Shown: positions 1 through 64,000 of the stretch, piece by piece | How the letters are laid out: each line of letters starts with the position of its first letter | Position numbering within the stretch: position 1 is the stretch's first letter | NCBI RefSeq assembly: GCF_024362525.1 | Contig: NZ_CP101460.1 | Coordinates: 124,001 to 188,000, forward strand | Length of the DNA: 64,000 nucleotides | DNA from: Natrononativus amylolyticus | GTDB taxonomy: Archaea > Halobacteriota > Halobacteria > Halobacteriales > Natrialbaceae | Direction: 5' to 3' | The notes under the pieces: model-generated | What the model saw: the letters and a program-made list of their open reading frames with translations, nothing else | What the model was told of the DNA's origin: nothing | Database searches by the model: none | Made by a program: the position numbers and the translations under genes

Positions 1-1019
1 GCCGTCGTCGAGTACGCCAGCCGGCGCTTGAGGTGGTCCTTTCGAAGGGCGATGATGCTCGCCGCGGTGAGGGTGAACGCCGCGAGAATCGCGATCGGGA
101 CGTTCAACCCGACCTCGCCGACGACCGGGACGGAAAGGGGGAGTTCGCGGATGGTGTCGACGCCGAACACCTCGAGGATCACCCGCGCGACCCCGAACGC
201 TCCGGACTTGACGACGGCAACCGCGTGCAAGAGCCCGGAAACGGGCGTCGGCGCGACCATCGCGTCTGCGAGCCAGGAGTGAAGCGGCATCACGGCGGCC
301 TTGACGCCGAAGCCGGCGATCAGGAGGTAGAATGCGGCCTGGGCGATCGTCGGATCCGCTGCCGCGGCCTCCGAGAGCGCGCTCATACCGCCAGCTTCGA
401 AGGTCAGCGTCGGATCGCCGACGTTGCTGGTGAGCCAGTAAACGAGGACGGTGCCGGCGAGCAGGAACACCCCGCCGCCGAAGAACGTGTAGGTCAGGTA
501 CTTCCGGCCCGCGATCCGGGCCTCGTCGTCCTCGTTGTGGGCGACCAGCGGGTAGGTGACGAGACTCAGCAGCTCGTAGAAGATGAAGATCGTCAGGATG
601 TTCGAGGCGAACGCGATCCCCACTGCAGTCGACAGGCTCGCGGCAAAGGAGGCGAAAAAGCGCGTCTGGGCGTGTTCGTCGAGCCCGCGCATGTACCCCG
701 CCGCGTAGAAGGACGTGAAAATCCAGAGGAAACTCGCGAGCAGGGCGAACAGCAGGCCGAGCGGATCGGCCCGGAGCGCGAAGTCGATGCCAGCGACGAA
801 ATCCAGACCGGTGCTCTCGGCGAGACTCCACTCGTAGACGGTGCCGTCCATGACGCCGGGGATCATGCTCGCGACGATCCCGAACTTGGCGAGCGCCGCC
901 AGGACGGACCAGCCTTCGCGGACGTTCGGACGGCTATACGACGCGACGATGAGAACGACCGCAACGGCCGAGACGAGCACGGCGGCCAGCGGACGCGGAT
1001 CGGTAACGACTTCAGACAT
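1..1019 (-). CDS. Proton-conducting antiporter subunit, MnhD/NuoL family (C-terminus outside window)
   Basis: Polytopic membrane protein of the proton_antipo_M family (Mrp subunits A/D, complex I NuoL/M/N), expected to move H+ in the Mrp-type Na+/H+ antiporter. About 339 codons are present. The segment with ADP, KAAVMPLHSWLADAM, PTPVSGLLHA and VKSG residues matches the family's conserved helices, including the lysines and histidines of the proton path. The ATG (1019-1017) overlaps the stop codon of the preceding gene by one base (TGATG), so translation is probably coupled. The family is clear; whether it corresponds to MnhA or a second MnhD cannot be decided because the end is missing. Confidence 0.9.
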   Translation of the reverse strand, partial: MSEVVTDPRPLAAVLVSAVAVVLIVASYSRPNVREGWSVLAALAKFGIVASMIPGVMDGTVYEWSLAESTGLDFVAGIDFALRADPLGLLFALLASFLWIFTSFYAAGYMRGLDEHAQTRFFASFAASLSTAVGIAFASNILTIFIFYELLSLVTYPLVAHNEDDEARIAGRKYLTYTFFGGGVFLLAGTVLVYWLTSNVGDPTLTFEAGGMSALSEAAAADPTIAQAAFYLLIAGFGVKAAVMPLHSWLADAMVAPTPVSGLLHAVAVVKSGAFGVARVILEVFGVDTIRELPLSVPVVGEVGLNVPIAILAAFTLTAASIIALRKDHLKRRLAYSTT

Positions 1020-2551
1020 CAGTTGAACACCTCGTCGGTAAACGGCTCGAGCAGCTCGAAGAACACGTCACCAGCGAAGCCGAGGACGACCGCGGTGATC
1101 GCCACGAAGACGATCAGCGCGAGCATCTCGGCGGTGACGAGATCCGGTCGGCCGCGGCGGACACCGCCGTCGGTCGCAACCCCCGGCGGGTGGGGCGATT
1201 CGACCGGCGTCGGCGGCGTGAAGTACATCTTCTCGAGGATGCGCGCGGCGTAGGCGAGCGTGAGCATCGTCGAGAGGAAGATGACGGCGGCGACGAGCCA
1301 GGCTTCGGCCTCGATCGCGCCGACGGCGATGTACCACTTGCCGATGAAACCGACCGACGGCGGAATGCCGATCAGCGTGATCAGCAGGACGGCCATCGAA
1401 CCGGCGGCGACCGGTCGACGAGAGGCGAGGCCGGCGTACTCGTCGACGGTGCGGGCGCCGTAGCCCAGTGCGACGACGGCCACGACGAGGAACAGCCCCG
1501 CTTTTATCAACCCGTGGCCGATCAGGTGGACGATCGCGCCGACGAACGCGGTCTGCGTGACCAGCCCGTAGGCGGCGACGATCAGCCCGAACTGGGCGAC
1601 CGAGGAGTACGCGAACATCCGCTTGATATCCTGCTGGATCACCGCGAGCGTACTGCCGGCGAGGACGCTCACCGAGCCGACGACCACGACGACCTCCGTC
1701 GCGTACGGCGTCGCGAGCAGGAACTCGGGGCCGAAAACGTCGTACATGAGTCGCCCGAGCGCGTACGCCGACACCGTCGAGACGAGCGCCGCGATCAGCG
1801 CCGTCACGCCGTCGGGGGCGTGCTGGTAGGCGTCGGGCTGCCAGGTGTGCAGCGGCCACTGGGCCACTTTGATGGCGAATCCGATGAAGATAAACGCGAA
1901 CGCGGCGTGCAGGAGCGTCAGGTCGCCGCCGCCGGCCGCTGCGACCTCGGGGATTGCCTCGCCGAGGACCTCCATATTGAGCGCACCGGTCGCCATAAAC
2001 AGGAAGCCGACGCCGATCAGGTACAGCGAGGCACCCAGTGTCCCCAGGATCAGGTACTTCAGAGCTGCAACGGCGGACTCCGGGCCGTCGCCGCTCGCGA
2101 TCATGGCGTACGTCGCCAGCCCGACGATCTCGAGGAAGACGAACATGTTGAAGACGTCGCCGGTCAGCGAGAGGCCGAGCAGACCGCCGACGAGCAGCAG
2201 GTAGCCGCCGTAGAACGTGTTCCCGCGTGGGCCTCCCGCGCGCGTGTAGAGCAACACGGCTGCGGCGGTAGCAGTGACGAGCAGCGCGATCAGCACGGAG
2301 AACTCGTCGGCGACGAGTTCGATGCCGATCCCCTGGATCTCGTCCCACCCTCCGAGGACGTGGACGACGCGCCCCGTCTCGTAGACGACGCTCGCCAGGT
2401 AGACCGTCGCGGCGAACAGCGCGGTGGTCGTGACCGCGGCGACCGACCAGCCGGTGCGCCGGTAGCGCAGGCCGAGCGCGATCGGCACGGCCGCGAGCAG
2501 GATCGGAACCGCGACGAGCAACGCCGGCAGCGCGTGGGCGAGTTCACTCAT
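1019..2551 (-). CDS. mnhD: Na+/H+ antiporter subunit D-type, proton-conducting membrane transporter
   Basis: 510-residue polytopic protein of the proton_antipo_M family. Characteristic stretches are FNMFVFLEIVGLATY, KYLILGTLGASLYLIG and KVAQWPLHTWQPDAY followed by AP-GVTALIAAL. I chose the ATG at 2551 (MSELAHAL), which overlaps the mnhC stop by 8 bases; the frame is open 17 codons further upstream but those residues lie inside mnhC and look like shadow sequence. It is the H+-translocating core of the Mrp complex in the cytoplasmic membrane, translated between mnhC and a second subunit of the same family. Confidence 0.92.
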   Translation of the reverse strand: MSELAHALPALLVAVPILLAAVPIALGLRYRRTGWSVAAVTTTALFAATVYLASVVYETGRVVHVLGGWDEIQGIGIELVADEFSVLIALLVTATAAAVLLYTRAGGPRGNTFYGGYLLLVGGLLGLSLTGDVFNMFVFLEIVGLATYAMIASGDGPESAVAALKYLILGTLGASLYLIGVGFLFMATGALNMEVLGEAIPEVAAAGGGDLTLLHAAFAFIFIGFAIKVAQWPLHTWQPDAYQHAPDGVTALIAALVSTVSAYALGRLMYDVFGPEFLLATPYATEVVVVVGSVSVLAGSTLAVIQQDIKRMFAYSSVAQFGLIVAAYGLVTQTAFVGAIVHLIGHGLIKAGLFLVVAVVALGYGARTVDEYAGLASRRPVAAGSMAVLLITLIGIPPSVGFIGKWYIAVGAIEAEAWLVAAVIFLSTMLTLAYAARILEKMYFTPPTPVESPHPPGVATDGGVRRGRPDLVTAEMLALIVFVAITAVVLGFAGDVFFELLEPFTDEVFN

Positions 2552-2927
2552 CGGCACGCACCTCCCTGAGGGTGTCCTCGCGGAGGGTTCCGTACTCCGC
2601 ATAGATGCGGATGATGAGCGCGAGTCCCACCGCGGTGAGCGCGATGCCGACGACGATGGCGGTCAGGACGATCACGTGGGGAAGCGGGCTCGCCATCGCG
2701 AGCTCGCCGGGATCGGCCTCGGCCGGGACGACCGGCGCCTTCCCGCCCTCGACGAACGCGACGGCGACGAAGAACAGGAAGATCGCCGTCTGAAACAGGT
2801 TGACCCCGATCAGCTTCTTCACGAGGTTCTGACTCGCGATCATCATGTACATCCCGATCCCCATCAGGACGAACATGAGCGCGTAGGCGTACCGCGTGGC
2901 GAGCACGTCGATGGCGCCCTCAATCAT
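2544..2927 (-). CDS. mnhC: Na+/H+ antiporter subunit C (NuoK-like)
   Basis: 127 residues with three membrane segments (about 13-33, 38-58 and 82-110), the usual size and layout of MnhC/MrpC and NuoK. The second helix carries LVKKLIGVNLFQTAIFLFF, typical of the family. The chosen ATG (MIEGAIDVLA) overlaps the mnhB stop by 8 bases; an in-frame start 12 codons earlier would lie inside mnhB and adds a polar, unconserved tail. Part of the same leftward operon, between mnhB and mnhD. Confidence 0.92.
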   Translation of the reverse strand: MIEGAIDVLATRYAYALMFVLMGIGMYMMIASQNLVKKLIGVNLFQTAIFLFFVAVAFVEGGKAPVVPAEADPGELAMASPLPHVIVLTAIVVGIALTAVGLALIIRIYAEYGTLREDTLREVRADE

Positions 2928-3450
2928 CGTCTCCCACCTCCGACTCGAGGCCCCCGTCCGCACGACCGGGCCCCTCAGCCCCGCGGGTGCGCCGGTCGGG
3001 CGTAAAGCCCGCGGCCATCGCGAAGAACAGCGTGATGACGACGCCGGCGACGATCAGCGCGACGCCGCCGACCTCGATCGCCTCCATCCCCCAGTAGTGA
3101 GCGATGCCGAAGGCGTCCTCGAACGCGCGGTACTCGAGGAAGTTGTAGCCGAGCGCCATCGTCGCGAAGCCGGTGGCGATGAAGATGGCGACGCCGCCGG
3201 TGACGAGGCCGACGACGACGGAGTTCTTGAGCCACTGGCGGGTCGGCTCGATGCCGAAGGCGAAGGCGAGCATCAGGACCGTGACGCCGATGATGGCACC
3301 GCCCTGGAAGCTCCCGCCGGGGGTGTCGGCGCCGTGGAACGTCATGAACAGCCCGTAGGTGAGCGTGAAGGGGGCGATGATCTTCACCGCAGTCAGGATG
3401 ACCTGACTCTCGGTGTACGTATCGTCGTAGTTGTGTCCCTCAGAGCTCAT
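2920..3450 (-). CDS. mnhB: Na+/H+ antiporter subunit B (MnhB domain)
   Basis: 176 residues. The MnhB/MbhF signature is plain: LTYGLFMTFHGADTPGGSFQGGAIIG, then TM segments at about 58-75, 84-103 and 125-147. The C-terminal 30 residues are hydrophilic and acidic, probably a haloarchaeal extension. The ATG overlaps the stop of the DUF4040 gene by one base (TGATG). In transcription order it lies where MrpB follows the MrpA C-terminal module, as in split archaeal Mrp operons. Confidence 0.93.
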   Translation of the reverse strand: MSSEGHNYDDTYTESQVILTAVKIIAPFTLTYGLFMTFHGADTPGGSFQGGAIIGVTVLMLAFAFGIEPTRQWLKNSVVVGLVTGGVAIFIATGFATMALGYNFLEYRAFEDAFGIAHYWGMEAIEVGGVALIVAGVVITLFFAMAAGFTPDRRTRGAEGPGRADGGLESEVGDDD

Positions 3451-3998
3451 CAGGTGAACACCTCCCGTTTGAGGACGAGGAGAACGGCGATCCCCGCCGC
3501 GAAGACGACGACGGCCTCCCCGAAGGTGTCGAATCCTCGGTAGGAGGCCAGCACCGCGCTCACGGCGTTCTGGGCGCTCGTGTCGGCGTAGGTGTTCTGA
3601 ACGTAGTAGAGCGAGGGCGTCTGCTCGAGCACGCCTCCGCCCCAGATCGGTGCGTCCGGATCGCCGACCGCGTACATCTCGGGCAACAGCGTCAGCAATA
3701 CGAGGACGAACGCGCCGGCGGCGATCACGCCCGGCACGTTGACCGACTCGAACAGTTTGTCGGTCGACGGCCGACTCGTCCGGGCGATCGTCAGCAACAG
3801 CAGGATCGTCGTCACGCCGGCGCCGATCGCGGCCTCTGTCATCGCGACGTCGGGTGCGAGCAGGTAGGTGTAGAGGATCGCCATCCCCAGGCTGTACGCT
3901 CCGAAGACGACGATCGCCGAGAGGACGTCGCGGAACAAGGCCGTGGCGACGGCGGTCGCGAGGATGAACACCGCGAGCGTGTAGGCGACGGCGCTCAT
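3450..3998 (-). CDS. DUF4040 protein (MrpA C-terminal / MbhD-MbhE-like module)
   Basis: 182-residue membrane protein. The N-terminal half has the MbhD-like DUF4040 signature around residues 20-70 (VVFGAYSLGMAILYTYLLAPDVAMTEAAIGAG) and the C-terminal half resembles the MbhE piece (NAVSAVLASYRGFDTFGEAVVVFAAGIAVLLV). In bacteria these regions form the C-terminal end of the large MrpA subunit; here they are a stand-alone gene, as in other split Mrp and Mbh operons. Start ATG at 3998 overlaps the mnhG stop by 4 bases. Confidence 0.9.
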   Translation of the reverse strand: MSAVAYTLAVFILATAVATALFRDVLSAIVVFGAYSLGMAILYTYLLAPDVAMTEAAIGAGVTTILLLLTIARTSRPSTDKLFESVNVPGVIAAGAFVLVLLTLLPEMYAVGDPDAPIWGGGVLEQTPSLYYVQNTYADTSAQNAVSAVLASYRGFDTFGEAVVVFAAGIAVLLVLKREVFT

Positions 3999-4324
3999 CG
4001 GCTCTCACCTTCCTCGTCGTCGGCGGTCCAGGGCTCGATTCCCGTCTCCGCGGCCGAACGGGCGATCGCGTGTGCGGCCGTCGGGTTCGTGATGAACACG
4101 AAGAACAGCAGCAAGACGGTGTACACCGTCGCGTGCTGCCAGCCGAGCGCGAGCGCGACGGCCGCGAGCGCGAGGCCGGCCCCGAGCGTGTCCGTCTGTG
4201 AGGCCGTGTGCGCGCGGGCGTAGACGTCCGGCAGGCGGATGACGCCGACCGCCGAGACGAGCGTGAAGAACAGCCCGAAGGCGAGGAGGACGATGATCGA
4301 CCAGAAGTAGAGCGCGTCGATCAC
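3995..4324 (-). CDS. mnhG: Na+/H+ antiporter subunit G
   Basis: 109 residues with three hydrophobic helices, the typical size of MnhG/PhaG. Conserved residues include the GVIRLPDVYARAHTASQTDTLG stretch. The start is a GTG at 4324, which overlaps the mnhF stop as GTGA; the frame is open further upstream but this start gives the normal family N-terminus (IDALYFWSIIVLLAFG). The C-terminus ends in an acidic tail after the last helix (EPWTADDEEGESR). Confidence 0.92.
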   Translation of the reverse strand: MIDALYFWSIIVLLAFGLFFTLVSAVGVIRLPDVYARAHTASQTDTLGAGLALAAVALALGWQHATVYTVLLLFFVFITNPTAAHAIARSAAETGIEPWTADDEEGESR

Positions 4325-4602
4325 AGCACACCACCTCGCTCGACGGTGAACTTCGAGATGGCGATCGACATCAGGAAGTTGAGCAGCGCGTAGATCAGCG
4401 CGACGTCGAGGAACCACGGCTCGTCGAGCCCCGCCGCGAGCAGGGCGAGGATGACCACGGTGTTCGTCCCGAGGACGTTCACCGCGAGCAGGCGGTCCTG
4501 CGTGGTCGGCCCCGCGACCGCCCGGTAGAACATCAGGATCGCCAGAACGACGAACAGCGCCGCCGCCGCGAGGAAGACGTCGTTGATGAGATCCGCAGTC
4601 AC
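4321..4602 (-). CDS. mnhF: Na+/H+ antiporter subunit F
   Basis: 93 residues, three transmembrane helices, typical for MnhF/PhaF. Family residues include FYRAVAGPTTQDRLLAVNVLGTN and the C-terminal helix WFLDVALIYALLNFLMSIAISKF. The ATG at 4602 overlaps the mnhE stop (4599-4601) by 4 bases, and its own stop overlaps the GTG of mnhG, so the E-F-G order of Mrp operons is kept. Confidence 0.93.
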   Translation of the reverse strand: MTADLINDVFLAAAALFVVLAILMFYRAVAGPTTQDRLLAVNVLGTNTVVILALLAAGLDEPWFLDVALIYALLNFLMSIAISKFTVERGGVL

Positions 4603-5633
4603 AGCTCGTCACCACCGATTATTTCGGTGTCGCCGCGTTCGCGCGGCGTCGCGACTGCCGCCGCCTCCCGGCCGTAGAAGACGAAGCGAACCGCCCGCTC
4701 TAAGGCGCCGTCGAACAGCCCCTCACGGGCGTCGACGATGAGGGTATGGACGACCAGCCGCTGATCGTTCGCCCGGACGACGAGCGTGCCGGGCGTCAGC
4801 GTGATACTGTTCGCGAGCGCCAGCAGCGGCAGGCCGCTACGAACTTTCGTGTTCACCCGCGTGAGCGTCGGCTCGATCGGCATCGACGGGCGCAGTATCA
4901 CCAGGGAGATCTGGAGGTTCGACTTGATGATCTCGAAGATGAGGTACGGAACGTACAGTCCGAACCTAAGGGTACGAACCGGCGAGTAGCGGATCGTCGG
5001 CGACGTCGCGAACGTCACGTTCGAGAGCGTGAGCGAGACGATCCCGGCGACCGCGACGCCGGTCACCCAGTCGAACCAGTAGAAGGGGTCGCCGAGGACG
5101 AGATAGAAGCCGAGCGAGATGCCGAACAGCGCGACGAGCTTGCCGGGGCTGTCGGTGCCCACCAGGCGCTCGTGGCGGGCCGATCGCTCGACCGGCGCCT
5201 CCTCGTAGGTCAGGCCGACGTCCGTGAGTTCGCGCTCGAGCGGCCGGAGGATCGGTGCCGTCGCGCCGGGGCTGTACTCCGGGTCGAGGACCACGCAGTC
5301 GAGGTCGTGGTCCTCGGCGTACGCCGCGAGCGCGTCGGCGTAGTCTCGCGGACCGAACAGGTACTCGTCGGTTCCGAGGACGGCCGTCTCGATCTCGACG
5401 TCGGCGTTGCCGGCGTCCTCGCGGACCCAGCGTTCGGCTCGGTCGAGAAGCTGCCGTGCGTCGTCGATCGTCCGTTGCCCCTCGGGAACCTCGGCGTCGT
5501 ACGGGATCGCGACGACGAGGTGACAGACGAGCGTGTCGGTCGCGTCGTCGACTCGCGACCGGACGGCGTAGCTGACCGTCTGCCGGACGGTGATCGACTC
5601 CGACAGGGGAACGAGAACGCGCTCAGTCGCCAC
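4599..5633 (-). CDS. mnhE: Universal stress domain fused to Na+/H+ antiporter subunit E
   Basis: 344 residues, about twice the usual MnhE length (about 160). Residues 1 to about 155 look like a UspA-type alpha/beta domain (MATERVLVPLSES at the first strand, LDCVVLDPEYSPGA near the end). The MnhE domain follows at about 165-325, starting GKLVALFGISLGFYLVLGDPFYW and including SNLQISLVILRPSMPIEPTLTRVNT. The start is a GTG at 5633, preceded at 8 bases by a GGAGGG Shine-Dalgarno match (5641-5646). It is the first gene of the Mrp operon. The fused domain suggests that antiporter assembly or activity responds to a nucleotide or stress signal; this is inference. Confidence 0.9.
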   Translation of the reverse strand: MATERVLVPLSESITVRQTVSYAVRSRVDDATDTLVCHLVVAIPYDAEVPEGQRTIDDARQLLDRAERWVREDAGNADVEIETAVLGTDEYLFGPRDYADALAAYAEDHDLDCVVLDPEYSPGATAPILRPLERELTDVGLTYEEAPVERSARHERLVGTDSPGKLVALFGISLGFYLVLGDPFYWFDWVTGVAVAGIVSLTLSNVTFATSPTIRYSPVRTLRFGLYVPYLIFEIIKSNLQISLVILRPSMPIEPTLTRVNTKVRSGLPLLALANSITLTPGTLVVRANDQRLVVHTLIVDAREGLFDGALERAVRFVFYGREAAAVATPRERGDTEIIGGDEL

Positions 5634-5670
5634 GGACGACCCCTCCGACCGACCGGTGTATGATGCTCAT
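5623..5670 (-). CDS. Possible 15-codon upstream ORF overlapping mnhE
   Basis: A short ORF (MSIIHRSVGG start) begins at ATG 5670 between a TATA-like box (5711-5720) and the mnhE GTG. Its stop at 5623-5625 lies 11 bases inside mnhE, and it contains the mnhE Shine-Dalgarno sequence. It could serve as a leader peptide coupling translation into mnhE, or be chance. Confidence 0.25.
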   Translation of the reverse strand: MSIIHRSVGGVVRGD

Positions 5671-5710
5671 AGCTCTCCGTTGGTAGTCGATCCAAGCGGC
5701 ACCCGCAGGA

Positions 5711-5720
5711 AAACTATTTC
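5711..5720 (-). promoter_or_regulatory. TATA-like box for the Mrp operon
   Basis: Reads GAAATAGTTT on the minus strand in a locally AT-rich patch. Transcription would begin near 5685-5690, leaving about 50 bases of leader before the mnhE GTG, in agreement with the Shine-Dalgarno found there. Confidence 0.4.
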
Positions 5721-5851
5721 GTTATCCACCGGTTGTTCGGCCGGTACAGGTCAATTCTGCCGGCCGATACCGACCGAACCCGTGGGTATCGTTCGCATAG
5801 ATAGACGATCGTGAACGTCCGACCGGAGCCGGCGTCGGCCACTCCCGAGTC

Positions 5852-5860
5852 ACTTACGTA
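5852..5860 (+). promoter_or_regulatory. TATA-like box for pyrD
   Basis: ACTTACGTA centred 28 bases before the pyrD ATG, the spacing expected for a leaderless haloarchaeal transcript. Confidence 0.4.
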
Positions 5861-5883
5861 CCGGAGCCCGCGAAGTAGGGGCA

Positions 5884-6948
5884 ATGACGTTCTACTCGAG
5901 GATTCGTCCCCTCGCGTTTCGGCTCCCGCCGGAGCTGGCACACGGCCTCGGCAAACGCGCACTTCGGGCCGCCCAGGCCACGCGACCGACGCGCGCCGCG
6001 CTCGAGCGGCGGTATCGGTACGCCCACCCGGCGCTCGAGGTCGACCTGTTCGGCGAGACGTTCCCGAACCCCGTCGGCGTCGCCGCCGGGTTCGACAAGA
6101 ACGCCGAGGTGACACACGCGCTCGCGGCGCTGGGGTTCGGGTTCGTCGAGATCGGAACCGTCACTCCCTACCCCCAGCCGGGCAACCGCAAGCCGCGGCT
6201 GTTCCGCCTCGAGGACGACGAGGCGATGATCAACCGGATGGGGTTCAACGGCGACGGGATGGAGCGGGTCCGAACGCGACTCGAGGCCGACGGCACGCCC
6301 GAGGTGCCGATCGGCGTCAACGTCGGGAAGATGAACACCTCCGGCGAGACCGAGGCGCTCGAGGACTACCGCCGCGTCTTCGACCGGCTCTCGGGGTACG
6401 CCGACTACGTCGTCGTCAACGTCTCCTGTCCGAACACGCCAGACGAGTTCGACGAGGGCTCGCCCGAGCACCTGCGGGCGATCTTCGAGACGCTCGAGGC
6501 CGAAAACGACACCGGGGTCCCGATGCTGGTCAAGATCGGCCCCGACTCGCCCGACGAATCCGTGCTCGAACTGCTCGAGATCGTCGAGGCGTTCGATCTC
6601 GACGGGATCGTCGCGACGAACACCACGACCAGCCGGGAGGGGCTCACCGCCGCCGGGCGGGACGAGTGGGGCGGTCTGAGCGGGAAGCCACTCGAAGATC
6701 CGGCGACGAGCGTCGTTCGGCTTCTCGCCGAGCACACCGACCTGCCGATCGTCGGCGTCGGCGGCGTCGACTCCGCAGAGAGCGCCTACGAGAAGATCCG
6801 GGCGGGCGCGTCGCTCGTCCAGCTCTACACCGGCTTCGTCTACAACGGCCCCGCGACCGCCCGCGAGATCAACCGGGGGCTGATCGAACTGCTCGAGCGG
6901 GACGGGTTCTCCTCGGTCGAGGAGGCCGTGGGCGCGGACCTCGAGTAG
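5884..6948 (+). CDS. pyrD: Dihydroorotate dehydrogenase, class 2 architecture
   Basis: 354 residues; oxidises dihydroorotate to orotate in pyrimidine synthesis, with FMN and probably quinone as acceptor. Class 2 features are the N-terminal helical region (residues 1-50, MTFYSRIRPLAFRLPPELAHGLG) and the motifs NPVGVAAGFDKN (62-73), EIGTVTPYPQPGNRKPRLFR, GFNGDG, GVNVGKMN, VKIGPD, IVATNTT and GVGGVDSAESAYEKIRAGASLVQLYT. The active-site loop reads NVSCPNT (179-185), so the catalytic base position holds Cys182, as in class 1 enzymes; E. coli class 2 PyrD has serine there. The gene stands alone and diverges from the Mrp operon. Confidence 0.95.
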   Translation: MTFYSRIRPLAFRLPPELAHGLGKRALRAAQATRPTRAALERRYRYAHPALEVDLFGETFPNPVGVAAGFDKNAEVTHALAALGFGFVEIGTVTPYPQPGNRKPRLFRLEDDEAMINRMGFNGDGMERVRTRLEADGTPEVPIGVNVGKMNTSGETEALEDYRRVFDRLSGYADYVVVNVSCPNTPDEFDEGSPEHLRAIFETLEAENDTGVPMLVKIGPDSPDESVLELLEIVEAFDLDGIVATNTTTSREGLTAAGRDEWGGLSGKPLEDPATSVVRLLAEHTDLPIVGVGGVDSAESAYEKIRAGASLVQLYTGFVYNGPATAREINRGLIELLERDGFSSVEEAVGADLE

Positions 6949-7181
6949 CACAGTCCTCGCTCGTCGGCCGCTCGAGCACCCGTACCGAGACCCCGAATCG
7001 CCGGAGACGTTCACACAGTGTGAGAAGTGTAGAACGTGTACACATCGTAAACCGTGGCACTTCGAGCCGTGTCCGTGCGTGGCGGAACGGTGAGAAGCCG
7101 CTTCGCTGCGACGGCCGCTGTCGAAAACCGCGGTCGAAAGACGCTTTCGCGTGGACTCCGTCCCCCGCACACGAAGCGACG

Positions 7182-7997
7182 ATGGGAACTGGAGCGAGCG
7201 AGGCAGTCGGAACTCGAGTGGCCCTGCGGGACGTCCTCGTCCACGCGACCGTCCCCGCGGCGCTGATCCTCGTCTACGTCGCGCCGATCCCCTACGAGAG
7301 TTTTCTGTACCAGCCGGGACGAAGCGGCGTCGCGGACGCCTACTGGTCGGCGGTCGGCCACGCGGATCTCGAGCACCTGCTCACCAACCTGTTCGGCTAC
7401 GCCGTCCTGGTGACCGTCTCCTTCGCCCTCCTGGGGCGCCGGCGCCGACTCTACTACGCACTGTTTCTCGGAACCCTGCTCGCCAGCCCGCCGCTCACCG
7501 CGGGGCTGCTCGAGGCGTACTTCCGGCTCACCGCGCTCTCCCCGTCCCAGTCCGCCGGCGGCGCCGGCTTCTCGATCGTGACGGCGGCGCTGCTGGCGCT
7601 GCTGTCCGGGGCGATCGCGCTCCACGATCGCCGGACACTCGAGCGGCCCGTTCCGGCGGGGTTGACGGGACTGGGTCTGTTTTCGATCGCCGCGACCGCC
7701 CCGGCCGCTCGGATCGACGGGGCGGGGATCGCGTGGCTCGTCCTCGGAAGCGTCGGCGCCGCCTACCTCGCCGGCCGCGCGTGGACGCTGTTCGCACAGC
7801 GGCAGCCGACCGCCGCGGTCGCCGTCGCCCTCCAGGTCAGCGCGCTCGTGATCTTCGTCGGCGTCGCTGTGGATCTGTTCCTGCTCGAGGCGCGCGCGTG
7901 GGCCGGTCACTTCCTCGGGTTCGTGAGCGGGTTTCTCGTCGTCTGGATCGGGATCAGCGCCCTGGCGCTGCGCTCGCCGGGACGGGGGCGCTCGTAG
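7182..7997 (+). CDS. Rhomboid-like polytopic membrane protein, probable non-protease
   Basis: 271 residues with about six or seven hydrophobic segments. Rhomboid landmarks are present: a HLxxN-type motif after the first helix (EHLLTNLFGY, His65 and Asn69) and the last-helix motif GHFLGFVSGF (His243, Gly246, Gly250), which carries the catalytic histidine in active rhomboids. The GxSG serine motif, however, reads GGAG (126-129), with Ala128 where the serine would be; Ser131 and Ser124 are nearby but off register. It therefore looks like a pseudoprotease or a diverged enzyme. The ATG at 7182 was chosen because the open frame upstream is arginine-rich shadow sequence. Confidence 0.7.
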   Translation: MGTGASEAVGTRVALRDVLVHATVPAALILVYVAPIPYESFLYQPGRSGVADAYWSAVGHADLEHLLTNLFGYAVLVTVSFALLGRRRRLYYALFLGTLLASPPLTAGLLEAYFRLTALSPSQSAGGAGFSIVTAALLALLSGAIALHDRRTLERPVPAGLTGLGLFSIAATAPAARIDGAGIAWLVLGSVGAAYLAGRAWTLFAQRQPTAAVAVALQVSALVIFVGVAVDLFLLEARAWAGHFLGFVSGFLVVWIGISALALRSPGRGRS

Positions 7998-8019
7998 CTC
8001 GCACGCACCAACCGGGAGT

Positions 8020-8421
8020 CTACACCGACTGGCCGCCGGCCCGGTCGCGGTACGTTCCGAGGAGTTCCTCGAGAATCAGACACTCCTGGTCGGTGGGGTC
8101 GTAGTGGGTGTCGATGAAGCGTTCGGCGGCCTCGTAGTTCCCCCGGAGACCGTACTTCCGGATCGTGATCACGGCGTCGAGAAAGAACGTCCCACCGTCG
8201 GTTCCGATCGCCCCCGGCTGTACCTGCTCGTCGATACGGAGCTCGGACTTGATCTCGTCGAAGTTGAACGTCTCGACCTCGTGGTCGGGGTTGACGAGCG
8301 TGAGAACGTACTCCGCGGAGAACCGGTAGAACTCGGACTTGCTCTCGAACATCCCGTCTTCGACGAGGGCGTCGATCTCCTCGACGACGTCGTCCGGGTA
8401 CCTGACGGTGTCCTTGGCCAT
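8020..8421 (-). CDS. Ribbon-helix-helix (CopG-type) regulator with C-terminal domain
   Basis: 133 residues. The first 45 residues (MAKDTVRYPDDVVEEIDALVEDGMFESKSEFYRFSAEYVL) fit a MetJ/Arc/CopG ribbon-helix-helix: a short strand, helix A, a turn with G, then helix B beginning SKSEFYR. The rest is acidic and unrecognised, ending EELLGTYRDRAGGQSV. ATG at 8421 gives a start at the DNA-binding strand; the frame is open 17 codons further up but those residues are basic and unlikely. A TATA-like ATTACGA lies about 27-30 bases upstream (near 8448-8454). Convergent with the rhomboid-like gene; its targets cannot be told from here. Confidence 0.8.
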   Translation of the reverse strand: MAKDTVRYPDDVVEEIDALVEDGMFESKSEFYRFSAEYVLTLVNPDHEVETFNFDEIKSELRIDEQVQPGAIGTDGGTFFLDAVITIRKYGLRGNYEAAERFIDTHYDPTDQECLILEELLGTYRDRAGGQSV

Positions 8422-8569
8422 ACGTACGAGAACACGTCGCCGAATCGTAATGACTGTTTCGGGGTACCGCACTCGAGTGGGGAAGGCGGTTCGCGACGGA
8501 CGAGGGGAAATCGAGGGCGGCGTTTTCGGGGACGAGAGGCGCCGTCACCCAATTAGTGCTCTCAACAGG

Positions 8570-8580
8570 TTTATTATTTA
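8570..8580 (+). promoter_or_regulatory. TATA box for the MTH865-family gene
   Basis: TTTATTATTTA, centred 28 bases before the ATG at 8603, flanked by GC-rich sequence. One of the clearest promoters in the window; implies a leaderless transcript. Confidence 0.65.
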
Positions 8581-8602
8581 TCCGCGTGAAGGGCCGGGTG
8601 CA

Positions 8603-8854
8603 ATGGCAGACGAAGCGGAACTCCGTGAGCAGATGACCGAGGCGTTCGAAGGCGCAGACTACCCGATCTCGAGTCCGATGGATCTCGTTCCGGCGCTCCC
8701 GAACGGGCCGGGGACGAAGTTCGAGTCCGAGGAGTTCTCGATGACGGCGATGGAACTCAACACCAAACTCGACGGCGGCGACTTCCCCTACGAGAACGTC
8801 GACGCCTTCGTCGACGACGTTATCGAGCAGTTGAAAGAACAGGACTACCTCTGA
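8603..8854 (+). CDS. MTH865-family small protein
   Basis: 83 residues, acidic and helical. The pattern ADYPISSPMDLVPALPNGPGTKFESEEFSMTAMEL matches the archaeal MTH865 family as I know it (a small protein of known fold and unknown role): a loop PISSPMDL, the G-P-T-F turn and a C-terminal helix ending in aromatic and leucine residues. It is a single gene with its own strong TATA box, so it is probably well expressed. Confidence 0.8.
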   Translation: MADEAELREQMTEAFEGADYPISSPMDLVPALPNGPGTKFESEEFSMTAMELNTKLDGGDFPYENVDAFVDDVIEQLKEQDYL

Positions 8855-8940
8855 ACGCGGGCGCCGGCGCTCGTCGGGGAGTCTGTCGAGACCCGTACGT
8901 CCCGCCGACTTCGTCCGGACGGCCCGGTTCGAGCCGTCGA

Positions 8941-9090
8941 CTATCGAGTCTGTATCATAGCGATATCGACGGTCTCACACGTCGGACACGCCGTTTCCGC
9001 AGTGTCGACCGTCGTTCCACAGCGTCGGCACTCGTAGAGGACGTTCCCACCGTCCTCCCGAAATAACACTGTCTTGATGAGTTCGAGCAT
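8941..9090 (-). CDS. Small zinc-ribbon protein (49 residues)
   Basis: Reading leftward from ATG 9090 gives 49 residues beginning MLELIKTVLF. Two CxxC pairs (Cys21/Cys24 in YECRRCG and Cys35/Cys38 in CPTC) form a classic zinc knuckle pair, preceded by a hydrophobic N-terminal helix. Haloarchaea encode many such micro-proteins. The codon pattern has GC-rich third positions like its neighbours. It stands alone between the MTH865-family gene and a divergent HTH_10 regulator. Function unknown; nucleic-acid or protein binding is likely. Confidence 0.75.
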   Translation of the reverse strand: MLELIKTVLFREDGGNVLYECRRCGTTVDTAETACPTCETVDIAMIQTR

Positions 9091-9287
9091 TCACCCTTCC
9101 CACCCCACCGTTAGCACGGCACGTACATAACTCCCCTGTACCGTTTCCCGAGAACTGTTCGAGGGAAGCGCGAACGCCACGCTCGCCCATCGGCGGGAAA
9201 ACGATGGTCAGGCTTTTGGTGATCGGAGCACTTGCATCAGCAGAGATATCGTCCGGCTATCGGCCGCGAACTCAGGGTACCTACAGT

Positions 9288-11333
9288 ATGACGAGTCAGC
9301 GTCGACACCAGAGTCAACGCAGCGTGACGAGCCAGCACCAGCAGGGCCCGATCGTGCTCGTATCGGACCGCGACCGGAGCGACCTCTACGAGCGGCTTCG
9401 AACGGCGACCGATCGCTCGGTCACGAGCGTGACCGCCACGGGCGAGTTCTCGCTCCCAATCGAAGGCGCCCGCGGCGTCGTTATCGAACTCGACTGTCCG
9501 GACCGAACTCGACGCGTCCTCGAGCGGATCAGTGCGGCCGAGACGGCGGTTCCGACGGTGGTCGCCCCGCGAAACGGAAGCGAGCGACTCGCCGCGACAG
9601 CCCTCCAGGCGGGAGCGACCGAGTACGTTCCGAGCGACGTCGAGGAGCCGGCAGATCGGGTGCTCGAGGCCCTCGCGTCGGCGAACGGGACGCGAGAGCG
9701 GACGACAGTCGAATCGACCGCTCGAGAAGACGGCGAGGCGACGAGCGACGACCGGCTAGACCGGGTGTTCAGCACGACCCTCCCCGACGAGGCGTTCGTG
9801 ATCAGCGAGGACGGCACCTACCTCGAAGCGAACACGCCCACCGAATCCGCGAACATGAAGACCGCGCCGGCGGATCAACTGGTCGGAGAGCGCCTGGACG
9901 ACGTCTTCCCCGACGACGTCGCCGACCGCCTACAGGAGTGCGTCGAGCGGACCCTCGAGACGAACGAGGAGCAATCTATCGAGTACAAAGCAGCGACCGA
10001 AGAGGGGCTACGGTGGTTCGAAGGAAAAGTCATTCCCGCCGACGAACGGGTCGCGGGCGAGCGCGCCGTCATCTGGCTCGCACGAGACATCACCCAGCGA
10101 GCGAAACGCGAGCGGGACGTGCGACAGCACCGCGACCGCCTCGAGACCCTCGACCGGATCAACGTCGTCGTCAGGCAGGTCATCCAGACGCTGGTCGAGG
10201 CGCCGACCCGCTCGACGATCGAACAGGAAGTCTGTGAACGGCTCGTCGACTCGGAGCTCTACTGTGGCTCCTGGATCGGCGAACTGGCCGGCGAGGGAAC
10301 CGTTCACTACCGGACCGGGGCGGGCGAGGCGGAGACGTTCATCGAGCGCGTCAGCGATCTCTCGACGGATCGGGAACGCCCCGTCGTGACGGCGATGCAA
10401 ACCGGAGAGATCATGGTGGACAACGAGATGCTCCAAAATCCCGAGATGCCGGCGGGGCTACAGGAAGCGGCGCAGCTTCACGACATCCGGTCTGCGATCG
10501 CCGTGCCGATCAGCTACGACAACGCCGTCTACGGGGTTCTCGCCGTTCTCGCGACGCGCGAGGACGCCTTCGGCGGGCGCGAGCAGGACGCGTTCCGACT
10601 GCTCGGAGAGACGATCGGGTTCGCGATCAACGCGGTGAAGAACCGGCGGCTACTCTTTTCTGACGCCGTCGTCGAACTCGAGTTACGCATCTCCGGCGGC
10701 GACACGTTCTCGTTCGATCTCTCGGAAGAACACGACTGCTCCGCCTACCTCGAGTGGACCGGCACCAACAGCAACGGGCGGGTCTACCAGTACGTCACGT
10801 TCGAAGGGATCGACGGACAGACCGTCCTCGAGAAGGCGAGCGCCCACGAGTCGATCGAGGAGTGTCGGCTGATCCACGACGGGGACGACAGGTGCACGAT
10901 CGAGATCCGACTCCACGAGTCGGGCGTCCGGACGCTCACGGACCACGGCGTGACGATCCGGGACATCACCGTCAGCGAGGGGAGCGGAACGGTTATCGTG
11001 GAGGTTCCCCGCGACGCCGACGTCCGCGAGATCGTCGACGCGATGAAACGGGTGTACGAGGACACCGAGCTGGTGGCCAGACGCGAGATCGACCAGCCAG
11101 TCCAGACGGCGATCGAACGCCGCGAGGGGATTCTCGACCGGCTCACGGACCGACAGCTGACGGCGCTTCGACTGGCGTACTACGGCGGCTACTTCGACTG
11201 GCCCCGCGGAAGCACCGGCGAAGAGATCGCCGAGGCGATGGACGTCACGCCCCCCACCATGCACCAGCACCTCCGGCGAGGGCTGTACGAACTGCTCAGC
11301 GAGTTCTTCGAGGAGGGAGGCGGTACCGGCTAG
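9288..11333 (+). CDS. Bacterio-opsin-activator-type regulator: PAS, GAF, BAT sensor, HTH_10
   Basis: 681 residues. Order: a receiver-like N-terminal region (about 18-130) without a clear phospho-acceptor; PAS at about 160-285 ending in VIWLARDITQRAKRE; GAF at about 305-450 (AIAVPISYDNAVYGVLAVLAT, ETIGFAINAVKNRRLL); the BAT sensor-association domain at about 458-600 (VVELELRISGGD, VTFEGIDGQTVLEKASAH); HTH_10 at about 618-670 (LTDRQLTALRLAYYGGYFDWPRGSTGEEIAEAMDV). It is a one-component transcription factor expected to sense a small ligand, redox state or light. The ATG at 9288 follows an open but poor stretch; an earlier start at 9204 is possible. The gene converges on the hut operon. Confidence 0.88.
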   Translation: MTSQRRHQSQRSVTSQHQQGPIVLVSDRDRSDLYERLRTATDRSVTSVTATGEFSLPIEGARGVVIELDCPDRTRRVLERISAAETAVPTVVAPRNGSERLAATALQAGATEYVPSDVEEPADRVLEALASANGTRERTTVESTAREDGEATSDDRLDRVFSTTLPDEAFVISEDGTYLEANTPTESANMKTAPADQLVGERLDDVFPDDVADRLQECVERTLETNEEQSIEYKAATEEGLRWFEGKVIPADERVAGERAVIWLARDITQRAKRERDVRQHRDRLETLDRINVVVRQVIQTLVEAPTRSTIEQEVCERLVDSELYCGSWIGELAGEGTVHYRTGAGEAETFIERVSDLSTDRERPVVTAMQTGEIMVDNEMLQNPEMPAGLQEAAQLHDIRSAIAVPISYDNAVYGVLAVLATREDAFGGREQDAFRLLGETIGFAINAVKNRRLLFSDAVVELELRISGGDTFSFDLSEEHDCSAYLEWTGTNSNGRVYQYVTFEGIDGQTVLEKASAHESIEECRLIHDGDDRCTIEIRLHESGVRTLTDHGVTIRDITVSEGSGTVIVEVPRDADVREIVDAMKRVYEDTELVARREIDQPVQTAIERREGILDRLTDRQLTALRLAYYGGYFDWPRGSTGEEIAEAMDVTPPTMHQHLRRGLYELLSEFFEEGGGTG

Positions 11334-11573
11334 CGACGCGAAAGACCCTAAAGTATTAGGCCCCGATGTTGTATAGGATGCCCACGAACTAGCGCCCGCT
11401 GCTCGGTATTGTTCGCATAACCGCCGACGTTCACGGGCGTGCGGGGATCGGTAGGTGGTAACGATCGAATGGTGACCCCGCACGCCCATCGGCCTTCACG
11501 AGGTGAAGGCAGATACCAGTACGAACCCCGGAGTGATAACAGTACCCACCGGCAGGGACCCGGCGTTGTCGAC

Positions 11574-13190
11574 TCAGCGCTCCGACAGCCCCGCCGCCAC
11601 CGCCTCCTCGAGCAGCCCGCGTTCGATCAACGCGACGGCCTGTTCGACGTCTACGTGTACCGGCCGATCCTCCTCGAGCGGCGGGACGACCTCCCGGATC
11701 AGGTCGTAGGCCGCGCCCGTCCCGGCGCCGAACGCGAGCGGGGTTTCGGCGTCGAAGGCGTCGTCGACGAACTCGGCGGCCTGAGCGGCGCAGACCAGTT
11801 CCGCCGCGACGACGGTCGTGGCGTTTTCGAGCGCCCGGCGAACGTTCGTCGCCGACTGGGCGCTCATACTGACGTGATCCTCCTGGCCGCCGCTGACCGG
11901 CGTGTTGTCGATCGAGGCGGGGCCGAGCGAGCGGATCTCGTTGAGCAGGGCGGCGGCGGTGTACTGGGCGATCATGTACCCCGAGCGGAGCCCGCTCTCG
12001 GGGGCGAGAAACGGCGGCAGGTGCGGCTCCTGGAGGTTCGGGTTCAACAACCGATCGGTGCGACGCTCGGAGACGGCCGCGAGGTCCGCGAGTGCGAGTC
12101 TCACGTACTCGAGTCTGAGCGCCAGCGGGATGCCGTGGAAGTTCCCCCCGGAGAGCACCGCCGCCCGGTCGGTGCCCGAGGCGCGGTCGTCGACCCGCCC
12201 GGCGTCGAAGACGAGCGGGTTGTCCGTGGCGCTGTTGAGTTCGATCTCGACGGCCTCGCGAAGGTGGGCGACCGCGTCGCGGACGGCGCCGTGGACCTGC
12301 GGGAGACACCGCAGCGAGTAGGCGTCCTGCACCCGGTCGCAGTTCCGGTGGGCCTCGACGACCTCGCTGTCGGCCGTGAGCTCCCTGATTCGGGCGGCGC
12401 TCTCGAGCTGGCCCGCGTGCGGGCGGACCTCGTGGATCGCCGGGTCCGAGCTGGCCGTGGTCCCCAGCGTCACCTCCGTCGTGAACGCCCCGGCGACGTC
12501 GGCCGCCTCGAGGAGTCGCTCGGCGTCGACGACGACCAGCGAGGCGAGCCCGACGGTTAGCTGGGTGCCGTTGATCAGCGCGAGCCCCTCCTTGGGTGCG
12601 AGCGAGAGCGGTTCGAGCCCCGCCGCCCGCAGCGCTTCTTCACCGGAAACCCGGTGTGACGTCCCCGGCTCACTACCCGTGGGCTCGTCGACGATCGCCT
12701 CGCCCTCGCCGAGCAGGACGAGCGACATGTGTGCGAGCGGGGCGAGGTCGCCGCTCGCACCCAGACTGCCGCGGGATTTCACGACCGGGTGGACGCCCTC
12801 GTTACACAGGGTGAGGAGGTGGTCGACCACGGTCTCGCGGACCCCCGAGTACCCCTTGACGAGCGCGTTGATTCGGGTCACCATCATCGCGCGGACCTCC
12901 TCGACGGTCAGTTCGCGCCCCGCGCCGGCGGCGTGGCTCCGGACGAGGTTCGTCTGGAGGCGTTCGATCTTCTCTGGCGGGATGCGCTGGTCGACCAGTT
13001 CGCCGAACCCCGTGTTGAGCCCGTACACCGGCTCGCCGCTCTCGACGACGTCCTCGACGCGCTCGCGGGATTCACGTACCCGTTCGCGAGCACCGGGAGC
13101 GATCTCGATTTCGGCGCCGTCTCGAGCCACCGCCGCGACCTCCTCCGGCGTCAGCAACTCGCCGTCGAGTTCGACCGGGGGTCGCGTCAC
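11574..13190 (-). CDS. hutH: Histidine ammonia-lyase
   Basis: 538 residues; converts L-histidine to urocanate and ammonia, the first step of histidine catabolism. The MIO-forming triad Ala145-Ser146-Gly147 lies in SRGSLGASGDLAPLAH. Other family blocks are YGLNTGFGELVDQRI, RSHAAGAG, LINGTQ, QDAYSLRCLPQVHGA, ATDNPLVFD and SGGNFHGIPLAL. It is the last gene of the hut operon; its ATG overlaps the hutI stop by 4 bases. A perfect 20-base ORB core lies within it at 12639-12658, where the coding strand reads SHRVSGEE. Confidence 0.97.
   Translation of the reverse strand: MTRPPVELDGELLTPEEVAAVARDGAEIEIAPGARERVRESRERVEDVVESGEPVYGLNTGFGELVDQRIPPEKIERLQTNLVRSHAAGAGRELTVEEVRAMMVTRINALVKGYSGVRETVVDHLLTLCNEGVHPVVKSRGSLGASGDLAPLAHMSLVLLGEGEAIVDEPTGSEPGTSHRVSGEEALRAAGLEPLSLAPKEGLALINGTQLTVGLASLVVVDAERLLEAADVAGAFTTEVTLGTTASSDPAIHEVRPHAGQLESAARIRELTADSEVVEAHRNCDRVQDAYSLRCLPQVHGAVRDAVAHLREAVEIELNSATDNPLVFDAGRVDDRASGTDRAAVLSGGNFHGIPLALRLEYVRLALADLAAVSERRTDRLLNPNLQEPHLPPFLAPESGLRSGYMIAQYTAAALLNEIRSLGPASIDNTPVSGGQEDHVSMSAQSATNVRRALENATTVVAAELVCAAQAAEFVDDAFDAETPLAFGAGTGAAYDLIREVVPPLEEDRPVHVDVEQAVALIERGLLEEAVAAGLSER
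12639..12658 (+). other. Perfect ORB-type origin recognition core inside hutH
   Basis: TTCACCGGAAACCCGGTGTG matches all 20 bases of the core found in three full copies at the origin (28297, 28496 and 28549). It sits in coding sequence about 15 kb from the origin. Chance occurrence of an exact 20-mer here is negligible, so it is likely an Orc1/Cdc6 binding site or a copied origin sequence kept in frame. Confidence 0.75.
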
Positions 13191-14470
13191 GGCCGATCAC
13201 CCGTCCGGGCCGCGACGACACCGCCTTTGAGCACCGTTTCGACCGCCGAGGTGTCGAACCGGTAGGCGACGTGGGCGTACGACGGCGCCTCGAGCACCAG
13301 CGCGTCGGCCGGTGCGCCCTCGCGAAGCGTTCCCGTGCCGTCGTCGCGGTCGATCGCGAGCGCTGCGTTCTTCGTCGCGGCGACGAGCGCCTCCGCGGGA
13401 GTCATCCCCATCTCGACGCACGACAGCGTCTGGACGAATTCCATCGACCGCGAGTGACAGTTAGGGTTGAAGTCTGTCGCGACCGCCACCGGCGCGCCGG
13501 CGTCGAGGAACGCCCGCGCGTCGGCGTAGTCGGCACCGAGGCCGAACGCGGTACCCGGCAGCAAGACGGGGACGGTTCCGGCCTCGATCAGCGCCTCGAC
13601 GTCCTCGTCGGTCGAGTGGAGCAGGTGGTCCGCACTCGCCGCTCCCACCTCGGCCGCGAGTTTCGTTCCGCCCAGATGCGAGAGTTCCTCGGCGTGGACC
13701 TTCGGCGTCAGGTCGTGTTCGATGCCGGCCTCGAGCACCCGCCTCGACTGGGAGACGTTGAAGACGCCCTGCTCGCAGAAGACGTCGCAGAACTCGGCGA
13801 TCCCCTGGTCGGCGACGGCGGGGAGCTGTTCCTCAACGACCTCGTCGACGTACTCCGCAGCGTCCCGACCTTCGGGGACGGCGTGGGCGCCCAGGAACGT
13901 CGGGACGAGGTCGATCGGGTGGCGCTCGTCGGCGCGGGCGATCGCCTCGAGCGTCCGAAGTTCGGTCTCGGTCTCGAGGCCGTACCCCGATTTGACCTCG
14001 ACCGTGGTCGACCCGCGGGCGAGCATGACGTCGAGGTGGGCGAGGAGGTTCTCGACCAGATCGTCGGTACTCGTCTCCCGCGTGGCGCGGACGGTTCGTA
14101 AAATGCCTCCGCCCTCCGCGAGGATCTCCTGGTACGTCTTCCCGCGCAGTTTCGCCTCGAACTCGTCGGATCTGTCGCCCGCGAAGACGGCGTGGGTGTG
14201 CGGGTCGACGAATCCGGGAACCACCGCCTTCCCGCTCGCGTCGACGGCGGTATCGGCGTTTTCGATCGGGTACTCGCGCGTGAGTTCGTCGGTCGGCCCG
14301 GTCGCGACGACCTCGCCGCCGACGGCGACGAGCGCGGCGTCCTCGAGGATCTCGAGTGGCCGGTCCGACCTCGTGTCCGGGTCCGCGGGACCGACGACGA
14401 GTTCGGCGGCGTCGTGGACGACCGTCGTGTGCCCGGCGGCGCCCTTCGGGCCCGCTCCGGGGGCCGTCAT
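13187..14470 (-). CDS. hutI: Imidazolonepropionase
   Basis: 427 residues, amidohydrolase superfamily; hydrolyses 4-imidazolone-5-propionate to N-formimidoyl-L-glutamate. Metal-binding HxH is in [52 protein letters not shown] and [13 protein letters not shown] are hallmarks of HutI. ATG at 14470 overlaps the hutG stop by 4 bases; the open frame above it lies inside hutG and was discarded. Third gene of the operon. Confidence 0.96.
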
Positions 14471-15468
14471 CGGCGACCCACCCCGTAGCCCGCGAGGAAG
14501 TGCGCGACCGCGCGGGCGGCTGCGTCGACGGTCAGCCCGTCCCGGTCGAGCGGCGGGGCACACTCGACGACCTCGAAGCCGGCGACGCGATCGTCGCCCG
14601 CCAGCACGCGCAGGAGTCTGAACAGTTCGCGCGTCGAGAGCCCGCCCGGCGTCGGCGCGCTCACCCCCGGCGCGGCGCTCGCGTCGAGGACGTCGCAGTC
14701 GACGCTCACGTACAGGGTGTCGACGGAAAGCGCCTCGAGCGCCAGCGTCGCCGCGGCGACCGGATCGTCGCCGACCTCCTCGGCGGTGACGATCTCGCCG
14801 CCGCGCTCGCGGACGAACTCGTGATACGGGCCGGCGGTTTCGAAGTGGCGCGCGCCGAGACAGACGTAGCCCTCGAGGCCGGCCTCGAACAGCTGGCGGT
14901 ACGGGGTTCCGCTGGTCGCCTCCCCCCGGAGCTCGCGGACGTCGAGGTGGGCGTCGAGGTTGACGACGCCGACCGACTCGTGAGACTCGAGCAACGGCGC
15001 GACGTTCGCGTAGGTCAGGGAGTTGTCGCCGCCGAGGAAGACCGGCAGGGCCTCGAGGTCGTAGACCGCCGCAGTTACCCCTTGCAGGCGGCGCTGGACG
15101 GATTCGACCGGCTCGTCGGCGGGCTCCGTGGTATCCGTCTCGGCGTCGACGAGCGTCGCAACGTCGCCGAGATCGCCGATCCGGGCGACGTCTCCGGCGT
15201 CGAAGTGGTGTGTTTTCGTCCGCGCGAGCGACCGCCTGATCGCCGTCGGACCGTCCGCCGCGCCCGCCCGGCCGATCACCGCGCCGTCGAACGGCTCGCC
15301 GACGAGAACGGCGGTCGCGGCATCGGCGTCGGCCGTCGACACGTCCGCGACGGCGTGGCCGAACAGGTCGTCGTTCGGGTCGTCGGTTCGGGCGACGTCG
15401 GTCCAGCCGCCGGCGGCCCCCCAGTCGGGGTGCGTGACGAACTCGCCGCCCGCGAACCCGCCGGTCAT
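14467..15468 (-). CDS. hutG: Formimidoylglutamase (arginase/ureohydrolase family)
   Basis: 333 residues; expected to hydrolyse N-formimidoyl-L-glutamate to glutamate and formamide. The ureohydrolase metal motifs are GGDNS (146-150), DAHLD (172-176) and SVDCDVLD (255-262). Asp172, His174, Asp176, Asp257 and Asp259 are in place, but the first ligand, normally His in GGDHS, is Asn149. Position between hutU and hutI supports the role. The ATG overlaps the hutU stop by 4 bases. Other ureohydrolase substrates cannot be excluded but the operon argues against them. Confidence 0.9.
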
Positions 15469-17207
15469 CGGTCCACCCCCTCCATCGGGACGTGAACCCC
15501 CGACTCGCGGGCCTCCTCGAGTGCCTCCTCGTACCCCGCGTCCGCGTGGCGGACCACGCCCATACCGGGGTCGGTGGTGTACACGCGCCGCGCCTTCTCA
15601 GCGGCGAGGTCGGAGCCGTCGAGGACGACGTGGTTGTTCGTGTGCAGGGAGTTGCCGATGCCGACGCCGCCGCCGTCGTGGACGGAGACGATGTCGGCGC
15701 CCGCGGCGGTGTTCAAGAGTGCGTTGAGGATCGGCCAGTCGGCGACGGCGTCGGTTCCGTCGCGCATCGCCTCGGTCTCGCGGTTCGGACTCGCGACGGA
15801 GCCGGCGTCCAGGTGATCCCGCGTGACGACGATCGGCGCCGAGATTTCGCCCTCCGCGACGAGGTCGTTGATCCGCAGCGCGAACCGGGCGCGCTCGGTC
15901 AACCCGTCGGAGTCGTCGGCGGATTGGTAGCCGAGCCAGCAGACCCGCGAGGGCAGCCCCTGGAACGCGACCTGCTCCTGGGCGAGGTCGATCCAGCGGT
16001 GGAGGTGGTCCTTCTCCGGAAACAGCTCTTTGACGGCCTCGTCGGTGCGGTGGATGTCGGCGGGATCGCCGGAGAGCGCCGCCCAGCGGAACGGTCCCTT
16101 CCCGCGACAGAACAGCGGCCGGATGTAGGCGGGAACGAACCCCGGAAAGTCGAAGGCCGTCTCGTGGCCGCGGTGTTCCTGGACCTGTCCGCGGATGTTG
16201 TTGCCGTACTCGAAGGCGATCGCGCCCGCCTCCTGCATGGCGAGGATGCCGTCGACGTGGCGCTCCATCGTATCGAGGCTCTCCTCGACGTAGGTTTCCG
16301 GATCGTTCTCGCGGAGGTCGTCGGCCTCGGCGACCGTGTAGCCGGAGGGGTAGTAGCCCTCGAGTTCGTCGTGGGCGCTGGTCTGGTCGGTGATCACGTC
16401 CGGGACGAACCCCCGTTCTCGCATCTCTTCGAGCACGTCGGCGGCGTTCGCGTGGACGCCGACGCTGTACGGTTCGCCCGCGGCCGCGGCCGCCTCGGCC
16501 GCTTCGATCGCTTCCTCGAGGTCGTCCGTCTTCTCCATACAGTAACCCGTGTCGATCCGGCGGTCGATCCGGCGCTCGTCGACCTCTGCGGCGATACAGA
16601 CGCCGTGGTTCATCGTCACCGCGAGCGGCTGTGCGCCGCCCATCCCGCCCAGACCGCCGGTGACGACGATCTTGCCGCGGAGTCCGTCCCCGTCGGGGTA
16701 GTGCTTGGCCGCGAGTTCGGCGAGCGTTTCGTAGGTTCCCTGGATGATTCCCTGGGTACCGATGTACGCCCACGAACCCGCGGTCATCTGGCCGTACATG
16801 ATCTTCCCCTCGGCCTCGAGTTCGTGGAAGTGCTCCCAGTCGTCCCACTTCCCGACGAGGTTCGAGTTCGCGATGAGCACCCGCGGGGCGCGCTCGTGGG
16901 TGGTGAACCGACCGACCGGCTTGCCGGACTGGACCAGGAGGGTCTCCTCGTCACCGAGGTCGCGGAGTTCGTCGCAGATCGCGTCGTAGGCGTCCCACGA
17001 GCGGGCGGCCCGCCCGGTCCCGCCGTAGACGACGAGGTCTTCGGGTCGCTCGGCGACCTCGGGATCGAGGTTGTTGTTGAGCATGCGAAATGCGGCTTCC
17101 TGGCGCCAGCCGCGACACTCGAGGTCGGTTCCGGTCGGTGCACCCCGGTACTCGAGCCACTGGTCGCTCGGTTCGCCTACGCCGACGGCGGCGTCTGGTG
17201 ACTGCAT
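15465..17207 (-). CDS. hutU: Urocanate hydratase
   Basis: 580 residues; hydrates urocanate to imidazolonepropionate using tightly bound NAD+. Family blocks include [24 protein letters not shown]-type sequence near the N-terminus (CRGWRQEAA), [30 protein letters not shown] (NAD binding), [17 protein letters not shown], and [15 protein letters not shown] with the conserved cysteine. The ATG at 17207 follows by 10 codons an in-frame TTG; the ATG gives the better start. First gene of the hut operon, transcribed divergently from an HTH_10 gene 86 bases away. Confidence 0.97.
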
Positions 17208-17263
17208 ATGGGTGTACCGTTGGATCGGGGTCGTCAAGGGAGCACAGTGAGCGTATGCCGGGT

Positions 17264-17275
17264 GATATATATACC
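17264..17275. promoter_or_regulatory. Strong TATA box in the hut divergent region
   Basis: GATATATATACC lies about 25 bases before the ATG of the HTH_10 gene, so that transcript should be leaderless. The core is symmetrical and is the only strong AT-rich box in the 86-base gap, so it might also serve hutU, which would then have about a 30-base leader. Confidence 0.55.
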
Positions 17276-17293
17276 GACCGTCGTACTGGGTGT

Positions 17294-17950
17294 ATGCACG
17301 AAGCGATCTTCCGGCTCGCGGGAACGGAGGGGTACGCGGCTCTGACCCGCGAGTTCGACGCCCGACTCTCGCTGTGGTGTAACGACCACAGCGACCTGTT
17401 GCAGGTCCGGTGTAGCTCCGGCGACGCGGCCGACGTGCTCGAGCGAATCGACGCGATCGCCGGCGTCGACGACGCGCTCGTCGAGGAGACGGCGGTCGTC
17501 GCCGTCACCGACGGCTGCATCAAAGACCACGATACGCCGACCGTCGATCCGCACCTCGACGCCCACGGCTGTCTGCTCTTGCCGCCGCTCACCTACGAGA
17601 ACGGCGCCCGACTCTGTCGCGTGCTCGCGCTCGACGCCGACCGGTTGACGGCGTGTTACCGGTCGCTGCTCGAGGCGTTCGACGTAACCGTCGACGCCAA
17701 GCGAACCCTCGAGGTGCTGCCGTCCGTCCAGTCGCCGTTCGACCTCGAGCGAAACCTCCCCGAGCTAACCAGTCGACAGCGAGAGGTGTTCGTGCTGGCC
17801 TACGAACGGGGATACTACGAACTGCCACGCGAGACGACGATGGTCGACATCGCCGCCACGCTGGAGATCGATCGTCGGACGGCAGAGGAACACCGTCGCC
17901 GTGCGGAGCGAAAGCTTCTGGGAGCACTCGCGAGACATCGGCTGGCGTGA
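17294..17950 (+). CDS. HTH_10 (Bat-type) regulator, probable regulator of hut
   Basis: 218 residues. The C-terminal 55 residues ([51 protein letters not shown]) are the HTH_10 domain; the rest is the small sensor-type domain common in short haloarchaeal HTH_10 proteins, with several cysteines (Cys27, 39, 77 and more). The ATG follows a strong TATA box at leaderless distance. Divergence from hutU across 86 bases suggests control of histidine catabolism, perhaps with histidine or urocanate as ligand; this is inference from position. Confidence 0.82.
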
Positions 17951-18206
17951 CACACTGGGAGTCGAAAGTTGGTAGTAGAGAAGTAGTCACAGAAGCAGAC
18001 ATGTTTGTGTCGAGTGCGTCAAAATTTCAGACTGTTCAACTACAGAGTCTCGATACAAGGTCTATAGAGGTCGAATTCGGACGTATTGAACTCAAATAGA
18101 ATCGGTGTTAATAGTTCACGAAACCGCGAAAGTCACGTAGAGAAGGGTTATAAAGTTGTGGCATGTAAACCCTAATGAGGATAGGGGCGTGAGGGGTTGA
18201 AACAAA
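17951..18206. other. AT-rich intergenic stretch with a promoter
   Basis: No gene is visible. The stretch is AT-rich for this chromosome. A clear TATA box (GTTATAAAG, 18147-18155) near its end would start transcripts near 18178 for the short ORF at 18207 and the gene at 18281. Confidence 0.6.
18147..18155 (+). promoter_or_regulatory. TATA box upstream of the 18.2 kb gene pair
   Basis: GTTATAAAG in an AT-rich setting; predicted transcription start near 18178-18182, leaving a leader before the downstream ORFs. Confidence 0.55.
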
Positions 18207-18287
18207 ATGGGTACCACAATGGTGGATACAATCAATTGCGCGACGGTGACCCCCTCTCGAGCGCTGGAGGTGCAGGTACCGTGGTAA
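18207..18287 (+). CDS. Possible 26-codon ORF overlapping the next gene
   Basis: ATG GGT ACC start (MGTTMVDTIN), ending VQVPW and TAA at 18285-18287. It lies just after the TATA box and its stop overlaps the GTG of the following gene by 7 bases; the Shine-Dalgarno of that gene (18266-18271) is inside it. Third positions are mostly G or C. Could be a leader peptide or a real micro-protein. Confidence 0.35.
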   Translation: MGTTMVDTINCATVTPSRALEVQVPW

Positions 18288-18547
18288 GAGAACTGAACGT
18301 CGGTCCGTTGTACGAGGCCTCGGACGGGAACTATTACACGGACTGGCAGGTCGGCCAGAAGATGCGAGAGGGCGAATGGAAACCCTGCATGTGGGAAGAA
18401 GAGACCGGGCGACAGCTGGTCGGGACCACCGACGGTGAGTTACTGATGCTCGTCTCGACGAAAACCGAGGAACTCCCCGAGTGGGCCGAGATCAGGTCGG
18501 ACACCGCCGGCTCCCGCATCGTCGACACGCGACGGGCGTTGCCGTAA
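18281..18547 (+). CDS. Conserved-looking haloarchaeal small protein, unknown function
   Basis: 88 residues starting VVRELNVGPLYEASDGNYYTDW. Rich in Trp and acidic residues; no cysteine pair, no membrane helix. I do not recognise the family. GTG at 18281 is chosen because GGAGGT (18266-18271) sits 9 bases before it; in-frame TTG codons at 18197 and 18236 could extend it but have no such site. Probably translated from the same transcript as the short overlapping ORF. Confidence 0.6.
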   Translation: MVRELNVGPLYEASDGNYYTDWQVGQKMREGEWKPCMWEEETGRQLVGTTDGELLMLVSTKTEELPEWAEIRSDTAGSRIVDTRRALP

Positions 18548-18956
18548 GAACCGCTGTTTCTGCAAACCGAACTGGAGACGTCACTTCGTCACAGCTGAAA
18601 GTTCCGTGTGAACGGCCAGCGCCAGCCCCACAGTGGGAGATTCGAATTCGCCCGCACGATGAGCGATGACGGACACCGTCCGAGAGTGGCTCCGGGTCAG
18701 TCGTGCGGAACGATTTCACCACGGATCGCGTCCCGGTTCGGTCCGACGATCCGGTCGGCACCCATAATACGGAATCAAATACTTTCCCAGCGGAATCGAG
18801 TTTCAGGCCCTCCTCTGTCACGAAATCTGAGTTTCAAGGGTTGCTTAAACACAGTTTAATTCATCAAAAGTATCCACAAGGTCACCGAAACAGTCTGCAA
18901 TGACTCGGGAGAGAATTCTGATTATATGACCGGGGAGGAATACTCTCAGGTATCGC
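18548..18956. other. Intergenic region, no gene seen
   Basis: No reading frame with convincing codon use. The second half is AT-rich (CTTAAACACAGTTTAATTC near 18845-18865) and ends in a TATA-like GATTATATG (18920-18928) about 33 bases before the next ATG. Confidence 0.6.
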
Positions 18957-19169
18957 ATGAGCCAGCCTTCCCACTACCACGACACGAGTGCGACCATCGA
19001 CCTCGAGCAGTTCCACGAGGAGGCGATGGACATCGACGATTTCGAGGCGGCCCTCGCGGAACTCATCGAACTCGCAAACGAACACGACGTGCACATCGGG
19101 CGCGCGTTCGACGTCCGCTCGGACGCCGACGAGCCCGATTGGATGATCGAGATCAGCCAGCTTCGATAA
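18957..19169 (+). CDS. Small acidic haloarchaeal protein (paralog of the 20.3 kb gene)
   Basis: 70 residues. After a polar N-terminus come a helix (FEAALAELIELANEHDVHIG) and two strands ending DWMIEISQLR. The same pattern of F-L-L-A, I, R-(F/W)-V, M-(I/V)-EI-(S/T)-x-(L/V)-R occurs in the 57-residue protein at 20276-20449, so the two belong to one family. Function unknown. TATA-like GATTATATG lies upstream. Confidence 0.75.
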   Translation: MSQPSHYHDTSATIDLEQFHEEAMDIDDFEAALAELIELANEHDVHIGRAFDVRSDADEPDWMIEISQLR

Positions 19170-19312
19170 CACTCACGCGCGCAGACGCGTCGAACATCCA
19201 CGCGGTCGCACCGCGCTTGCCGCCCTCCCTTCTGGGCTGGCTTCCAGCCCCGTGATAATGACTGTCGATATACATAGCGATGCTCTCAGCGACCGGTGCG
19301 TAACGTCATCTC

Positions 19313-20059
19313 GTGAAGCGACGGGCGGTACTCGGAACGATCGGCTCACTGGCCTCACTCGGCGTTATCGGCTACGCCACTCGTGATCCGGTCGACGCCC
19401 TCGAGGTCCGATTCTGGCTCTCCGAACGGGCCGCGACGTATCCGGACGTCGTCGATCGGATCAGTGAGTACCTCTCGTTCGCCCTCGACCTCGAGTACTG
19501 GTCGCTCGAACTCACCTACGGCGGCGTCGTCGCCGTCGACACCGAGGACGGCGCCGACGTGACGCGCCGCGGCGAGTGGCCCGCGCTCGTCGCAGCCGGC
19601 ACACTCGGCCGCGGCGAAATCGAGCCGGTCGGCGACGTCAACCTCCTCGTTACCGACGGCCAGATGCAAACTGCACCGACTGGGTTCGGGATGCCCCACG
19701 TCGCCTCGGTCGGTGGCGCACGGTATATCAGCCGGCTCGAGCCCCTCGATTCGCTCTCCGAACCGGGCGAGAGCGTAACGTACTCGACGCCGAACCGCGT
19801 GATGCAGGTGTTGATCCACGAGGCCGGCCACGCACTGGGGTTGGGCCACGACCACGGCGTCGTCCACCGGCGCGAGAGCACCGACGTCGCGACGCCGATG
19901 CTCAGCACCTACGCCTGGGACCCCGAGTACGAGGGCGATCGCTCGCGGTGTGGAGCGATCTACCCGACCGACGAGCCAGTCGCCCGGAAGCTCAGTTTTT
20001 CGTTCAGTCAGTGTGCACAGCGCGAATTCGAGACGTACAGCGGCGGATTCACTCCCTGA
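19313..20059 (+). CDS. Secreted metzincin zinc protease
   Basis: 248 residues. The zinc motif HEAGHALGLGH (169-179) is the full HExxHxxGxxH of metzincins, followed by a Met-turn-like TPMLSTYAW (Met196). The N-terminus (MKRRAVLGTIGSLASLGVIGY) is a twin-arginine-like signal or anchor, so the enzyme likely acts outside the membrane. It is close to the compact matrixin-type proteases of archaea (archaemetzincins differ in motif). Starts at a GTG. It lies between the two paralogous small genes at 18957 and 20276 but no functional link is evident. Confidence 0.85.
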   Translation: MKRRAVLGTIGSLASLGVIGYATRDPVDALEVRFWLSERAATYPDVVDRISEYLSFALDLEYWSLELTYGGVVAVDTEDGADVTRRGEWPALVAAGTLGRGEIEPVGDVNLLVTDGQMQTAPTGFGMPHVASVGGARYISRLEPLDSLSEPGESVTYSTPNRVMQVLIHEAGHALGLGHDHGVVHRRESTDVATPMLSTYAWDPEYEGDRSRCGAIYPTDEPVARKLSFSFSQCAQREFETYSGGFTP

Positions 20060-20275
20060 ATCCAATGGAATCAGTCGGGTCCGCTAGCGGTGTGTCGAAC
20101 GCAGACGAGCCCGCTACCGACGCGTGCGGTGAGCCGGTGCCTCTTAATAGCCGGATATGATGAAAGGAAATACTATACACATATACAGAGTGTGTGAGGA
20201 CGTGCAATCGAGAGTATACGTTCGTCCGCACGCCCTTCCGGCGAAAGGAGGGGCGATCGAGCGGGTGACGAACCG

Positions 20276-20449
20276 ATGACGGAAGCGGAACAGGCGCTCA
20301 CCGGCGAGGAATTCACTCGACAGCTGGGCGTGTTGCTCGAGCGAGCCGAGCGAGACGGCATCACCTTCGATCGGTCCTGGACGGTTTCGTCTGGCGCCGG
20401 AACGGACCTGATGGTAGAGATTACGCGAGTGCGATCGCGGGACCGCTAA
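20276..20449 (+). CDS. Small acidic haloarchaeal protein, 57 residues
   Basis: ATG at 20276 to TAA at 20449, starting MTEAEQALTG. Helix FTRQLGVLLERAERDGI then strands DRSWTVSS and DLMVEITRVR. Same fold pattern as the 70-residue protein at 18957. AT-rich promoter-like sequence (AAATACTATACACATATAC) lies 90-110 bases upstream. Unknown function. Confidence 0.7.
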   Translation: MTEAEQALTGEEFTRQLGVLLERAERDGITFDRSWTVSSGAGTDLMVEITRVRSRDR

Positions 20450-20462
20450 CCCCCGTGAAGGG

Positions 20463-20819
20463 CTACTCGTCGTCGTCGGTGGATTCGTCTTCTCCGCGCA
20501 CGAAGCCGGCCTGGGCGTCGCCGTCCTGGGCGGTCGGCGCCGCGCTCGGGCCTTCGATCAGGGCTTCGAAGTCGTCGACCTCGTCGTACTGGTCCTGGTA
20601 GACGAGCGCCGCCTTTCCGAGCGACGAGATCTCGTACAGACCGGAGCGCTCCGCCGGTCCGATCTTGTTGACGAGTCCGTAGTCCTCGAGGACCGGCAGA
20701 CGGGTGTTGATGTTCTTTCGGCTCTTACCGGTGTGGCTGGCCAGGTTCGTTGCGACGTTTCGACCCTTGTCCTCGAGTGCCTCGAGGATCAGGAAATCTG
20801 TGGGTTGTCTGAGTTTCAC
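20463..20819 (-). CDS. Winged-helix repressor, phage phiH repressor-like
   Basis: 118 residues starting with GTG. Residues 1-80 form a winged helix (QPTDFLILEALEDKGRNVATNLASHTGKSRKNINTRLPVLEDYGLVNKIG, wing GLYEISSLGKAAL), the pattern of the haloarchaeal family related to the repressor of halovirus phiH. The last 40 residues are an acidic tail. Two perfect 10-base direct repeats cover its start codon, just downstream of the TATA box, so autorepression is likely. Confidence 0.82.
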   Translation of the reverse strand: MKLRQPTDFLILEALEDKGRNVATNLASHTGKSRKNINTRLPVLEDYGLVNKIGPAERSGLYEISSLGKAALVYQDQYDEVDDFEALIEGPSAAPTAQDGDAQAGFVRGEDESTDDDE

Positions 20820-20835
20820 TCTCGTTCACTCTCGT
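20816..20835 (-). repeat. Tandem 10-base repeat at the start of the repressor gene, operator candidate
   Basis: TCACTCTCGT occurs twice in direct tandem. The pair spans the GTG start and the expected transcription start, between the start codon and the TATA box. Ten-base spacing puts both copies on the same helix face, as expected for a bound dimer or two adjacent dimers. Confidence 0.6.
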
Positions 20836-20845
20836 ACTATAACTA
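20836..20845 (-). promoter_or_regulatory. TATA box of the repressor gene
   Basis: TAGTTATAGT on the minus strand, centred about 22-25 bases before the GTG start, consistent with a leaderless transcript. Confidence 0.5.
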
Positions 20846-21189
20846 CATTTCCACTGGTAACTAATACTTTCGGCCCAAATCCGGTTATAGCTATCAGAAA
20901 TTAGTATCGGAGATTTTAAGTGGTTAGGGAGAGTTCCGTAAAACGGGTGCCGTAACTCAAGCAGTCGAAAACGCATCTCCGGCGCACGCTCAGTGGCGAG
21001 ACGAGTAGACGCTCGTGGCCGAGCCGTCCCGAACGCGCTCGTAGACTGAGTTCCCACATGGCACCCCTCCCCCACATCCCCCCTTCCCACCCCCCAAAGC
21101 GCCGGTTCGGGACAGCGCCGGCAGAGAACCGTTTCTCCCTTTCGTAACTCGGAGCCGGTACGGGCGAGTTTGGGGCAGGAATGACCGAA

Positions 21190-21627
21190 CGCACGTGGAT
21201 GCGACGAACGTCGATCGTCAGGTCGTACTCCTCGCAGAACTCGTAGGTCGTCGCGAGCGACTCCCTGTCCGGAAAGAGGATCCGAAGGTGCCAGTGGTCG
21301 TCACAGCCGTACGCGTTCAGCACCGAAGCGTCTTCCTCGAGTAACAGCTGAACGACGATCTCGATCCGAGTCTCCCAGTCCACCCGGTACAGGTCCTCCT
21401 CGCCGAACGAACTCACCTTCTCGAGGTTTTCGACCGTCGGATCCGACGACAACGACCGCTCGACCCCGCTAAATCGTCCGTCCCCGAGACCCAGACGAAC
21501 GGCATCACCCGGTCGACCCGGTGTGCGACGCCCGCTCGATCTCGAACTCCGCGTCGGGATTCGTTCGTAAGGTCTCCGACAGTGCGAACTCGTCGTCGGG
21601 GGGTTCGAGTTCCGTTACGATGCTCAT
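21190..21627 (-). pseudogene. Decayed HTH_10 regulator
   Basis: The ATG at 21627 opens a typical short HTH_10 protein (MSIVTELEPPDDEFALSETL) that stops after about 41 codons. Homologous sequence continues in a second frame (RVMPFVWVSGTDDL) and then a third (SLSSDPTVENLEKVSSF to DVRRIHV). Both changes are shifts of one base in the same direction. After RRIHV the sequence loses similarity and no helix-turn-helix follows; instead there is G/C-rich low-complexity sequence near 21060-21110. Two frameshifts plus loss of the DNA-binding end mark it as a pseudogene. Confidence 0.75.
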
Positions 21628-21709
21628 CACCCGGTATGAGCACTCGACCACCAAAGAGCTAGTGATCAGCCGATGGCGATCGACTTTCGCCCGTCACAGA
21701 CTGCAGCGA

Positions 21710-22588
21710 TCACTGACCAGGCGCGAGCGCGACGGCTCGTTCTCTCGAGGGGCGCGCCTGGCCGGCCACCAGCCGCACGCCCGTCTCGGCCAGCCAGTCG
21801 AGAAACGGGGCAACCGCCGCGGGCGACTCGAGGCCGGCGGCGGCGGCGGTGTCTCGGCCGGCACCGACGTGGACGCCGAGACCCCCGGATTGGACCGCTC
21901 GAAACGCGGACTCGTCGGTCGTATCGTCACCCAGATACAGGACGAACGTCTCCGGTGGACAGTCGGCCTCGATGAGTTCGACGGCGTCGCCTTTTCCCCA
22001 CGGTACCGCCGGGGACACCTCGATGACCGCCTTTCCGGTCGACAGCGAGAGGGCGTCGTCGCCGAACCGAGCGACGATTTCCGTGACGCGCTGGAAAACG
22101 ATGTCGCGACCGACTGGGGGTACCGACCGCACGTGGACGGTCGCCGTGAGCCGCTTGTTCTCGACGCGACAGTTCGGGATCGGTTCGAGAACCGTCTCGA
22201 GGGCCGCACACACCTCGTCGATGCTCTCGGCTCGTTTCCTCGCAACGGGGTGAACCGAGACGGTTCCGTCGCGTTCGAGTTCGAGACCGTGGTTGCCGGC
22301 GTAGACGTCGGGGCCCTGGACGCGCGATCGAACGTCCGTGAGGCTTCGACCGCTGACGACCGCCGTCGACACCGGCGGTACTTCCGCGAGGGAGTCGAGG
22401 GCGCGCTGGTTCGCCTCCGTCGGTGCCGCCGCATCGGGATCGTCGACGATGGGGGCGAGCGTGCCGTCGAAGTCGAGGCAGACGAGCAGTCTCGACGCGT
22501 TTCGCAACTCCGTGCGCAGCCACGGGAGCCGACTCGAAAGCGGCGGCGGCGGCGTTACCGCCTCGTCGGAAACGACTTTCTCACTCAT
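21710..22588 (-). CDS. otsB: Trehalose-6-phosphate phosphatase
   Basis: 292 residues, HAD superfamily; removes phosphate from trehalose-6-phosphate to give trehalose, a compatible solute. HAD motif I is CLDFDGTLAPI (Asp39, Asp41), motif II is VVSGRS, and GDDTTDESAF is motif IV; GNHGLE and KxxAVIEVSP are OtsB features. The ATG at 22588 overlaps the otsA stop by 8 bases; an upstream in-frame ATG would add 18 residues lying within otsA. Forms a two-gene unit with otsA. Confidence 0.93.
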   Translation of the reverse strand: MSEKVVSDEAVTPPPPLSSRLPWLRTELRNASRLLVCLDFDGTLAPIVDDPDAAAPTEANQRALDSLAEVPPVSTAVVSGRSLTDVRSRVQGPDVYAGNHGLELERDGTVSVHPVARKRAESIDEVCAALETVLEPIPNCRVENKRLTATVHVRSVPPVGRDIVFQRVTEIVARFGDDALSLSTGKAVIEVSPAVPWGKGDAVELIEADCPPETFVLYLGDDTTDESAFRAVQSGGLGVHVGAGRDTAAAAGLESPAAVAPFLDWLAETGVRLVAGQARPSRERAVALAPGQ

Positions 22589-24284
22589 GGCGTAGCGAAT
22601 CGAGAGCGGTTGTATCGCGTGGTGGATCGGGTGCGAGCTCATCGCGTGACGAGTCGAGGGCGTTTCGGCGGGACTTCGAGGGGCGGCGGTTCGCCGCCAG
22701 TCGGTTCAGCTGGTCGAACTGGGAAGCCATCCAGGAGTCGAGGTCGTTCGCGAACACCCGATCCCGAAGCGCCGTCATCCGGCGGCGCCGTTCCCGGTCG
22801 GACATCGACAGTGCGGACGCGATGGTGTCTGCGAACTGGTCGGTGTCACGGGGGTCGATGGTGAGCGCGAACTCGCCGAGTTGCTCGTGAGCGCCGGCGT
22901 GTTCGCTCAACACGAGCGAACCGTCGGCCTCGACGTTGGAGGCGACGAACTCCTGTGCGACGAGGTTCATCCCGTCGAACAGCGGGCTGACGACCGTGAC
23001 GTCCGCCCGCCGGTACAGCGTACAGAGGTCGTCGCGCGGGAGGAACTCGTCGGTGTAGACGATCGGCCGCCAGTCGTCGGTCGCGAACCGGTCGTTGATC
23101 CGGTCGACCTCGCTCCGGACGCGGTCACCGAGGCGCGCGTACGCCGGCACGTCGGTCCGACTCGGCGTCGCCTTCTGGATGAACGCAAACCGCTCTCGCC
23201 ACTCGGGGTGGTGTTCGAAGAGCCGCTCGACGGCCGCTAGCCGCTCGGGAATCCCCTTCGTGTAGTCGAGGCGGTCGACGCCGACTCCGATCGCACAGTC
23301 CTCTGGGATCCCGTACGACTCTCGCAGCGATCGCCAGCGCGAGATATCGACGGCACGGGCGTTGTGATCGTGTTTGCGCGCGTCGACGCCCATCGGGGTC
23401 GCGTCAACGCGGATCGTCCGACCGTCGTACTCGACCCGCCGCGTCTCGGAGTCGACGGTCGCGGCCGGAACGAACCGCTCGACGCACTCGAGAAACGACG
23501 TCGCGTACCTGTCGACGTGGAAGCTGAGCAGGTCGTTTCCGAGCAGTCCGCGGAGAAGCTCACGCTTGCCGGGACAGTGCTCGAACGCGCCCGGTTCGGG
23601 CCAGGGAATGTGCCAGAACTGCGCGATCGTCGTCGAATCGGGTACCGACTCGCGGATGAGCGCGGGCGCGTACCCGAGGTGGTAGTCCTGCAGCCAGACG
23701 ACCGTTTCGTCGGTCGCGTGCTCGGCGACGGCGGTCGCGAACCTGCGGTTGACGGTTCGGTACCAGTCTCGGTCACCCTCGCGGTGCTCGATCAGGTCGG
23801 TGAGTTCGTGACACAGCGGCCAGAGGACGCGGTTGCTGAACCCGTAGTAGTACGCGTCGACGGCCTCCTCTGAGAGCCAGAGACGCCGAAGCGTGTACGA
23901 CCCCTCGCCTGGAGGAACCGCAACGCAGTCGTTCTCGTCGGTCACCTCGCGGTCGGCCTCGCCGTCGCCCCAGGCGATCCAGGTGCCGTTCGCTCGCTGA
24001 AGAACCGGATCGAGCCCGGCCGTGAGTCCGCCCGTCGGCTCGTCGACGGTGATCGTGCGCTCTCGCTGTGCGGTCGTTGCCAGCGCCGTACCGGAACCGT
24101 CTCCGCCGCCGACACCGTCCGACGAGGTATCGTACTCGTGGCGGTAGGGCTGTCTGTTCGAGACGACGAGCAGCGACGGGGGAACGTCGAGCTCGTCATC
24201 GCTCGAGCCCTTGGTCGGTCGCTCGAGTCGCCGACGAACCGCGTCCGAATCGTCGGTCGCCGGTCGCTCCTCGGGGTTTCGCAT
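22581..24284 (-). CDS. otsA: Trehalose-6-phosphate synthase
   Basis: 567 residues, GT20 family; makes trehalose-6-phosphate from an NDP-glucose and glucose-6-phosphate. Motifs: [69 protein letters not shown] and [16 protein letters not shown]. The N-terminal about 45 residues are a polar extension before the first strand. A perfect 8-base inverted repeat lies 36-57 bases before the start. Trehalose made here would help against osmotic stress. Confidence 0.94.
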
Positions 24285-24319
24285 TCGCCTGATCGAACAG
24301 CACCACCACAAGTTCCTTC

Positions 24320-24341
24320 GTGGCCTGCACCCTCAGGCCAC
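24320..24341. promoter_or_regulatory. Inverted repeat upstream of otsA, operator candidate
   Basis: GTGGCCTG, six bases, then CAGGCCAC: a perfect 8-base inverted repeat. A TATA-like CCCATTAGAG on the minus strand (24341-24350) adjoins it, so a protein bound here would cover the promoter of otsA-otsB. Confidence 0.5.
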
Positions 24342-24508
24342 TCTAATGGGCACCCATACCGTTCAGGCAAACCGACCGGATTACCGGGAGAGACCCTACT
24401 GTAGTCGAGAAAGAGAGATCCATCGCGGCGACAAAGACACGCACGCCCGAGCGGAGACCTACCCGCCCCGACAAAGGGTTGATTTACCCGTCTCGAGAAA
24501 GTACCGGC

Positions 24509-25651
24509 ATGAACGGACTATTCGAACGTCGGACTACGGCGTGTCAGCACCGTCTCGAGGAGGTCGGCGCGGACGCGGCGGTTCTCTTTCCGAGCCCCAA
24601 CCTCACGTATCTAACCGGTTTCGACGAGTCGCCGTCGGAGCGTCACCTGTTACTGGTCGTCCCGCGCACCGGTGAGCCAGCGTTCGTCGCCCCGTCGATG
24701 TACGACGAACAGCTCGCGGCGACCCACGTCGCGGACGTTCGTCTGTGGGACGACGGCGACGACCCGCTCGAGCTCCTCGAACGCGTCTTCGACGATCGGG
24801 AGACCGGCGGTCGCCACGACGATGACGGCGGCTCGCTCCTCGTCGACGACCGAATGTGGGCGATGTTCACCCAGGACCTGCGGCGCGTGCGCCCGGCCGC
24901 CGAGTTCGGGCTGGCGAGCTCCGTCTTCGAGCCGCTTCGGATCCGAAAGGACGACTCTGAACTCGAGGCGCTCCGGCGAGCGGGTGTGCTCGCCGACCGC
25001 GTCGCTCGCGAGATCCGCGAGCGCGGGTCCGAGTTCGTCGGCTCGACCGAGGCCGAACTCGCCGCCGAAATCGACCGGCTGCTCGAAGACGGCGGCGGCG
25101 TGAAACCGGCGTTTACGACGATCGTCGCCGCGGGGCCGAACGGCGCCCGTCCGCACCACCACAGCGGCGACCGCGTGATCGAGGCGGGCGAGCCGGTGGT
25201 GCTCGACTTCGGGGCGTTCGTCGACGCCGACCTCCCGGCGGGTACGGCCCGCTATCCCGGCGATCAGACGCGAACGATCGTCCTCGAGGGCGAACCCCCG
25301 ACGGAGTACGAGCCAGTCCACGACGTGGTCGAACGGGCGCAAGCGGCGGCCGTCGACACAGTCGAGCCGGGGGTGACGGCGGCAGCCGTCGACCGCGCCG
25401 CACGGGACGTGATCGAGGACGCCGGCTACGGCGACGCGTTCGTTCACCGAACCGGCCACGGCGTCGGACTCGAGGTTCACGAACCGCCGTACATCGTCGC
25501 TGGGAACGATCGGGTTCTCGAGCCCGGAATGGTCTTCAGCGTCGAGCCGGGAATCTACCTCGAAGGACAGTTCGGCGTTCGGATCGAGGACCTCGTGGTC
25601 GTAACCGAAGACGGCCCAGAACGACTGAACGATTCCCCGCGAGGGTGGTAG
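24509..25651 (+). CDS. Xaa-Pro peptidase (M24 family)
   Basis: 380 residues; metal-dependent cleavage at proline bonds of short peptides. An N-terminal creatinase-like domain (about 1-145, with YLTGFDESPSERHLLLV) is followed by the pita-bread catalytic domain. Metal ligands are Asp233 (VVLDFGAF), Asp252 (GDQTRT), His317 (HRTGHGVG), Glu346 (SVEPGIYL) and Glu360 (RIEDLV). Length and motifs fit aminopeptidase P or prolidase; which of the two cannot be told. The ATG follows an AT-rich promoter patch (GGTTGATTTACCC near 24478). Confidence 0.92.
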   Translation: MNGLFERRTTACQHRLEEVGADAAVLFPSPNLTYLTGFDESPSERHLLLVVPRTGEPAFVAPSMYDEQLAATHVADVRLWDDGDDPLELLERVFDDRETGGRHDDDGGSLLVDDRMWAMFTQDLRRVRPAAEFGLASSVFEPLRIRKDDSELEALRRAGVLADRVAREIRERGSEFVGSTEAELAAEIDRLLEDGGGVKPAFTTIVAAGPNGARPHHHSGDRVIEAGEPVVLDFGAFVDADLPAGTARYPGDQTRTIVLEGEPPTEYEPVHDVVERAQAAAVDTVEPGVTAAAVDRAARDVIEDAGYGDAFVHRTGHGVGLEVHEPPYIVAGNDRVLEPGMVFSVEPGIYLEGQFGVRIEDLVVVTEDGPERLNDSPRGW

Positions 25652-25666
25652 CGGCGCGCTGTTACG

Positions 25667-25768
25667 GTCAGACGGCAGGTCGGACGGCAGTCACGTTACC
25701 ACCGGAAAGAAGTCGTAACAGAGTCGACGACCGCAGTACAGCCGGAGTCGTAGCAGAGTCGACGGCCG
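25667..25768. repeat. Two sets of short direct repeats upstream of the amphi-Trp gene
   Basis: A 12-base tandem pair GTCAGACGGCAG/GTCGGACGGCAG (25667-25690) and a 23-base direct repeat with 21 matches (copies 25711-25733 and 25746-25768; each holds AGAGTCGACG). They lie between the peptidase stop and the amphi-Trp promoter (ATTAAGAACGAGATAAC). Confidence 0.6.
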
Positions 25769-25820
25769 GCCACATTAAGAACGAGATAACAACGGGGGTA
25801 CTCGAGGTAGCCCGGGGCGC

Positions 25821-26126
25821 ATGGCTGCAATCGACTCGGAACGACAGCTCTCACGCAACGAGGTCGCGGCGTATCTCCGCGAGTTCGCCGACGAACTCGA
25901 GACCGAAACGATCCCGGCGTCCAGCGACGATCCGGTCGCGGGTCAGAAGATGACCCTGGTCGCCGGCAACCAGAGCGCGACGATCAACCCGCCGACTGAC
26001 GTCGGCTTCAACGTTCGCGTCGACGACGACAGTTCGCTGATGGACGACGACACCCGGCGCGTCACGTTCGAACTCGAGTGGAACCGCGCCGACGTGCCGG
26101 CAGACGACGAGTTGGGCGTGGAGTAG
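25821..26126 (+). CDS. Amphi-Trp domain protein
   Basis: 101 residues, acidic. The N-terminal LSRNEVAAYLREFADEL and the C-terminal RRVTFELEWNRAD are characteristic of the short amphi-Trp domain (an amphipathic strand pattern ending in a conserved Trp). Molecular role unknown. Convergent with orc1, with a tandem repeat in the gap. Confidence 0.75.
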   Translation: MAAIDSERQLSRNEVAAYLREFADELETETIPASSDDPVAGQKMTLVAGNQSATINPPTDVGFNVRVDDDSSLMDDDTRRVTFELEWNRADVPADDELGVE

Positions 26127-26169
26127 AGAGACCGTGTTATCGAGGGGTGATAGAAACCCGACTTTTTCC

Positions 26170-26235
26170 GAAACCGATGGAAACCAGGTTTTCGAAACTG
26201 ATGGGAACCAGGTTTTGAAAACCGATGGGAGCCGG
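26170..26235. repeat. 24-base tandem repeat (2.7 copies)
   Basis: Copies at 26170-26193 and 26194-26217 differ at three positions; a partial third copy runs to 26235. The shared core is GAAAC(C/T)GATGG followed by AACCAGGTTTT. It lies between the 3' ends of the amphi-Trp gene and orc1. AAAACC and GGTTTT arms could pair, so a terminator role is possible. Confidence 0.65.
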
Positions 26236-26299
26236 AGGGGAGATGTGGTAGCGGCGAACGTCGTTTCGACGACGACGGTCACAGCTGCCGTCGAGGCCG

Positions 26300-27505
26300 T
26301 TATCCCTCGACCGTCTCGACCAGCACCTTCCGGACGACGTCCGGGTCCTCGAGGAGCTGGTGTTCGGTATAGCTTCCCTCCGCACTGCCGCCGCTGTGGC
26401 GCGACTGCTCGATGATATCGAGAAACGCGTGTTCTTTCAGCAGGTCGCGGACTCGACGCAACGAGAGCGTGTCGGACCCCTCCTGGCGGCAGATTTCCTC
26501 GTAGACGTCGAAGATCTTGGTCGTCCGGAAACCGTCCTCGTCGGGCGTGTTGAGCGAGAGGACGGCGAGCGCCTGGAGGACGTACCGGGAGTGAGGGGTG
26601 GAGCCACGGATGAGTTCACGGAACCGGTCCGTCTCCGCGCGCTCGCGCGCCTGTACGACGAACTCCTCACGGACCGTCTCGCTCCCGTTCGACTGGGCGA
26701 TCTCGCCCGCGTAGCGAAGGATGTCGATCGCCTTCCGTGCGTCACCGTGTTCGCGCGCGGCGAGGGCCGCCGCCCGCGGGATGACCGAGGGCTCGAGAAC
26801 GCCGTCTTTGAACGCGTCGCTTCGAGCCTGCATGATGTCCCGGAGCTGGTTCGCGTCGTACGGCGGGAAGACGAACTCGCGCTCGCAGAGACTCGACTTG
26901 ACGCGCTCGTCCATCCGATCTTTGTACTTGATCTTGTTGCTGATCCCGATCACGCCGATCTTACAGTCGGTGAGTTTGCCGGCTTCCCCCGCGCGCGAGA
27001 GTTGCATGAGAATGTCGTCGTCGTCGAGTTTGTCGACCTCGTCTAAGATGATGAGGACGACGCCGTACTGACTGTCGAGGACGTTCCACAGTCGCTTGTA
27101 GTACGTCGACGTACTCAACCCCTTGTCGGGAATTTTGATGCCGGTCACGTCGGGCGTGTTCAGCGAGTAGGCGATCGTCTGTACCGCCTGCGTTTCCGTG
27201 TTGTCCTGGGCACAGTCGACGTAGGCGAACTCCGCGGTTACACCCTCCTCTTTGGCGACGCGAACCAGCCGTTCGGAAATATGCTTTGCACACAGCGACT
27301 TTCCGGTCCCCGTTTTGCCGTAGATCAGGAGGTTACTCGGACTCTGGCCGAAGATCGCGGGGTTCACTGCGTTCGCGAGTTCGGAAATTTCGTCGTCTCG
27401 TCCGACGATTCGGCCCTCCTCCGGGAGGTGATTGATCTCGAGGAGCTCCTTGTTCTCGAAGATCGGGTCTTCACGGGTGAAAAGGTCGTCGCCGGAACTC
27501 GACAT
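26300..27505 (-). CDS. orc1: Orc1/Cdc6 replication initiator
   Basis: 401 residues, AAA+ ATPase with C-terminal winged helix. Walker A is GKTGTGKS (63-70), Walker B LIILDEVDKL (151-160), sensor 1 IGVIGISN; the arginine-containing sensor 2 region is in GDARKAIDILRYAGEIA. The winged helix (about 300-401) contains the DNA-binding stretch LSLRRVRDLLKEHAFLD. It should bind the ORB repeats starting 10 bases upstream of its start codon and load the MCM helicase. The start (MSSSGDDLFTREDPIF) is typical of haloarchaeal Orc1 paralogs next to origins. Confidence 0.95.
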   Translation of the reverse strand: MSSSGDDLFTREDPIFENKELLEINHLPEEGRIVGRDDEISELANAVNPAIFGQSPSNLLIYGKTGTGKSLCAKHISERLVRVAKEEGVTAEFAYVDCAQDNTETQAVQTIAYSLNTPDVTGIKIPDKGLSTSTYYKRLWNVLDSQYGVVLIILDEVDKLDDDDILMQLSRAGEAGKLTDCKIGVIGISNKIKYKDRMDERVKSSLCEREFVFPPYDANQLRDIMQARSDAFKDGVLEPSVIPRAAALAAREHGDARKAIDILRYAGEIAQSNGSETVREEFVVQARERAETDRFRELIRGSTPHSRYVLQALAVLSLNTPDEDGFRTTKIFDVYEEICRQEGSDTLSLRRVRDLLKEHAFLDIIEQSRHSGGSAEGSYTEHQLLEDPDVVRKVLVETVEG

Positions 27506-27514
27506 GGATAACAG

Positions 27515-27533
27515 ACACCACGTTTCCGGTGAA
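27515..27533 (-). other. ORB element, two mismatches
   Basis: ACACCACGTTTCCGGTGAA, two mismatches to the ORB core. It lies 10 bases upstream of the orc1 start, so bound Orc1 could control its own promoter. Confidence 0.75.
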
Positions 27534-27693
27534 TACTCTTTACTGTTTGGTTCGGTTGACCGTCGTGAGACGCGATTCTCCTGCTGATCGACAGGTGGTC
27601 CGCTACGATACGGAACCCGTCGCGCTCACGGGTCACTGACCTCTTCGAAGGGGTCCTCGGTCGGCTGAGGTTGCGGGAGTGGACGAGCACACA

Positions 27694-27714
27694 CACACCG
27701 GGTTTCCGGTGAAA
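27694..27714 (-). other. ORB element, full match
   Basis: CACACCGGGTTTCCGGTGAA and a following A, reverse orientation, preceded by ACACACA. Confidence 0.88.
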
Positions 27715-27742
27715 CGGTGTGAGAGTGGGGGGTGGGGTGGCG

Positions 27743-27762
27743 TTCACCGGAAGTCCGGTGTG
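27743..27762 (+). other. ORB element, degenerate
   Basis: TTCACCGGAAGTCCGGTGTG, two mismatches; the only forward element on the orc1 side, with G-rich runs on both sides (27725-27740 and 27761-27767). Confidence 0.75.
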
Positions 27763-27997
27763 GGGCGGTCAGTAGAAAGGTAGGTCAAAACGACAGCTCA
27801 GCCACCAACACAAAATACGACGACACCGGTCGAACCGCCAGAAAACGCGATTGAGAGAGGACAACACGTCTTAGACACCGAACGAAGAGTCCAGTGCAGC
27901 CGAGAGTAGACGGAAGATCGGAGGTGAAGAGGAGAGAAAACGGAAGCGGACAGACGAGAACGAGTTGGAAGAAATGGAGGGAACAGCAGCAAATATG

Positions 27998-28013
27998 CCG
28001 TTTCCGGTGAAGA
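27998..28013 (-). other. Half ORB next to the AT-rich core
   Basis: CCGTTTCCGGTGAAG matches the TTTCCGGTGAA half only; the other half is absent. Confidence 0.55.
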
Positions 28014-28019
28014 AGGCTC

Positions 28020-28200
28020 CTGCCGAACAGATTAGTTCGGATTAGTTTGCCGAACTATCAATGGACTATTCGCCATAGGGCTATTTATACTTACCTGTTG
28101 CGGCTAAGTTGAAAAGAATGGAGCCAGCATATAAGGAAGTGATGGAGTTGATGCATAAGTTGGATGGGGTTACTACATAAGTTAAAAGGTAAACAAAAGG
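28020..28200. other. AT-rich core, candidate duplex unwinding element
   Basis: Markedly AT-rich against its surroundings. Contains alternating inverted 6-mers CCGAAC (28023), GTTCGG (28035), CCGAAC (28050), a repeated GATTAGTT (28030, 28040) and a repeated CATAAGTT (near 28154 and 28176), plus TATTTATACTTA at 28082. Confidence 0.7.
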
Positions 28201-28296
28201 ACAAGGGCTGGATTACGCGGGGAGAACGATCTTGGAGACGCCTCCTCGAGCGAACTGCGAACTCTTCCTCTCTCTCAAACTATCCCTCGAAAACCA

Positions 28297-28317
28297 TTTC
28301 ACCGGAAACCCGGTGTG
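28297..28317 (+). other. ORB element, full match
   Basis: A T followed by TTCACCGGAAACCCGGTGTG, first forward element beyond the AT-rich core. Confidence 0.88.
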
Positions 28318-28340
28318 TGCGCGCAGGCCAGAAATGTTAG

Positions 28341-28406
28341 CTCTCTCCTTTCTTCACCCTTCTTGCCTCTCCCTTCTTTTGCCCTCCCTTCCCCCCTTTT
28401 CGTCCT
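28341..28406 (+). other. Pyrimidine-rich tract in the origin
   Basis: Almost only C and T on the plus strand over 66 bases, between two ORB elements. Comparable to the G- or C-strings described in other haloarchaeal origins. Confidence 0.6.
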
Positions 28407-28495
28407 CAGTTGTCCACGCGCTCGGGTCTTCTGAGGACTCTCCTCTTCCTCGTCGGCTCCTGACGCTACGACGGGTACGAAGCCGCCTTTCGGCC

Positions 28496-28516
28496 TTTCA
28501 CCGGAAACCCGGTGTG
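28496..28516 (+). other. ORB element, full match
   Basis: Forward orientation, complete core, followed by TCTG as in the next copy. Confidence 0.88.
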
Positions 28517-28548
28517 TCTGTCCGCACAGCCAGAGCCCCATCGATCGA

Positions 28549-28569
28549 TTTCACCGGAAACCCGGTGTG
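28549..28569 (+). other. ORB element, full match
   Basis: Forward orientation, complete core, 53 bases after the previous copy (about five helix turns). Confidence 0.88.
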
Positions 28570-28600
28570 TCTGTGTCACCCTCGCTTCTTTCCTTTCATT

Positions 28601-28620
28601 TTCCACCGGAAACCCGGTGT
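28601..28620 (+). other. ORB element, near full match
   Basis: TTCCACCGGAAACCCGGTGT: one extra C before ACCGG; 52 bases after the previous copy, so the last three copies are evenly phased. Confidence 0.82.
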
Positions 28621-28825
28621 CCGCGTTCAGTGTCGTGCGTACCGGTTTCCGCCTCCACACCCACACTTTGGTACCTCGAGATCGACACCTCGAGGGTAAT
28701 CGGGACCGAAGCGCCGGCGGACGAAGACGGTCTCTATTCCGGTCACAGCCCGGTAAGATCTGGCCACAGTCCCACAAAATCAACTCAGTCACAGGTTCAG
28801 TACCGGTAGGCAACTTGATTCAGCA

Positions 28826-28870
28826 GTACAGCGATTCAATAGTCGTACAGCGATTCAGTAGTAGTACAGC
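28826..28870. repeat. 19-base tandem repeat (2.3 copies)
   Basis: GTACAGCGATTCA(A/G)TAGT(C/A) at 28826-28844 and 28845-28863, then GTACAGC. The second copy overlaps the 3' end of the zinc-ribbon gene and encodes its terminal tyrosines. Confidence 0.65.
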
Positions 28871-29037
28871 TCTAGTTCGTGTCCACAGTTACCACAACTG
28901 GTTTCAGTTCCCCGGAGTCGGTTCTCGGCGTCCGGGTCGCGAGTTTGAATACCCGTCCCCGGTGGAATCGGTGCGCTCACCACCGCTTCACATTCGGGAC
29001 AGCCGATACGCATGCGTGGACGGCCTGCTCGAGACAT
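28855..29037 (-). CDS. Small zinc-ribbon protein (60 residues)
   Basis: Two CxxC pairs, Cys13/Cys16 (GCPEC) and Cys48/Cys51 (CGNC), separated by 31 residues, make a zinc ribbon; the C-terminus ends in three tyrosines. ATG at 29037 lies about 30 bases after a TATA-like TTTAGCATAACTAA on the minus strand (29065-29078), which favours it over the internal ATG at 29013 (52 residues). It is the first gene beyond the origin; function unknown. Confidence 0.7.
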   Translation of the reverse strand: MSRAGRPRMRIGCPECEAVVSAPIPPGTGIQTRDPDAENRLRGTETSCGNCGHELELYYY

Positions 29038-29552
29038 ACCCCAGTGATAGTTTCTCACCTGCGTTAGTTATGCTAAACGTAACATTTAGTCGGGTTCTCC
29101 TGGCATCGATTCGCCGCTTGTCCCGCCGTTCTCCGCCTCTGACGGCCGGACAATCGAAATTTCTGATATTCCTAACTGGCACGACCACTATCCAGTACTC
29201 TATTACAATCGTTTCATAGTTTAATGATATAAAGACAGTTCCTTAGGAAGGCCTGTACGAACACTCCTATTCGTTCGAGCAACCGTTTTCCCGAATTCCT
29301 TTCTCAACCCCTGAAAAACACCATACTGCGTGGCCTTAAACGGTCTGTAACTCCGGAGAAACAATCAGAAATACAGTGTAACACAGTGTATCTTCATCTT
29401 GTTATCTATTAGTGACCTATTTCTCCCCGAACGGCTTCCTATTCGCCTGCATCGCGTAATTTCGCTCGAGGGACGGTCTGGGAGGCTTCTGCAACGGTTG
29501 GAAGGAGGTCAATCCTTTATTACTTCATCCCCAGAGTGATTGATCGAGGACA
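29038..29552. other. AT-rich intergenic region, no gene seen
   Basis: Holds the minus-strand promoter of the zinc-ribbon gene (29065-29078) and, at its other end, CCTTTATTAC (29514-29523) as a TATA box for the gene at 29553. A short direct repeat (CAGTGTA twice, near 29375-29390) is present. No coding pattern. Confidence 0.6.
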
Positions 29553-30128
29553 ATGAGCACGACCGAGACCACTTCCGGCGTTGCGACCCAGGAACTGTCG
29601 TTCGAGGAGGAAGCCGAAGAGGAGTCGTCCGAACTGACCAAGGACGACATCTTCCACATCCTGCAGACGCGGCGTCGCCGGGACGCGCTGCGGTACCTGC
29701 AGGGAACCGACGAGCCGGTACGCATGCGCGATCTCGCAGAGCAGGTAGCGGCCTGGGAGAACGAGACGACCGTCGAGCAGCTGAGTTCGGACGAGCGCCA
29801 GCGCGTGTACATCTCGCTGTACCAGTCGCACCTGCCGAAACTCGACGAGGAGGGGATCATCAACTACAACCAGAGTCGCGGGATCGTCGAGCGCACGCCC
29901 GCGGCCGACCAGTTCGATCCGTACCTCGAGCCGACCGACGAGGAGGCGGCCGACGCGGAGCGGCCGTCGATCGGCACGGAGGGCTACTACGCGGGCGCGG
30001 CGTTCGTGAGCACGCTCCTCTTGCTTACCGCCGCGGTCGGCCTGACGACGCTGTCCGGCGTCGCCCTCGGCGGAACGATCCTGGCGCTGTTCGTCACCGT
30101 GACGGTCGCACAGCTTTCGATGGCGTAA
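29553..30128 (+). CDS. HTH protein with two C-terminal membrane helices
   Basis: 191 residues. After an acidic 30-residue tail comes a winged-helix-like domain (KDDIFHILQTRRRRDALRYLQGTDEPVRMRDLAEQVAAWE, then YISLYQSHLPKLDEEGIINYN), as in a common haloarchaeal ArsR-like family. Two hydrophobic helices (about 144-165 and 168-188) end the protein. A membrane-bound regulator is the likely reading; the signal is unknown. Own TATA box, short or no leader. Confidence 0.8.
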   Translation: MSTTETTSGVATQELSFEEEAEEESSELTKDDIFHILQTRRRRDALRYLQGTDEPVRMRDLAEQVAAWENETTVEQLSSDERQRVYISLYQSHLPKLDEEGIINYNQSRGIVERTPAADQFDPYLEPTDEEAADAERPSIGTEGYYAGAAFVSTLLLLTAAVGLTTLSGVALGGTILALFVTVTVAQLSMA

Positions 30129-30342
30129 CTACCGGCGGGACCGGTTGCGTTACAGTTGACTCACGATCACGGCGACAGACCACTCGCGGGGGCGGCCGAT
30201 TTACCGCATCGACAATCGCGATCGACTTTCACTTCGTCGGAACGCAACTCCTCGGAGAGACATCACTGATCGGTTGAGGTTGCTGCTCGAGACGCACATT
30301 TTCCCGAGGGGCTCGCTCGACGCTTCGAGGGGAACCGAGCGG

Positions 30343-31496
30343 TCACCGCGTGACCGTCACGTCCTCGAACTCGAGAAAGGCGGTTTCGTACCCGTCGTGG
30401 CGCGATACCTGCGGGGGCGCGTCGACGACGACCGTGACCAGATCACCCGCCTCGAGTGGATCGATGTCGACCCCGTAGTGGTGGCCCAGTTCCGGATCGA
30501 GCGTTTCCTCGAGTCGCTCCGTGACGACGGCGTCTCCGTCGCGTTCGACCGTCGCCTCGAGGGCGGCGAACGGGAGGGCGACGTCGTTGTACGGTGTCCG
30601 TAAACAGACGACGAGGCGCGTCCCACCCTCGAAGTCGCCGCTTCGATCGAGTTTTGACCGGTCGTTCTCGAGATCTGACCGCTCGACCTCGAGAATCGAG
30701 TGGGCGGCGTCGGCCGTCCGCTCGCTTCCCAGTCGTTCCCCGGGAAGGTCCTCGATCGGGCGGCTCGCCGACGCCGACGCCGGCGCCCGCGGCGTTTCCT
30801 TGCCGTGTTCGTGACCCGAACCTCCGTTCTCGTGGTCCGCGCGGTGATCCACGAGCGAAAGCGCGTCTCGCGTCCCCCGCCGGTCGTCCGCGAGCAGTTC
30901 GAACTCGAGGTCGTGAATATCCGACCGGCTGTACGTAAATTCGATCCTCGAGCACATCGACGACGCCGACTCGAACCGGCCGTCGAACGCACCGGCGGCC
31001 GTCGCTTCGAGCGGGCCGACACGCACTCGAGCGGTGTACTCGCCCTCCTCGGGGAGGGAGACGTTGTCTCCGTAGTGAAAGCCCATCCGCTGGGAGAGCA
31101 TCGGCCACGGCGCTCGCTCGAGGATGGGGTCCCCGTCGCGGCCGATCTCGAGGCGATATTCACCGGAAGGACGGTGTCCGATTCGGGGTCCCAGACGGTA
31201 CACATCAGGTGAAGCGAATCTTCCGTAGTGACGTCGACGCGTTCGATCTCACCCGCGACGACCCAGAACCGATGCGGGATGGTGTAGGTCAGTTCGACGG
31301 CGTACTCGCCGTCCGCTGCCGCCCCGAATACGCCCATCTCTTCCCGGGAAGCGGGGAGATACACTGCGTCCGGTCGGTTTTCGACCAGCGGCTGGTCCTG
31401 CCAGACCGACCGCTCTTCGAAGCCGACCCGCTCGAGACAGCCAACGAGGGCGACTCCGCCGACTGCGGCGCCCTCGAGGAACCCGCGACGGTCCAT
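30343..31496 (-). pseudogene. Metal-binding (Fe/Cu, P19/Tp34-like) lipoprotein, frameshifted
   Basis: The ATG at 31496 (MDRRGFLEGAAVGGVALVGC) gives a Tat-type lipoprotein signal with lipobox cysteine at residue 20. The protein runs to about HLMCTVWDPESDTVLP, after which homologous sequence continues in another frame (SGEYRLEIGRDGDPIL, then WPMLSQRMGFHYGDN) to the stop at 30343. Met and His in these segments resemble the P19/Tp34 iron/copper-binding family. One base appears lost near 31165. The rest of both frames shows normal codon use, so this is a recent mutation, a sequencing error, or a recoded gene. Neighbouring SCO, TlpA and CcdA genes point to metal delivery. Confidence 0.7.
31159..31177 (+). 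other. ORB-like sequence at the frameshift
   Basis: TTCACCGGAAGGACGGTGT, three mismatches to the origin ORB core. It spans the point where the reading frame of the lipoprotein gene changes. Confidence 0.45.
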
Positions 31497-31621
31497 CCGT
31501 TCGGGTACGCCGCCGAGAGGCAAACGTCTGTCACCCGTCCGGCCTCGTTCTCGTCTGGCAACTTCCGTTGATCGCCTTCGTCTCCCGTCGACTGTCTCCG
31601 TCTCCTGTCGACTCCTTGGAT

Positions 31622-33100
31622 TCATTCGACGAACGGCGGCGCCGTCGCCGGAAGCGAGAGCAGCCAGAGGCTGAGCGCGGTGTAGCCGATCATGACGGCG
31701 ATGAACGGGTACTGGCTTCGAATCGCCTGGAGGCGGCCGGGGAACAGGTCGAACGAAACCGCGTGGGCGGCCCAGACCGCCAGCAGGTGGCCGACCAGCA
31801 GTGCCGCCACTTCGAACCCGCCGATCCAGCCAGGGATCGCGAACACCGTCGGATTGACCGGCGGGGACAGCGGGTTCGTGAGGGCGCTGGCGGTCGCCGG
31901 CGAGAGCGAGAGCGCGAACGCGGCGTAGTGGGCGAGGTGGTATCCCGCCGCGATCGCGAGCAGCGGCGGCGCGAACCGCCTGGTGAGGGTCGCCGTCGGC
32001 AGGTACGTCGGCGCGGTTCGACGTGCGAGGACCGTGGCCGCGTGGAACGCAGTCGCGAAAACCGCGTAGCCGACGAGCAACACGACCAGATACGCGGCGG
32101 CGGGTGAGAGGCCGGCGCTGACGAGCGATCGAACCGTCGCTGCGCCGGGCGGAGTCACGACGAAGCCGTTGAACGTCAACTCCCAGACCAGAAACAGGAC
32201 GATGGCGACCTCGCTCGAGTCGACGGTTACCCCATCCCGGCGGAGGCCGGAGCCGGGTACCACCAGCACCAGTCGCCGGTCCGGGCCGACCCGCTGAATC
32301 GGTGCGATCGCGCCGTAGAGTCGAAAGAGGACGGTGAACGGGTCCGCGCGTCGGAACCAGACGGCCGGCGAGAACGTCACCGCACCACACACCGCGTATC
32401 CGGTGTACCCTGCGGCGAGAAGCGCTAGAACTCGAGGATCCGCCGTTACCGGAAGTGCGAGCTCGAGCCAGACCAGCACTGCCAACCCGGCGAGAGCGGG
32501 CCACGATCGAAGTCGCTCCGGGTACGTCACGATCCCCCGCTCGTCTACTCCGCGTTCGGCTACTCCGTGCCCGTCTTCGAGTCCGGTTCCACGTTCGTTC
32601 CCACCGAGTCCGATTCGGCTACCGACTCTGCGTACCCCCTCCGCGACCGTCCGGAACGGGTCGATCGCGGGCCACGGGTCCACCACCAGGAAGGCGACCA
32701 TCGGAAGCACGGCTCTTAGTCCGACGAACGCGAGCAGGACGGCGAGGTTCGCCGTCGGCATGGCCGGTCCCTCGAGGCCGACGATCACGACCGCGAGGAG
32801 GGCGACCACCCCGAGCGCCCCGCCGACCGGTGCGGCCGACGGCGGTGACCGCAGTGGTTTCGTCCAGTCGTGGAGCGAGGAGACGAACGTCCGGTCGGTC
32901 ACGAGCGCGGCGAGCAGACCGGACGCGCCGACGGCCGCGCCGCCGGTCACGAGAACGAGCCAGGTCGGAACCGCGAGCTCTCGCTCCTGTCCGAGCCCGG
33001 CGGCGACGTTCGAGGCAGCGACGGGCTCTCCGCTGACGGCGAGGAACGCACCGGCGAGTCCGGCGGACGCGAGCGCTTTCCGCCGGCAATCCGATCCCAT
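31622..33100 (-). CDS. Polytopic membrane protein, unknown function
   Basis: 492 residues with an N-terminal signal-like segment (LASAGLAGAFLAVSGEPVAA) and about ten hydrophobic helices. A conserved-looking LVVDPWPAIDPFRTVAEG and FRRADPFTVLFRLYGAIAPI suggest a repeated DPF element. His residues occur in the later helices (FHAATVLA, GYHLAHYAAFALS, GHLLAVWAAH), which could bind metal or haem. I do not recognise a named family. It diverges from SCO and precedes the metal-binding lipoprotein, so a part in copper or cytochrome assembly is plausible. Confidence 0.8.
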   Translation of the reverse strand: MGSDCRRKALASAGLAGAFLAVSGEPVAASNVAAGLGQERELAVPTWLVLVTGGAAVGASGLLAALVTDRTFVSSLHDWTKPLRSPPSAAPVGGALGVVALLAVVIVGLEGPAMPTANLAVLLAFVGLRAVLPMVAFLVVDPWPAIDPFRTVAEGVRRVGSRIGLGGNERGTGLEDGHGVAERGVDERGIVTYPERLRSWPALAGLAVLVWLELALPVTADPRVLALLAAGYTGYAVCGAVTFSPAVWFRRADPFTVLFRLYGAIAPIQRVGPDRRLVLVVPGSGLRRDGVTVDSSEVAIVLFLVWELTFNGFVVTPPGAATVRSLVSAGLSPAAAYLVVLLVGYAVFATAFHAATVLARRTAPTYLPTATLTRRFAPPLLAIAAGYHLAHYAAFALSLSPATASALTNPLSPPVNPTVFAIPGWIGGFEVAALLVGHLLAVWAAHAVSFDLFPGRLQAIRSQYPFIAVMIGYTALSLWLLSLPATAPPFVE

Positions 33101-33235
33101 CGTGACGACCGACTACGGCCGGCGGGATGTATCTATCCGGGCCACCGCGCGTACGACGCCGACGGGCCGCGCACACGACGTTAACGGCCCGCGTCTTACG
33201 ATGTGGTTTTGCCTCCCAGAAAAGAACCAACGAGC

Positions 33236-33244
33236 ACTTTATCG
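33236..33244 (+). promoter_or_regulatory. TATA box of the SCO-TlpA-CcdA unit
   Basis: ACTTTATCG centred 25 bases before the SCO ATG; leaderless spacing. Confidence 0.5.
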
Positions 33245-33264
33245 CTCGTTCCTACGGTTCACCT

Positions 33265-34191
33265 ATGGAGAGGCGCACGTACCTCGGCGCGCTCGGGAGT
33301 GCAGGAATCGCTAGCGTCGCAGGCTGTCTCGATTCCGATCCGATCTTCGGTAGCGGCGAGGGTGGCGCCAGCGACGAGGCTGCCGAGGGAACGGTCCTCG
33401 GCCCGCCGGAGCAGTCGACGGAGGGCGCATCACACCCGTCTTACGGCGAGGAGATCCCGTCGTTTTCGGTACCCGATCCGCTCGCAGAGACGGACGTTTC
33501 CTCGGACGACCTTCAGGGCGAGCGGGCGTACCTCATGACGTTCTTTTTCACCTCCTGTCCCGACGGGGCGTGCCCGGCGCTGCTGTTGCGGCTTCGCCGC
33601 GCTCACGAGGACTCTCTCGAGCGGGGAACCGAGGACGAGACGGCGTTTCTGGCGCTGACGTTCGACCCGGAGAGAGATACCCCCGAGGAGCTCGAGACAT
33701 ACGCCGACCAGCAGGGGGTGAACCTCGAGGCCGGGAACTTCCACTTCCTGCGTCCGGAATCCTACGACGCGGGGATGGAACTCGTCACCGACGACTTCGG
33801 TATGCCTGTCGAGCGGGTCGACACGGACGAGCATCCGGCGACGGCCGACGACGCGGGGGACGACTCGAGCAACGGGGCTACCGACGACTCGAACGCCGAC
33901 GACGACTCGAGCGACCACGCCGACGACGACTCGAGCGACCACGCCGACGACGACTCGAGCGACCACGCCGACGATCACGGTCACGACGACGACAGTCACA
34001 GTGACGAGAACGACGACCACGTGGAAAACGACAGCCACGCCGATCACGACCACGGCGAGTACACGTTCACCCACTACAACCTGATCTTGCTGGTCAACGA
34101 GCGGGGGATCGTCGAACGGGCGTACCCGCAGGCGACGGGCACGGACATCGAACCGATCGTCGAGGACTTCCGGACGGTGGTGGACGGCTGA
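33265..34191 (+). CDS. SCO1/SenC-type lipoprotein with His/Asp-rich insertion
   Basis: 308 residues; copper delivery or thiol exchange for cytochrome oxidase outside the membrane. Tat/lipobox signal MERRTYLGALGSAGIASVAGC (Cys21). Thioredoxin fold with FFFTSCPDGACPALLLRL: the cysteines (98 and 103) are four residues apart (CX4C) instead of the usual CxxxC. FDPERDTPEELETYA and the C-terminal THYNLILLVNERG are SCO-like. Residues about 190-270 are a low-complexity D/S/H insertion with three exact copies of ADDDSSDH, then more HD pairs, probably a metal-binding linker. Head of an operon with tlpA-like and ccdA genes. Confidence 0.9.
   Translation: MERRTYLGALGSAGIASVAGCLDSDPIFGSGEGGASDEAAEGTVLGPPEQSTEGASHPSYGEEIPSFSVPDPLAETDVSSDDLQGERAYLMTFFFTSCPDGACPALLLRLRRAHEDSLERGTEDETAFLALTFDPERDTPEELETYADQQGVNLEAGNFHFLRPESYDAGMELVTDDFGMPVERVDTDEHPATADDAGDDSSNGATDDSNADDDSSDHADDDSSDHADDDSSDHADDHGHDDDSHSDENDDHVENDSHADHDHGEYTFTHYNLILLVNERGIVERAYPQATGTDIEPIVEDFRTVVDG
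33895..33966 (+). repeat. Three exact 24-base repeats within the SCO gene
   Basis: Three identical in-frame units starting at 33895, 33919 and 33943, each encoding ADDDSSDH. Identity at the DNA level points to recent slippage expansion. Confidence 0.9.
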
Positions 34192-34192
34192 G

Positions 34193-34732
34193 ATGCGCCG
34201 CCGCGAGCTCGTCGCCGGCGTTGCAAGCCTCGGCGTGTTCGGCAGCGGCGGCTACCTCGCGGTGCGCGGCGTACCGGCGGATCTGCTCGAGGCAGACGGT
34301 ACCGAGAGCGGGGAACCGGAGCGGATGACCGTCGAAACCATCGAGGCGACCGGCAGCGACGCCGGCGAACTCGAGGTCCCAGTGCCCGACCGGCCGACGT
34401 TCATCGACTTCTTCGCCACGTGGTGTCAGCCGTGCATCCAGCAGATGCCCGCGCTCGCGGCGGCACACGACCGCCTCGGGAACGAGGTCCGGTTTCTCTC
34501 GGTGACCAACGAGTCGATCCCCGACGAGTCGATCGCGGAGTGGTGGGACGAACACGACGGCAACTGGACCGTCGGACTCGATCCGGCGCTCGAACTCGCC
34601 GAGCGGTACAGCTTCTCGGGGTACCCGACGGCCGTCGCCATCGACGCTGGCGGCGAGGTCCAGTGGTCCGACAGCGGCGTGAAGACCGAGGACGAACTCG
34701 TCGCGGGGATCGAGCAGGCGCTCGAGAGGTAG
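34193..34732 (+). CDS. TlpA-like thioredoxin, membrane-anchored
   Basis: 179 residues. N-terminal anchor (LVAGVASLGVFGSGGYLAVRG) and a thioredoxin fold with active site WCQPC (Cys78, Cys81) in FIDFFATWCQPCIQQMPAL, and cis-Pro in SGYPTAVAID. It follows the SCO stop by one base, and the ccdA ATG follows its stop by three. Likely reduces the cysteines of SCO or of apocytochrome c, taking electrons from CcdA. Confidence 0.93.
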   Translation: MRRRELVAGVASLGVFGSGGYLAVRGVPADLLEADGTESGEPERMTVETIEATGSDAGELEVPVPDRPTFIDFFATWCQPCIQQMPALAAAHDRLGNEVRFLSVTNESIPDESIAEWWDEHDGNWTVGLDPALELAERYSFSGYPTAVAIDAGGEVQWSDSGVKTEDELVAGIEQALER

Positions 34733-34735
34733 TCG

Positions 34736-35410
34736 ATGGTCGACGCGTCACTCACCCCGACGATCCTGTTCGCACTGATGGCGGGGGTCGCGACGTTCTT
34801 CTCGCCGTGTGCGTACCCGCTGTTACCGGGCTACGTCGGGTTCTACGTGAGCCAAACCGACGCCGAGCGGGCGACCCTCGGCGGCTCGATCAGCCGCGGG
34901 CTGGTCGCCGCCGTCGGCGTGCTCGGGACGTTCGCCGTCCTCCTGGGCGCGACGTTCTGGGTCGGCCACTCCACGCTGTCGAACGTCGTCGTCTTCGAGC
35001 CGATCATCGGGGCGGTTCTCGTCGTCTTCGGCGTGCTCGTCGTTCTCGAGCGGGCCCCGTCGCTGACGGTCGCGCTGCCGAAACGTCGCTCGAGCGTCAC
35101 CGGGTTCGGGATCTTCGGCGCGGGGTACGCGCTGGCCGCGGCGGGCTGTGTCGCGCCGCTGTTCATCGGCGTCGTCGGTCGCGCACTCTCGCTCCCGTTC
35201 GGTGCGGGAGCGGCCGTTCTCGGGACGTACGTCGGCACCGTCGCGGTGTTGATGCTCTCGTTGACGGTCGCGACCGGTCTCGGCGTCGTCGCTGGCGGCG
35301 GTCGCCTCGCAGCCGCCGGACCGACACTCGAGCGCCTGGCCGGCGGGGTGATGATCCTCGCGGGGCTCGGGCAGCTGTACCTCGCGATCTTTATCCTCGA
35401 GGTGTTCTGA
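34736..35410 (+). CDS. ccdA: CcdA/DsbD-type thiol-disulfide transporter
   Basis: 224 residues, six membrane helices. The two redox cysteines are Cys25 (FFSPCAYPLLPGYVGFY) and Cys138 (AAAGCVAPLF), in the symmetric positions of CcdA. Passes electrons from cytoplasmic thioredoxin across the membrane to the TlpA-like and SCO proteins in the same operon. Confidence 0.93.
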   Translation: MVDASLTPTILFALMAGVATFFSPCAYPLLPGYVGFYVSQTDAERATLGGSISRGLVAAVGVLGTFAVLLGATFWVGHSTLSNVVVFEPIIGAVLVVFGVLVVLERAPSLTVALPKRRSSVTGFGIFGAGYALAAAGCVAPLFIGVVGRALSLPFGAGAAVLGTYVGTVAVLMLSLTVATGLGVVAGGGRLAAAGPTLERLAGGVMILAGLGQLYLAIFILEVF

Positions 35411-35495
35411 CCCAGCGGTGTGCGTCTCGCGAGTCGCCGTGGACGTGTTCTGAGCCGCCCTGAGCGCTTCGAGTCGACGTGGCCCGGAGCGGGGG

Positions 35496-35547
35496 ACACC
35501 GCTCTTCCGGTGAACTGCGGGATCGGACACACCGGATTTCCACTGAA
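35496..35547 (-). other. Two degenerate ORB-like sequences between convergent genes
   Basis: ACACCGCTCTTCCGGTGAA (35496-35514) and CACACCGGATTTCCACTGAA (35528-35547), each with three mismatches to the ORB core and both facing the same way. They lie between the ends of ccdA and the next gene. Confidence 0.45.
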
Positions 35548-35620
35548 CGCGAGCGCGCCCGCTGCCGGTTTCCGGCCCGGACCGAGCCCGTACCGCGTTT
35601 CCGCACCCGGCCGGTCGCGC

Positions 35621-36310
35621 TCAGTCGTACACCGCCGCGAGGAGCACGATCACGCCGAGGAGCACGACGAGCAGCTGGGAGAACGAGAGCGAGCCGCTCG
35701 AGAGGTCGGTGACGAGGTGTGCGGTCACGACGCCGACGACGGCGACGAGTCCCGTCCCCGCCGCGTGGGCGAGTTCGGCGCCGAGCGTGCGAGCGTCGCG
35801 GCCGAGCTGTCGGCCGAGGCTGATCGCGTTGTCGGCGAGGTCCCAGGCGACGACCGTCCCGGCGCCGGCGACGACGACCGCCGTCGGGCCGGCCTCCTGG
35901 AGGACGGCGGCGACCATCGTGGCAAGCAGGACGAGTCCGCAGCCGAGTTTGACCAGACCCGGGGAGCCGTCGCCGCGAAGGGGGACGACGGCCAGCGTGA
36001 GTACGGCGACGCCGCCGAGCCCGGGAAGCAGCGAGAGCGCGGCGGCGCTCCGGGGGAGACTGGCCGCGAGGGCGACGGCGGCGCCGACGATTCCGACGCC
36101 GACCGCCGCCGCGGCGACCCCGCTCACCAGGCGCTCGCGCTTGGTCAACAGCAGTCCCGCCGCGAGCACGAGCACGCCGACGCCCGCGAGGGCGACCGCG
36201 AGCCGGGCCGCCTCGAGATCGACGAGCAGGACGAGCGCGCCGAGGGCGACGCAGACCGCGAGCCCGGCGCTCGCGGGCGCCGGACGGTTGACGGCGGAGG
36301 CGACGCTCAT
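35621..36310 (-). CDS. Hydrophobic membrane protein of the DUF58/DUF4129 gene set
   Basis: 229 residues, about seven hydrophobic segments rich in Ala, Val and Leu, with a conserved-looking VVVAGAGTVVAWDLADNAISLGRQLGRDARTLGAELAHAAGT before the last two helices. Last gene of a four-gene leftward unit; its ATG overlaps the DUF58 stop by 4 bases. Known only as a haloarchaeal partner of DUF58 proteins; role unknown. Confidence 0.82.
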   Translation of the reverse strand: MSVASAVNRPAPASAGLAVCVALGALVLLVDLEAARLAVALAGVGVLVLAAGLLLTKRERLVSGVAAAAVGVGIVGAAVALAASLPRSAAALSLLPGLGGVAVLTLAVVPLRGDGSPGLVKLGCGLVLLATMVAAVLQEAGPTAVVVAGAGTVVAWDLADNAISLGRQLGRDARTLGAELAHAAGTGLVAVVGVVTAHLVTDLSSGSLSFSQLLVVLLGVIVLLAAVYD

Positions 36311-37722
36311 CGGCGGCCCTCCCGTGCGTGTGCGATCGCGGTCTCGAGCGGCGCCGGCGGCTCCCAGTCGACGACGGGGACGCCGGATTTCCGGAGGGCG
36401 GACGCCCGGTTCTCCCGCTCGATTCGAGCCAGGCGGCCGCCGGCGGTCCCGTCGGTGGTCACGTCGGGGCTGATCACGGTCATCGGGTGGCCGCGTGCCT
36501 CGAGCGCCCGCGTCGCGTCGACGACGGCGTCGTCACACAGCGGCGAGAACAGGACGAGCTGTGCGTCCCGCGGGAGCCGCCTTCGCAGGGTCTCGAGTTG
36601 GGCCTCGAGGTCGACCCCACGTCGGGGCGGCGTCGACGACAGCGAGGGGTGCGTGCCGAGAGTGCGCTCGATGGCCGCGGCGTGGTCGCTCCCGACGCCG
36701 GGGCGAAGCCAGCAGGGATCCTCGCCGACGGTCGCCAGCCCGACGCGGTTTCGAGACCGCAGCAGCGAGCGGACCAGCTGTGCGGCGGCCGACACGCCGT
36801 AGGCGACCGCGTGTGGCTCGCCGTCGCGTCCGCGGTAGGAAATCTCTCTGGCGTCGATCAGCAACACGACCGTGGCCGACCGCTCCTGGCGGTACTCGAC
36901 GGTCGTGAGCTCGTTCGTCCGGGCGAACCGGTTCCAGTCGATAAACCGCATCGAATCGCCGCGGCGGTACTCGCGCGTGCGGTAGAACTCGGTCCCCTCG
37001 CCGCCGCTGTTCGCTCGCACCGTTCCGACGGACGCGAGCCGCTCGGCGCGGACCGACCCGGAAGCCGACCGGCCGGTGCAGTCGATCGCCGTCTCGGTCG
37101 CCACGGTACTCTCTCGCTCCGTCGACCCGCTCAGGCTCCGGCTGACGACCGTTGCGGGCTCGAACGTATGCGTTCCGCGCTCGCTCTCGAGGACGTACCG
37201 AAACGAGGCGGATCGGCCGGGCCACAGGCTCGCACCCCGCCGCGGCGAGCCGTCGACGACGTTCAGCGTCGGGGGGACGCCGTCGACGATCCGCAGGTCC
37301 GGGAGCCAACTGTCGCCGACGTTGGTGACCGTCACCTCGATCTCGATCTCGTCGCCGGGTGCGGGCGAGTCGGCGACCACGGTACGCTCGAGTTCGAGCG
37401 CCGGGTCGGGTGCGCTCGTCACGCGCGGGTAGACGACGAACGCGACGGCGGCGACGGAGACCAGCAGCAGCGACGCCGTCGTGAGCCCGGTGCCGACGGC
37501 CAGCGCGGCGAGGGCGACCGCGCTCACCCCTCGCCAGCGGTTCGTCGGGTAGGACTCGCTCGCTTCGCCCGCGGCGGTCGTCTCCCGCCGGCTCGAGCCC
37601 CTGACCTCGAGGCCGTCGTCGTCCGAATCTCGCCGTCCGTCACCCGCCGACTGGACGGTTCCGGACGGGCCGTCGGGTTCGAACTCGCTCGAGTCGCCGC
37701 GGTGATGCTGTGTGTCACTCAT
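36307..37722 (-). CDS. DUF58 (vWA-like) protein
   Basis: 471 residues. Long polar N-terminus, two membrane helices (about 66-100), a beta-rich domain (LELERTVVADSPAPGDEIEIEVTVTN) and the DUF58 core with FYRTREYRRGDSMRFIDWNRFARTNELTTVEYRQER and a vWA-like strand VVLLIDARE. DUF58 proteins normally work with a MoxR AAA+ ATPase; none is in this unit. The ATG at 37722 overlaps the previous stop by 8 bases; an ATG three codons earlier is possible. Confidence 0.9.
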   Translation of the reverse strand: MSDTQHHRGDSSEFEPDGPSGTVQSAGDGRRDSDDDGLEVRGSSRRETTAAGEASESYPTNRWRGVSAVALAALAVGTGLTTASLLLVSVAAVAFVVYPRVTSAPDPALELERTVVADSPAPGDEIEIEVTVTNVGDSWLPDLRIVDGVPPTLNVVDGSPRRGASLWPGRSASFRYVLESERGTHTFEPATVVSRSLSGSTERESTVATETAIDCTGRSASGSVRAERLASVGTVRANSGGEGTEFYRTREYRRGDSMRFIDWNRFARTNELTTVEYRQERSATVVLLIDAREISYRGRDGEPHAVAYGVSAAAQLVRSLLRSRNRVGLATVGEDPCWLRPGVGSDHAAAIERTLGTHPSLSSTPPRRGVDLEAQLETLRRRLPRDAQLVLFSPLCDDAVVDATRALEARGHPMTVISPDVTTDGTAGGRLARIERENRASALRKSGVPVVDWEPPAPLETAIAHAREGRR

Positions 37723-38311
37723 CGCTGTCACCGCCGTACTGCCGACCGTGTTGGGCCCCGAGTTCGTCGACGGTCAGTCGAACCGACTTGGCGAACCAGG
37801 GCGTGCCGCCGACGAGCGCGCCGACCCTGTCCGACAGGGGCGGACGGCCGCCGGAGAGAAAGCGCCGGACGCGCTCGTCGTCGGTCCACTCGCCCGTCGA
37901 GACGAGTTCGCGGGCGGTCTCCCGACCGCAGCCGTGGGTCCGCTGGACCGTCCGAACGGCGCAGTCCTCGAGCCGGTCGCGGATCTCCGCTCGCTGCGAC
38001 CGACCGACGACCGGCAGGTGTAGCCACCACGTCTCGAGGCGATCGTCCACCGCCGCGCCCGCGTGCGGGACGGAGACGGCGGCCTCGGGATCGGGCATCT
38101 CGGCCTCCTCGACGGCCGCGCTCCGCCCGGCGACGAGGATCGGGGCGGCGAGGAGGACGCCCAGCAGCGCGACGACGCCGACGACGTACAGGTCGTTTCC
38201 GAGCGCGCCCTCGACGGCCTCGACGGGGAGTGCCCCCGCCGCCGGCGTCAACAGGGCGACCGTGACGAGCAGCGCTCCGGCGGCGCCGAGACCGATCCGT
38301 CGCGCGTTCAC
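37715..38311 (-). CDS. Membrane protein of the DUF58/DUF4129 gene set
   Basis: 198 residues: signal-like helix (GLGAAGALLVTVALLTPAAGA), a second helix (LYVVGVVALLGVLLAAPILVAG), then a soluble domain with the helical stretch RDRLEDCAVRTVQRTHGCGRETARELVSTGEWTDDERVRRFL. Lies between the DUF4129 and DUF58 genes, overlapping the first by 4 bases and the second by 8. Haloarchaeal family of unknown role. Confidence 0.82.
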   Translation of the reverse strand: MNARRIGLGAAGALLVTVALLTPAAGALPVEAVEGALGNDLYVVGVVALLGVLLAAPILVAGRSAAVEEAEMPDPEAAVSVPHAGAAVDDRLETWWLHLPVVGRSQRAEIRDRLEDCAVRTVQRTHGCGRETARELVSTGEWTDDERVRRFLSGGRPPLSDRVGALVGGTPWFAKSVRLTVDELGAQHGRQYGGDSDE

Positions 38312-39066
38312 CGGCGATCACCGCCGTCGCTGCGAACGGCGTGTTCTCCGGCCGCCGGTTGCGCCGCGTCCGCGTTCCGTTCTCTCGAGTCGCCGCCGTC
38401 GCCCGACTCCCGGCCGAGGAGTCGGCCCAGCGCGGCACTGACGCGCCGCGTCCGGTCCTCGGTCGGCGCGTACTCGCCGTACCGGACGTCCTCGAAGGTT
38501 CGGGTGAGGTCGGCGACGGCCTCGGGGTCGGCGCCGCGGTCGATCGCCTCGGATTCGAACTCCCGGGGGGTCTTCTCGCGTCGCTCCTCGAGGTCGAGCC
38601 GGCGAACCATCTCGTACCACGCGCGGGCGACGGCGTCGTTCGGTTCACCGTCGACCAGCGATTCCGGCGCCGCCGCCCGGTCGTCACTCGTTCGCAACCG
38701 GTCGACGACGGCGCGGCGGCGCCGGACCAGCGCGGCGACCGCAGCGAGTGCGATCAACACGGGGAGCGCCCGCAACAGGAGGTCGAACAGCGCCGCGAGC
38801 AGTTCGAGCAGCCGATCCAGGAGGCTCTCGGTGGGGCCGGCACCGCTCGAGTCGCTGGACTCGCTGCTCGATTCCGACGGTCCACCCTCGTACTGGTCCC
38901 GAAGCTCTTCCGCCTCCCCGGTGCTGATCGGCAGGCTCTCGTAGTCGAGGTCGATGACGTCGCCCGGCTCCGTCGACACCGAGGACTCGAGTGCCGTCGC
39001 CGCCGTTCCGAGCGCGACGGTACAGCAGAGCGCGAGCGAGAGCGTGAGGAGCGTGTCGCGGTCCAT
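38308..39066 (-). CDS. DUF4129 protein
   Basis: 252 residues: signal peptide (LLTLSLALCCTVALGTAATA), Ser/Glu-rich linker, one membrane helix (LLLRALPVLIALAAVAALV) and a cytoplasmic C-terminal DUF4129 domain (AVARAWYEMVRRLDLEERREKTPREFESEAIDRGADPEAVADLTRTFEDVRYGE). First gene of the four-gene unit. A TATA-like CGATAATAACC on the minus strand (39128-39138) lies about 65 bases upstream. Confidence 0.87.
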   Translation of the reverse strand: MDRDTLLTLSLALCCTVALGTAATALESSVSTEPGDVIDLDYESLPISTGEAEELRDQYEGGPSESSSESSDSSGAGPTESLLDRLLELLAALFDLLLRALPVLIALAAVAALVRRRRAVVDRLRTSDDRAAAPESLVDGEPNDAVARAWYEMVRRLDLEERREKTPREFESEAIDRGADPEAVADLTRTFEDVRYGEYAPTEDRTRRVSAALGRLLGRESGDGGDSRERNADAAQPAAGEHAVRSDGGDRR

Positions 39067-39315
39067 GGGTTGTCGATGAATGGGTCGGCTTACCGGCGTC
39101 TTCGTGTCGAAGACCGCTGCCGGGGGTGGTTATTATCGAGCTACTAAGCATCGGCTACCCTGCAATACGGTACTGATAATTAACCCCGGTCCACCGAAAT
39201 CGTGCACTAACGTGGTCGATTCCCTTCGCCCGAGTCGGCGTTCGACGGTCGAACGCGCGCACCGATCGTCGCGTTCGCCCCGGCGCGAGCGGTCGCTCTC
39301 GGAGGTGAGCCGACG

Positions 39316-42300
39316 GTGAGTCCGGCGCAGGCGGTCGTCACTAGCGACGTCCCCCGCGTGCTCGTCGTCGGCGACTCCGACCGGACGGCCGCCGCCTCGT
39401 CGGCGCTCGAGTCCACCTTCACCGGCCCGTCGCTGCTGCGCGCCCGGACCGCCGAGGAGGCGATCGAACGCCTCTCGGACCGCGAGGTTCACTGCGTCGT
39501 CTGCGACGTCGACGCGGGCGGGCGCGCGACGCTCGAGACGATCCGGGAGTACGACCGCAGCGTCCCGATCGTCGCCCTCGCCGCCGAGCGGTCGGCCTCG
39601 GACGCGCTGGCCGCCGGCGCGACCGACGTCCTCGGTCCCCGCGATCCGACCGAACTCGTCGTCGGCCGTGTCAGGAACGCGGCCGAACGGTATCGCCTCG
39701 AGACCCGCACCGGAGGCGACCGCTACCACCGGTCGGCGCTCGAACACTCGAACGCGCTGGTGCTCGTGCTCACGGCCGAGGGTGCGATCAGCTACGCGAG
39801 TCCGGCGTTCGAACGCGAGATGGGGTACACGCCCGACGAACTCGAGCGAACGCGGCTGCGCCGGCTCGTCCACCCGGACGATCACGACGCCGTCGACGAC
39901 GCCGTCGGTGCGGTCGCGGGGGGGACCACCGGAACGACGCGATCGGCGGTGCTCCGGCTCGGACACGCCGACGGAACGTGGCACGTCTCGGAGGTGACGT
40001 GTACGAACCGGCTCGCAGACCCGACGCTCGAGGGCCTCGTTCTCACCGTCACCGATGCGGGGCGCCGACCCGAACCCGACGCGCGACTCGAGGAGGCCGC
40101 CGGGGGGATCGAACACGCGTTCTTCACGCTCGGCGACCGCTGGGAGCTCACCTACGCGAACGAGGCGGCGACGGCGCTGTTCGACGGCCGCGTCGACCTC
40201 GAGGGAACCGTCGTCTGGGACCTGCTGCCGGAGTCGGTTACCGGTCCGTTCTACGAGCGGTTCCTCGAGGCCCGGACGACGGGCTCGCTGGTCGAGTTCG
40301 AGACGGAGTTCAGGCCGCTGGAGGCGTGGTTCGAAGTGTACGTCCATCCGACCGAAACCGGCGTCTCCGTCTACGCCCGCGACGTCACGCTCAGAAAAAC
40401 CGTCGCCGGCGACCGACGCGACCGGGTCGCCCACCTCGAGTCCGTCCTCGACGCCGTCGAGTCGGGCGTGTTCGTCCTCGAGCTGTCGGGCGACCCGCCG
40501 TCGGCCGACCGGGCGACGATCTCGCTCGCCAACGCCGCGATGTTCGAACTGCTCGAAGCCGACGCGATCGTCGGCCACTCACCCGCGTCGTTGCTCCCTT
40601 CGGGGATCGTCGACGCGCTCGACGACAGGCTTCAGTCGCCCGTCGTCAGGCGCATGGACCCGATCGAGGGGAGCCTCGAGACGCCCGACGGACCGCGCTC
40701 GGTCTCCGTGTCGGTCTCGTTGCTGCCCGACGACGAGCACGCGGTCTGCGTGATCCGGGACGACACCGACAGCCGGGCGTCGACGGAGGCGGTGACGGCG
40801 ATCCACCGGACGACGCGGACGCTGCTCGACGCCGAAACTCGCCCCGACGTCTGCCAGACCGTCGTCGACGTGGCCGTCGATCTCGTCGACGCGGAACTCG
40901 CCGGCTGTTATCTCGCCGACGGCGACGTACTCAGGCCGGTGGCGTTCTCGACGCGGGAGTCGACGCCGCCGTTCGACCTGCCGACGCTCGCGCGCGAGGA
41001 GACGGTTCTCGGACGTACGCTCGAGGAGGGGGAGCCGGCCGTCTACGACCGGGAGACGCTCGGTTCGTTCGTCTCTCAGGTCGGCGTCAGAACGGACCGG
41101 ATGGTCGCGGTGCCGATCGCCGGCAGCGGCGTGTTGTTCGCGACGGCCTCCGACCTCGAGGCGTTCGACACTCGAGAGCGAGACACCCTCGAGTCCCTCG
41201 CTGCGACCGCCGAGGTCACGCTCGAACGCCTCGAGCGGGAGTCGCACGTCAGGGACCGCGAACTCGAGCTGTCCCGGACCCAGTCGCGCCTCGAGCGCCT
41301 CGAGGCGATCGACGAACGGCGCCGCCAGATCAGCAAGCTCCTGGTCAGCGCCGACAGCCGCGAGGAGATCGAACGCGGCACCTGTCGGGAGCTCGCCGAA
41401 CTCGAGTGGGTCGAACTGGCGATGATCGGCGAGACGTCGGTCGCGATGGACGAGATCACGCCGCGGACCTGGGCCGGACACAACGACGGCTACCTGAACA
41501 CGGTTTCGTTGCCCGTCGGCGCCGATTCCGGCGACCCGTCGGGACGGACCGCCTCGACCCGGGAGCCGACGGTCGTCGACAACGTCGTCCGTGAGCCGCG
41601 CGGGCTCGAGTGGCGACGGGCCGCACTCGACCGGGAGTTCCAGTCGGTACTCAGCGTCCCGCTCGTCTACGACCAGTACGTCTACGGCGTCCTCACGCTG
41701 TACGCCGACCGTCCCGCGGCGTTCGACGACGACACGCTGTCGATGTTCGAGGCGCTGGGCGAGACGATCGCGTACGCGATCAGCGCGATCGAGACCAAAC
41801 GAGCGCTGCTCACCGACACCGTCATCGAACTCGAGTTGCTGCTCCGGGGGGCCGACGACCCGCTCGCGTCGATCGCTCGACGGGCCTCCTGTCGACTCGA
41901 CGTCGAGACGGTCGTTCCACGATCGGCCGAGGAGACGACGGTCTTCGTGACCGCCTCCGAGACGTCAGCGGACGCGCTCGAGGCGGCGGCGACGGAGTCG
42001 CCGTCGGTGATGGCCGTTCGGCTGATCGCTGACCGGGAGGAGGGCAACCTGTTCGAACTCACGGTTTCCGGATCGACGATCGCCACGACGCTCGCCGACC
42101 ACGGCGGCGTGCTGTGCTCGATCGACGCCGAGGGCGGCCAGACGCGCGTTATCGTCGAACTCCCCGGCGGCGCGGACGTTCGCTCGTTCGTCAGTATGCT
42201 CGAGCGAAAGCACCCGGGAACGGAGCTGGTCGCCCGCCGCGAACGAGAGCGGTCCGGTCGGCCGCCCCAGGCGTTCAGCACCGAACTGTACGAGAGTTTG

Positions 42301-42489
42301 ACCGATCGACAGCTCCGATCGCTCGAGACGGCGTACTACAGCGGGTTCTTCGAGTGGCCGCGCGAGAGCACCGGCGAGGAGGTCGCCCAGTCGCTCGGCG
42401 TCTCACAACCGACGTTCAACCGACACTTCCGCGCGGCAGAACGGAAGCTGTTCACGCTGTTGTTCGACGAACTCGAGGATCCGCCGTAA
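39316..42489 (+). CDS. Large multi-sensor HTH_10 regulator
   Basis: 1057 residues. A receiver domain (about 12-120, with CVVCDVDAGGRA), PAS domains at about 138-248, 262-358 and 372-482, GAF domains at about 495-635 and 665-825, a BAT sensor domain at about 840-975 and HTH_10 at about 992-1045 (LTDRQLRSLETAYYSGFFEWPRESTGEEVAQSLGV). It lacks kinase motifs, so it is a transcription factor rather than a histidine kinase. GTG start with GGAGGTGA (39301-39308) seven bases before it. Second protein of the Bat type with this layout in the window (compare 9288-11333). Confidence 0.88.
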   Translation: MSPAQAVVTSDVPRVLVVGDSDRTAAASSALESTFTGPSLLRARTAEEAIERLSDREVHCVVCDVDAGGRATLETIREYDRSVPIVALAAERSASDALAAGATDVLGPRDPTELVVGRVRNAAERYRLETRTGGDRYHRSALEHSNALVLVLTAEGAISYASPAFEREMGYTPDELERTRLRRLVHPDDHDAVDDAVGAVAGGTTGTTRSAVLRLGHADGTWHVSEVTCTNRLADPTLEGLVLTVTDAGRRPEPDARLEEAAGGIEHAFFTLGDRWELTYANEAATALFDGRVDLEGTVVWDLLPESVTGPFYERFLEARTTGSLVEFETEFRPLEAWFEVYVHPTETGVSVYARDVTLRKTVAGDRRDRVAHLESVLDAVESGVFVLELSGDPPSADRATISLANAAMFELLEADAIVGHSPASLLPSGIVDALDDRLQSPVVRRMDPIEGSLETPDGPRSVSVSVSLLPDDEHAVCVIRDDTDSRASTEAVTAIHRTTRTLLDAETRPDVCQTVVDVAVDLVDAELAGCYLADGDVLRPVAFSTRESTPPFDLPTLAREETVLGRTLEEGEPAVYDRETLGSFVSQVGVRTDRMVAVPIAGSGVLFATASDLEAFDTRERDTLESLAATAEVTLERLERESHVRDRELELSRTQSRLERLEAIDERRRQISKLLVSADSREEIERGTCRELAELEWVELAMIGETSVAMDEITPRTWAGHNDGYLNTVSLPVGADSGDPSGRTASTREPTVVDNVVREPRGLEWRRAALDREFQSVLSVPLVYDQYVYGVLTLYADRPAAFDDDTLSMFEALGETIAYAISAIETKRALLTDTVIELELLLRGADDPLASIARRASCRLDVETVVPRSAEETTVFVTASETSADALEAAATESPSVMAVRLIADREEGNLFELTVSGSTIATTLADHGGVLCSIDAEGGQTRVIVELPGGADVRSFVSMLERKHPGTELVARRERERSGRPPQAFSTELYESLTDRQLRSLETAYYSGFFEWPRESTGEEVAQSLGVSQPTFNRHFRAAERKLFTLLFDELEDPP

Positions 42490-42701
42490 TCCATGGCTTA
42501 CGGCCGTCTCACGGAAACTCCGCGATTCGAACGGTGCGTTATGATCGACTTAATATATGAATGAAAACTGCACTCTCACCACATCCGATATCACAAATTA
42601 GTACATAAATAAACAACATGAATACATATTGTGTCACAAATAGTGATTGATTATGTGTATAGCGTCCACCGTCATGTGGGCGGGTGCGCATAGGGAAATT
42701 C
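42490..42701. other. AT-rich promoter region
   Basis: Strongly AT-rich from 42545 to 42660, no gene visible. TGATTATGTGTATAG (42646-42660) is a TATA-like box for the downstream short ORF and regulator. Confidence 0.55.
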
Positions 42702-42767
42702 ATGAGCGCGTGTGAGACAATGAGTAATTACCGAGACCATCCCTTGGGTACCGGGGTGGAATCGTGA
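42702..42767 (+). CDS. Possible 21-codon ORF overlapping the HTH_10 gene
   Basis: ATG at 42702 (MSACETMSNY start; second ATG at 42720), ending GTGVES and TGA at 42765-42767. The stop overlaps the GTG of the following gene in the GTGA form typical of coupled genes. Confidence 0.35.
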   Translation: MSACETMSNYRDHPLGTGVES

Positions 42768-43456
42768 GCACTGGCGCCGCCGGCTCTGAACGGACGGGTT
42801 TACGTTCACAGGCGGAGGGTGGAATTATCGCGGAGGTTCGTCTCGACCACAGCGACCTCTTCTTGCGACCGACGCTGGGCAGAAGCCCCGATATCACCGT
42901 CGAGCCCGAGTACTGGACCACCCTCGACGGGGACAACCGGGTGCTGTTCGTCACGGCGTACGGACCCACCTTCGACGAGTTCGAGACTGCCCTCGAAATC
43001 GACCCGACCGTCTGCGAGCCGGTCCTCGTCGACCGCTATCCCAGCCGTCGTGTCTACCGGGTACAGCTCACCGATCGGGCGATCACCTTCGACGCGAAGA
43101 CGGCCGAAGTCGGCGGTCGAATCCTCGACATCTCCAGCTCTCGAGACGGCTGGATCATCCAGCTGCGCTTTCCCGGTCGAGACGCGCTCGTCTCGTTCAA
43201 CGAGTACTGCCGCAGTCGGGACATCACGTTCCAGGTCAACCACCTCCGAATGTCGGACGACGGCGAAGACGGCGTCGTCGGCCTCACGCCGAAGCAACAG
43301 GAACTGCTCACCGTCGCCTACGAAGAGGGCTACTTCGACGTCCCACGGGGGATCTCGCAGAACGAACTCGCCGAACGACTCGACGTTTCGAAATCCGCTA
43401 TTTCTCAACGGCTTCGCCGCGCAATCGCCGAACTGTGTGGCTCGTCCCTGACGTGA
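42764..43456 (+). CDS. Short HTH_10 regulator
   Basis: 230 residues. N-terminal sensor-type domain (IIAEVRLDHSDLFLRPTLG, VLFVTAYGPTFDEFE, YRVQLTD) and HTH_10 (LTPKQQELLTVAYEEGYFDVPRGISQNELAERLDVSKSAISQRLRRA). Same small layout as the hut-linked regulator. Starts with a GTG that overlaps the stop of a 21-codon ORF. It precedes the glycan locus and might regulate it. Confidence 0.85.
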   Translation: MSTGAAGSERTGLRSQAEGGIIAEVRLDHSDLFLRPTLGRSPDITVEPEYWTTLDGDNRVLFVTAYGPTFDEFETALEIDPTVCEPVLVDRYPSRRVYRVQLTDRAITFDAKTAEVGGRILDISSSRDGWIIQLRFPGRDALVSFNEYCRSRDITFQVNHLRMSDDGEDGVVGLTPKQQELLTVAYEEGYFDVPRGISQNELAERLDVSKSAISQRLRRAIAELCGSSLT

Positions 43457-43658
43457 GCCGTCCCGGCTCCGTGTTATCGCCCGTCTCGAGCGCCGGCTCG
43501 GTACCTACTAGACTCGCTCTCTCACTATATGCTAAAACAGTATATCTTAACATATATTCAAAAGATATAGTATTTTGTGAGATTATTGGAACATCTAATA
43601 TAAACGCTGATGATATTAATGCGCAGATACTCGTCCGAACTGTCCAATCGTCCTCTCA

Positions 43659-45290
43659 ATGCAGGACAGCAGACCCACTGCCGGGCCCTCCGCATCTGAG
43701 ACAGCGACCACTACCTCCGACGACGGCCGATCGCGCTCGCTCTCCCGTCGATCGATGCTCTCCGGACTCGCCGGTTCGACGGCGGCACTCGCCTTCATGA
43801 CCTCGAGCGTCTCCGCGTCCAGCGAGCGTCAGGAACTGTTCGACCAGTACAGAACGGTCATCAACGTCGTCGACGAGGGCGCCGACCCGAACGCCGCCGG
43901 CGCCCAGCACACGAGCCGGAACAACTCGGTCAATCCGATCATCGAGAACTTCAAGACCGACGACACGCTGCTGTACTTCCCCGAGGGGCGATACTACTTC
44001 GACCAGGAGTTCCGATTCGTCAACTTCGAAAACTTCGGTCTGTACGGCCCGGACGCCGATATCGTTCCGGCGGATTACCACAACTTCAACCGACCGCGCA
44101 ACCACCGCCTGTTCAACCTCGGCATTCCCGCCGCACCCGGCAACGGCCTCCACTTCGAAGGGTTCGATATCGACTGGCGCGCCGACGGCACCGGCCTGCG
44201 TCTGATCGACGCGGACGTCACGGACGACCTCCTGGTCCGGGACATCGACTTCGTCGGCACCCACGACAGCGGTACGTGGGGGCCGGGCCGCTTCGCCATC
44301 AGGGACCCGAGCGGGAGCGGACTCGTCGAGCGATTCCGCGCACCCCACGGCGGCGAGTACAACAAGTACACGCCCCACGCGGGCAACCACTGGGTCGGCC
44401 CGACGGGGATCATCTCGAACGACTACAACGCCGGGACGCTCACCTACCGTGACTGCGTCCTCGGAGGGTTCCCGGACAACGGCCTCTACGCGAAGGGCGG
44501 GAGCGGGAGCATCCGCGTCCGCGGCGGCCACTACAGGAACAGCAACGTCGCTCAGATCCGGATCGGCGGCTACGACAGCTCGATCAAGGGCGCGACCCTC
44601 GAGGTCGATACGAACCGCCCCGACGACCAGCGCCAGAACGCGGTTCGCGTCCAGGACGGCGGCATCGTCCAGATCGAAGACACGACGATGAACCTCGCGT
44701 CCGCGAACGGCGAGGCCGTCCTCATCCAGAACGGCGAGTACACGGAAATCCGCGACTGCGACATTCGCGTCGACGGTAACATCGTCGCCGACGCGATCAG
44801 CACGCGAAGATCCACCGAGCAGGTCATCGTTTCGGACACGGACATCAGGATGAACACCGACGGCGGATTCGCGGTCTTCCTCAGGGAGACGAGCGCCGCG
44901 AACCCCCGCCGCGCGGTGCTCACCAACGTCACCGTCCGCGGCGACGTCGGCTCGGAGAATCACACGTCGGCGTTCCGACTCAACCGCGACGGCGCCGAGG
45001 TTCGATCCTGCAGCGTCAGGACAAACGGCGACTCGCGCCGCCGCGGTGTCGAAATCGTCGCCTCCGATACGCTCGTCCACCAGAGCACGCTCATGACGCC
45101 CGACTACCCGGTGCTCGCACACGGAGCCGACCCGCTCATCATGGGATCGTACCTCCGATCGGACCGGGGCCAGGAGGGGCTTCGAATCGACTCGGTCGCC
45201 AACGGGACGCGCGTGCTCAACAACCGGATCTACAACGGCGTCGACGATAGAAACGGCTCGACCGAGTTCGACCGAAACGCCTACCTGTAA
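43659..45290 (+). CDS. Tat-exported right-handed beta-helix protein
   Basis: 543 residues. Signal with twin arginine (SLSRRSMLSGLAGSTAALAF) then a parallel beta-helix: repeated short strands such as LTYRDCVLGGFPDNGLYAKG, IRVRGGHYRNSNVAQIRIGG and VQIEDTTMNL, as in pectate-lyase-like folds. The start of the helix resembles polysaccharide lyases or hydrolases (TVINVVDEGADP, YFPEGRYYF). A surface polysaccharide-active enzyme fits the adjacent flippase. Upstream 43490-43620 is very AT-rich, probably its promoter. Confidence 0.82.
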   Translation: MQDSRPTAGPSASETATTTSDDGRSRSLSRRSMLSGLAGSTAALAFMTSSVSASSERQELFDQYRTVINVVDEGADPNAAGAQHTSRNNSVNPIIENFKTDDTLLYFPEGRYYFDQEFRFVNFENFGLYGPDADIVPADYHNFNRPRNHRLFNLGIPAAPGNGLHFEGFDIDWRADGTGLRLIDADVTDDLLVRDIDFVGTHDSGTWGPGRFAIRDPSGSGLVERFRAPHGGEYNKYTPHAGNHWVGPTGIISNDYNAGTLTYRDCVLGGFPDNGLYAKGGSGSIRVRGGHYRNSNVAQIRIGGYDSSIKGATLEVDTNRPDDQRQNAVRVQDGGIVQIEDTTMNLASANGEAVLIQNGEYTEIRDCDIRVDGNIVADAISTRRSTEQVIVSDTDIRMNTDGGFAVFLRETSAANPRRAVLTNVTVRGDVGSENHTSAFRLNRDGAEVRSCSVRTNGDSRRRGVEIVASDTLVHQSTLMTPDYPVLAHGADPLIMGSYLRSDRGQEGLRIDSVANGTRVLNNRIYNGVDDRNGSTEFDRNAYL

Positions 45291-45592
45291 CTCGCCCCGG
45301 AGCCGAGTTCCGAGCGCTGTAACCTCGCCAGTCTCCGATCGCACGCGGATTTCCTCGCTCTCTTTTACCGTTATTGGGCCGTAATCGGCGGTTGTTCGTC
45401 CGATGTGCGGTCGAAAACCGTCTAGGCACGTACTAAGCTCGCACCCCTAGTAGATCCATAATAAACTACTTCGGTAGGGAATCTTCGGTACCGACTCCAC
45501 ATGCGCGAATCAGTCCCCCGGAACGCCCGTTGGCGCGACCGCCGTCGGCGGGGTAGCCCCGCGGCGTCTCCCCCTCGTTCTGAGGTGATCCC
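45291..45592. other. Intergenic region with promoter
   Basis: No gene seen. CCATAATAAACTAC (45455-45468) is a TATA-like element; the flippase start follows 125 bases later, with GAGGTGAT close before its GTG. Confidence 0.5.
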
Positions 45593-47173
45593 GTGCAACG
45601 GAGTTTGTTGAGCGGTATTCTCTCGGTCGCCGGCGGTAAGTTCGTCCATCTCGTTTTGGGGATCCTCTCGACGCCGATTCTCTACCGGTGGCTCGGCCCC
45701 TCCGAGTTCGGCGCGTACGCGACGGTGATGTCCGCTCACGCTATCTTCATGATTCTCGTCAGCTCCGGCATCGCCGACGGTGTCCGAAAGTACGTCGCCG
45801 AGGACCGCGACGACCCTCGCTGGGAGGCCCACGTCATCGGCTACTACTTCCGACTCGCGACGCTGCTCGGCGTGCTCGGCGTGACGGTGCTGGGCGTTCT
45901 CACGTACGCTGGCGTGTTCGAAATCGTCTGGAGCCCCGAGTTCACGACGTACTTCTACGTGCTGATCGCGCTCGTCCTCGCCTCCCAGTACTGGGCGTTC
46001 GCCCGGAAGTCGCTGATGGGCTTCGGCCTCGAGAAGTACTCCGAGCCGCTGAAAGTCCTCTACAACGTGATGTTCGTCGCGGTCGCGCTCCCGCTGGTCT
46101 ACTTCGGTTTCGGCGTCGTCGGTGCGCTCCTCGGCCAGATCGTCGCGACGGCGCTTGCGGCGACGCTCGGGATGATCGTCCTGCACTTCTATCAGTCTCT
46201 CAGGAGCGTCTTCGAGTTCCCCGACGAGTCGTTCCCGCGGCGGGAGATGATGACGTTCAACTCGCTGTCGATCGTGCTCGTCTTCCTGCTCATGTCGCTG
46301 TATCACATCGACGTGATGATGCTGCAGGCGCTGGGGACCAGCGAGGAGGTCGGTCACTACAAGGCGGCGCTGGTGTTCGCGGAGTTCCTCTGGTTCGTTC
46401 CCGTGACCCTCCAGACGGTGTTCGTCCACTCGACGTCGGAGCTCTGGTCGCAGGGGAAAAACCAGCTCGTCTCGCGGCTCTCCGCGCGAACGACCCGGTA
46501 CACGTTCCTGTTGACCGCGATCATGTCACTCGGCATCGCGGCCCTCGCTCGAGACGTCGTCCCGGTGTACTGGGGAGCCGGCTCCGAACCCGTCGTCGAA
46601 CCGCTGCTGTTGTTGCTCCCCGGCGCGCTCGGGTTCGCCCTCGCCCGCCCGATCCTCGCGGTCAGCCAGGGGAAGGGCGAACTCACGTACCCGATCATGG
46701 CGACCGGATCGGCGGCGGTCATCAACGTCGTCCTCAACGCGCTGTTGATCCCCCGCTACGGCATGCACGGCGCGGCCGTCGCGACCTCGATCGGCTACGG
46801 CTCGATGGCGATCTTCCACGTCTGGAGCGCCTGGCAGGTCGGGTTCGACCCCGTCTCCGACGCGAGGTTCGGCCGCGTCGTCGCCACGACCGTCGTCGCC
46901 GCCGTTCCGATCTTCGCGCTCGCGAACGCTCTCTCGGCGCCGATCGCGATCCCGGTTCTCGGGCTGGTTCCGATCTCGCTGTTCGTCGTTCCCCCCGCAG
47001 GGCTGGTGATCTTCCTCGCGATCGCGATCTTCTTCCGGGCCGTCGGGCTCTCCGAACTGCTCGAGATTCTGGCGGAGTTTCCCGACCCGATCGGTTCGCG
47101 GGCGAAGCCGCTCTGTCGCTGGGTTCACCGGGTCAACGCCGAGAGCGAACTGGTGCAGTATCTTCGGATCTGA
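45593..47173 (+). CDS. Wzx-type polysaccharide flippase
   Basis: 526 residues, about 14 membrane helices, MATE/Wzx superfamily. The N-terminus LSVAGGKFVHLVLGILSTPILYRWLGPSEFGAYATVM is typical, as are the repeat TYPIMATGSAAVINVVLNALLIPRYGMHGAAVATSIGYG. Moves lipid-linked glycan units across the membrane. GTG start with a GAGGTGAT Shine-Dalgarno match just before it. Confidence 0.93.
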   Translation: MQRSLLSGILSVAGGKFVHLVLGILSTPILYRWLGPSEFGAYATVMSAHAIFMILVSSGIADGVRKYVAEDRDDPRWEAHVIGYYFRLATLLGVLGVTVLGVLTYAGVFEIVWSPEFTTYFYVLIALVLASQYWAFARKSLMGFGLEKYSEPLKVLYNVMFVAVALPLVYFGFGVVGALLGQIVATALAATLGMIVLHFYQSLRSVFEFPDESFPRREMMTFNSLSIVLVFLLMSLYHIDVMMLQALGTSEEVGHYKAALVFAEFLWFVPVTLQTVFVHSTSELWSQGKNQLVSRLSARTTRYTFLLTAIMSLGIAALARDVVPVYWGAGSEPVVEPLLLLLPGALGFALARPILAVSQGKGELTYPIMATGSAAVINVVLNALLIPRYGMHGAAVATSIGYGSMAIFHVWSAWQVGFDPVSDARFGRVVATTVVAAVPIFALANALSAPIAIPVLGLVPISLFVVPPAGLVIFLAIAIFFRAVGLSELLEILAEFPDPIGSRAKPLCRWVHRVNAESELVQYLRI

Positions 47174-47336
47174 GCGAACCCGCTGACGAAACACACTTGT
47201 TCCTCGCGTCCCAACGGGACGCTAACCGTTCGGTTCCGATTTTCCGCGTCGCTCGCGATTGCGTGCGTCCGTCTAGCGCGGCTACCCCCGTCGGCCGCCC
47301 GCGAGCCGGTTTTTCGGAGCCGACCGCCGTGATTCC

Positions 47337-47981
47337 ATGACTTCCACGACCTACTCGCCGCCCGACCCGGCAGCGTTCGACCTCGAGGACCAGCCGATAC
47401 CGCCGACGCTCTCGCCCGGAGCGACCGTTCTGGTCGCGATGCCGGCGGATTCCGACTGCCGAGAGCTTCCCTTCGCCCTTCTCGCACGCGACGCTGCGAC
47501 CGCCGGCGCCGCGATCGCCGTCACGACTGGCCAGGAGAGCACCGCCCGCCTCGAGTCGCCGTGCGGCGACGAGTTCGATCGACTCGGGGTGGTCGAGACG
47601 ACGGCCGGTGAGCGGCTGACGGCGCTGTACCGCGAGACGCCGACGATCCGCACGCCCGTCCCCGGCGACATCGAACGGACGACGGTCGCGCTCTCGGAGC
47701 TTCACGACGCGTTCGTCGCGTCGTCCGGCCCCGTCTCGCTGTCGATCGCCTCGATCTCTCCGATCCTCGAGGAGTCCGCCGAAGCGCCGGCGACCGTCCT
47801 CGCGTCGTTTCTCGAGGCCGGCCGTTCGACCACCGGGATCGCGACGATCGGCGTCGAGTACACCCGCCACGACGAGGCGACGATGCGCGCCCTGTCGGCG
47901 CTCGCGAGCGAGATCGTCTGGGTCGAACGGCGCGCGGACGGACGGCTCTCCCTCGAGTACCAGCCGTCGAGAACCAGGTGA
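47337..47981 (+). CDS. Haloarchaeal protein with RecA-like outline, unknown function
   Basis: 214 residues. Strands LSPGATVLVAMPADSDCRELPFALLARDAATAGAAIAVTT and VSLSIASISPILEESAEAPATVLASFLEAGRSTTGIATIG resemble a KaiC/RecA-like fold from haloarchaea that has lost the Walker A motif. No catalytic residues are evident. Its role is unknown. Confidence 0.7.
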   Translation: MTSTTYSPPDPAAFDLEDQPIPPTLSPGATVLVAMPADSDCRELPFALLARDAATAGAAIAVTTGQESTARLESPCGDEFDRLGVVETTAGERLTALYRETPTIRTPVPGDIERTTVALSELHDAFVASSGPVSLSIASISPILEESAEAPATVLASFLEAGRSTTGIATIGVEYTRHDEATMRALSALASEIVWVERRADGRLSLEYQPSRTR

Positions 47982-47986
47982 CGCGA

Positions 47987-48163
47987 CTACTCCTCGTCGT
48001 CTTTCATCGAACCGAGTTGCGAGACGAGTTCTGCCGTCGACAGCTCGGATTCGAACGTTAGTTCCCCGTCGTGATCGTTTTCGTGGACGGTGACCGCGTC
48101 GACGTCCTCGTCGTCGCGCTGTTGGTGCTGTTGCTCGGACTCGTCGTAGCTACCAAAACCCAT
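47987..48163 (-). CDS. Small acidic DUF5786-like protein
   Basis: 58 residues starting MGFGSYDESE, ending in an amphipathic helix (STAELVSQLGSMKDDEE). The MGFGSYDESEQ start and the E-N-D-H-D-G-E/K motif are, as I know them, typical of the haloarchaeal DUF5786 family. Unknown function. Convergent with the previous gene (5 bases apart). Confidence 0.8.
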   Translation of the reverse strand: MGFGSYDESEQQHQQRDDEDVDAVTVHENDHDGELTFESELSTAELVSQLGSMKDDEE

Positions 48164-48248
48164 ACACACCCTACCGGCCGGAGGGTGAAAGGCGTGTTGA
48201 TGCGAGCCGAAACCGTCGGCGGTGAGATAGCCGGATCGACCGACGCGC

Positions 48249-49223
48249 TTACCGCCGGAACCAGACGACCGCCGCGACGGCCGCGAGCGCCGCCGCTCCG
48301 GCGACCGCGGGCGCTCCTCGGCCGCGCAGCCCCTGTGCGGTCGCCCAGGTGAGTCCCGGCCCGTGACGGGGGCTCGCCGTCGAGTGACGCAGGTAGCCGA
48401 CACCTTTCGCGAGTTCGCCCTCCCGCAGGAACAGCTTCGCGAGCACGAGGTTGTGTGCGGCCCGGATCTCGTACCCCTCGGCCTCGAGCGCCTCGACGGT
48501 GTCGGCGTACGTTCCGAGGTACTGCTCGTCGGCGCGTTCGATCGTCTCGGCGTCCGGCACCGGCGTCTCGAACCGGGTGACAAGCGGTTCGTCGACGTAG
48601 GCGACCTTTCCGACCTCGAGGATGCGAAGCAGGAACTCCGGGTCCTGAAACCGCTCGAGTTCCTCGTCGAAGCCGCCGATCTCGCGGGCGACGTCGGTCT
48701 CGACGATCAGCGTCGAACCTGCTCCCGAATGGACGTTGTCGGCAAGCACCTCGCCGATCAGCTCCTCGCCGCCCTCCATCGGCCGCTCCTCGTCGGCCAG
48801 CGCGAGCACCGCGGCGACGCGCTCTTTGAGCCACCAGCCGCTGCCGGCCGCGTTGATCTCGAAGCCGCAGTAGGCGGCCACCCAGTTCTCGTCGTCGGGT
48901 TTGGCCTCGAGGGCATCGAGCTGTTTCTCGAGTTTCGTCTCGTCCCAGGCGTCGTCGGAGTCGAGGAAGGCGACGTACTCGCCCTCGACCTCGTCGATTC
49001 CGGTGTTCCGTGCGGCGTTCGCCCCCTGGTTCGTCTCGTGTTCCAGACAGCGGACGCGGTCGTCCTCGTAGCTCCGGACGACGTCGACGGTGTCGTCGCT
49101 CGAGCCGTCGTCGACGACGAGCAGCTCCCAGTCGTCGTACGTCTGAGCGAGGACGCTATCGATCGCCCGCGGCAGGATCTCTTCGCGGTTGTACGTCGGA
49201 ATAACGACGCTGACGGTCGGCAT
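48249..49223 (-). CDS. Glycosyltransferase family 2 with C-terminal helix
   Basis: 324 residues. GT-A fold: VSVVIPTYNREEILPRAIDSVLAQTYDDWELLVVDDGSSDDT, ETNQGANAARNTGI and the DxD region AFLDSDDAW. C-terminal hydrophobic helix (APAVAGAAALAAVAAVVWF) anchors it to the membrane. Probably adds a sugar during surface-glycan assembly. Confidence 0.92.
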   Translation of the reverse strand: MPTVSVVIPTYNREEILPRAIDSVLAQTYDDWELLVVDDGSSDDTVDVVRSYEDDRVRCLEHETNQGANAARNTGIDEVEGEYVAFLDSDDAWDETKLEKQLDALEAKPDDENWVAAYCGFEINAAGSGWWLKERVAAVLALADEERPMEGGEELIGEVLADNVHSGAGSTLIVETDVAREIGGFDEELERFQDPEFLLRILEVGKVAYVDEPLVTRFETPVPDAETIERADEQYLGTYADTVEALEAEGYEIRAAHNLVLAKLFLREGELAKGVGYLRHSTASPRHGPGLTWATAQGLRGRGAPAVAGAAALAAVAAVVWFRR

Positions 49224-49350
49224 TGGACACAGCTAGCCCCCTCAACGGTATTATTATCTCCCGCGTAACGAGCCGGGAGGATCGCCGAGTCACGCGACGC
49301 TGTCGGCGCGTGTCTCGCGCCCGGAGTGTCGCTCTCCGTCGGCGTCGAGT

Positions 49351-49411
49351 GCGTTTCCGGTGATCGCTCGAGAAAAGACGGGCTGTCGATTTCCACCGGA
49401 ATCGTGGTGTG
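49351..49411. other. ORB-like sequences in an intergenic gap
   Basis: GCGTTTCCGGTGA (49351-49363, half match, reverse) followed by TTTCCACCGGAATCGTGGTG through 49411 (three mismatches, forward). The two face outward, as do the origin elements. Confidence 0.4.
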
Positions 49412-49436
49412 CTAGCGCGGGGTTCGGTGCGAGCGG

Positions 49437-50765
49437 TTAGAAGTCGTCGCTGGCGATCTGGGACTGCGTGACAACCTCGACGTCGGCGTCGTCGATGTGC
49501 TCGAGGATCTCCTCGTACTCGTCTTCGGTGACTTCGGCGTTGTCGTACTCCTCGCCGACGACGTGCCACATCGGGATACACGCCTGCTTGTACTTCGCGG
49601 CGAGGTCGATGTAGTCCTTGACCAGGTCGACGTCGTGGCCGTCGATCCGCCCCATCGCGTGGGTGTCGGTCATCGGGATACCGGTGTTCCCGCCGCCGAA
49701 GCTGAGCGACGACTCGTGGATCTCGCGCAGCAGTTCGACGTTCGTGGCGTCGCGGACGTTACCCGGCGCGATGTAGTGCTCGGCTCCCTCCTCGAAGCCG
49801 CGCTGCTGGAGCCAGCGCTTCGAGTCCTCGAGCATCTGGCGCTGCTCGTTCTCGTCGAAGTCCTCCTCGGTGAACGGCGTGCTCCAGTTACCCTCGGGAT
49901 GGGGGTGAGAGACGATGTCCCAGCCGGCGCTTTGCATCTCGCGGAGCTGGCCGGTGTCGAGTCGGTCGCCGGCGCCGACGGCGTGGTGGATGACACCCGC
50001 GGTGCCGGGGAAGCCGTACTCTTCCATCATCTCGAAGGCGCGCCACTGGCTCTCGTGGTTGTCGTCCCACGTCAGCATCACGACGCCCGTGTCCGGGGCG
50101 TCGACCGCGCGCAGCTCGTCGACGACGAAGTCGAGGTCCGGGTCGTCCTGGTCGCGCCGCCGGGCGATGATCTGGATGTCGTAGACCTCGCTCAGGTCGG
50201 GGCTGCCGGTCTCGCCGGTCGCGCCCAGATCGACGCGCATCCAGTGGTTCGACGGCCCGGTGTGGGTCCGGTTGAGGTGGAGCATGTTCCCCGACCCGGG
50301 CGCGTGCAGGCGCACTTCGATCCGGTAGAACTCCGGCTCGTTGACCTTCAGCGCGAGCGAGAGGTTCTTGCCCTCCAGGTCGAGGGGCTCGGAGAACGAG
50401 CGCTGGACGCCGACGTACGCGTCGTCTTCCTCGGCGACCATCCGAAGCGCCCGCTCGCCGGTCTTGTACTCGTCGGTCTCGGTTCCGAAGTCACCGTAGG
50501 AGTCGAGTTCGTACCAGCTGTCGAAGTCCTCGTCGAAGTCGGAGATGAGCTCTCCAACCTCGTCGTCGTCTTCGACTGGATCGTCGGCCTCGTCCGTATC
50601 TCCGCCGCCGTTGCCGCCGTCCGTGGAGGTGTTGTTCGCGCCGCCGTCGTCGTCGTCTCCGCCCGCGCCTGTGTCGCGGAGGCTGTCAACACAGCCGGCC
50701 AATCCGGTCGCAATTCCCGCCGCTCCGGCACTCGCAATGAATCGCCGCCTGTTTTGTCGAGTCAT
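49437..50765 (-). CDS. Secreted polysaccharide deacetylase (NodB-like) lipoprotein
   Basis: 442 residues. Tat/lipobox signal (RRRFIASAGAAGIATGLAGC, Cys25), an acidic D/G-rich linker, a beta-sandwich carbohydrate-binding-like domain (about 75-210) and a NodB-type catalytic domain (about 225-440) with TWDDNHES and SHPHPEGNW holding the metal Asp and His residues. Probably trims acetyl groups from surface glycans. A TATA-like GGATATAAGAGG on the minus strand lies at about 50817-50828. Confidence 0.88.
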   Translation of the reverse strand: MTRQNRRRFIASAGAAGIATGLAGCVDSLRDTGAGGDDDDGGANNTSTDGGNGGGDTDEADDPVEDDDEVGELISDFDEDFDSWYELDSYGDFGTETDEYKTGERALRMVAEEDDAYVGVQRSFSEPLDLEGKNLSLALKVNEPEFYRIEVRLHAPGSGNMLHLNRTHTGPSNHWMRVDLGATGETGSPDLSEVYDIQIIARRRDQDDPDLDFVVDELRAVDAPDTGVVMLTWDDNHESQWRAFEMMEEYGFPGTAGVIHHAVGAGDRLDTGQLREMQSAGWDIVSHPHPEGNWSTPFTEEDFDENEQRQMLEDSKRWLQQRGFEEGAEHYIAPGNVRDATNVELLREIHESSLSFGGGNTGIPMTDTHAMGRIDGHDVDLVKDYIDLAAKYKQACIPMWHVVGEEYDNAEVTEDEYEEILEHIDDADVEVVTQSQIASDDF

Positions 50766-51272
50766 CTGTACTGCTTCCGATGCAGTGAAGGGTTTTTCTT
50801 ATCTGGTTCGTAACCACCTCTTATATCCTAGATAATATGTTTCAGAACACTGTGCAACAGTCTGTACAGTCTTACCGACTCGTTTCACGTCGATTCATCC
50901 CCACCCCGCGCGGGCGGGCGCGGTAACAATGGTTGCATGGACGTCGTCGGGCGGCGAACGCGTCCGAAATCCGCCAAACCGCGGTAAAACTCGCCAAACC
51001 GCGGCGAGTCGAGGACGTCGCTGCAGCTTTCACCAGTCCGTATTCAGCCGCCCGAGCCGCCGAGTCTGCGGGACGTGCCGTTTCCGCCAGTCCGCTCGCG
51101 GTCGCCAACTCGTCGTGTCACGTTCCGAGGTGTGCCCTGCTCTCGAAGCGCACGCTCGCCGGCGACTTCGTCCCCCGACGGCCGATCTTGGGGGAGCGAA
51201 AACACGTGAAATCGAGACCGACGAGGGCTTATTTCGCCCATAGTTAATAGCGCTACTCGTCACCTGTCGTGT
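50766..51272. other. Intergenic region with promoters and a direct repeat
   Basis: No convincing gene. Contains the minus-strand TATA box for the deacetylase (about 50817-50828) and a TATA-like GGCTTATTTCGCC (51226-51238) on the plus strand. The middle (50870-51200) is GC-rich without a good codon pattern. Confidence 0.55.
50972..51004 (+). repeat. 13-base direct repeat, 20 bases apart
   Basis: CGCCAAACCGCGG at 50972-50984 and again at 50992-51004, two helix turns apart, a spacing suited to cooperative binding. Confidence 0.55.
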
Positions 51273-51380
51273 ATGAACCGGGACGGGTGCGTTCGATGCC
51301 GGTGTACGCGGTGGGACGACGGTCGTCCACACACCGCACGGACCCCGTCAGACGCTCACACGACGACTACCAAGCTATGA
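51273..51380 (+). CDS. Possible 35-codon Cys-rich ORF overlapping the next gene
   Basis: ATG at 51273 (MNRDGCVRCRCTRWDDGRPH start), TGA at 51378-51380, which overlaps the next ATG as ATGA. It follows a TATA-like box by about 40 bases. Three cysteines within seven residues (CVRCRC). May be a leader or micro-protein. Confidence 0.35.
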   Translation: MNRDGCVRCRCTRWDDGRPHTARTPSDAHTTTTKL

Positions 51381-53074
51381 ACAAGGAACTGTTCGGCGTC
51401 TTCGGCGATCGGGACGACTTCTACCGACACCGCTCGCGACGCCAGTTCGACGAGGTTCTCGAGGGTCCGACGCTCACCGTCGGGATTCGCGATCCCGGAC
51501 TCGGTATCCCGAGCCGAAGTTCGGTCGCCGACCGCGACGACGGCTGCTGTGTGGTCTGGGGCGAGGCGTTTCCCCCGAACTCCGCCGGCGCCAACACCGC
51601 AGCGTGGCTGCTCGACACCTTCAAGGAGTACGGCACGGACGCACTGTCGGTCCTCAACGGCTCGTACGTCGCCGTCGTCGACACCGACGACGAGACGATC
51701 GTCGCCACCGATCCGATCCGGTCCTGGGAGTGTTTCTACACGGACGACTGCGGCGTGCGAACGTTCGGGACGGACGCGGCCGCCGTCGCCCGAACGACTG
51801 ATCGACACGACGTCCACCGCGACTCGCTGCGCGAGTTCATGCACATCGGGACGGTCTTCGGCGAGAAGACGCTGCTCGAGCAGCTTCACAGGGTCCCGTT
51901 CGACGGCTTCCTCACGGCTTCCGAGGTCGGAACGCTCGAGCGCTTCGTCTACAATCCCCAGGAGTTCGACTACGTCGACGAGCTCGCGGCACGGCTCCGA
52001 CGGGCTATCGCGCGTCGCTCTCGAAACCCCGGTCGCGAGGGGTTGTTGCTCTCGGCGGGCTACGACTCCCGGCTGTTGCTCTCGCAGGTCCCCTCGATCG
52101 AGCACTGCTACACGATCGGTAGCGCGGGCGACCCGGAGACCGTCGGCGCCGAAAAGCTGGCAGCGCAGTACGGCGCCGAGCACACGGTGTTCGAGCCCGA
52201 CGAGCGCTACCTGATGGCGGGGCCGGAGAAGACGATGTACTCCCAGGGGATCAAGGAGTCGCTTCACATCCACCACGCGGGGTACACGGGCGGTATCGAC
52301 GTGGATACGATGTATCACGGGCTGCTCTGTGATACGCTGATCCGCGGTCACTTCGTCGAGCGAAAGCACGTCGATATGTTCGGCAAGCGCCTGCCGCTGC
52401 CACAGCTCGAGCCCGATCCGGACCCGGTCCAGGTGCTCGTCGACCGCTTCGGCTACGTCCTCGAGAAGAGCGAGACGGTCGCTCGCTGTACCAACGTCGA
52501 CGGCGACCCTCACTCGTTCGTCCTCGATGCGATCGGCTCCGAACTCGTCACCTACTACGACCGCGCGGAGAACGTCCACAACCGCCTCGACTGCTGTGGG
52601 ATCGCGAACCAGCCGACGCTGCCCTTCCGGGTCCACCTCGCGGACAACTACCTCGAGTCGATGCTGATCACCGACGTCGAACTGCTCGACTGGCACCTGA
52701 CGACGCCACCGGAACACCGGAACACGCGAACGTTCCTCAAGGCGATCGAACAGCTCGACCCCGACATCCTGCGTCACTCGCCGCCGGATCGGCCGCACAA
52801 GTCCCAGGTCCTCAACGCGATCCGCGGCTACGTCTGCAAGAAGACGCCGTTCGTCCGATCGCCCCAGGGCGCCTGGCCCGACCGGATCGAGGTGTTCAAC
52901 CAGTACAACCTGGACCAGCGGCTGTTCCCCGACCGGGCGTACCTCCACGAGCTACCGCCTCGGCACAAACTCCGGGCGAACGACGCCCTCGGCTGGCTCG
53001 ACCACTGCGTCTCCACCGACCTCCGAACCGAGGAGCTGCTCGCCCCCAACTACTCCTCCGTCGCGCTCGACTGA
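51377..53074 (+). CDS. Asparagine-synthase-like protein without the amidase cysteine
   Basis: 565 residues. The start MNKELFGVFGD matches the first strand of glutamine-hydrolysing asparagine synthases, but they need Cys at position 2, absent here. The synthase PP-loop is LLLSAGYDSRLLLS (SGGxDS variant), with TIGSAGDPETVGAEKLAAQYGAEHTVF downstream. Without the amidase nucleophile, ammonia or another amine donor would be used, or the role is amidation in glycan assembly; its neighbours (deacetylase, flippase, glycosyltransferases) favour the latter. The frame is open to a GTG at 51269 but the extra residues are arginine-rich and were discarded. Confidence 0.85.
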   Translation: MNKELFGVFGDRDDFYRHRSRRQFDEVLEGPTLTVGIRDPGLGIPSRSSVADRDDGCCVVWGEAFPPNSAGANTAAWLLDTFKEYGTDALSVLNGSYVAVVDTDDETIVATDPIRSWECFYTDDCGVRTFGTDAAAVARTTDRHDVHRDSLREFMHIGTVFGEKTLLEQLHRVPFDGFLTASEVGTLERFVYNPQEFDYVDELAARLRRAIARRSRNPGREGLLLSAGYDSRLLLSQVPSIEHCYTIGSAGDPETVGAEKLAAQYGAEHTVFEPDERYLMAGPEKTMYSQGIKESLHIHHAGYTGGIDVDTMYHGLLCDTLIRGHFVERKHVDMFGKRLPLPQLEPDPDPVQVLVDRFGYVLEKSETVARCTNVDGDPHSFVLDAIGSELVTYYDRAENVHNRLDCCGIANQPTLPFRVHLADNYLESMLITDVELLDWHLTTPPEHRNTRTFLKAIEQLDPDILRHSPPDRPHKSQVLNAIRGYVCKKTPFVRSPQGAWPDRIEVFNQYNLDQRLFPDRAYLHELPPRHKLRANDALGWLDHCVSTDLRTEELLAPNYSSVALD

Positions 53075-53216
53075 GCGTTCGCGACTCGAGACCGCTCTCG
53101 AGACCGTTTCGGCCGTCTATCGCGCGTCGACGGGTCGTTCTCCGACGCTCGAGTTCGAGCGACCGGGGGCTCTCCGCGGAGTCGTCCGGTCCGAACTGCT
53201 CCGCCGGTCGGACTGC

Positions 53217-55283
53217 TCACTCGATGCGGAGGTACTGGCGGTCGTACTCCGGCTCACCCTGTCGCGGGTGGATCGTGATGAACGACGCCGGTGGCAGGTC
53301 GGCCAGTCGGGCGGGGAGATCCGAGAGCTCGGTGTGCCAGCCGACGTCGCCTCGGCGGGGCGAGATGGAGACGATCAGGTCGTCCCCGTCGGTTCGCTCC
53401 TCGAGGTCGGGGAGCAGCTGTCCCCACTCCGCTACCTCCTCGAATTCCGCGCTGACGTCTTCCTCGACGAGTTCGAACAGGCGCTCGAACTGGTGGGACG
53501 TCCCCTCGACGACCAGCACCGTCATCGGCACTCCGAGGCTCGCGGCGAGTCGCTTCGTGATGTGAACTGCCTCGTAGAACCCCTCGTGGTGGTCGGCTCC
53601 GATGGGGACGACGACGAACAGTCGCTTCGTCGTGTTGATCGGGTGACCGAGCCGCGAGATGAGTACGGGCAGCGACGTCCGGTCGAGCACCTGGTCGATG
53701 ATGCTACCGAAGATCCGGTGGCTGAACGACTGGGTGGCGTCCCACCCCATCAGGATCTGGTTGGCCTCGACCTCGAGGGCTCCCTGGACGATTCCGCTTG
53801 CGACGTTGTGGTTGACTCGCGCCTCGGTGTGAACCGGCGTCTCGGCGGCGCCGCCGATCGCGGCGACCCCCTCGAGCTCCTGGCGGACCTCGGCGATCTG
53901 GGTTTCGGGCGATTTGCTCCGGTCGGGCTGGACCACGGTGAGGACGTGGACCGGCTCGGTTCCGCGCTCGCCTTTGAGCACGAACGAGAGCTCGAGCAGC
54001 CGCTCCTGGAGCTCCGCGTGGTGTGAGAGCGGAAGGAGGATGTTCGGGTCACTCACGCTGTCCGCGCCGTCCCCGACTTCCCGCTCGAGTGCGAGCGCGG
54101 TCGCCGCCCGCTCGGTGAGCCAGGGGCTGACCAGGGCGGTCACCAGCAGCATCAGGACGACGGCGTTGAGGACCTCGGATCCGAACAGCTCGGCCTCGTA
54201 GCCGATGAGCGTAATCGCGAGCGCGGCGGCGGCCTGCCCGGTCGAGAGCCCGAAGATGACGTTGCGCTCGAGGTTCGTATAGCCCTGGACGGCCGCGACG
54301 AGTTGAGCGGCCGCCGCCTTCGTTCCGATCATGATCGCGATGATCACCGCGGCGATCTGGAGCGTCTGCGGCCCGTCGAGGATCACGGACGGGTCGACCA
54401 GCATCCCGACGTGTAACAGGAAAAACGGGATGAAGAACGCGTTCCCGACGAACTCGATGCGGTTTATCAGCGTCCCGCCCTGCGGGATCAGCCGGTTGAG
54501 CGCGATTCCGGCGACGAACGCGCCGAGAATCGGCGAGAGCTCGAGCACCTCCGCGAGGCTGGCGGCGGCAAAGATCGCCACCATCACGAACAGGAACTCG
54601 AAGTAGCTCTCCTGGCTGAAGTTCTGGAAGAACCGGCGAGAGAGCGGCGGGATGACGAACCAGGCGCCGCCGAAGAGGATCGCGAGCGAGAGGAACACCT
54701 GGGCGAACAGCCAGACGGTGACGTCACCGTCGACCGCACCGGTGACGATCGCGAGGACGACCAGCGCGAGCGTGTCAGTAAAGAGAATGCCGCCGAAGAC
54801 GGCGGTGACGGCGCGGTTTTTCGTCACGCCCAGCCGGTTGACGATCGGGTACGCGAGCAGGGTGTGGGAGGCGAACACCGCAGAGAGCAACAACGCGGCG
54901 TAGAACTCGAGGCCGAGAACCGTGTACGTCACCGCCGTCCCGACGAGAAACGGCAGGAAGAAACTCGCCAGCCCGAACAGCGCGGCGTTCTCCGGGGCGT
55001 CCTTGAACCCCTGTAAGTCGAGCTCGAGCCCGACGGTAAACAGCAGGTAGATGAGGCCGACCTCGCCGAGCAGGACGATCGCCGAGGTGTGCTCGACGAG
55101 CCCCAGCGCGTTCGGCCCGATCGCGGCACCGACGACGACGATGCCGACGATCCCCGGCTGGCCGAGCCGCTTGACGACCAGCGGCCCCGCGAGAAAGACC
55201 GCCATCGCGATGGTGAAGATGAGAACCGGCTCCTCGAGCGGGAACTCGAGACCCGCGAGAAACGGCGCGCTACTGGCGATCAC
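53217..55283 (-). CDS. Kef/NhaP-type cation:proton antiporter with C-terminal USP domains
   Basis: 688 residues. CPA2-type membrane part (about 10-395) with GLELDLQGFKDAP, LELSPILGAFVAGIALN and ISTGQ-like GLSTGQAAAALAIT. The cytoplasmic half (about 410-688) holds two universal-stress-type modules: PNILLPLSHHAELQERLLELS and ASGIVQGALEVEANQILMGWDATQSFSHRIFGSIIDQVLDRTSLPVLISR. Exchanges K+ or Na+ for H+. Starts with a GTG; the gap to the divergent DUF1616 gene holds promoters for both. Confidence 0.9.
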   Translation of the reverse strand: MIASSAPFLAGLEFPLEEPVLIFTIAMAVFLAGPLVVKRLGQPGIVGIVVVGAAIGPNALGLVEHTSAIVLLGEVGLIYLLFTVGLELDLQGFKDAPENAALFGLASFFLPFLVGTAVTYTVLGLEFYAALLLSAVFASHTLLAYPIVNRLGVTKNRAVTAVFGGILFTDTLALVVLAIVTGAVDGDVTVWLFAQVFLSLAILFGGAWFVIPPLSRRFFQNFSQESYFEFLFVMVAIFAAASLAEVLELSPILGAFVAGIALNRLIPQGGTLINRIEFVGNAFFIPFFLLHVGMLVDPSVILDGPQTLQIAAVIIAIMIGTKAAAAQLVAAVQGYTNLERNVIFGLSTGQAAAALAITLIGYEAELFGSEVLNAVVLMLLVTALVSPWLTERAATALALEREVGDGADSVSDPNILLPLSHHAELQERLLELSFVLKGERGTEPVHVLTVVQPDRSKSPETQIAEVRQELEGVAAIGGAAETPVHTEARVNHNVASGIVQGALEVEANQILMGWDATQSFSHRIFGSIIDQVLDRTSLPVLISRLGHPINTTKRLFVVVPIGADHHEGFYEAVHITKRLAASLGVPMTVLVVEGTSHQFERLFELVEEDVSAEFEEVAEWGQLLPDLEERTDGDDLIVSISPRRGDVGWHTELSDLPARLADLPPASFITIHPRQGEPEYDRQYLRIE

Positions 55284-55475
55284 GTTTCGTCGTGTTCCCG
55301 TACATGTCTCGTCGTGGTCTGTTCCAACGCCTCGATAATCGGTCGTGGTGTCGACGCCTCACACCGGTCGCCGTGTCTAGTCGGTGGGACGTATAGCAGG
55401 TTAATAAGTCGTCGGTTTCTGGCTATCGGGCTCGGATTCGGTCGTAACGGCCCGCCGACGTTCGATTTATCCGGG

Positions 55476-55487
55476 ACATAATAAACC
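55476..55487 (+). promoter_or_regulatory. TATA box of the DUF1616 gene
   Basis: ACATAATAAACC centred about 29 bases before the ATG at 55512; leaderless spacing. Confidence 0.55.
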
Positions 55488-55511
55488 CGCCTCGACCGCT
55501 AGTCCCGGCCA

Positions 55512-56531
55512 ATGAACGCTGGACGACTGTGGTTTCTGGATCTTCTGGCCGTCATCGTTTACACCGCGGCGGCGGGACTCATGGTGTACGCCGACGTCGG
55601 CGGCGCCGTTCGGACGGTCTTCGCGCTGCCGTTGATCCTGTTCGTTCCGGGCTACGCCATGCTCGCCGTTCTCTACCCGGCGATGCACGACTTCGATCCG
55701 AACGACCGGGACGACGCGACCGAGCGGACGGGCAACCTGCTCGAGCGCCTGCCACACGACTACATGCTCGAGCCGGTCGAACGCGTCGGGCTCTCGGTCG
55801 TGTTCAGCATCGCGCTGTTTCCGGCGGTCGTGCTCGTCTCGCACTTCACGCCGTACGGGGTCACGCTGTTCCCGATTCTCGTCGGCCTCTGTGCGCTGAT
55901 CGGCGTGCTCACGCTCGCCGCGTTCGTCGTTCGGTGGCAGGTGCCCGCCGAGAAGCGCTACGCGCCGTCGGTCATGCTGCTCACCGGGTTTCTGTTCACG
56001 CGCGAGCCGTCCAGATCGCGCCCCCGCCGACGCGACGACGCCTCTCTCGGGGTGTACAACGTCCTGTTCATCGTCACCATCCTGATCGCGCTCATCGGGT
56101 TCGGCTACATGGTCGCGACGCCAGCCGACCACGACGAGTCCTACACCGAGTTTCACGTCCTGACCGACGGCGTCGACGGCGAGACCACGACCTGGTATCC
56201 GGACACGTTCACGGCGGGTGAGGGCGCGGAGTTCCCCGTCTCGATCGTAAACCAGGAGGGTCAGGACGTCGAGTACACGGCGGTCGTCCAGCTCCAGCAG
56301 GTCGACAGGGACGCCCAGTCGATCGAGATCCACGAGCAGGACGAACTCGAGCGCGAGCAGATCAGCGTCGCCGACGGCGAACGCGTCAACCACACGCTGA
56401 CGTTCGAGCCGACGATGACCGGCGACGACCTCCGGCTGGTCGTGTTGCTCTACGAGGGTGACGTCCCCGACGACCCCAGCGAGGAGAACGCCTACCGGGC
56501 GATCGACTTCCGGGTGCAGGTCGACGGCTAG
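55512..56531 (+). CDS. DUF1616 membrane protein
   Basis: 339 residues. Four helices in the first 160 residues (FLDLLAVIVYTAAAGLMVY, VRTVFALPLILFVPGYAMLAVLYP), one around 185-203, then an external beta domain (YTEFHVLTDGVDGETTTWYPDTFTAGEGAEFPVSIVNQEG) to the end. DUF1616 proteins are common in archaeal glycan loci; function unknown. Confidence 0.88.
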   Translation: MNAGRLWFLDLLAVIVYTAAAGLMVYADVGGAVRTVFALPLILFVPGYAMLAVLYPAMHDFDPNDRDDATERTGNLLERLPHDYMLEPVERVGLSVVFSIALFPAVVLVSHFTPYGVTLFPILVGLCALIGVLTLAAFVVRWQVPAEKRYAPSVMLLTGFLFTREPSRSRPRRRDDASLGVYNVLFIVTILIALIGFGYMVATPADHDESYTEFHVLTDGVDGETTTWYPDTFTAGEGAEFPVSIVNQEGQDVEYTAVVQLQQVDRDAQSIEIHEQDELEREQISVADGERVNHTLTFEPTMTGDDLRLVVLLYEGDVPDDPSEENAYRAIDFRVQVDG

Positions 56532-56961
56532 TCGCCGTCATTCCCTCGATTCGACTTCGTCTTCTTTTCGCACCCGTCGGTTGCTCTCGGACCGGTCGGC
56601 CACGGCGCGTTCGTGCCGTCACTTCGTCCTCGAGCCCCTCCGGGTGGGCCGCGGCGCCGCACGTAAACTGAGGGGTCGGTCGCCGGAACCCGCTTGGCAG
56701 TCGAACGACGTGTGGTGGTCTGACTGACGCGGGCCCGCCGGGCGCGGTCTGCAGCGTACAGCCGGTCGCCACGGCTACCGCGTCGCTCGCAATCCTCGGA
56801 GCGCTGGGGAGCTACGCGATCGTGTTGTCGGTCCCGGTTCGAGCGGACCCGTCCACGGTACGGCCGGTCGGATTACGGGTGAGCCGTCCTGTGGCCCACA
56901 TCTCCGGCCGCTGGCCGCGACACTCGCTGGTCCGGTCGTCGAAAGCGAGTTCGCGCCGGGC
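56532..56961. other. Intergenic region, no gene seen
   Basis: About 430 bases of GC-rich sequence between convergent genes. Open frames here lack the usual acidic composition. No clear hairpin or repeat. Confidence 0.55.
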
Positions 56962-57924
56962 TTACTCGCCCGCGAGAACGTTCCGGTACACGGCTCGCAC
57001 GTGCTCGCCCGAACTCTCGAGGCTCAGCCCGTCGACGCGCTCGCGTCCGTCCGACCGGGGTCGGTCGCGGACGACGGCCTCGAGGCCCGCCACCAGTTCG
57101 TCGACTGAGGTACAGACGTACGAGTGCGAGACGTCCTCGATCGTCTCGCGGACGAACCCGACGTCCGTCGAGACGACGGGGACGTTGCAGGCGGCGGCCT
57201 CCTTGACGACCATCGGCCCGCTCTCGCGTCTGGAGGTGACGAGCACGAGGTCGGCGGCGTTCATGTAGTAGGGGACGTCCTCGTAGGGGACGTCGTTCAG
57301 CGTCCGCAGGTCGACCTCCGCGTCGGCGGCGTCGACGACGCGTTCGGCGAGCGGGTAGTTCTTCACCTCCCGGCCGGCCTTGTAGGGAAACAGCGCGATC
57401 GGTTCGTCGGTGACCCAGCCGACGTGTTCGCGGGCGCGGTCGCGGTCGATCGGCCGGAACAGCTCGGTGTCGATCCCCCACGGAACGAGGTGGTGTGGCG
57501 TCGACAGCGCCTCGCCCATCACCCGCGAGGGGACGATGACGGCGTCGCTCAATCGGGCGGAGAGGCGGCTGAGCCGCGGGACGAACGGGTGATCCATCAT
57601 CAGATCGGAGCCCCACAGCGTCAAGACGGTCGGAACCGCGGGTTGCGCGATCGCGAACGGTCCCATCAGCCCGTAGTGGGCGTGAACCAGGTCGTAGTCG
57701 CCCCGGAGGTGGTTGAGCACCTGCGGGTAGTACTTCGCGTAGTCGACCGGCGAGCGCGTCTCCTCGGGCGAGTGGACCCCCGGAACCGTCAGCGTGGTAC
57801 ACTCGACACCGAGGCGCTCGAGGACGTCGACCTGCTTCTCGAAGAACGACCGCGGCGTGTTGACCAGCTGAAGCACCCGCATCTCGGCGGCGCGGGTCTC
57901 CGTCGCGGCGGTCGGGACGCTCAT
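56962..57924 (-). CDS. Glycosyltransferase family 4
   Basis: 320 residues. GT-B fold with VLQLVNTPRSFFEKQVDVLERLGVE, DLVHAHYGLMGPFAI, VLTLWGSDLM, HLVPWGIDTELFRPI and the donor-site helix SRRESGPMVVKEAAACNVPVVSTDVG. Adds a sugar to the growing surface glycan. The ATG overlaps the stop of the DUF354 gene by 4 bases, so it is the third gene of a GT2-DUF354-GT4 unit. Confidence 0.93.
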   Translation of the reverse strand: MSVPTAATETRAAEMRVLQLVNTPRSFFEKQVDVLERLGVECTTLTVPGVHSPEETRSPVDYAKYYPQVLNHLRGDYDLVHAHYGLMGPFAIAQPAVPTVLTLWGSDLMMDHPFVPRLSRLSARLSDAVIVPSRVMGEALSTPHHLVPWGIDTELFRPIDRDRAREHVGWVTDEPIALFPYKAGREVKNYPLAERVVDAADAEVDLRTLNDVPYEDVPYYMNAADLVLVTSRRESGPMVVKEAAACNVPVVSTDVGFVRETIEDVSHSYVCTSVDELVAGLEAVVRDRPRSDGRERVDGLSLESSGEHVRAVYRNVLAGE

Positions 57925-59006
57925 AGCTGTGGGGCGGGTGCCGTCCGCTCACCGGTGATGACGGCGGGTGGTTTCCGGGCGCCGGCGACGTCCTCGAGCA
58001 GTTCGAGGATCACGTTCGTCGTGTCCACCTTGTCGGCGAGCAGCCGCTCGTGGCGCTCCTCCCACGGGCCGCCGTCGGGCGCCTCGAGGATCTCGACCGC
58101 CTGCTCGAGGGCGGCGGCCTGCCCGCCCTCCTCGGGGAAGTTGTACAGCAGCCCGTACTCCTCCTCGAGTTCGTCCGTGTACCCCATCGTCAGGCTGTTG
58201 ACGTACACCGCGGGGGTGCCGAGGTTCGCACACTCGGAGGCCATCGTCGCGCCCTCGCCGAGGAACAGGTCCGTGTAGGCGAGGAGGTGGTGGATCTCGT
58301 CGGGCGGCACCGTCGCCCGGCAGCGCTCGAGTTCGTCGGGCAGCGGGATCTCGGAGGTGATGAGCACCTCCGCACCGGCGTCCTCGAGCCGGCGGACGAC
58401 CGCGCTCACGTCGTCGAGGCCGGTCGCTCCGATGTCGTGCGAGGAGTCCCAGCCGTTCAGGCGGACGACGGCGATGGTGTCCTCGGGACCGACGTCCATC
58501 GAGTCGAACACGCCCGGGTCGGGGGTGAACCGGTCGGGGTGGAGGTAGGCGAGTTCGTGGTAGCTGGGGTAGGTCACCTGCTGGCTGCCGATCCGCTTGG
58601 TGTAACACGTCGGCGTGCAGACGACGTCGGCGATCGGGTGCGTGATCGTATTGATGAGCGTCGCGTGCTCGGTGTCGGTGAAGACGACGCTCCTCGCGTC
58701 CGTGAGCTTCGCGACGTGGGCGGCGGCGACGCCGCCGATGCCGGTGATGACGTCCGGATCGATCCGGCGGGCGTACTGGAGCAGCCGCCACTCGTAGGTC
58801 GCCTGGACGACCGCCAGCTCGGCGAGCGTGCCGCTCTCGCCCGCCAGCACGGTGTGATCGATGCCGTAGCGCTCGAGTAAGTCGACGGCGATCTCCTTGT
58901 CGCGGGCGACGACGTGGACCTCGTGGCCCTCTGACTCGAGTTCCCTGATCGCGTGCTTGTAGAAGTGGACGTGACCGGGGTGCTGGATCGTGACGATCAG
59001 TTTCAT
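57921..59006 (-). CDS. DUF354 (GT-B-like) glycosyltransferase
   Basis: 361 residues. DUF354 start KLIVTIQHPGHVHFYKHAIRELESEGHEVHVVARDKE, then GIGGVAAAHVAKLTDARSVVFTDTEHATLINTITHP, YHELAYLHPDRFTPDP and a donor-site region LFLGEGATMASECANLGTPAVYVNS. Related to the GT-B enzymes of nucleotide-sugar use. Overlaps both neighbours by 4 bases. A diverged paralog lies at 62663-63724. Confidence 0.9.
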   Translation of the reverse strand: MKLIVTIQHPGHVHFYKHAIRELESEGHEVHVVARDKEIAVDLLERYGIDHTVLAGESGTLAELAVVQATYEWRLLQYARRIDPDVITGIGGVAAAHVAKLTDARSVVFTDTEHATLINTITHPIADVVCTPTCYTKRIGSQQVTYPSYHELAYLHPDRFTPDPGVFDSMDVGPEDTIAVVRLNGWDSSHDIGATGLDDVSAVVRRLEDAGAEVLITSEIPLPDELERCRATVPPDEIHHLLAYTDLFLGEGATMASECANLGTPAVYVNSLTMGYTDELEEEYGLLYNFPEEGGQAAALEQAVEILEAPDGGPWEERHERLLADKVDTTNVILELLEDVAGARKPPAVITGERTAPAPQL

Positions 59007-60097
59007 TGGACGCGCACCTCGAGGTCCTCGCTCTCGCGCATGTCGTAGATCATCGCCTGGATCAGCGCGTAGGTCCCGATCGCCAGTCCGAGCACCGCGG
59101 AGACGCCGAGCGTCGTCGAGGCGCTTCCGAGCAGGGCGGCGACGAGCGTCGCGCCGGCCAACAGCGCGCCGACGCCGGCAAAGGCCGCGCCGTGGACGTA
59201 CAGCAGCGCCAGCGGGTGGAAGTTCATCAGGAGGTACTTCCGGCGGAGCCGCCAGAGGAAACTCGAGAGCAGCAGCTTCGAGAGCGTCGGCACGAACGAG
59301 CGGTACCTGATGTGGCTCGTCTCGTCGCCGTAGACGGCCGGGATAGCGACGTCGGCCACCCGCAGGTCGTGGACGTTCAGGTGGACCAGCAGCTCGTTCG
59401 CAAAGCCGTACCTGTCGTAGAGGGCGTCGATGTCGACCGTCTCGAGCGCCCGCCGCGAGATCGCCGTGTAGCCGTTCTGAGGGTCCATCGTCTTCCAGTA
59501 GCCGCTGGCGATCTTGGTCAGGAACGACAGCAGGGAGTTGCCGAACAGCCGCCAGGAGGACATCGACTCGCGGTGATCCGGGTACAGCAGCCGGTTGCCC
59601 TTCGCGTAGTCGGCCTTCCCGGCCACGATCGGATCGAGCAGGTCGGGCAGGTACGTCGCGTCCATCTGGTCGTCGCCGGCCATCACCGTCGCGATGTCGA
59701 TGCCGTCTTCGAGCGCGCGCGTGTAGCCGGTCTTGATCGCACCGCCGACGCCGCGGTTCTGCCCGTGCTGGATCGGAACGACGCGGTCGCCGCCGGACTG
59801 GTCGTCCGCCGATAGCGCGGGGGCGCCGCCGTCGGACTGTCCCTCGAACGACGACGTAACGCGCTCCTGTGAGGTGGCACCCCCGCCGTCAGTGTACAGC
59901 GAGTCGCCCTCGTTGCGGTACCGCTCGTTGACCCGCCGGGCGGTCGCTTTGATCTCCGCCCAGGTATCGTCGCTCGAGGCGTCGTCGACGACGTAGATGC
60001 GGTCGATGTAGTCCGGAACCGACTCGATCACGTCGCCGACGAACCCTTCCTCGTTGTACGCCGGAACGACGACGGCGACGGTGTGTCCCTCGTACAT
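59003..60097 (-). CDS. Glycosyltransferase family 2 with two C-terminal helices (DPMS-like)
   Basis: 364 residues. VAVVVPAYNEEGFVGDVIESVPDYIDRIYVVDDASSDDT, QNRGVGGAIKTGY, VMAGDDQMDATYLPDLLDPI and two C-terminal helices (about 315-340, 345-362); resembles polyprenyl-phosphate sugar synthases. An acidic/Ser-rich insertion (about 77-105) splits the GT-A domain. ATG at 60097 with GGAGG close before it; the frame is open further up but without the family residues. First gene of the GT2-DUF354-GT4 unit. Confidence 0.92.
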   Translation of the reverse strand: MYEGHTVAVVVPAYNEEGFVGDVIESVPDYIDRIYVVDDASSDDTWAEIKATARRVNERYRNEGDSLYTDGGGATSQERVTSSFEGQSDGGAPALSADDQSGGDRVVPIQHGQNRGVGGAIKTGYTRALEDGIDIATVMAGDDQMDATYLPDLLDPIVAGKADYAKGNRLLYPDHRESMSSWRLFGNSLLSFLTKIASGYWKTMDPQNGYTAISRRALETVDIDALYDRYGFANELLVHLNVHDLRVADVAIPAVYGDETSHIRYRSFVPTLSKLLLSSFLWRLRRKYLLMNFHPLALLYVHGAAFAGVGALLAGATLVAALLGSASTTLGVSAVLGLAIGTYALIQAMIYDMRESEDLEVRVQ

Positions 60098-60404
60098 CAC
60101 GCTCCCTCCGAAAGAGGCGCGCCGTCCTCGGTTACGGGCGTCTCCATCCCGGTGTGGTGCCGATGGGGCCGCGATGGTCCGTTCACTGACGATACACACT
60201 CGTTCATGTTCGATCGACTAGCGTCGCCCGGAGCACCTTATTATAGACCGCACAAGGGCTGTCATTACGAAACAGATAACGTCGTTCGTCCGCCGCTTGC
60301 GGCGGCGAAACCGTTCATTCGCCACCGCTCGTGCGCTTTCTATCCGCGCTCTCCGTCCGGCGGCTGTAACCGCGGCGGGTTCGTGAGACCGTCACCGGTT
60401 CCCG
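60098..60404. other. Intergenic region with a promoter
   Basis: No gene seen. CGGTCTATAATAAGGTGC on the minus strand (60233-60250) is a strong TATA-like element for the GT2 unit, leaving a leader of about 110 bases. Confidence 0.55.
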
Positions 60405-62411
60405 TCAGGAGGGCGGGCTGTCGCCCGGCCCCATCGCCTGACAGAGCCGGACGTCCCCGTTGTCGTAGAGCGTGCTCTGATCGGCCCGGCAGATGCGCTC
60501 CTCCGGGATGTCCATGTTCACCGGGTGGTCCCGGTCGGAGAAGTACGTCGCTCCGTCGGACTGGTGGCCGCGATACAGGGTGAGGTCGTGTGTCACCGGC
60601 TCACTCTGGTTTATCGTCGCCGCCTCGGTCGGGTACGACATTCCTCGCTCGATCATCGTCTGGTAGGGCTGGTCGGTCCGTATCAGCTGGTCGTTTCGTA
60701 GGTCAGCGGCCGACGGCGAGCCGGTCATGAGCGCGATGCTGTCGGCGGCGTCGAGTTCCTGTTCGGTGTAGCCGAGTCGCTCCTGCTCGCCGGGGAACGG
60801 CGGGTTGTCGATCGCTCCGTTTCCGGACAGCATCATGATCGACGGGAATGCGAGCAGGAAGACCACGAGGACGACGACCACCAGGGTCGGGTTCCCCTCT
60901 CGAGCGAGGAACCGGACGCCGATCGCGCCCGTGATCGCCAGCAGCGCGTAGAGGAAGGCGAACCACCGACCGGGGATGAAGTTCACGATCCCGAACAGCG
61001 GCAGTCCGAGCACGAACACGAGCATGATCGAGATCGCCGTTAGCATCGTGAACGCGGAGTGGCTGGCCCGCTGGCGCTGCAGGAGGTACAGACAACCCAC
61101 GAGCGCCAGCAACAGCAACAGCAGGAAGCCGAGTTCGTCGATGTAGGTCGCGAACTCGCCGGCCATCGTCGCCGTCTCCTCGACGGCCTCGATCTCGCCG
61201 TCTTCGGTCTCCCGCGTACTCTGGAGCTGGAAGAGTCCGGAACTGGCGATCGAGTCGCCGAACCAGTCCAGGATCGTCGTCAGGAAGTTCGACCCCTGGT
61301 AGGGGGTCAGCGACCACATGAACGTGATGAAGCCGAGGTTGAACACCAGCAGTCCCGAGAGGTTGACGCTGTCGGGGATGTTCGACCCCCTCGTCGACCG
61401 CGTCGAGGGGACGGTGAACAGCCCCGTCGAGAGCAGGAGCTTCCCGGCCAGTCCCGCCCCGAGCAACACGAGCATGATGAACGACGAGACCTGGTGGGTG
61501 AGGATCACTGCCACCGACAGCAGGATGAGCAAGAAGAAGTCCCGCGTCTTGTAGTCAGAGTGTAGCACCCGCAGGAGCACGTAGAGGAACGCGAGGAAGA
61601 ACACGATCCCCATGCTGGTCGGAATGACGTGGATACCCCACTGAATTGCGTGGTCGGAGATACTGTAGAGGCCGGCGGCGAACAGCGCCCACCGCGTCGG
61701 GACGAGGAGCCGCGCGGCCATGTAGACGAGCACCGCCGAAAACGGCATCACCAGCCCGATCGTCATGAACAGCGCCATCCGCGGCGACAGATCCAGGACG
61801 TGCGTCGCCCCGACGACGAGCAGGTGGAAGAACGGGGCGGCGAAGTGTTTGTCGCCGGCGATCGCTCCGAGCGACTCGGCCTCGTGGATACCGCCGACGA
61901 ACTGGATCATGTGCGTCCAGACGTCGACGCCGAAGTACGTCGTCGTCGTAAAGACCGCCGCGAGCCGGATGACGGCCGCGAGCGCGACGATCTGGGTCAG
62001 GATGATCCCCGGCGTGAGGTCCTCTTCGTGGGCGAACAGGATCTGGGCCAGCACCAGCGACGCGAGGATCGCGGCGACGTCGTAGAAGACCACGTTTCGC
62101 CCGCCCATCAGCGTCGCCATCACCGCGAGGATCCCGACGCCGAGCATGACGACGCTCGGCGCGACCCGGACGACGGTCGCGGGGAGCGCGGGAAGCGCGT
62201 TCGCGGTTCGACGCTCGCTGCGAGCGGCGAGCAGGTAGAGCAGACAGCCGGTGCCGACGACGATCGGCACGAGCTCGATCAGAATCTGACTGACGAAAAA
62301 CCGCATCGGGAACAGCAACATCGCTGCGATCAGCCCGAGGACGGCCACGTCGACGTCGTAGCGCCGGTTCTGGAGCTTGTGGCTCACCCAGCTACCCACC
62401 ATCGGAACCAC
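60405..62411 (-). CDS. Large GT-C-like membrane protein of glycan assembly
   Basis: 668 residues with about 13 membrane helices and a C-terminal external domain (DAADSIALMTGSPSAADLRND, MDIPEERICRADQST). The loop FGVDVWTHMIQFVGGIHEAESLGAI after helix 5 resembles the first extracytoplasmic loop of GT-C enzymes, where an acidic pair binds metal. Family not named. ATG at 62411 or the second Met three codons later may be the start. Acts on a lipid-linked or surface glycan by context. Confidence 0.82.
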   Translation of the reverse strand: MVPMVGSWVSHKLQNRRYDVDVAVLGLIAAMLLFPMRFFVSQILIELVPIVVGTGCLLYLLAARSERRTANALPALPATVVRVAPSVVMLGVGILAVMATLMGGRNVVFYDVAAILASLVLAQILFAHEEDLTPGIILTQIVALAAVIRLAAVFTTTTYFGVDVWTHMIQFVGGIHEAESLGAIAGDKHFAAPFFHLLVVGATHVLDLSPRMALFMTIGLVMPFSAVLVYMAARLLVPTRWALFAAGLYSISDHAIQWGIHVIPTSMGIVFFLAFLYVLLRVLHSDYKTRDFFLLILLSVAVILTHQVSSFIMLVLLGAGLAGKLLLSTGLFTVPSTRSTRGSNIPDSVNLSGLLVFNLGFITFMWSLTPYQGSNFLTTILDWFGDSIASSGLFQLQSTRETEDGEIEAVEETATMAGEFATYIDELGFLLLLLLALVGCLYLLQRQRASHSAFTMLTAISIMLVFVLGLPLFGIVNFIPGRWFAFLYALLAITGAIGVRFLAREGNPTLVVVVLVVFLLAFPSIMMLSGNGAIDNPPFPGEQERLGYTEQELDAADSIALMTGSPSAADLRNDQLIRTDQPYQTMIERGMSYPTEAATINQSEPVTHDLTLYRGHQSDGATYFSDRDHPVNMDIPEERICRADQSTLYDNGDVRLCQAMGPGDSPPS

Positions 62412-62535
62412 CTCCCGCCGGATCGGCGGCGTCCTCGAGAGCGATCAAACCGCCGCCGGACGCCGACGTCAGGCGTCGCTCGCGGTCGTCGAAAACCGTG
62501 GTGTGCGGGGCACAGAACGGGCCTGTACCCGGCTG

Positions 62536-62645
62536 ATACTGTCGGACAGAAATCAGTGAGACGTCGACCGCAAATTCGTGGCTGTCGCCGACGGGGACTG
62601 CCACACTCGAGCGATCGATTGTCGAATAGTTCTGTCCGACAGTAT
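62536..62645. mobile_element. MITE-like element with 16-base perfect terminal inverted repeats
   Basis: ATACTGTCGGACAGAA at 62536-62551 and its exact reverse complement at 62630-62645, separated by 78 bases without a convincing gene. Each end contains CTGTCGGACAG, nearly palindromic. Size and ends suggest a miniature inverted-repeat element mobilised by a transposase elsewhere. No clear target duplication was seen. It sits just upstream of the GT-C-like gene. Confidence 0.55.
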
Positions 62646-62662
62646 GAGAGACGTACATGGGA

Positions 62663-63724
62663 TTACCTCGGGTGGGTTGCATCTGGAATCGGTTCTGCGT
62701 CTGTACTCGGTGGCTGGCTGGCCCCGGCAATGGCGTTGACGATGACGGTCGTCATGTCACAGGTCTCCGATAAGAGCCGCTCCCGGCGGCGCTGCCACGT
62801 CGACGGCGGCTCCTCGAGTGCGGTCACGGCGGTCGCGAACGCCTCCGCTCGCGCGTTTCGCCCCCGGACGTTGAACACCAGTTCGAACTCGTCCTCGAGT
62901 TGGTGGGTGGCTCGTCGCTCGCAGTCGCTGACGTACACCGTCGGCGTGCCGAGAACGGCGCTCTCGACCGCGGTCGTCGACCGCTCGGTCACGACGAGGT
63001 CGGCGCAGGCGAGGGCGTCGTGTACGCGGTGGGCGTCGAGGGAGCGTCGCCGCCGCTCGAGCGGCTCCGGAAGCGGCGTCTCGGCGGCGATCAGCACCGT
63101 CGCGCCCTCGCGCTCGAGTCGCTCGACGAACTCGAGGGTTTTCGAGGGCTCGTCGTCCTCCCAGGAGGCGAGCGTCGTGAGCACGAGCCGGTCGCCGGGT
63201 TCGGCGTCCGGCGTGAGGTCCGCCCGGAGGCTTCGATCGGGCGTGAACCGGTTCGGGTGGAGGTACGCCAGCTCGTGGTAGCTCCGGTGGCGGATCACGC
63301 CCGCCGTCGACTCCGTCTCGACGCGGCGAGGGACACAGACGGTGTCCACGAGCGGTCGGGTGAGCCGGCCGAGGAGCGTCGTCCGGTCGGTGTCGCTGAA
63401 CACGACGCTTCGAGCGCCGACGAGCGACGCGACGTGGGCGACTGCGCTGGCGTTTACGGCGCTGAGCACGTCGGGCTCGAGGCGGCGGGCGTGTTTCAAC
63501 AGCCGCGTCTCGTACTCGAGCTGGCTGCGCGCCGGCTCGCCGAGACGGTCGCCCGTCCCTCCCAGGCCGACGTGGGGAATCTCGAACCGCTCGAGCGCCT
63601 CCAGGACCGCGGGGCGCTCCCGCGCGAAGACGCACACGTCGTGATCGTCGGCCTCGAGCGTCCGGATCGCGTGTCTGAAAAACCGAACGTGGTCTGCGCA
63701 CTCGACGGTGACGATGACTCTCAC
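62663..63724 (-). CDS. DUF354-type glycosyltransferase, diverged paralog
   Basis: 353 residues, GTG start. RVIVTVECADHVRFFRHAIRTLEADDHDVCVFARERP, SVVFSDTDRTTLLGRLTRP, YHELAYLHPNRFTPD and DLVVTERSTTAVESAVLGTPTVYVSD match the DUF354 gene at 57921-59006 block by block, with lower conservation and more arginine. The GTG overlaps the stop of a 34-codon ORF. Probably a second sugar transfer in the same glycan. Confidence 0.87.
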   Translation of the reverse strand: MRVIVTVECADHVRFFRHAIRTLEADDHDVCVFARERPAVLEALERFEIPHVGLGGTGDRLGEPARSQLEYETRLLKHARRLEPDVLSAVNASAVAHVASLVGARSVVFSDTDRTTLLGRLTRPLVDTVCVPRRVETESTAGVIRHRSYHELAYLHPNRFTPDRSLRADLTPDAEPGDRLVLTTLASWEDDEPSKTLEFVERLEREGATVLIAAETPLPEPLERRRRSLDAHRVHDALACADLVVTERSTTAVESAVLGTPTVYVSDCERRATHQLEDEFELVFNVRGRNARAEAFATAVTALEEPPSTWQRRRERLLSETCDMTTVIVNAIAGASQPPSTDAEPIPDATHPR

Positions 63725-63825
63725 GCGCGGTTCACCCCCGGAATCTGACTGGTCGCTCCGGTAGCACCGACGACGGCCGGGGCTGATCGGTGGAGCCCGC
63801 CCGTCGCGGTGCTGTCGTCGCTCAT
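63721..63825 (-). CDS. 34-codon ORF overlapping both neighbours
   Basis: ATG at 63825 (MSDDSTATGG start), TGA at 63721-63723. Its ATG overlaps the acyltransferase stop as ATGA and its stop overlaps the GTG of the DUF354 gene as GTGA. The rest of the operon uses the same coupling, so this frame is probably translated. Low-complexity, Gly/Ala/Ser/Thr-rich; no family known. Confidence 0.5.
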   Translation of the reverse strand: MSDDSTATGGLHRSAPAVVGATGATSQIPGVNRA

Positions 63826-64000
63826 ATCTGGTTCTGTGCCTGGAGGGTCTCGGGCAGTGGCAGGTGCTCTCCCGGCGCGCCGACGACGAGCGTCTCCGGG
63901 GGGACGTCCTCGGTGACGACGGCGCCGGCGGCGACGAACGCGCTCTCGCCGACGGTGACGCCGGGGAGGATCGTCGCGTTCGCGCCGACGGAGACGCCGT
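63822..64000 (-). CDS. Hexapeptide-repeat acyltransferase (C-terminal part; rest outside window)
   Basis: The last 59 residues are in the window. The repeat pattern GVSVGANATILPGVTVGESAFVAAGAVVTEDVPPETLVVGAPGEHL is the left-handed beta-helix of bacterial-type acetyltransferases (WbbJ/DapH-like), with the usual AxxVVT-DVP end. Probably O- or N-acetylates a sugar. Leads the unit with the 34-codon ORF and the DUF354 paralog. Confidence 0.85.
   Translation of the reverse strand, partial: GVSVGANATILPGVTVGESAFVAAGAVVTEDVPPETLVVGAPGEHLPLPETLQAQNQI

Follow-up and report, generated by a model that had tools for sequence, protein, structure and literature searches.

The intergenic stretch at 27506–28650 of a 64,000-nucleotide sequence from the salt-loving archaeon Natrononativus amylolyticus (the whole stretch analysed here, hereafter the window) is, judged by sequence comparison, very probably the site at which copying of a 241-kb megaplasmid starts. 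Our overall reading, which we hold to be likely, is that of a megaplasmid origin at which Orc and its ORBs direct MCM loading and a core module is the probable start site. No part of the locus is more informative than the one marked by the 6-mers in its core, to which the original prediction gave one clause. The module that contains them is apparently undescribed until now: we found no description of it in the open-access literature subset, and an earlier account elsewhere is possible.

An ORB array beside a megaplasmid-type orc gene

The window covers bases 124001–188000 of contig C3 (240,954 bp) in a 3.99-Mb genome that has two larger contigs besides. C3 carries a single orc gene and a single Orc-linked origin; comparison of its ends revealed no overlap, so its circularity is unproven. 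As in other archaeal Orc1/Cdc6-dependent ORB origins, the intergenic region lies next to an orc1/cdc6 gene (Table 1), whose product has the homologues 2qby and 2v1u, and repeated ORBs face opposite ways around an AT-rich core. When the whole genome was scanned with the ORB pattern TTCACCGGAAACCCGGTGT, allowing up to two mismatches, we obtained nine matches, all on C3 and seven of them at this locus, whereas the reversed control pattern gave 0 matches. Four first-order Markov simulations of C3 produced no ORB match at up to three mismatches. The eight predicted ORB or ORB-like elements around the core were all recovered in place, as seven ORBs and one half-ORB. They do mostly face opposite ways, those nearest the core pointing outward on both sides, but the term "mirror-symmetric" used in the original prediction is an overstatement: the third ORB on the left is reversed, here and in many relatives. 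The last three ORBs are evenly spaced as described, at 53 and 52 bp; this phasing was rejected as a conserved trait, being absent in relatives.

Table 1. Features of the candidate origin and its surroundings, in window coordinates.
Feature	Position	Strand	Basis or remark
Orc1/Cdc6-family initiator gene (401 aa), cognate initiator	26300–27505	−	TIGR02928, 439 bits; Cdc6 lid and winged-helix domains
ORB 1	27515–27533	−	10 nt before orc start codon
ORB 2 (perfect)	27695–27713	−	Pattern match
G-rich run TGGGGGGTGGGGTGG	27726–27740	+	Sequence; just inside ORB 2; likened to G-rich enhancer arm of H. hispanica oriC1
ORB 3	27743–27761	+	Orientation opposite to ORB 2; facing pair recurs in many relatives
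Purine-rich tract	27840–27993	+	Base composition
Box A (half-ORB), GTTTCCGGTGAA on + strand	27993–28011	−	Only TTCACCGGAAAC intact; general form TTTCnnnTGnA
Whole core module	27999–28101	+	Covariance models R1/R2; 59.8 bits, better of two genome matches
X1 (CCGAAC)	28023–28028	+	Repeat analysis
X2 = rc(X) (GTTCGG)	28035–28040	−	Repeat analysis
X3 (CCGAAC)	28050–28055	+	Repeat analysis
Box B, TATCAATGGACTATT	28056–28070	+	Conserved across cores
Box C (TTTATA)	28084–28089	+	26 bp from box B start; edge of most AT-rich stretch
ORB 4 (perfect)	28298–28316	+	Pattern match
Pyrimidine-rich tract with C runs	28340–28410	+	Base composition
ORB 5 (perfect)	28497–28515	+	Pattern match
ORB 6 (perfect)	28550–28568	+	Pattern match
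ORB 7 (1 mismatch)	28602–28620	+	Pattern match
Small CxxC..CxxC protein beside right ORB array	28855–29037	−	In 29 family loci, 50–67% identity

Two lone near-perfect ORBs lie within coding sequence on C3, at 12639–12657 (+) of the window and C3:105582–105600, in a histidine ammonia-lyase-like gene and a site-2-protease/CBS-like gene. Isolated exact ORBs are present on several related plasmids too. Could such coding-sequence ORBs be titration sites? Weak ORB-like sites (two to three mismatches) also occur to the right of the origin, at 31159, 32389, 35496, 35529, and 49392, in excess of the Markov simulations.

The ORB layout is conserved across 41 loci (left −, −, +; right three to seven, +). 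An ORB right before the orc start codon is followed by a second in the same direction and usually by a third facing back; after a gap of ~250–650 bp come several ORBs, all or nearly all in the opposite direction. An ORB at 25–30 nt from the orc start is kept in all family loci scanned. Most relatives have an extra ORB directly after orc (~1.25–1.4 kb from its start), and the window is without one. The consensus of 269 sites, TTCACCGGAAACNYGGTGTG, has GGTGTG in place of the G run of other haloarchaeal ORBs. On the other side of the locus, the small protein listed last in Table 1 is zinc-ribbon-like, with every Pfam match below cut-off, and is possibly an origin-linked factor.

The orthologous Orc proteins, 93–97% identical, are encoded on megaplasmids of ~160–400 kb in Haloterrigena, Natronorubrum, Halosolutus, Halomontanus, and Halostagnicola, and the gene setting of their loci is partly conserved; in Natrinema the orthologue is on large contigs, some of them chromosomal-looking. 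The origin family of this locus is mainly one of 160–400 kb Natrialbaceae megaplasmids, and it includes H. turkmenica pHTUR04 and N. magadii pNMAG01. We took oriC1 to be a main-chromosome origin whose Orc is of the subfamily common to all haloarchaea. The original prediction's label orc1 is not supported on that definition and we rejected a canonical oriC1: the replicon is 241 kb long, and the Orc is of a megaplasmid-type subfamily, present in 79 of 125 family genomes and mostly megaplasmid-borne. Another, larger Orc recurs across genomes and is presumably the oriC1 Orc.

The predicted change from purines before the core to pyrimidines after it is real, with ~70–75% purine before and 25% after, and its direction is conserved, purine content being higher on the left in 25 of 26 loci. 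With the origin masked, three replicons have their purine-skew maximum no farther than ~8 kb from the site; the signal is weak and inconsistent, the C3 peak being 8 kb off and those of two relatives 48 and 62 kb off. Replicon-wide GC skew was dropped as proof because the C3 maximum is at 28237 only when the origin itself is counted and relatives disagree, and gene-strand bias was dropped for want of a clear signal. Comparison gives strong support for a replication origin next to its initiator gene: ORBs are confined to one replicon, their layout is conserved, orthologous loci are on megaplasmids, and a purine-skew peak is nearby in several.

A conserved module in the AT-rich core

The core module is ~90 bp long and has the order box A (the half-ORB); X, rc(X), X; box B (ACTYAATGGACTWTW in the consensus); and box C, TTTATA. 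GC content is lowest (0.39) at 28100–28199. The alternating CCGAAC/GTTCGG 6-mers noted earlier are present, as the X repeats. CCGAAC was rejected as a conserved word, with 14 occurrences in relatives' cores against 11 in shuffles: the sequence of X varies between species, while its copies co-vary and the arrangement X, rc(X), X is kept.

The box B 8-mer occurs in 22 of 39 cores compared with 0.5 in shuffles. At 22 of 29 loci (0.8 when shuffled), a 34-base interval ahead of box B, from −46 to −12, contains an inverted repeat of 6 bp or more; elsewhere in the core such repeats are rare. Among 54 modules, 50 have an inverted or direct X repeat, against 6.3 (maximum 14) in shuffles; for about half of them, collection was aided by a model with the hairpin built in, which biases the set towards it, whereas the 29-locus set is free of this bias. 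Pair covariation was 0.346 versus 0.113 in shuffles and also exceeded slid controls, with A3 fitted to the structure and relatedness not removed. Box A matches at least six of its seven fixed positions in 41 of 54 modules (4% in shuffles), and in 49 of 54 the distance from the box B start to TTTATA is 24–28 bp. The genomes are related, and the counts here and below are not independent events.

The core module accompanies several Orc clades

We searched for the module with two covariance models. R1, built from the window's origin family alone, gave 53 hits in 125 family genomes. Forty-six adjoin an orthologous orc, in one case spanning the start point of a circular record. Six are at origins of other Orc proteins, 55–58% identical to that of the window and with other ORBs, for example TACAGCGGCAACGCGGGGTGTG; the last, in a Halostagnicola-like genome, has no orc or ORB array nearby. 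R2 had a training set of 37 modules, many of them recovered again among its hits; it found the module 101 times, in 79 of the 391 Halobacteria genomes scanned. Ninety-nine hits are 119–1248 bp upstream of an Orc1/Cdc6 gene, and the remaining two, L277 and L260, are among ORBs of the same family as those of the window, L260 at a contig end. In the window's own genome, a second R2 match (29 bits) is beside the Orc gene of contig C2, with different ORBs. Comparison thus ties the module near-exclusively to Orc-linked origins and shows it to be independent of ORB type: four or more Orc clades have it, and in at least three of these the ORBs differ. In an Orc tree, which is a sketch with some long branches and with the rows WIN, L026, L261, and L265 mislabelled "no" for the module, it is spread over several clades.

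L277 (G170:C3:98000-110000) has no orc gene within 12 kb, with three ORBs to the left of the core module and two to the right; a related Orc gene is ~43 kb away on the same contig. At L282 (G087:C1:3546000-3555500), the Orc genes of two different clades are neighbours, and each has a core module to itself. In four Halostagnicola cases (L014, G020, G021, and G024) the module is inverted relative to orc, and at L014 the neighbouring ORBs are inverted along with it, as if a whole segment had flipped naturally.

When we scanned 393 genomes of the phylum, the module turned up only in the same order. It was not detected in three family members (L030, L038, and L042) or at the putative oriC1 of the window's genome, nor did R2 find it in the L043–L072 Orc clade, where a degenerate look-alike was seen by eye at L063. 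A plain tripartite X scan over all loci gave an excess of chance hits and was unusable alone.

Proposed mechanism and alternative readings

We infer that Orc would bind the ORBs, most of which turn their G-string-equivalent end outward, on either side of the AT-rich core and direct MCM loading onto it. The core module would be the actual start site, either bound by a factor distinct from Orc's ORB-reading surface or forming the place where the duplex first opens. ORB 1 probably allows Orc to repress its own gene. The suggestion that two arrays, each facing outward, would load helicases is plausible in the light of archaeal origins that have been studied.

The main rival makes the module a promoter, with the X repeats as operator, box C as TATA box, and the origin activated or regulated by a transcript that leaves the core. 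The fixed distance between box B and TTTATA and an outward direction that is consistent in most loci would fit it, but the position expected for a BRE, immediately before TTTATA, carries hardly any information, conservation fades within ~15 bp past TTTATA, and there is no Rfam match, a result on which an RNA gene was also rejected. Constant flanking ORBs, even where the orc gene is missing, suit an origin element better, and we regard a promoter as unlikely. Since box A is a half-ORB in the window's origin family, box A, X, and box B might instead form a degenerate extra Orc site, read by the same Orc as the ORBs; however, box B and the X repeats resemble no ORB, and box B is identical in origins with wholly different ORBs, which makes this quite improbable. 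Least probable, in our estimate, is a region that regulates orc transcription or titrates Orc, as a dormant or relic origin. The position of ORB 1 so close to the orc start would suit it, haloarchaea have known examples of both dormant origins and ORB arrays that act by titration (PMC4595724, PMC3936714), and a possible relative in Natrinema J7 failed on a plasmid (PMC5350488). Against it, C3 has no other Orc, the relatives are on megaplasmids, and the core module is conserved and kept even in an ORB locus without orc.

The near-exclusive association with Orc-linked origins and the presence alongside different ORBs argue that the module belongs to the origin core as a cis element and is no further ORB. 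The same is favoured by the Halostagnicola case in which neighbouring ORBs are inverted with the module, and by the orc-less locus that has kept it. We lean somewhat towards a wider view, in which start sites of one modular kind are common to haloarchaeal origins of several Orc clades and are read independently of the ORBs, by some factor or as a DNA hairpin with two alternative forms; the initiator–ORB pair would turn over while the start site is kept.

Comparison with known origins

The locus resembles the orc/cdc6-adjacent haloarchaeal origins in the passages of Wu et al (2012; PMC3528665) that treat them: there, too, orc is beside intergenic opposed ORBs around an AT-rich core, and ORB type is tied to Orc type. 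It differs from them in its many ORBs and reversed third left ORB; the long G-string at the ORB end, part of their definition of a haloarchaeal origin, is absent from the 269-site set, which has GGTGTG(TG). Those passages make no mention of the core module. In Haloarcula hispanica oriC1, a G-rich inverted repeat acts as an enhancer (PMC3936714). Both loci have a G-rich run inside the left ORBs and a C-rich one to the right, and the strand order agrees, whereas the Orc subfamily and ORB differ and the purine/pyrimidine switch is broader here. Natrinema J7 oriC4 has 8 ORBs in 1.3 kb beside cdc6 and gave no transformants on a plasmid (PMC5350488); its layout is like that of the window's family, of which it may be a candidate member. 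Another J7 origin, oriC10, is active without a cdc6 gene (PMC5350488). In this it is like L277 with its missing orc.

Detail on how archaeal origins open and on where helicases start comes mainly from Sulfolobales. There, the ucm element is needed for oriC1 activity and is bound by UBP, whose gene the study presents as an acquisition of Desulfurococcales and Sulfolobales (PMC12141716). Like ucm, the module is a conserved motif of the AT-rich core, distinct from ORBs and common to different origins; it differs in its unrelated sequence and in having several parts with co-varying repeats, and a ATTATACAAAC-type ucm motif between ORBs had no match near the origin. By analogy, the core module may be a haloarchaeal counterpart of ucm, its closest known parallel. 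It would serve as a motif for finding origins independently of ORB type, orc-less ones such as L277 included. The ucm study asks whether analogous origin factors exist in more divergent archaea (PMC12141716), and the module offers a concrete, sequence-defined candidate in genetically tractable haloarchaea, at many origins with unrelated ORBs.
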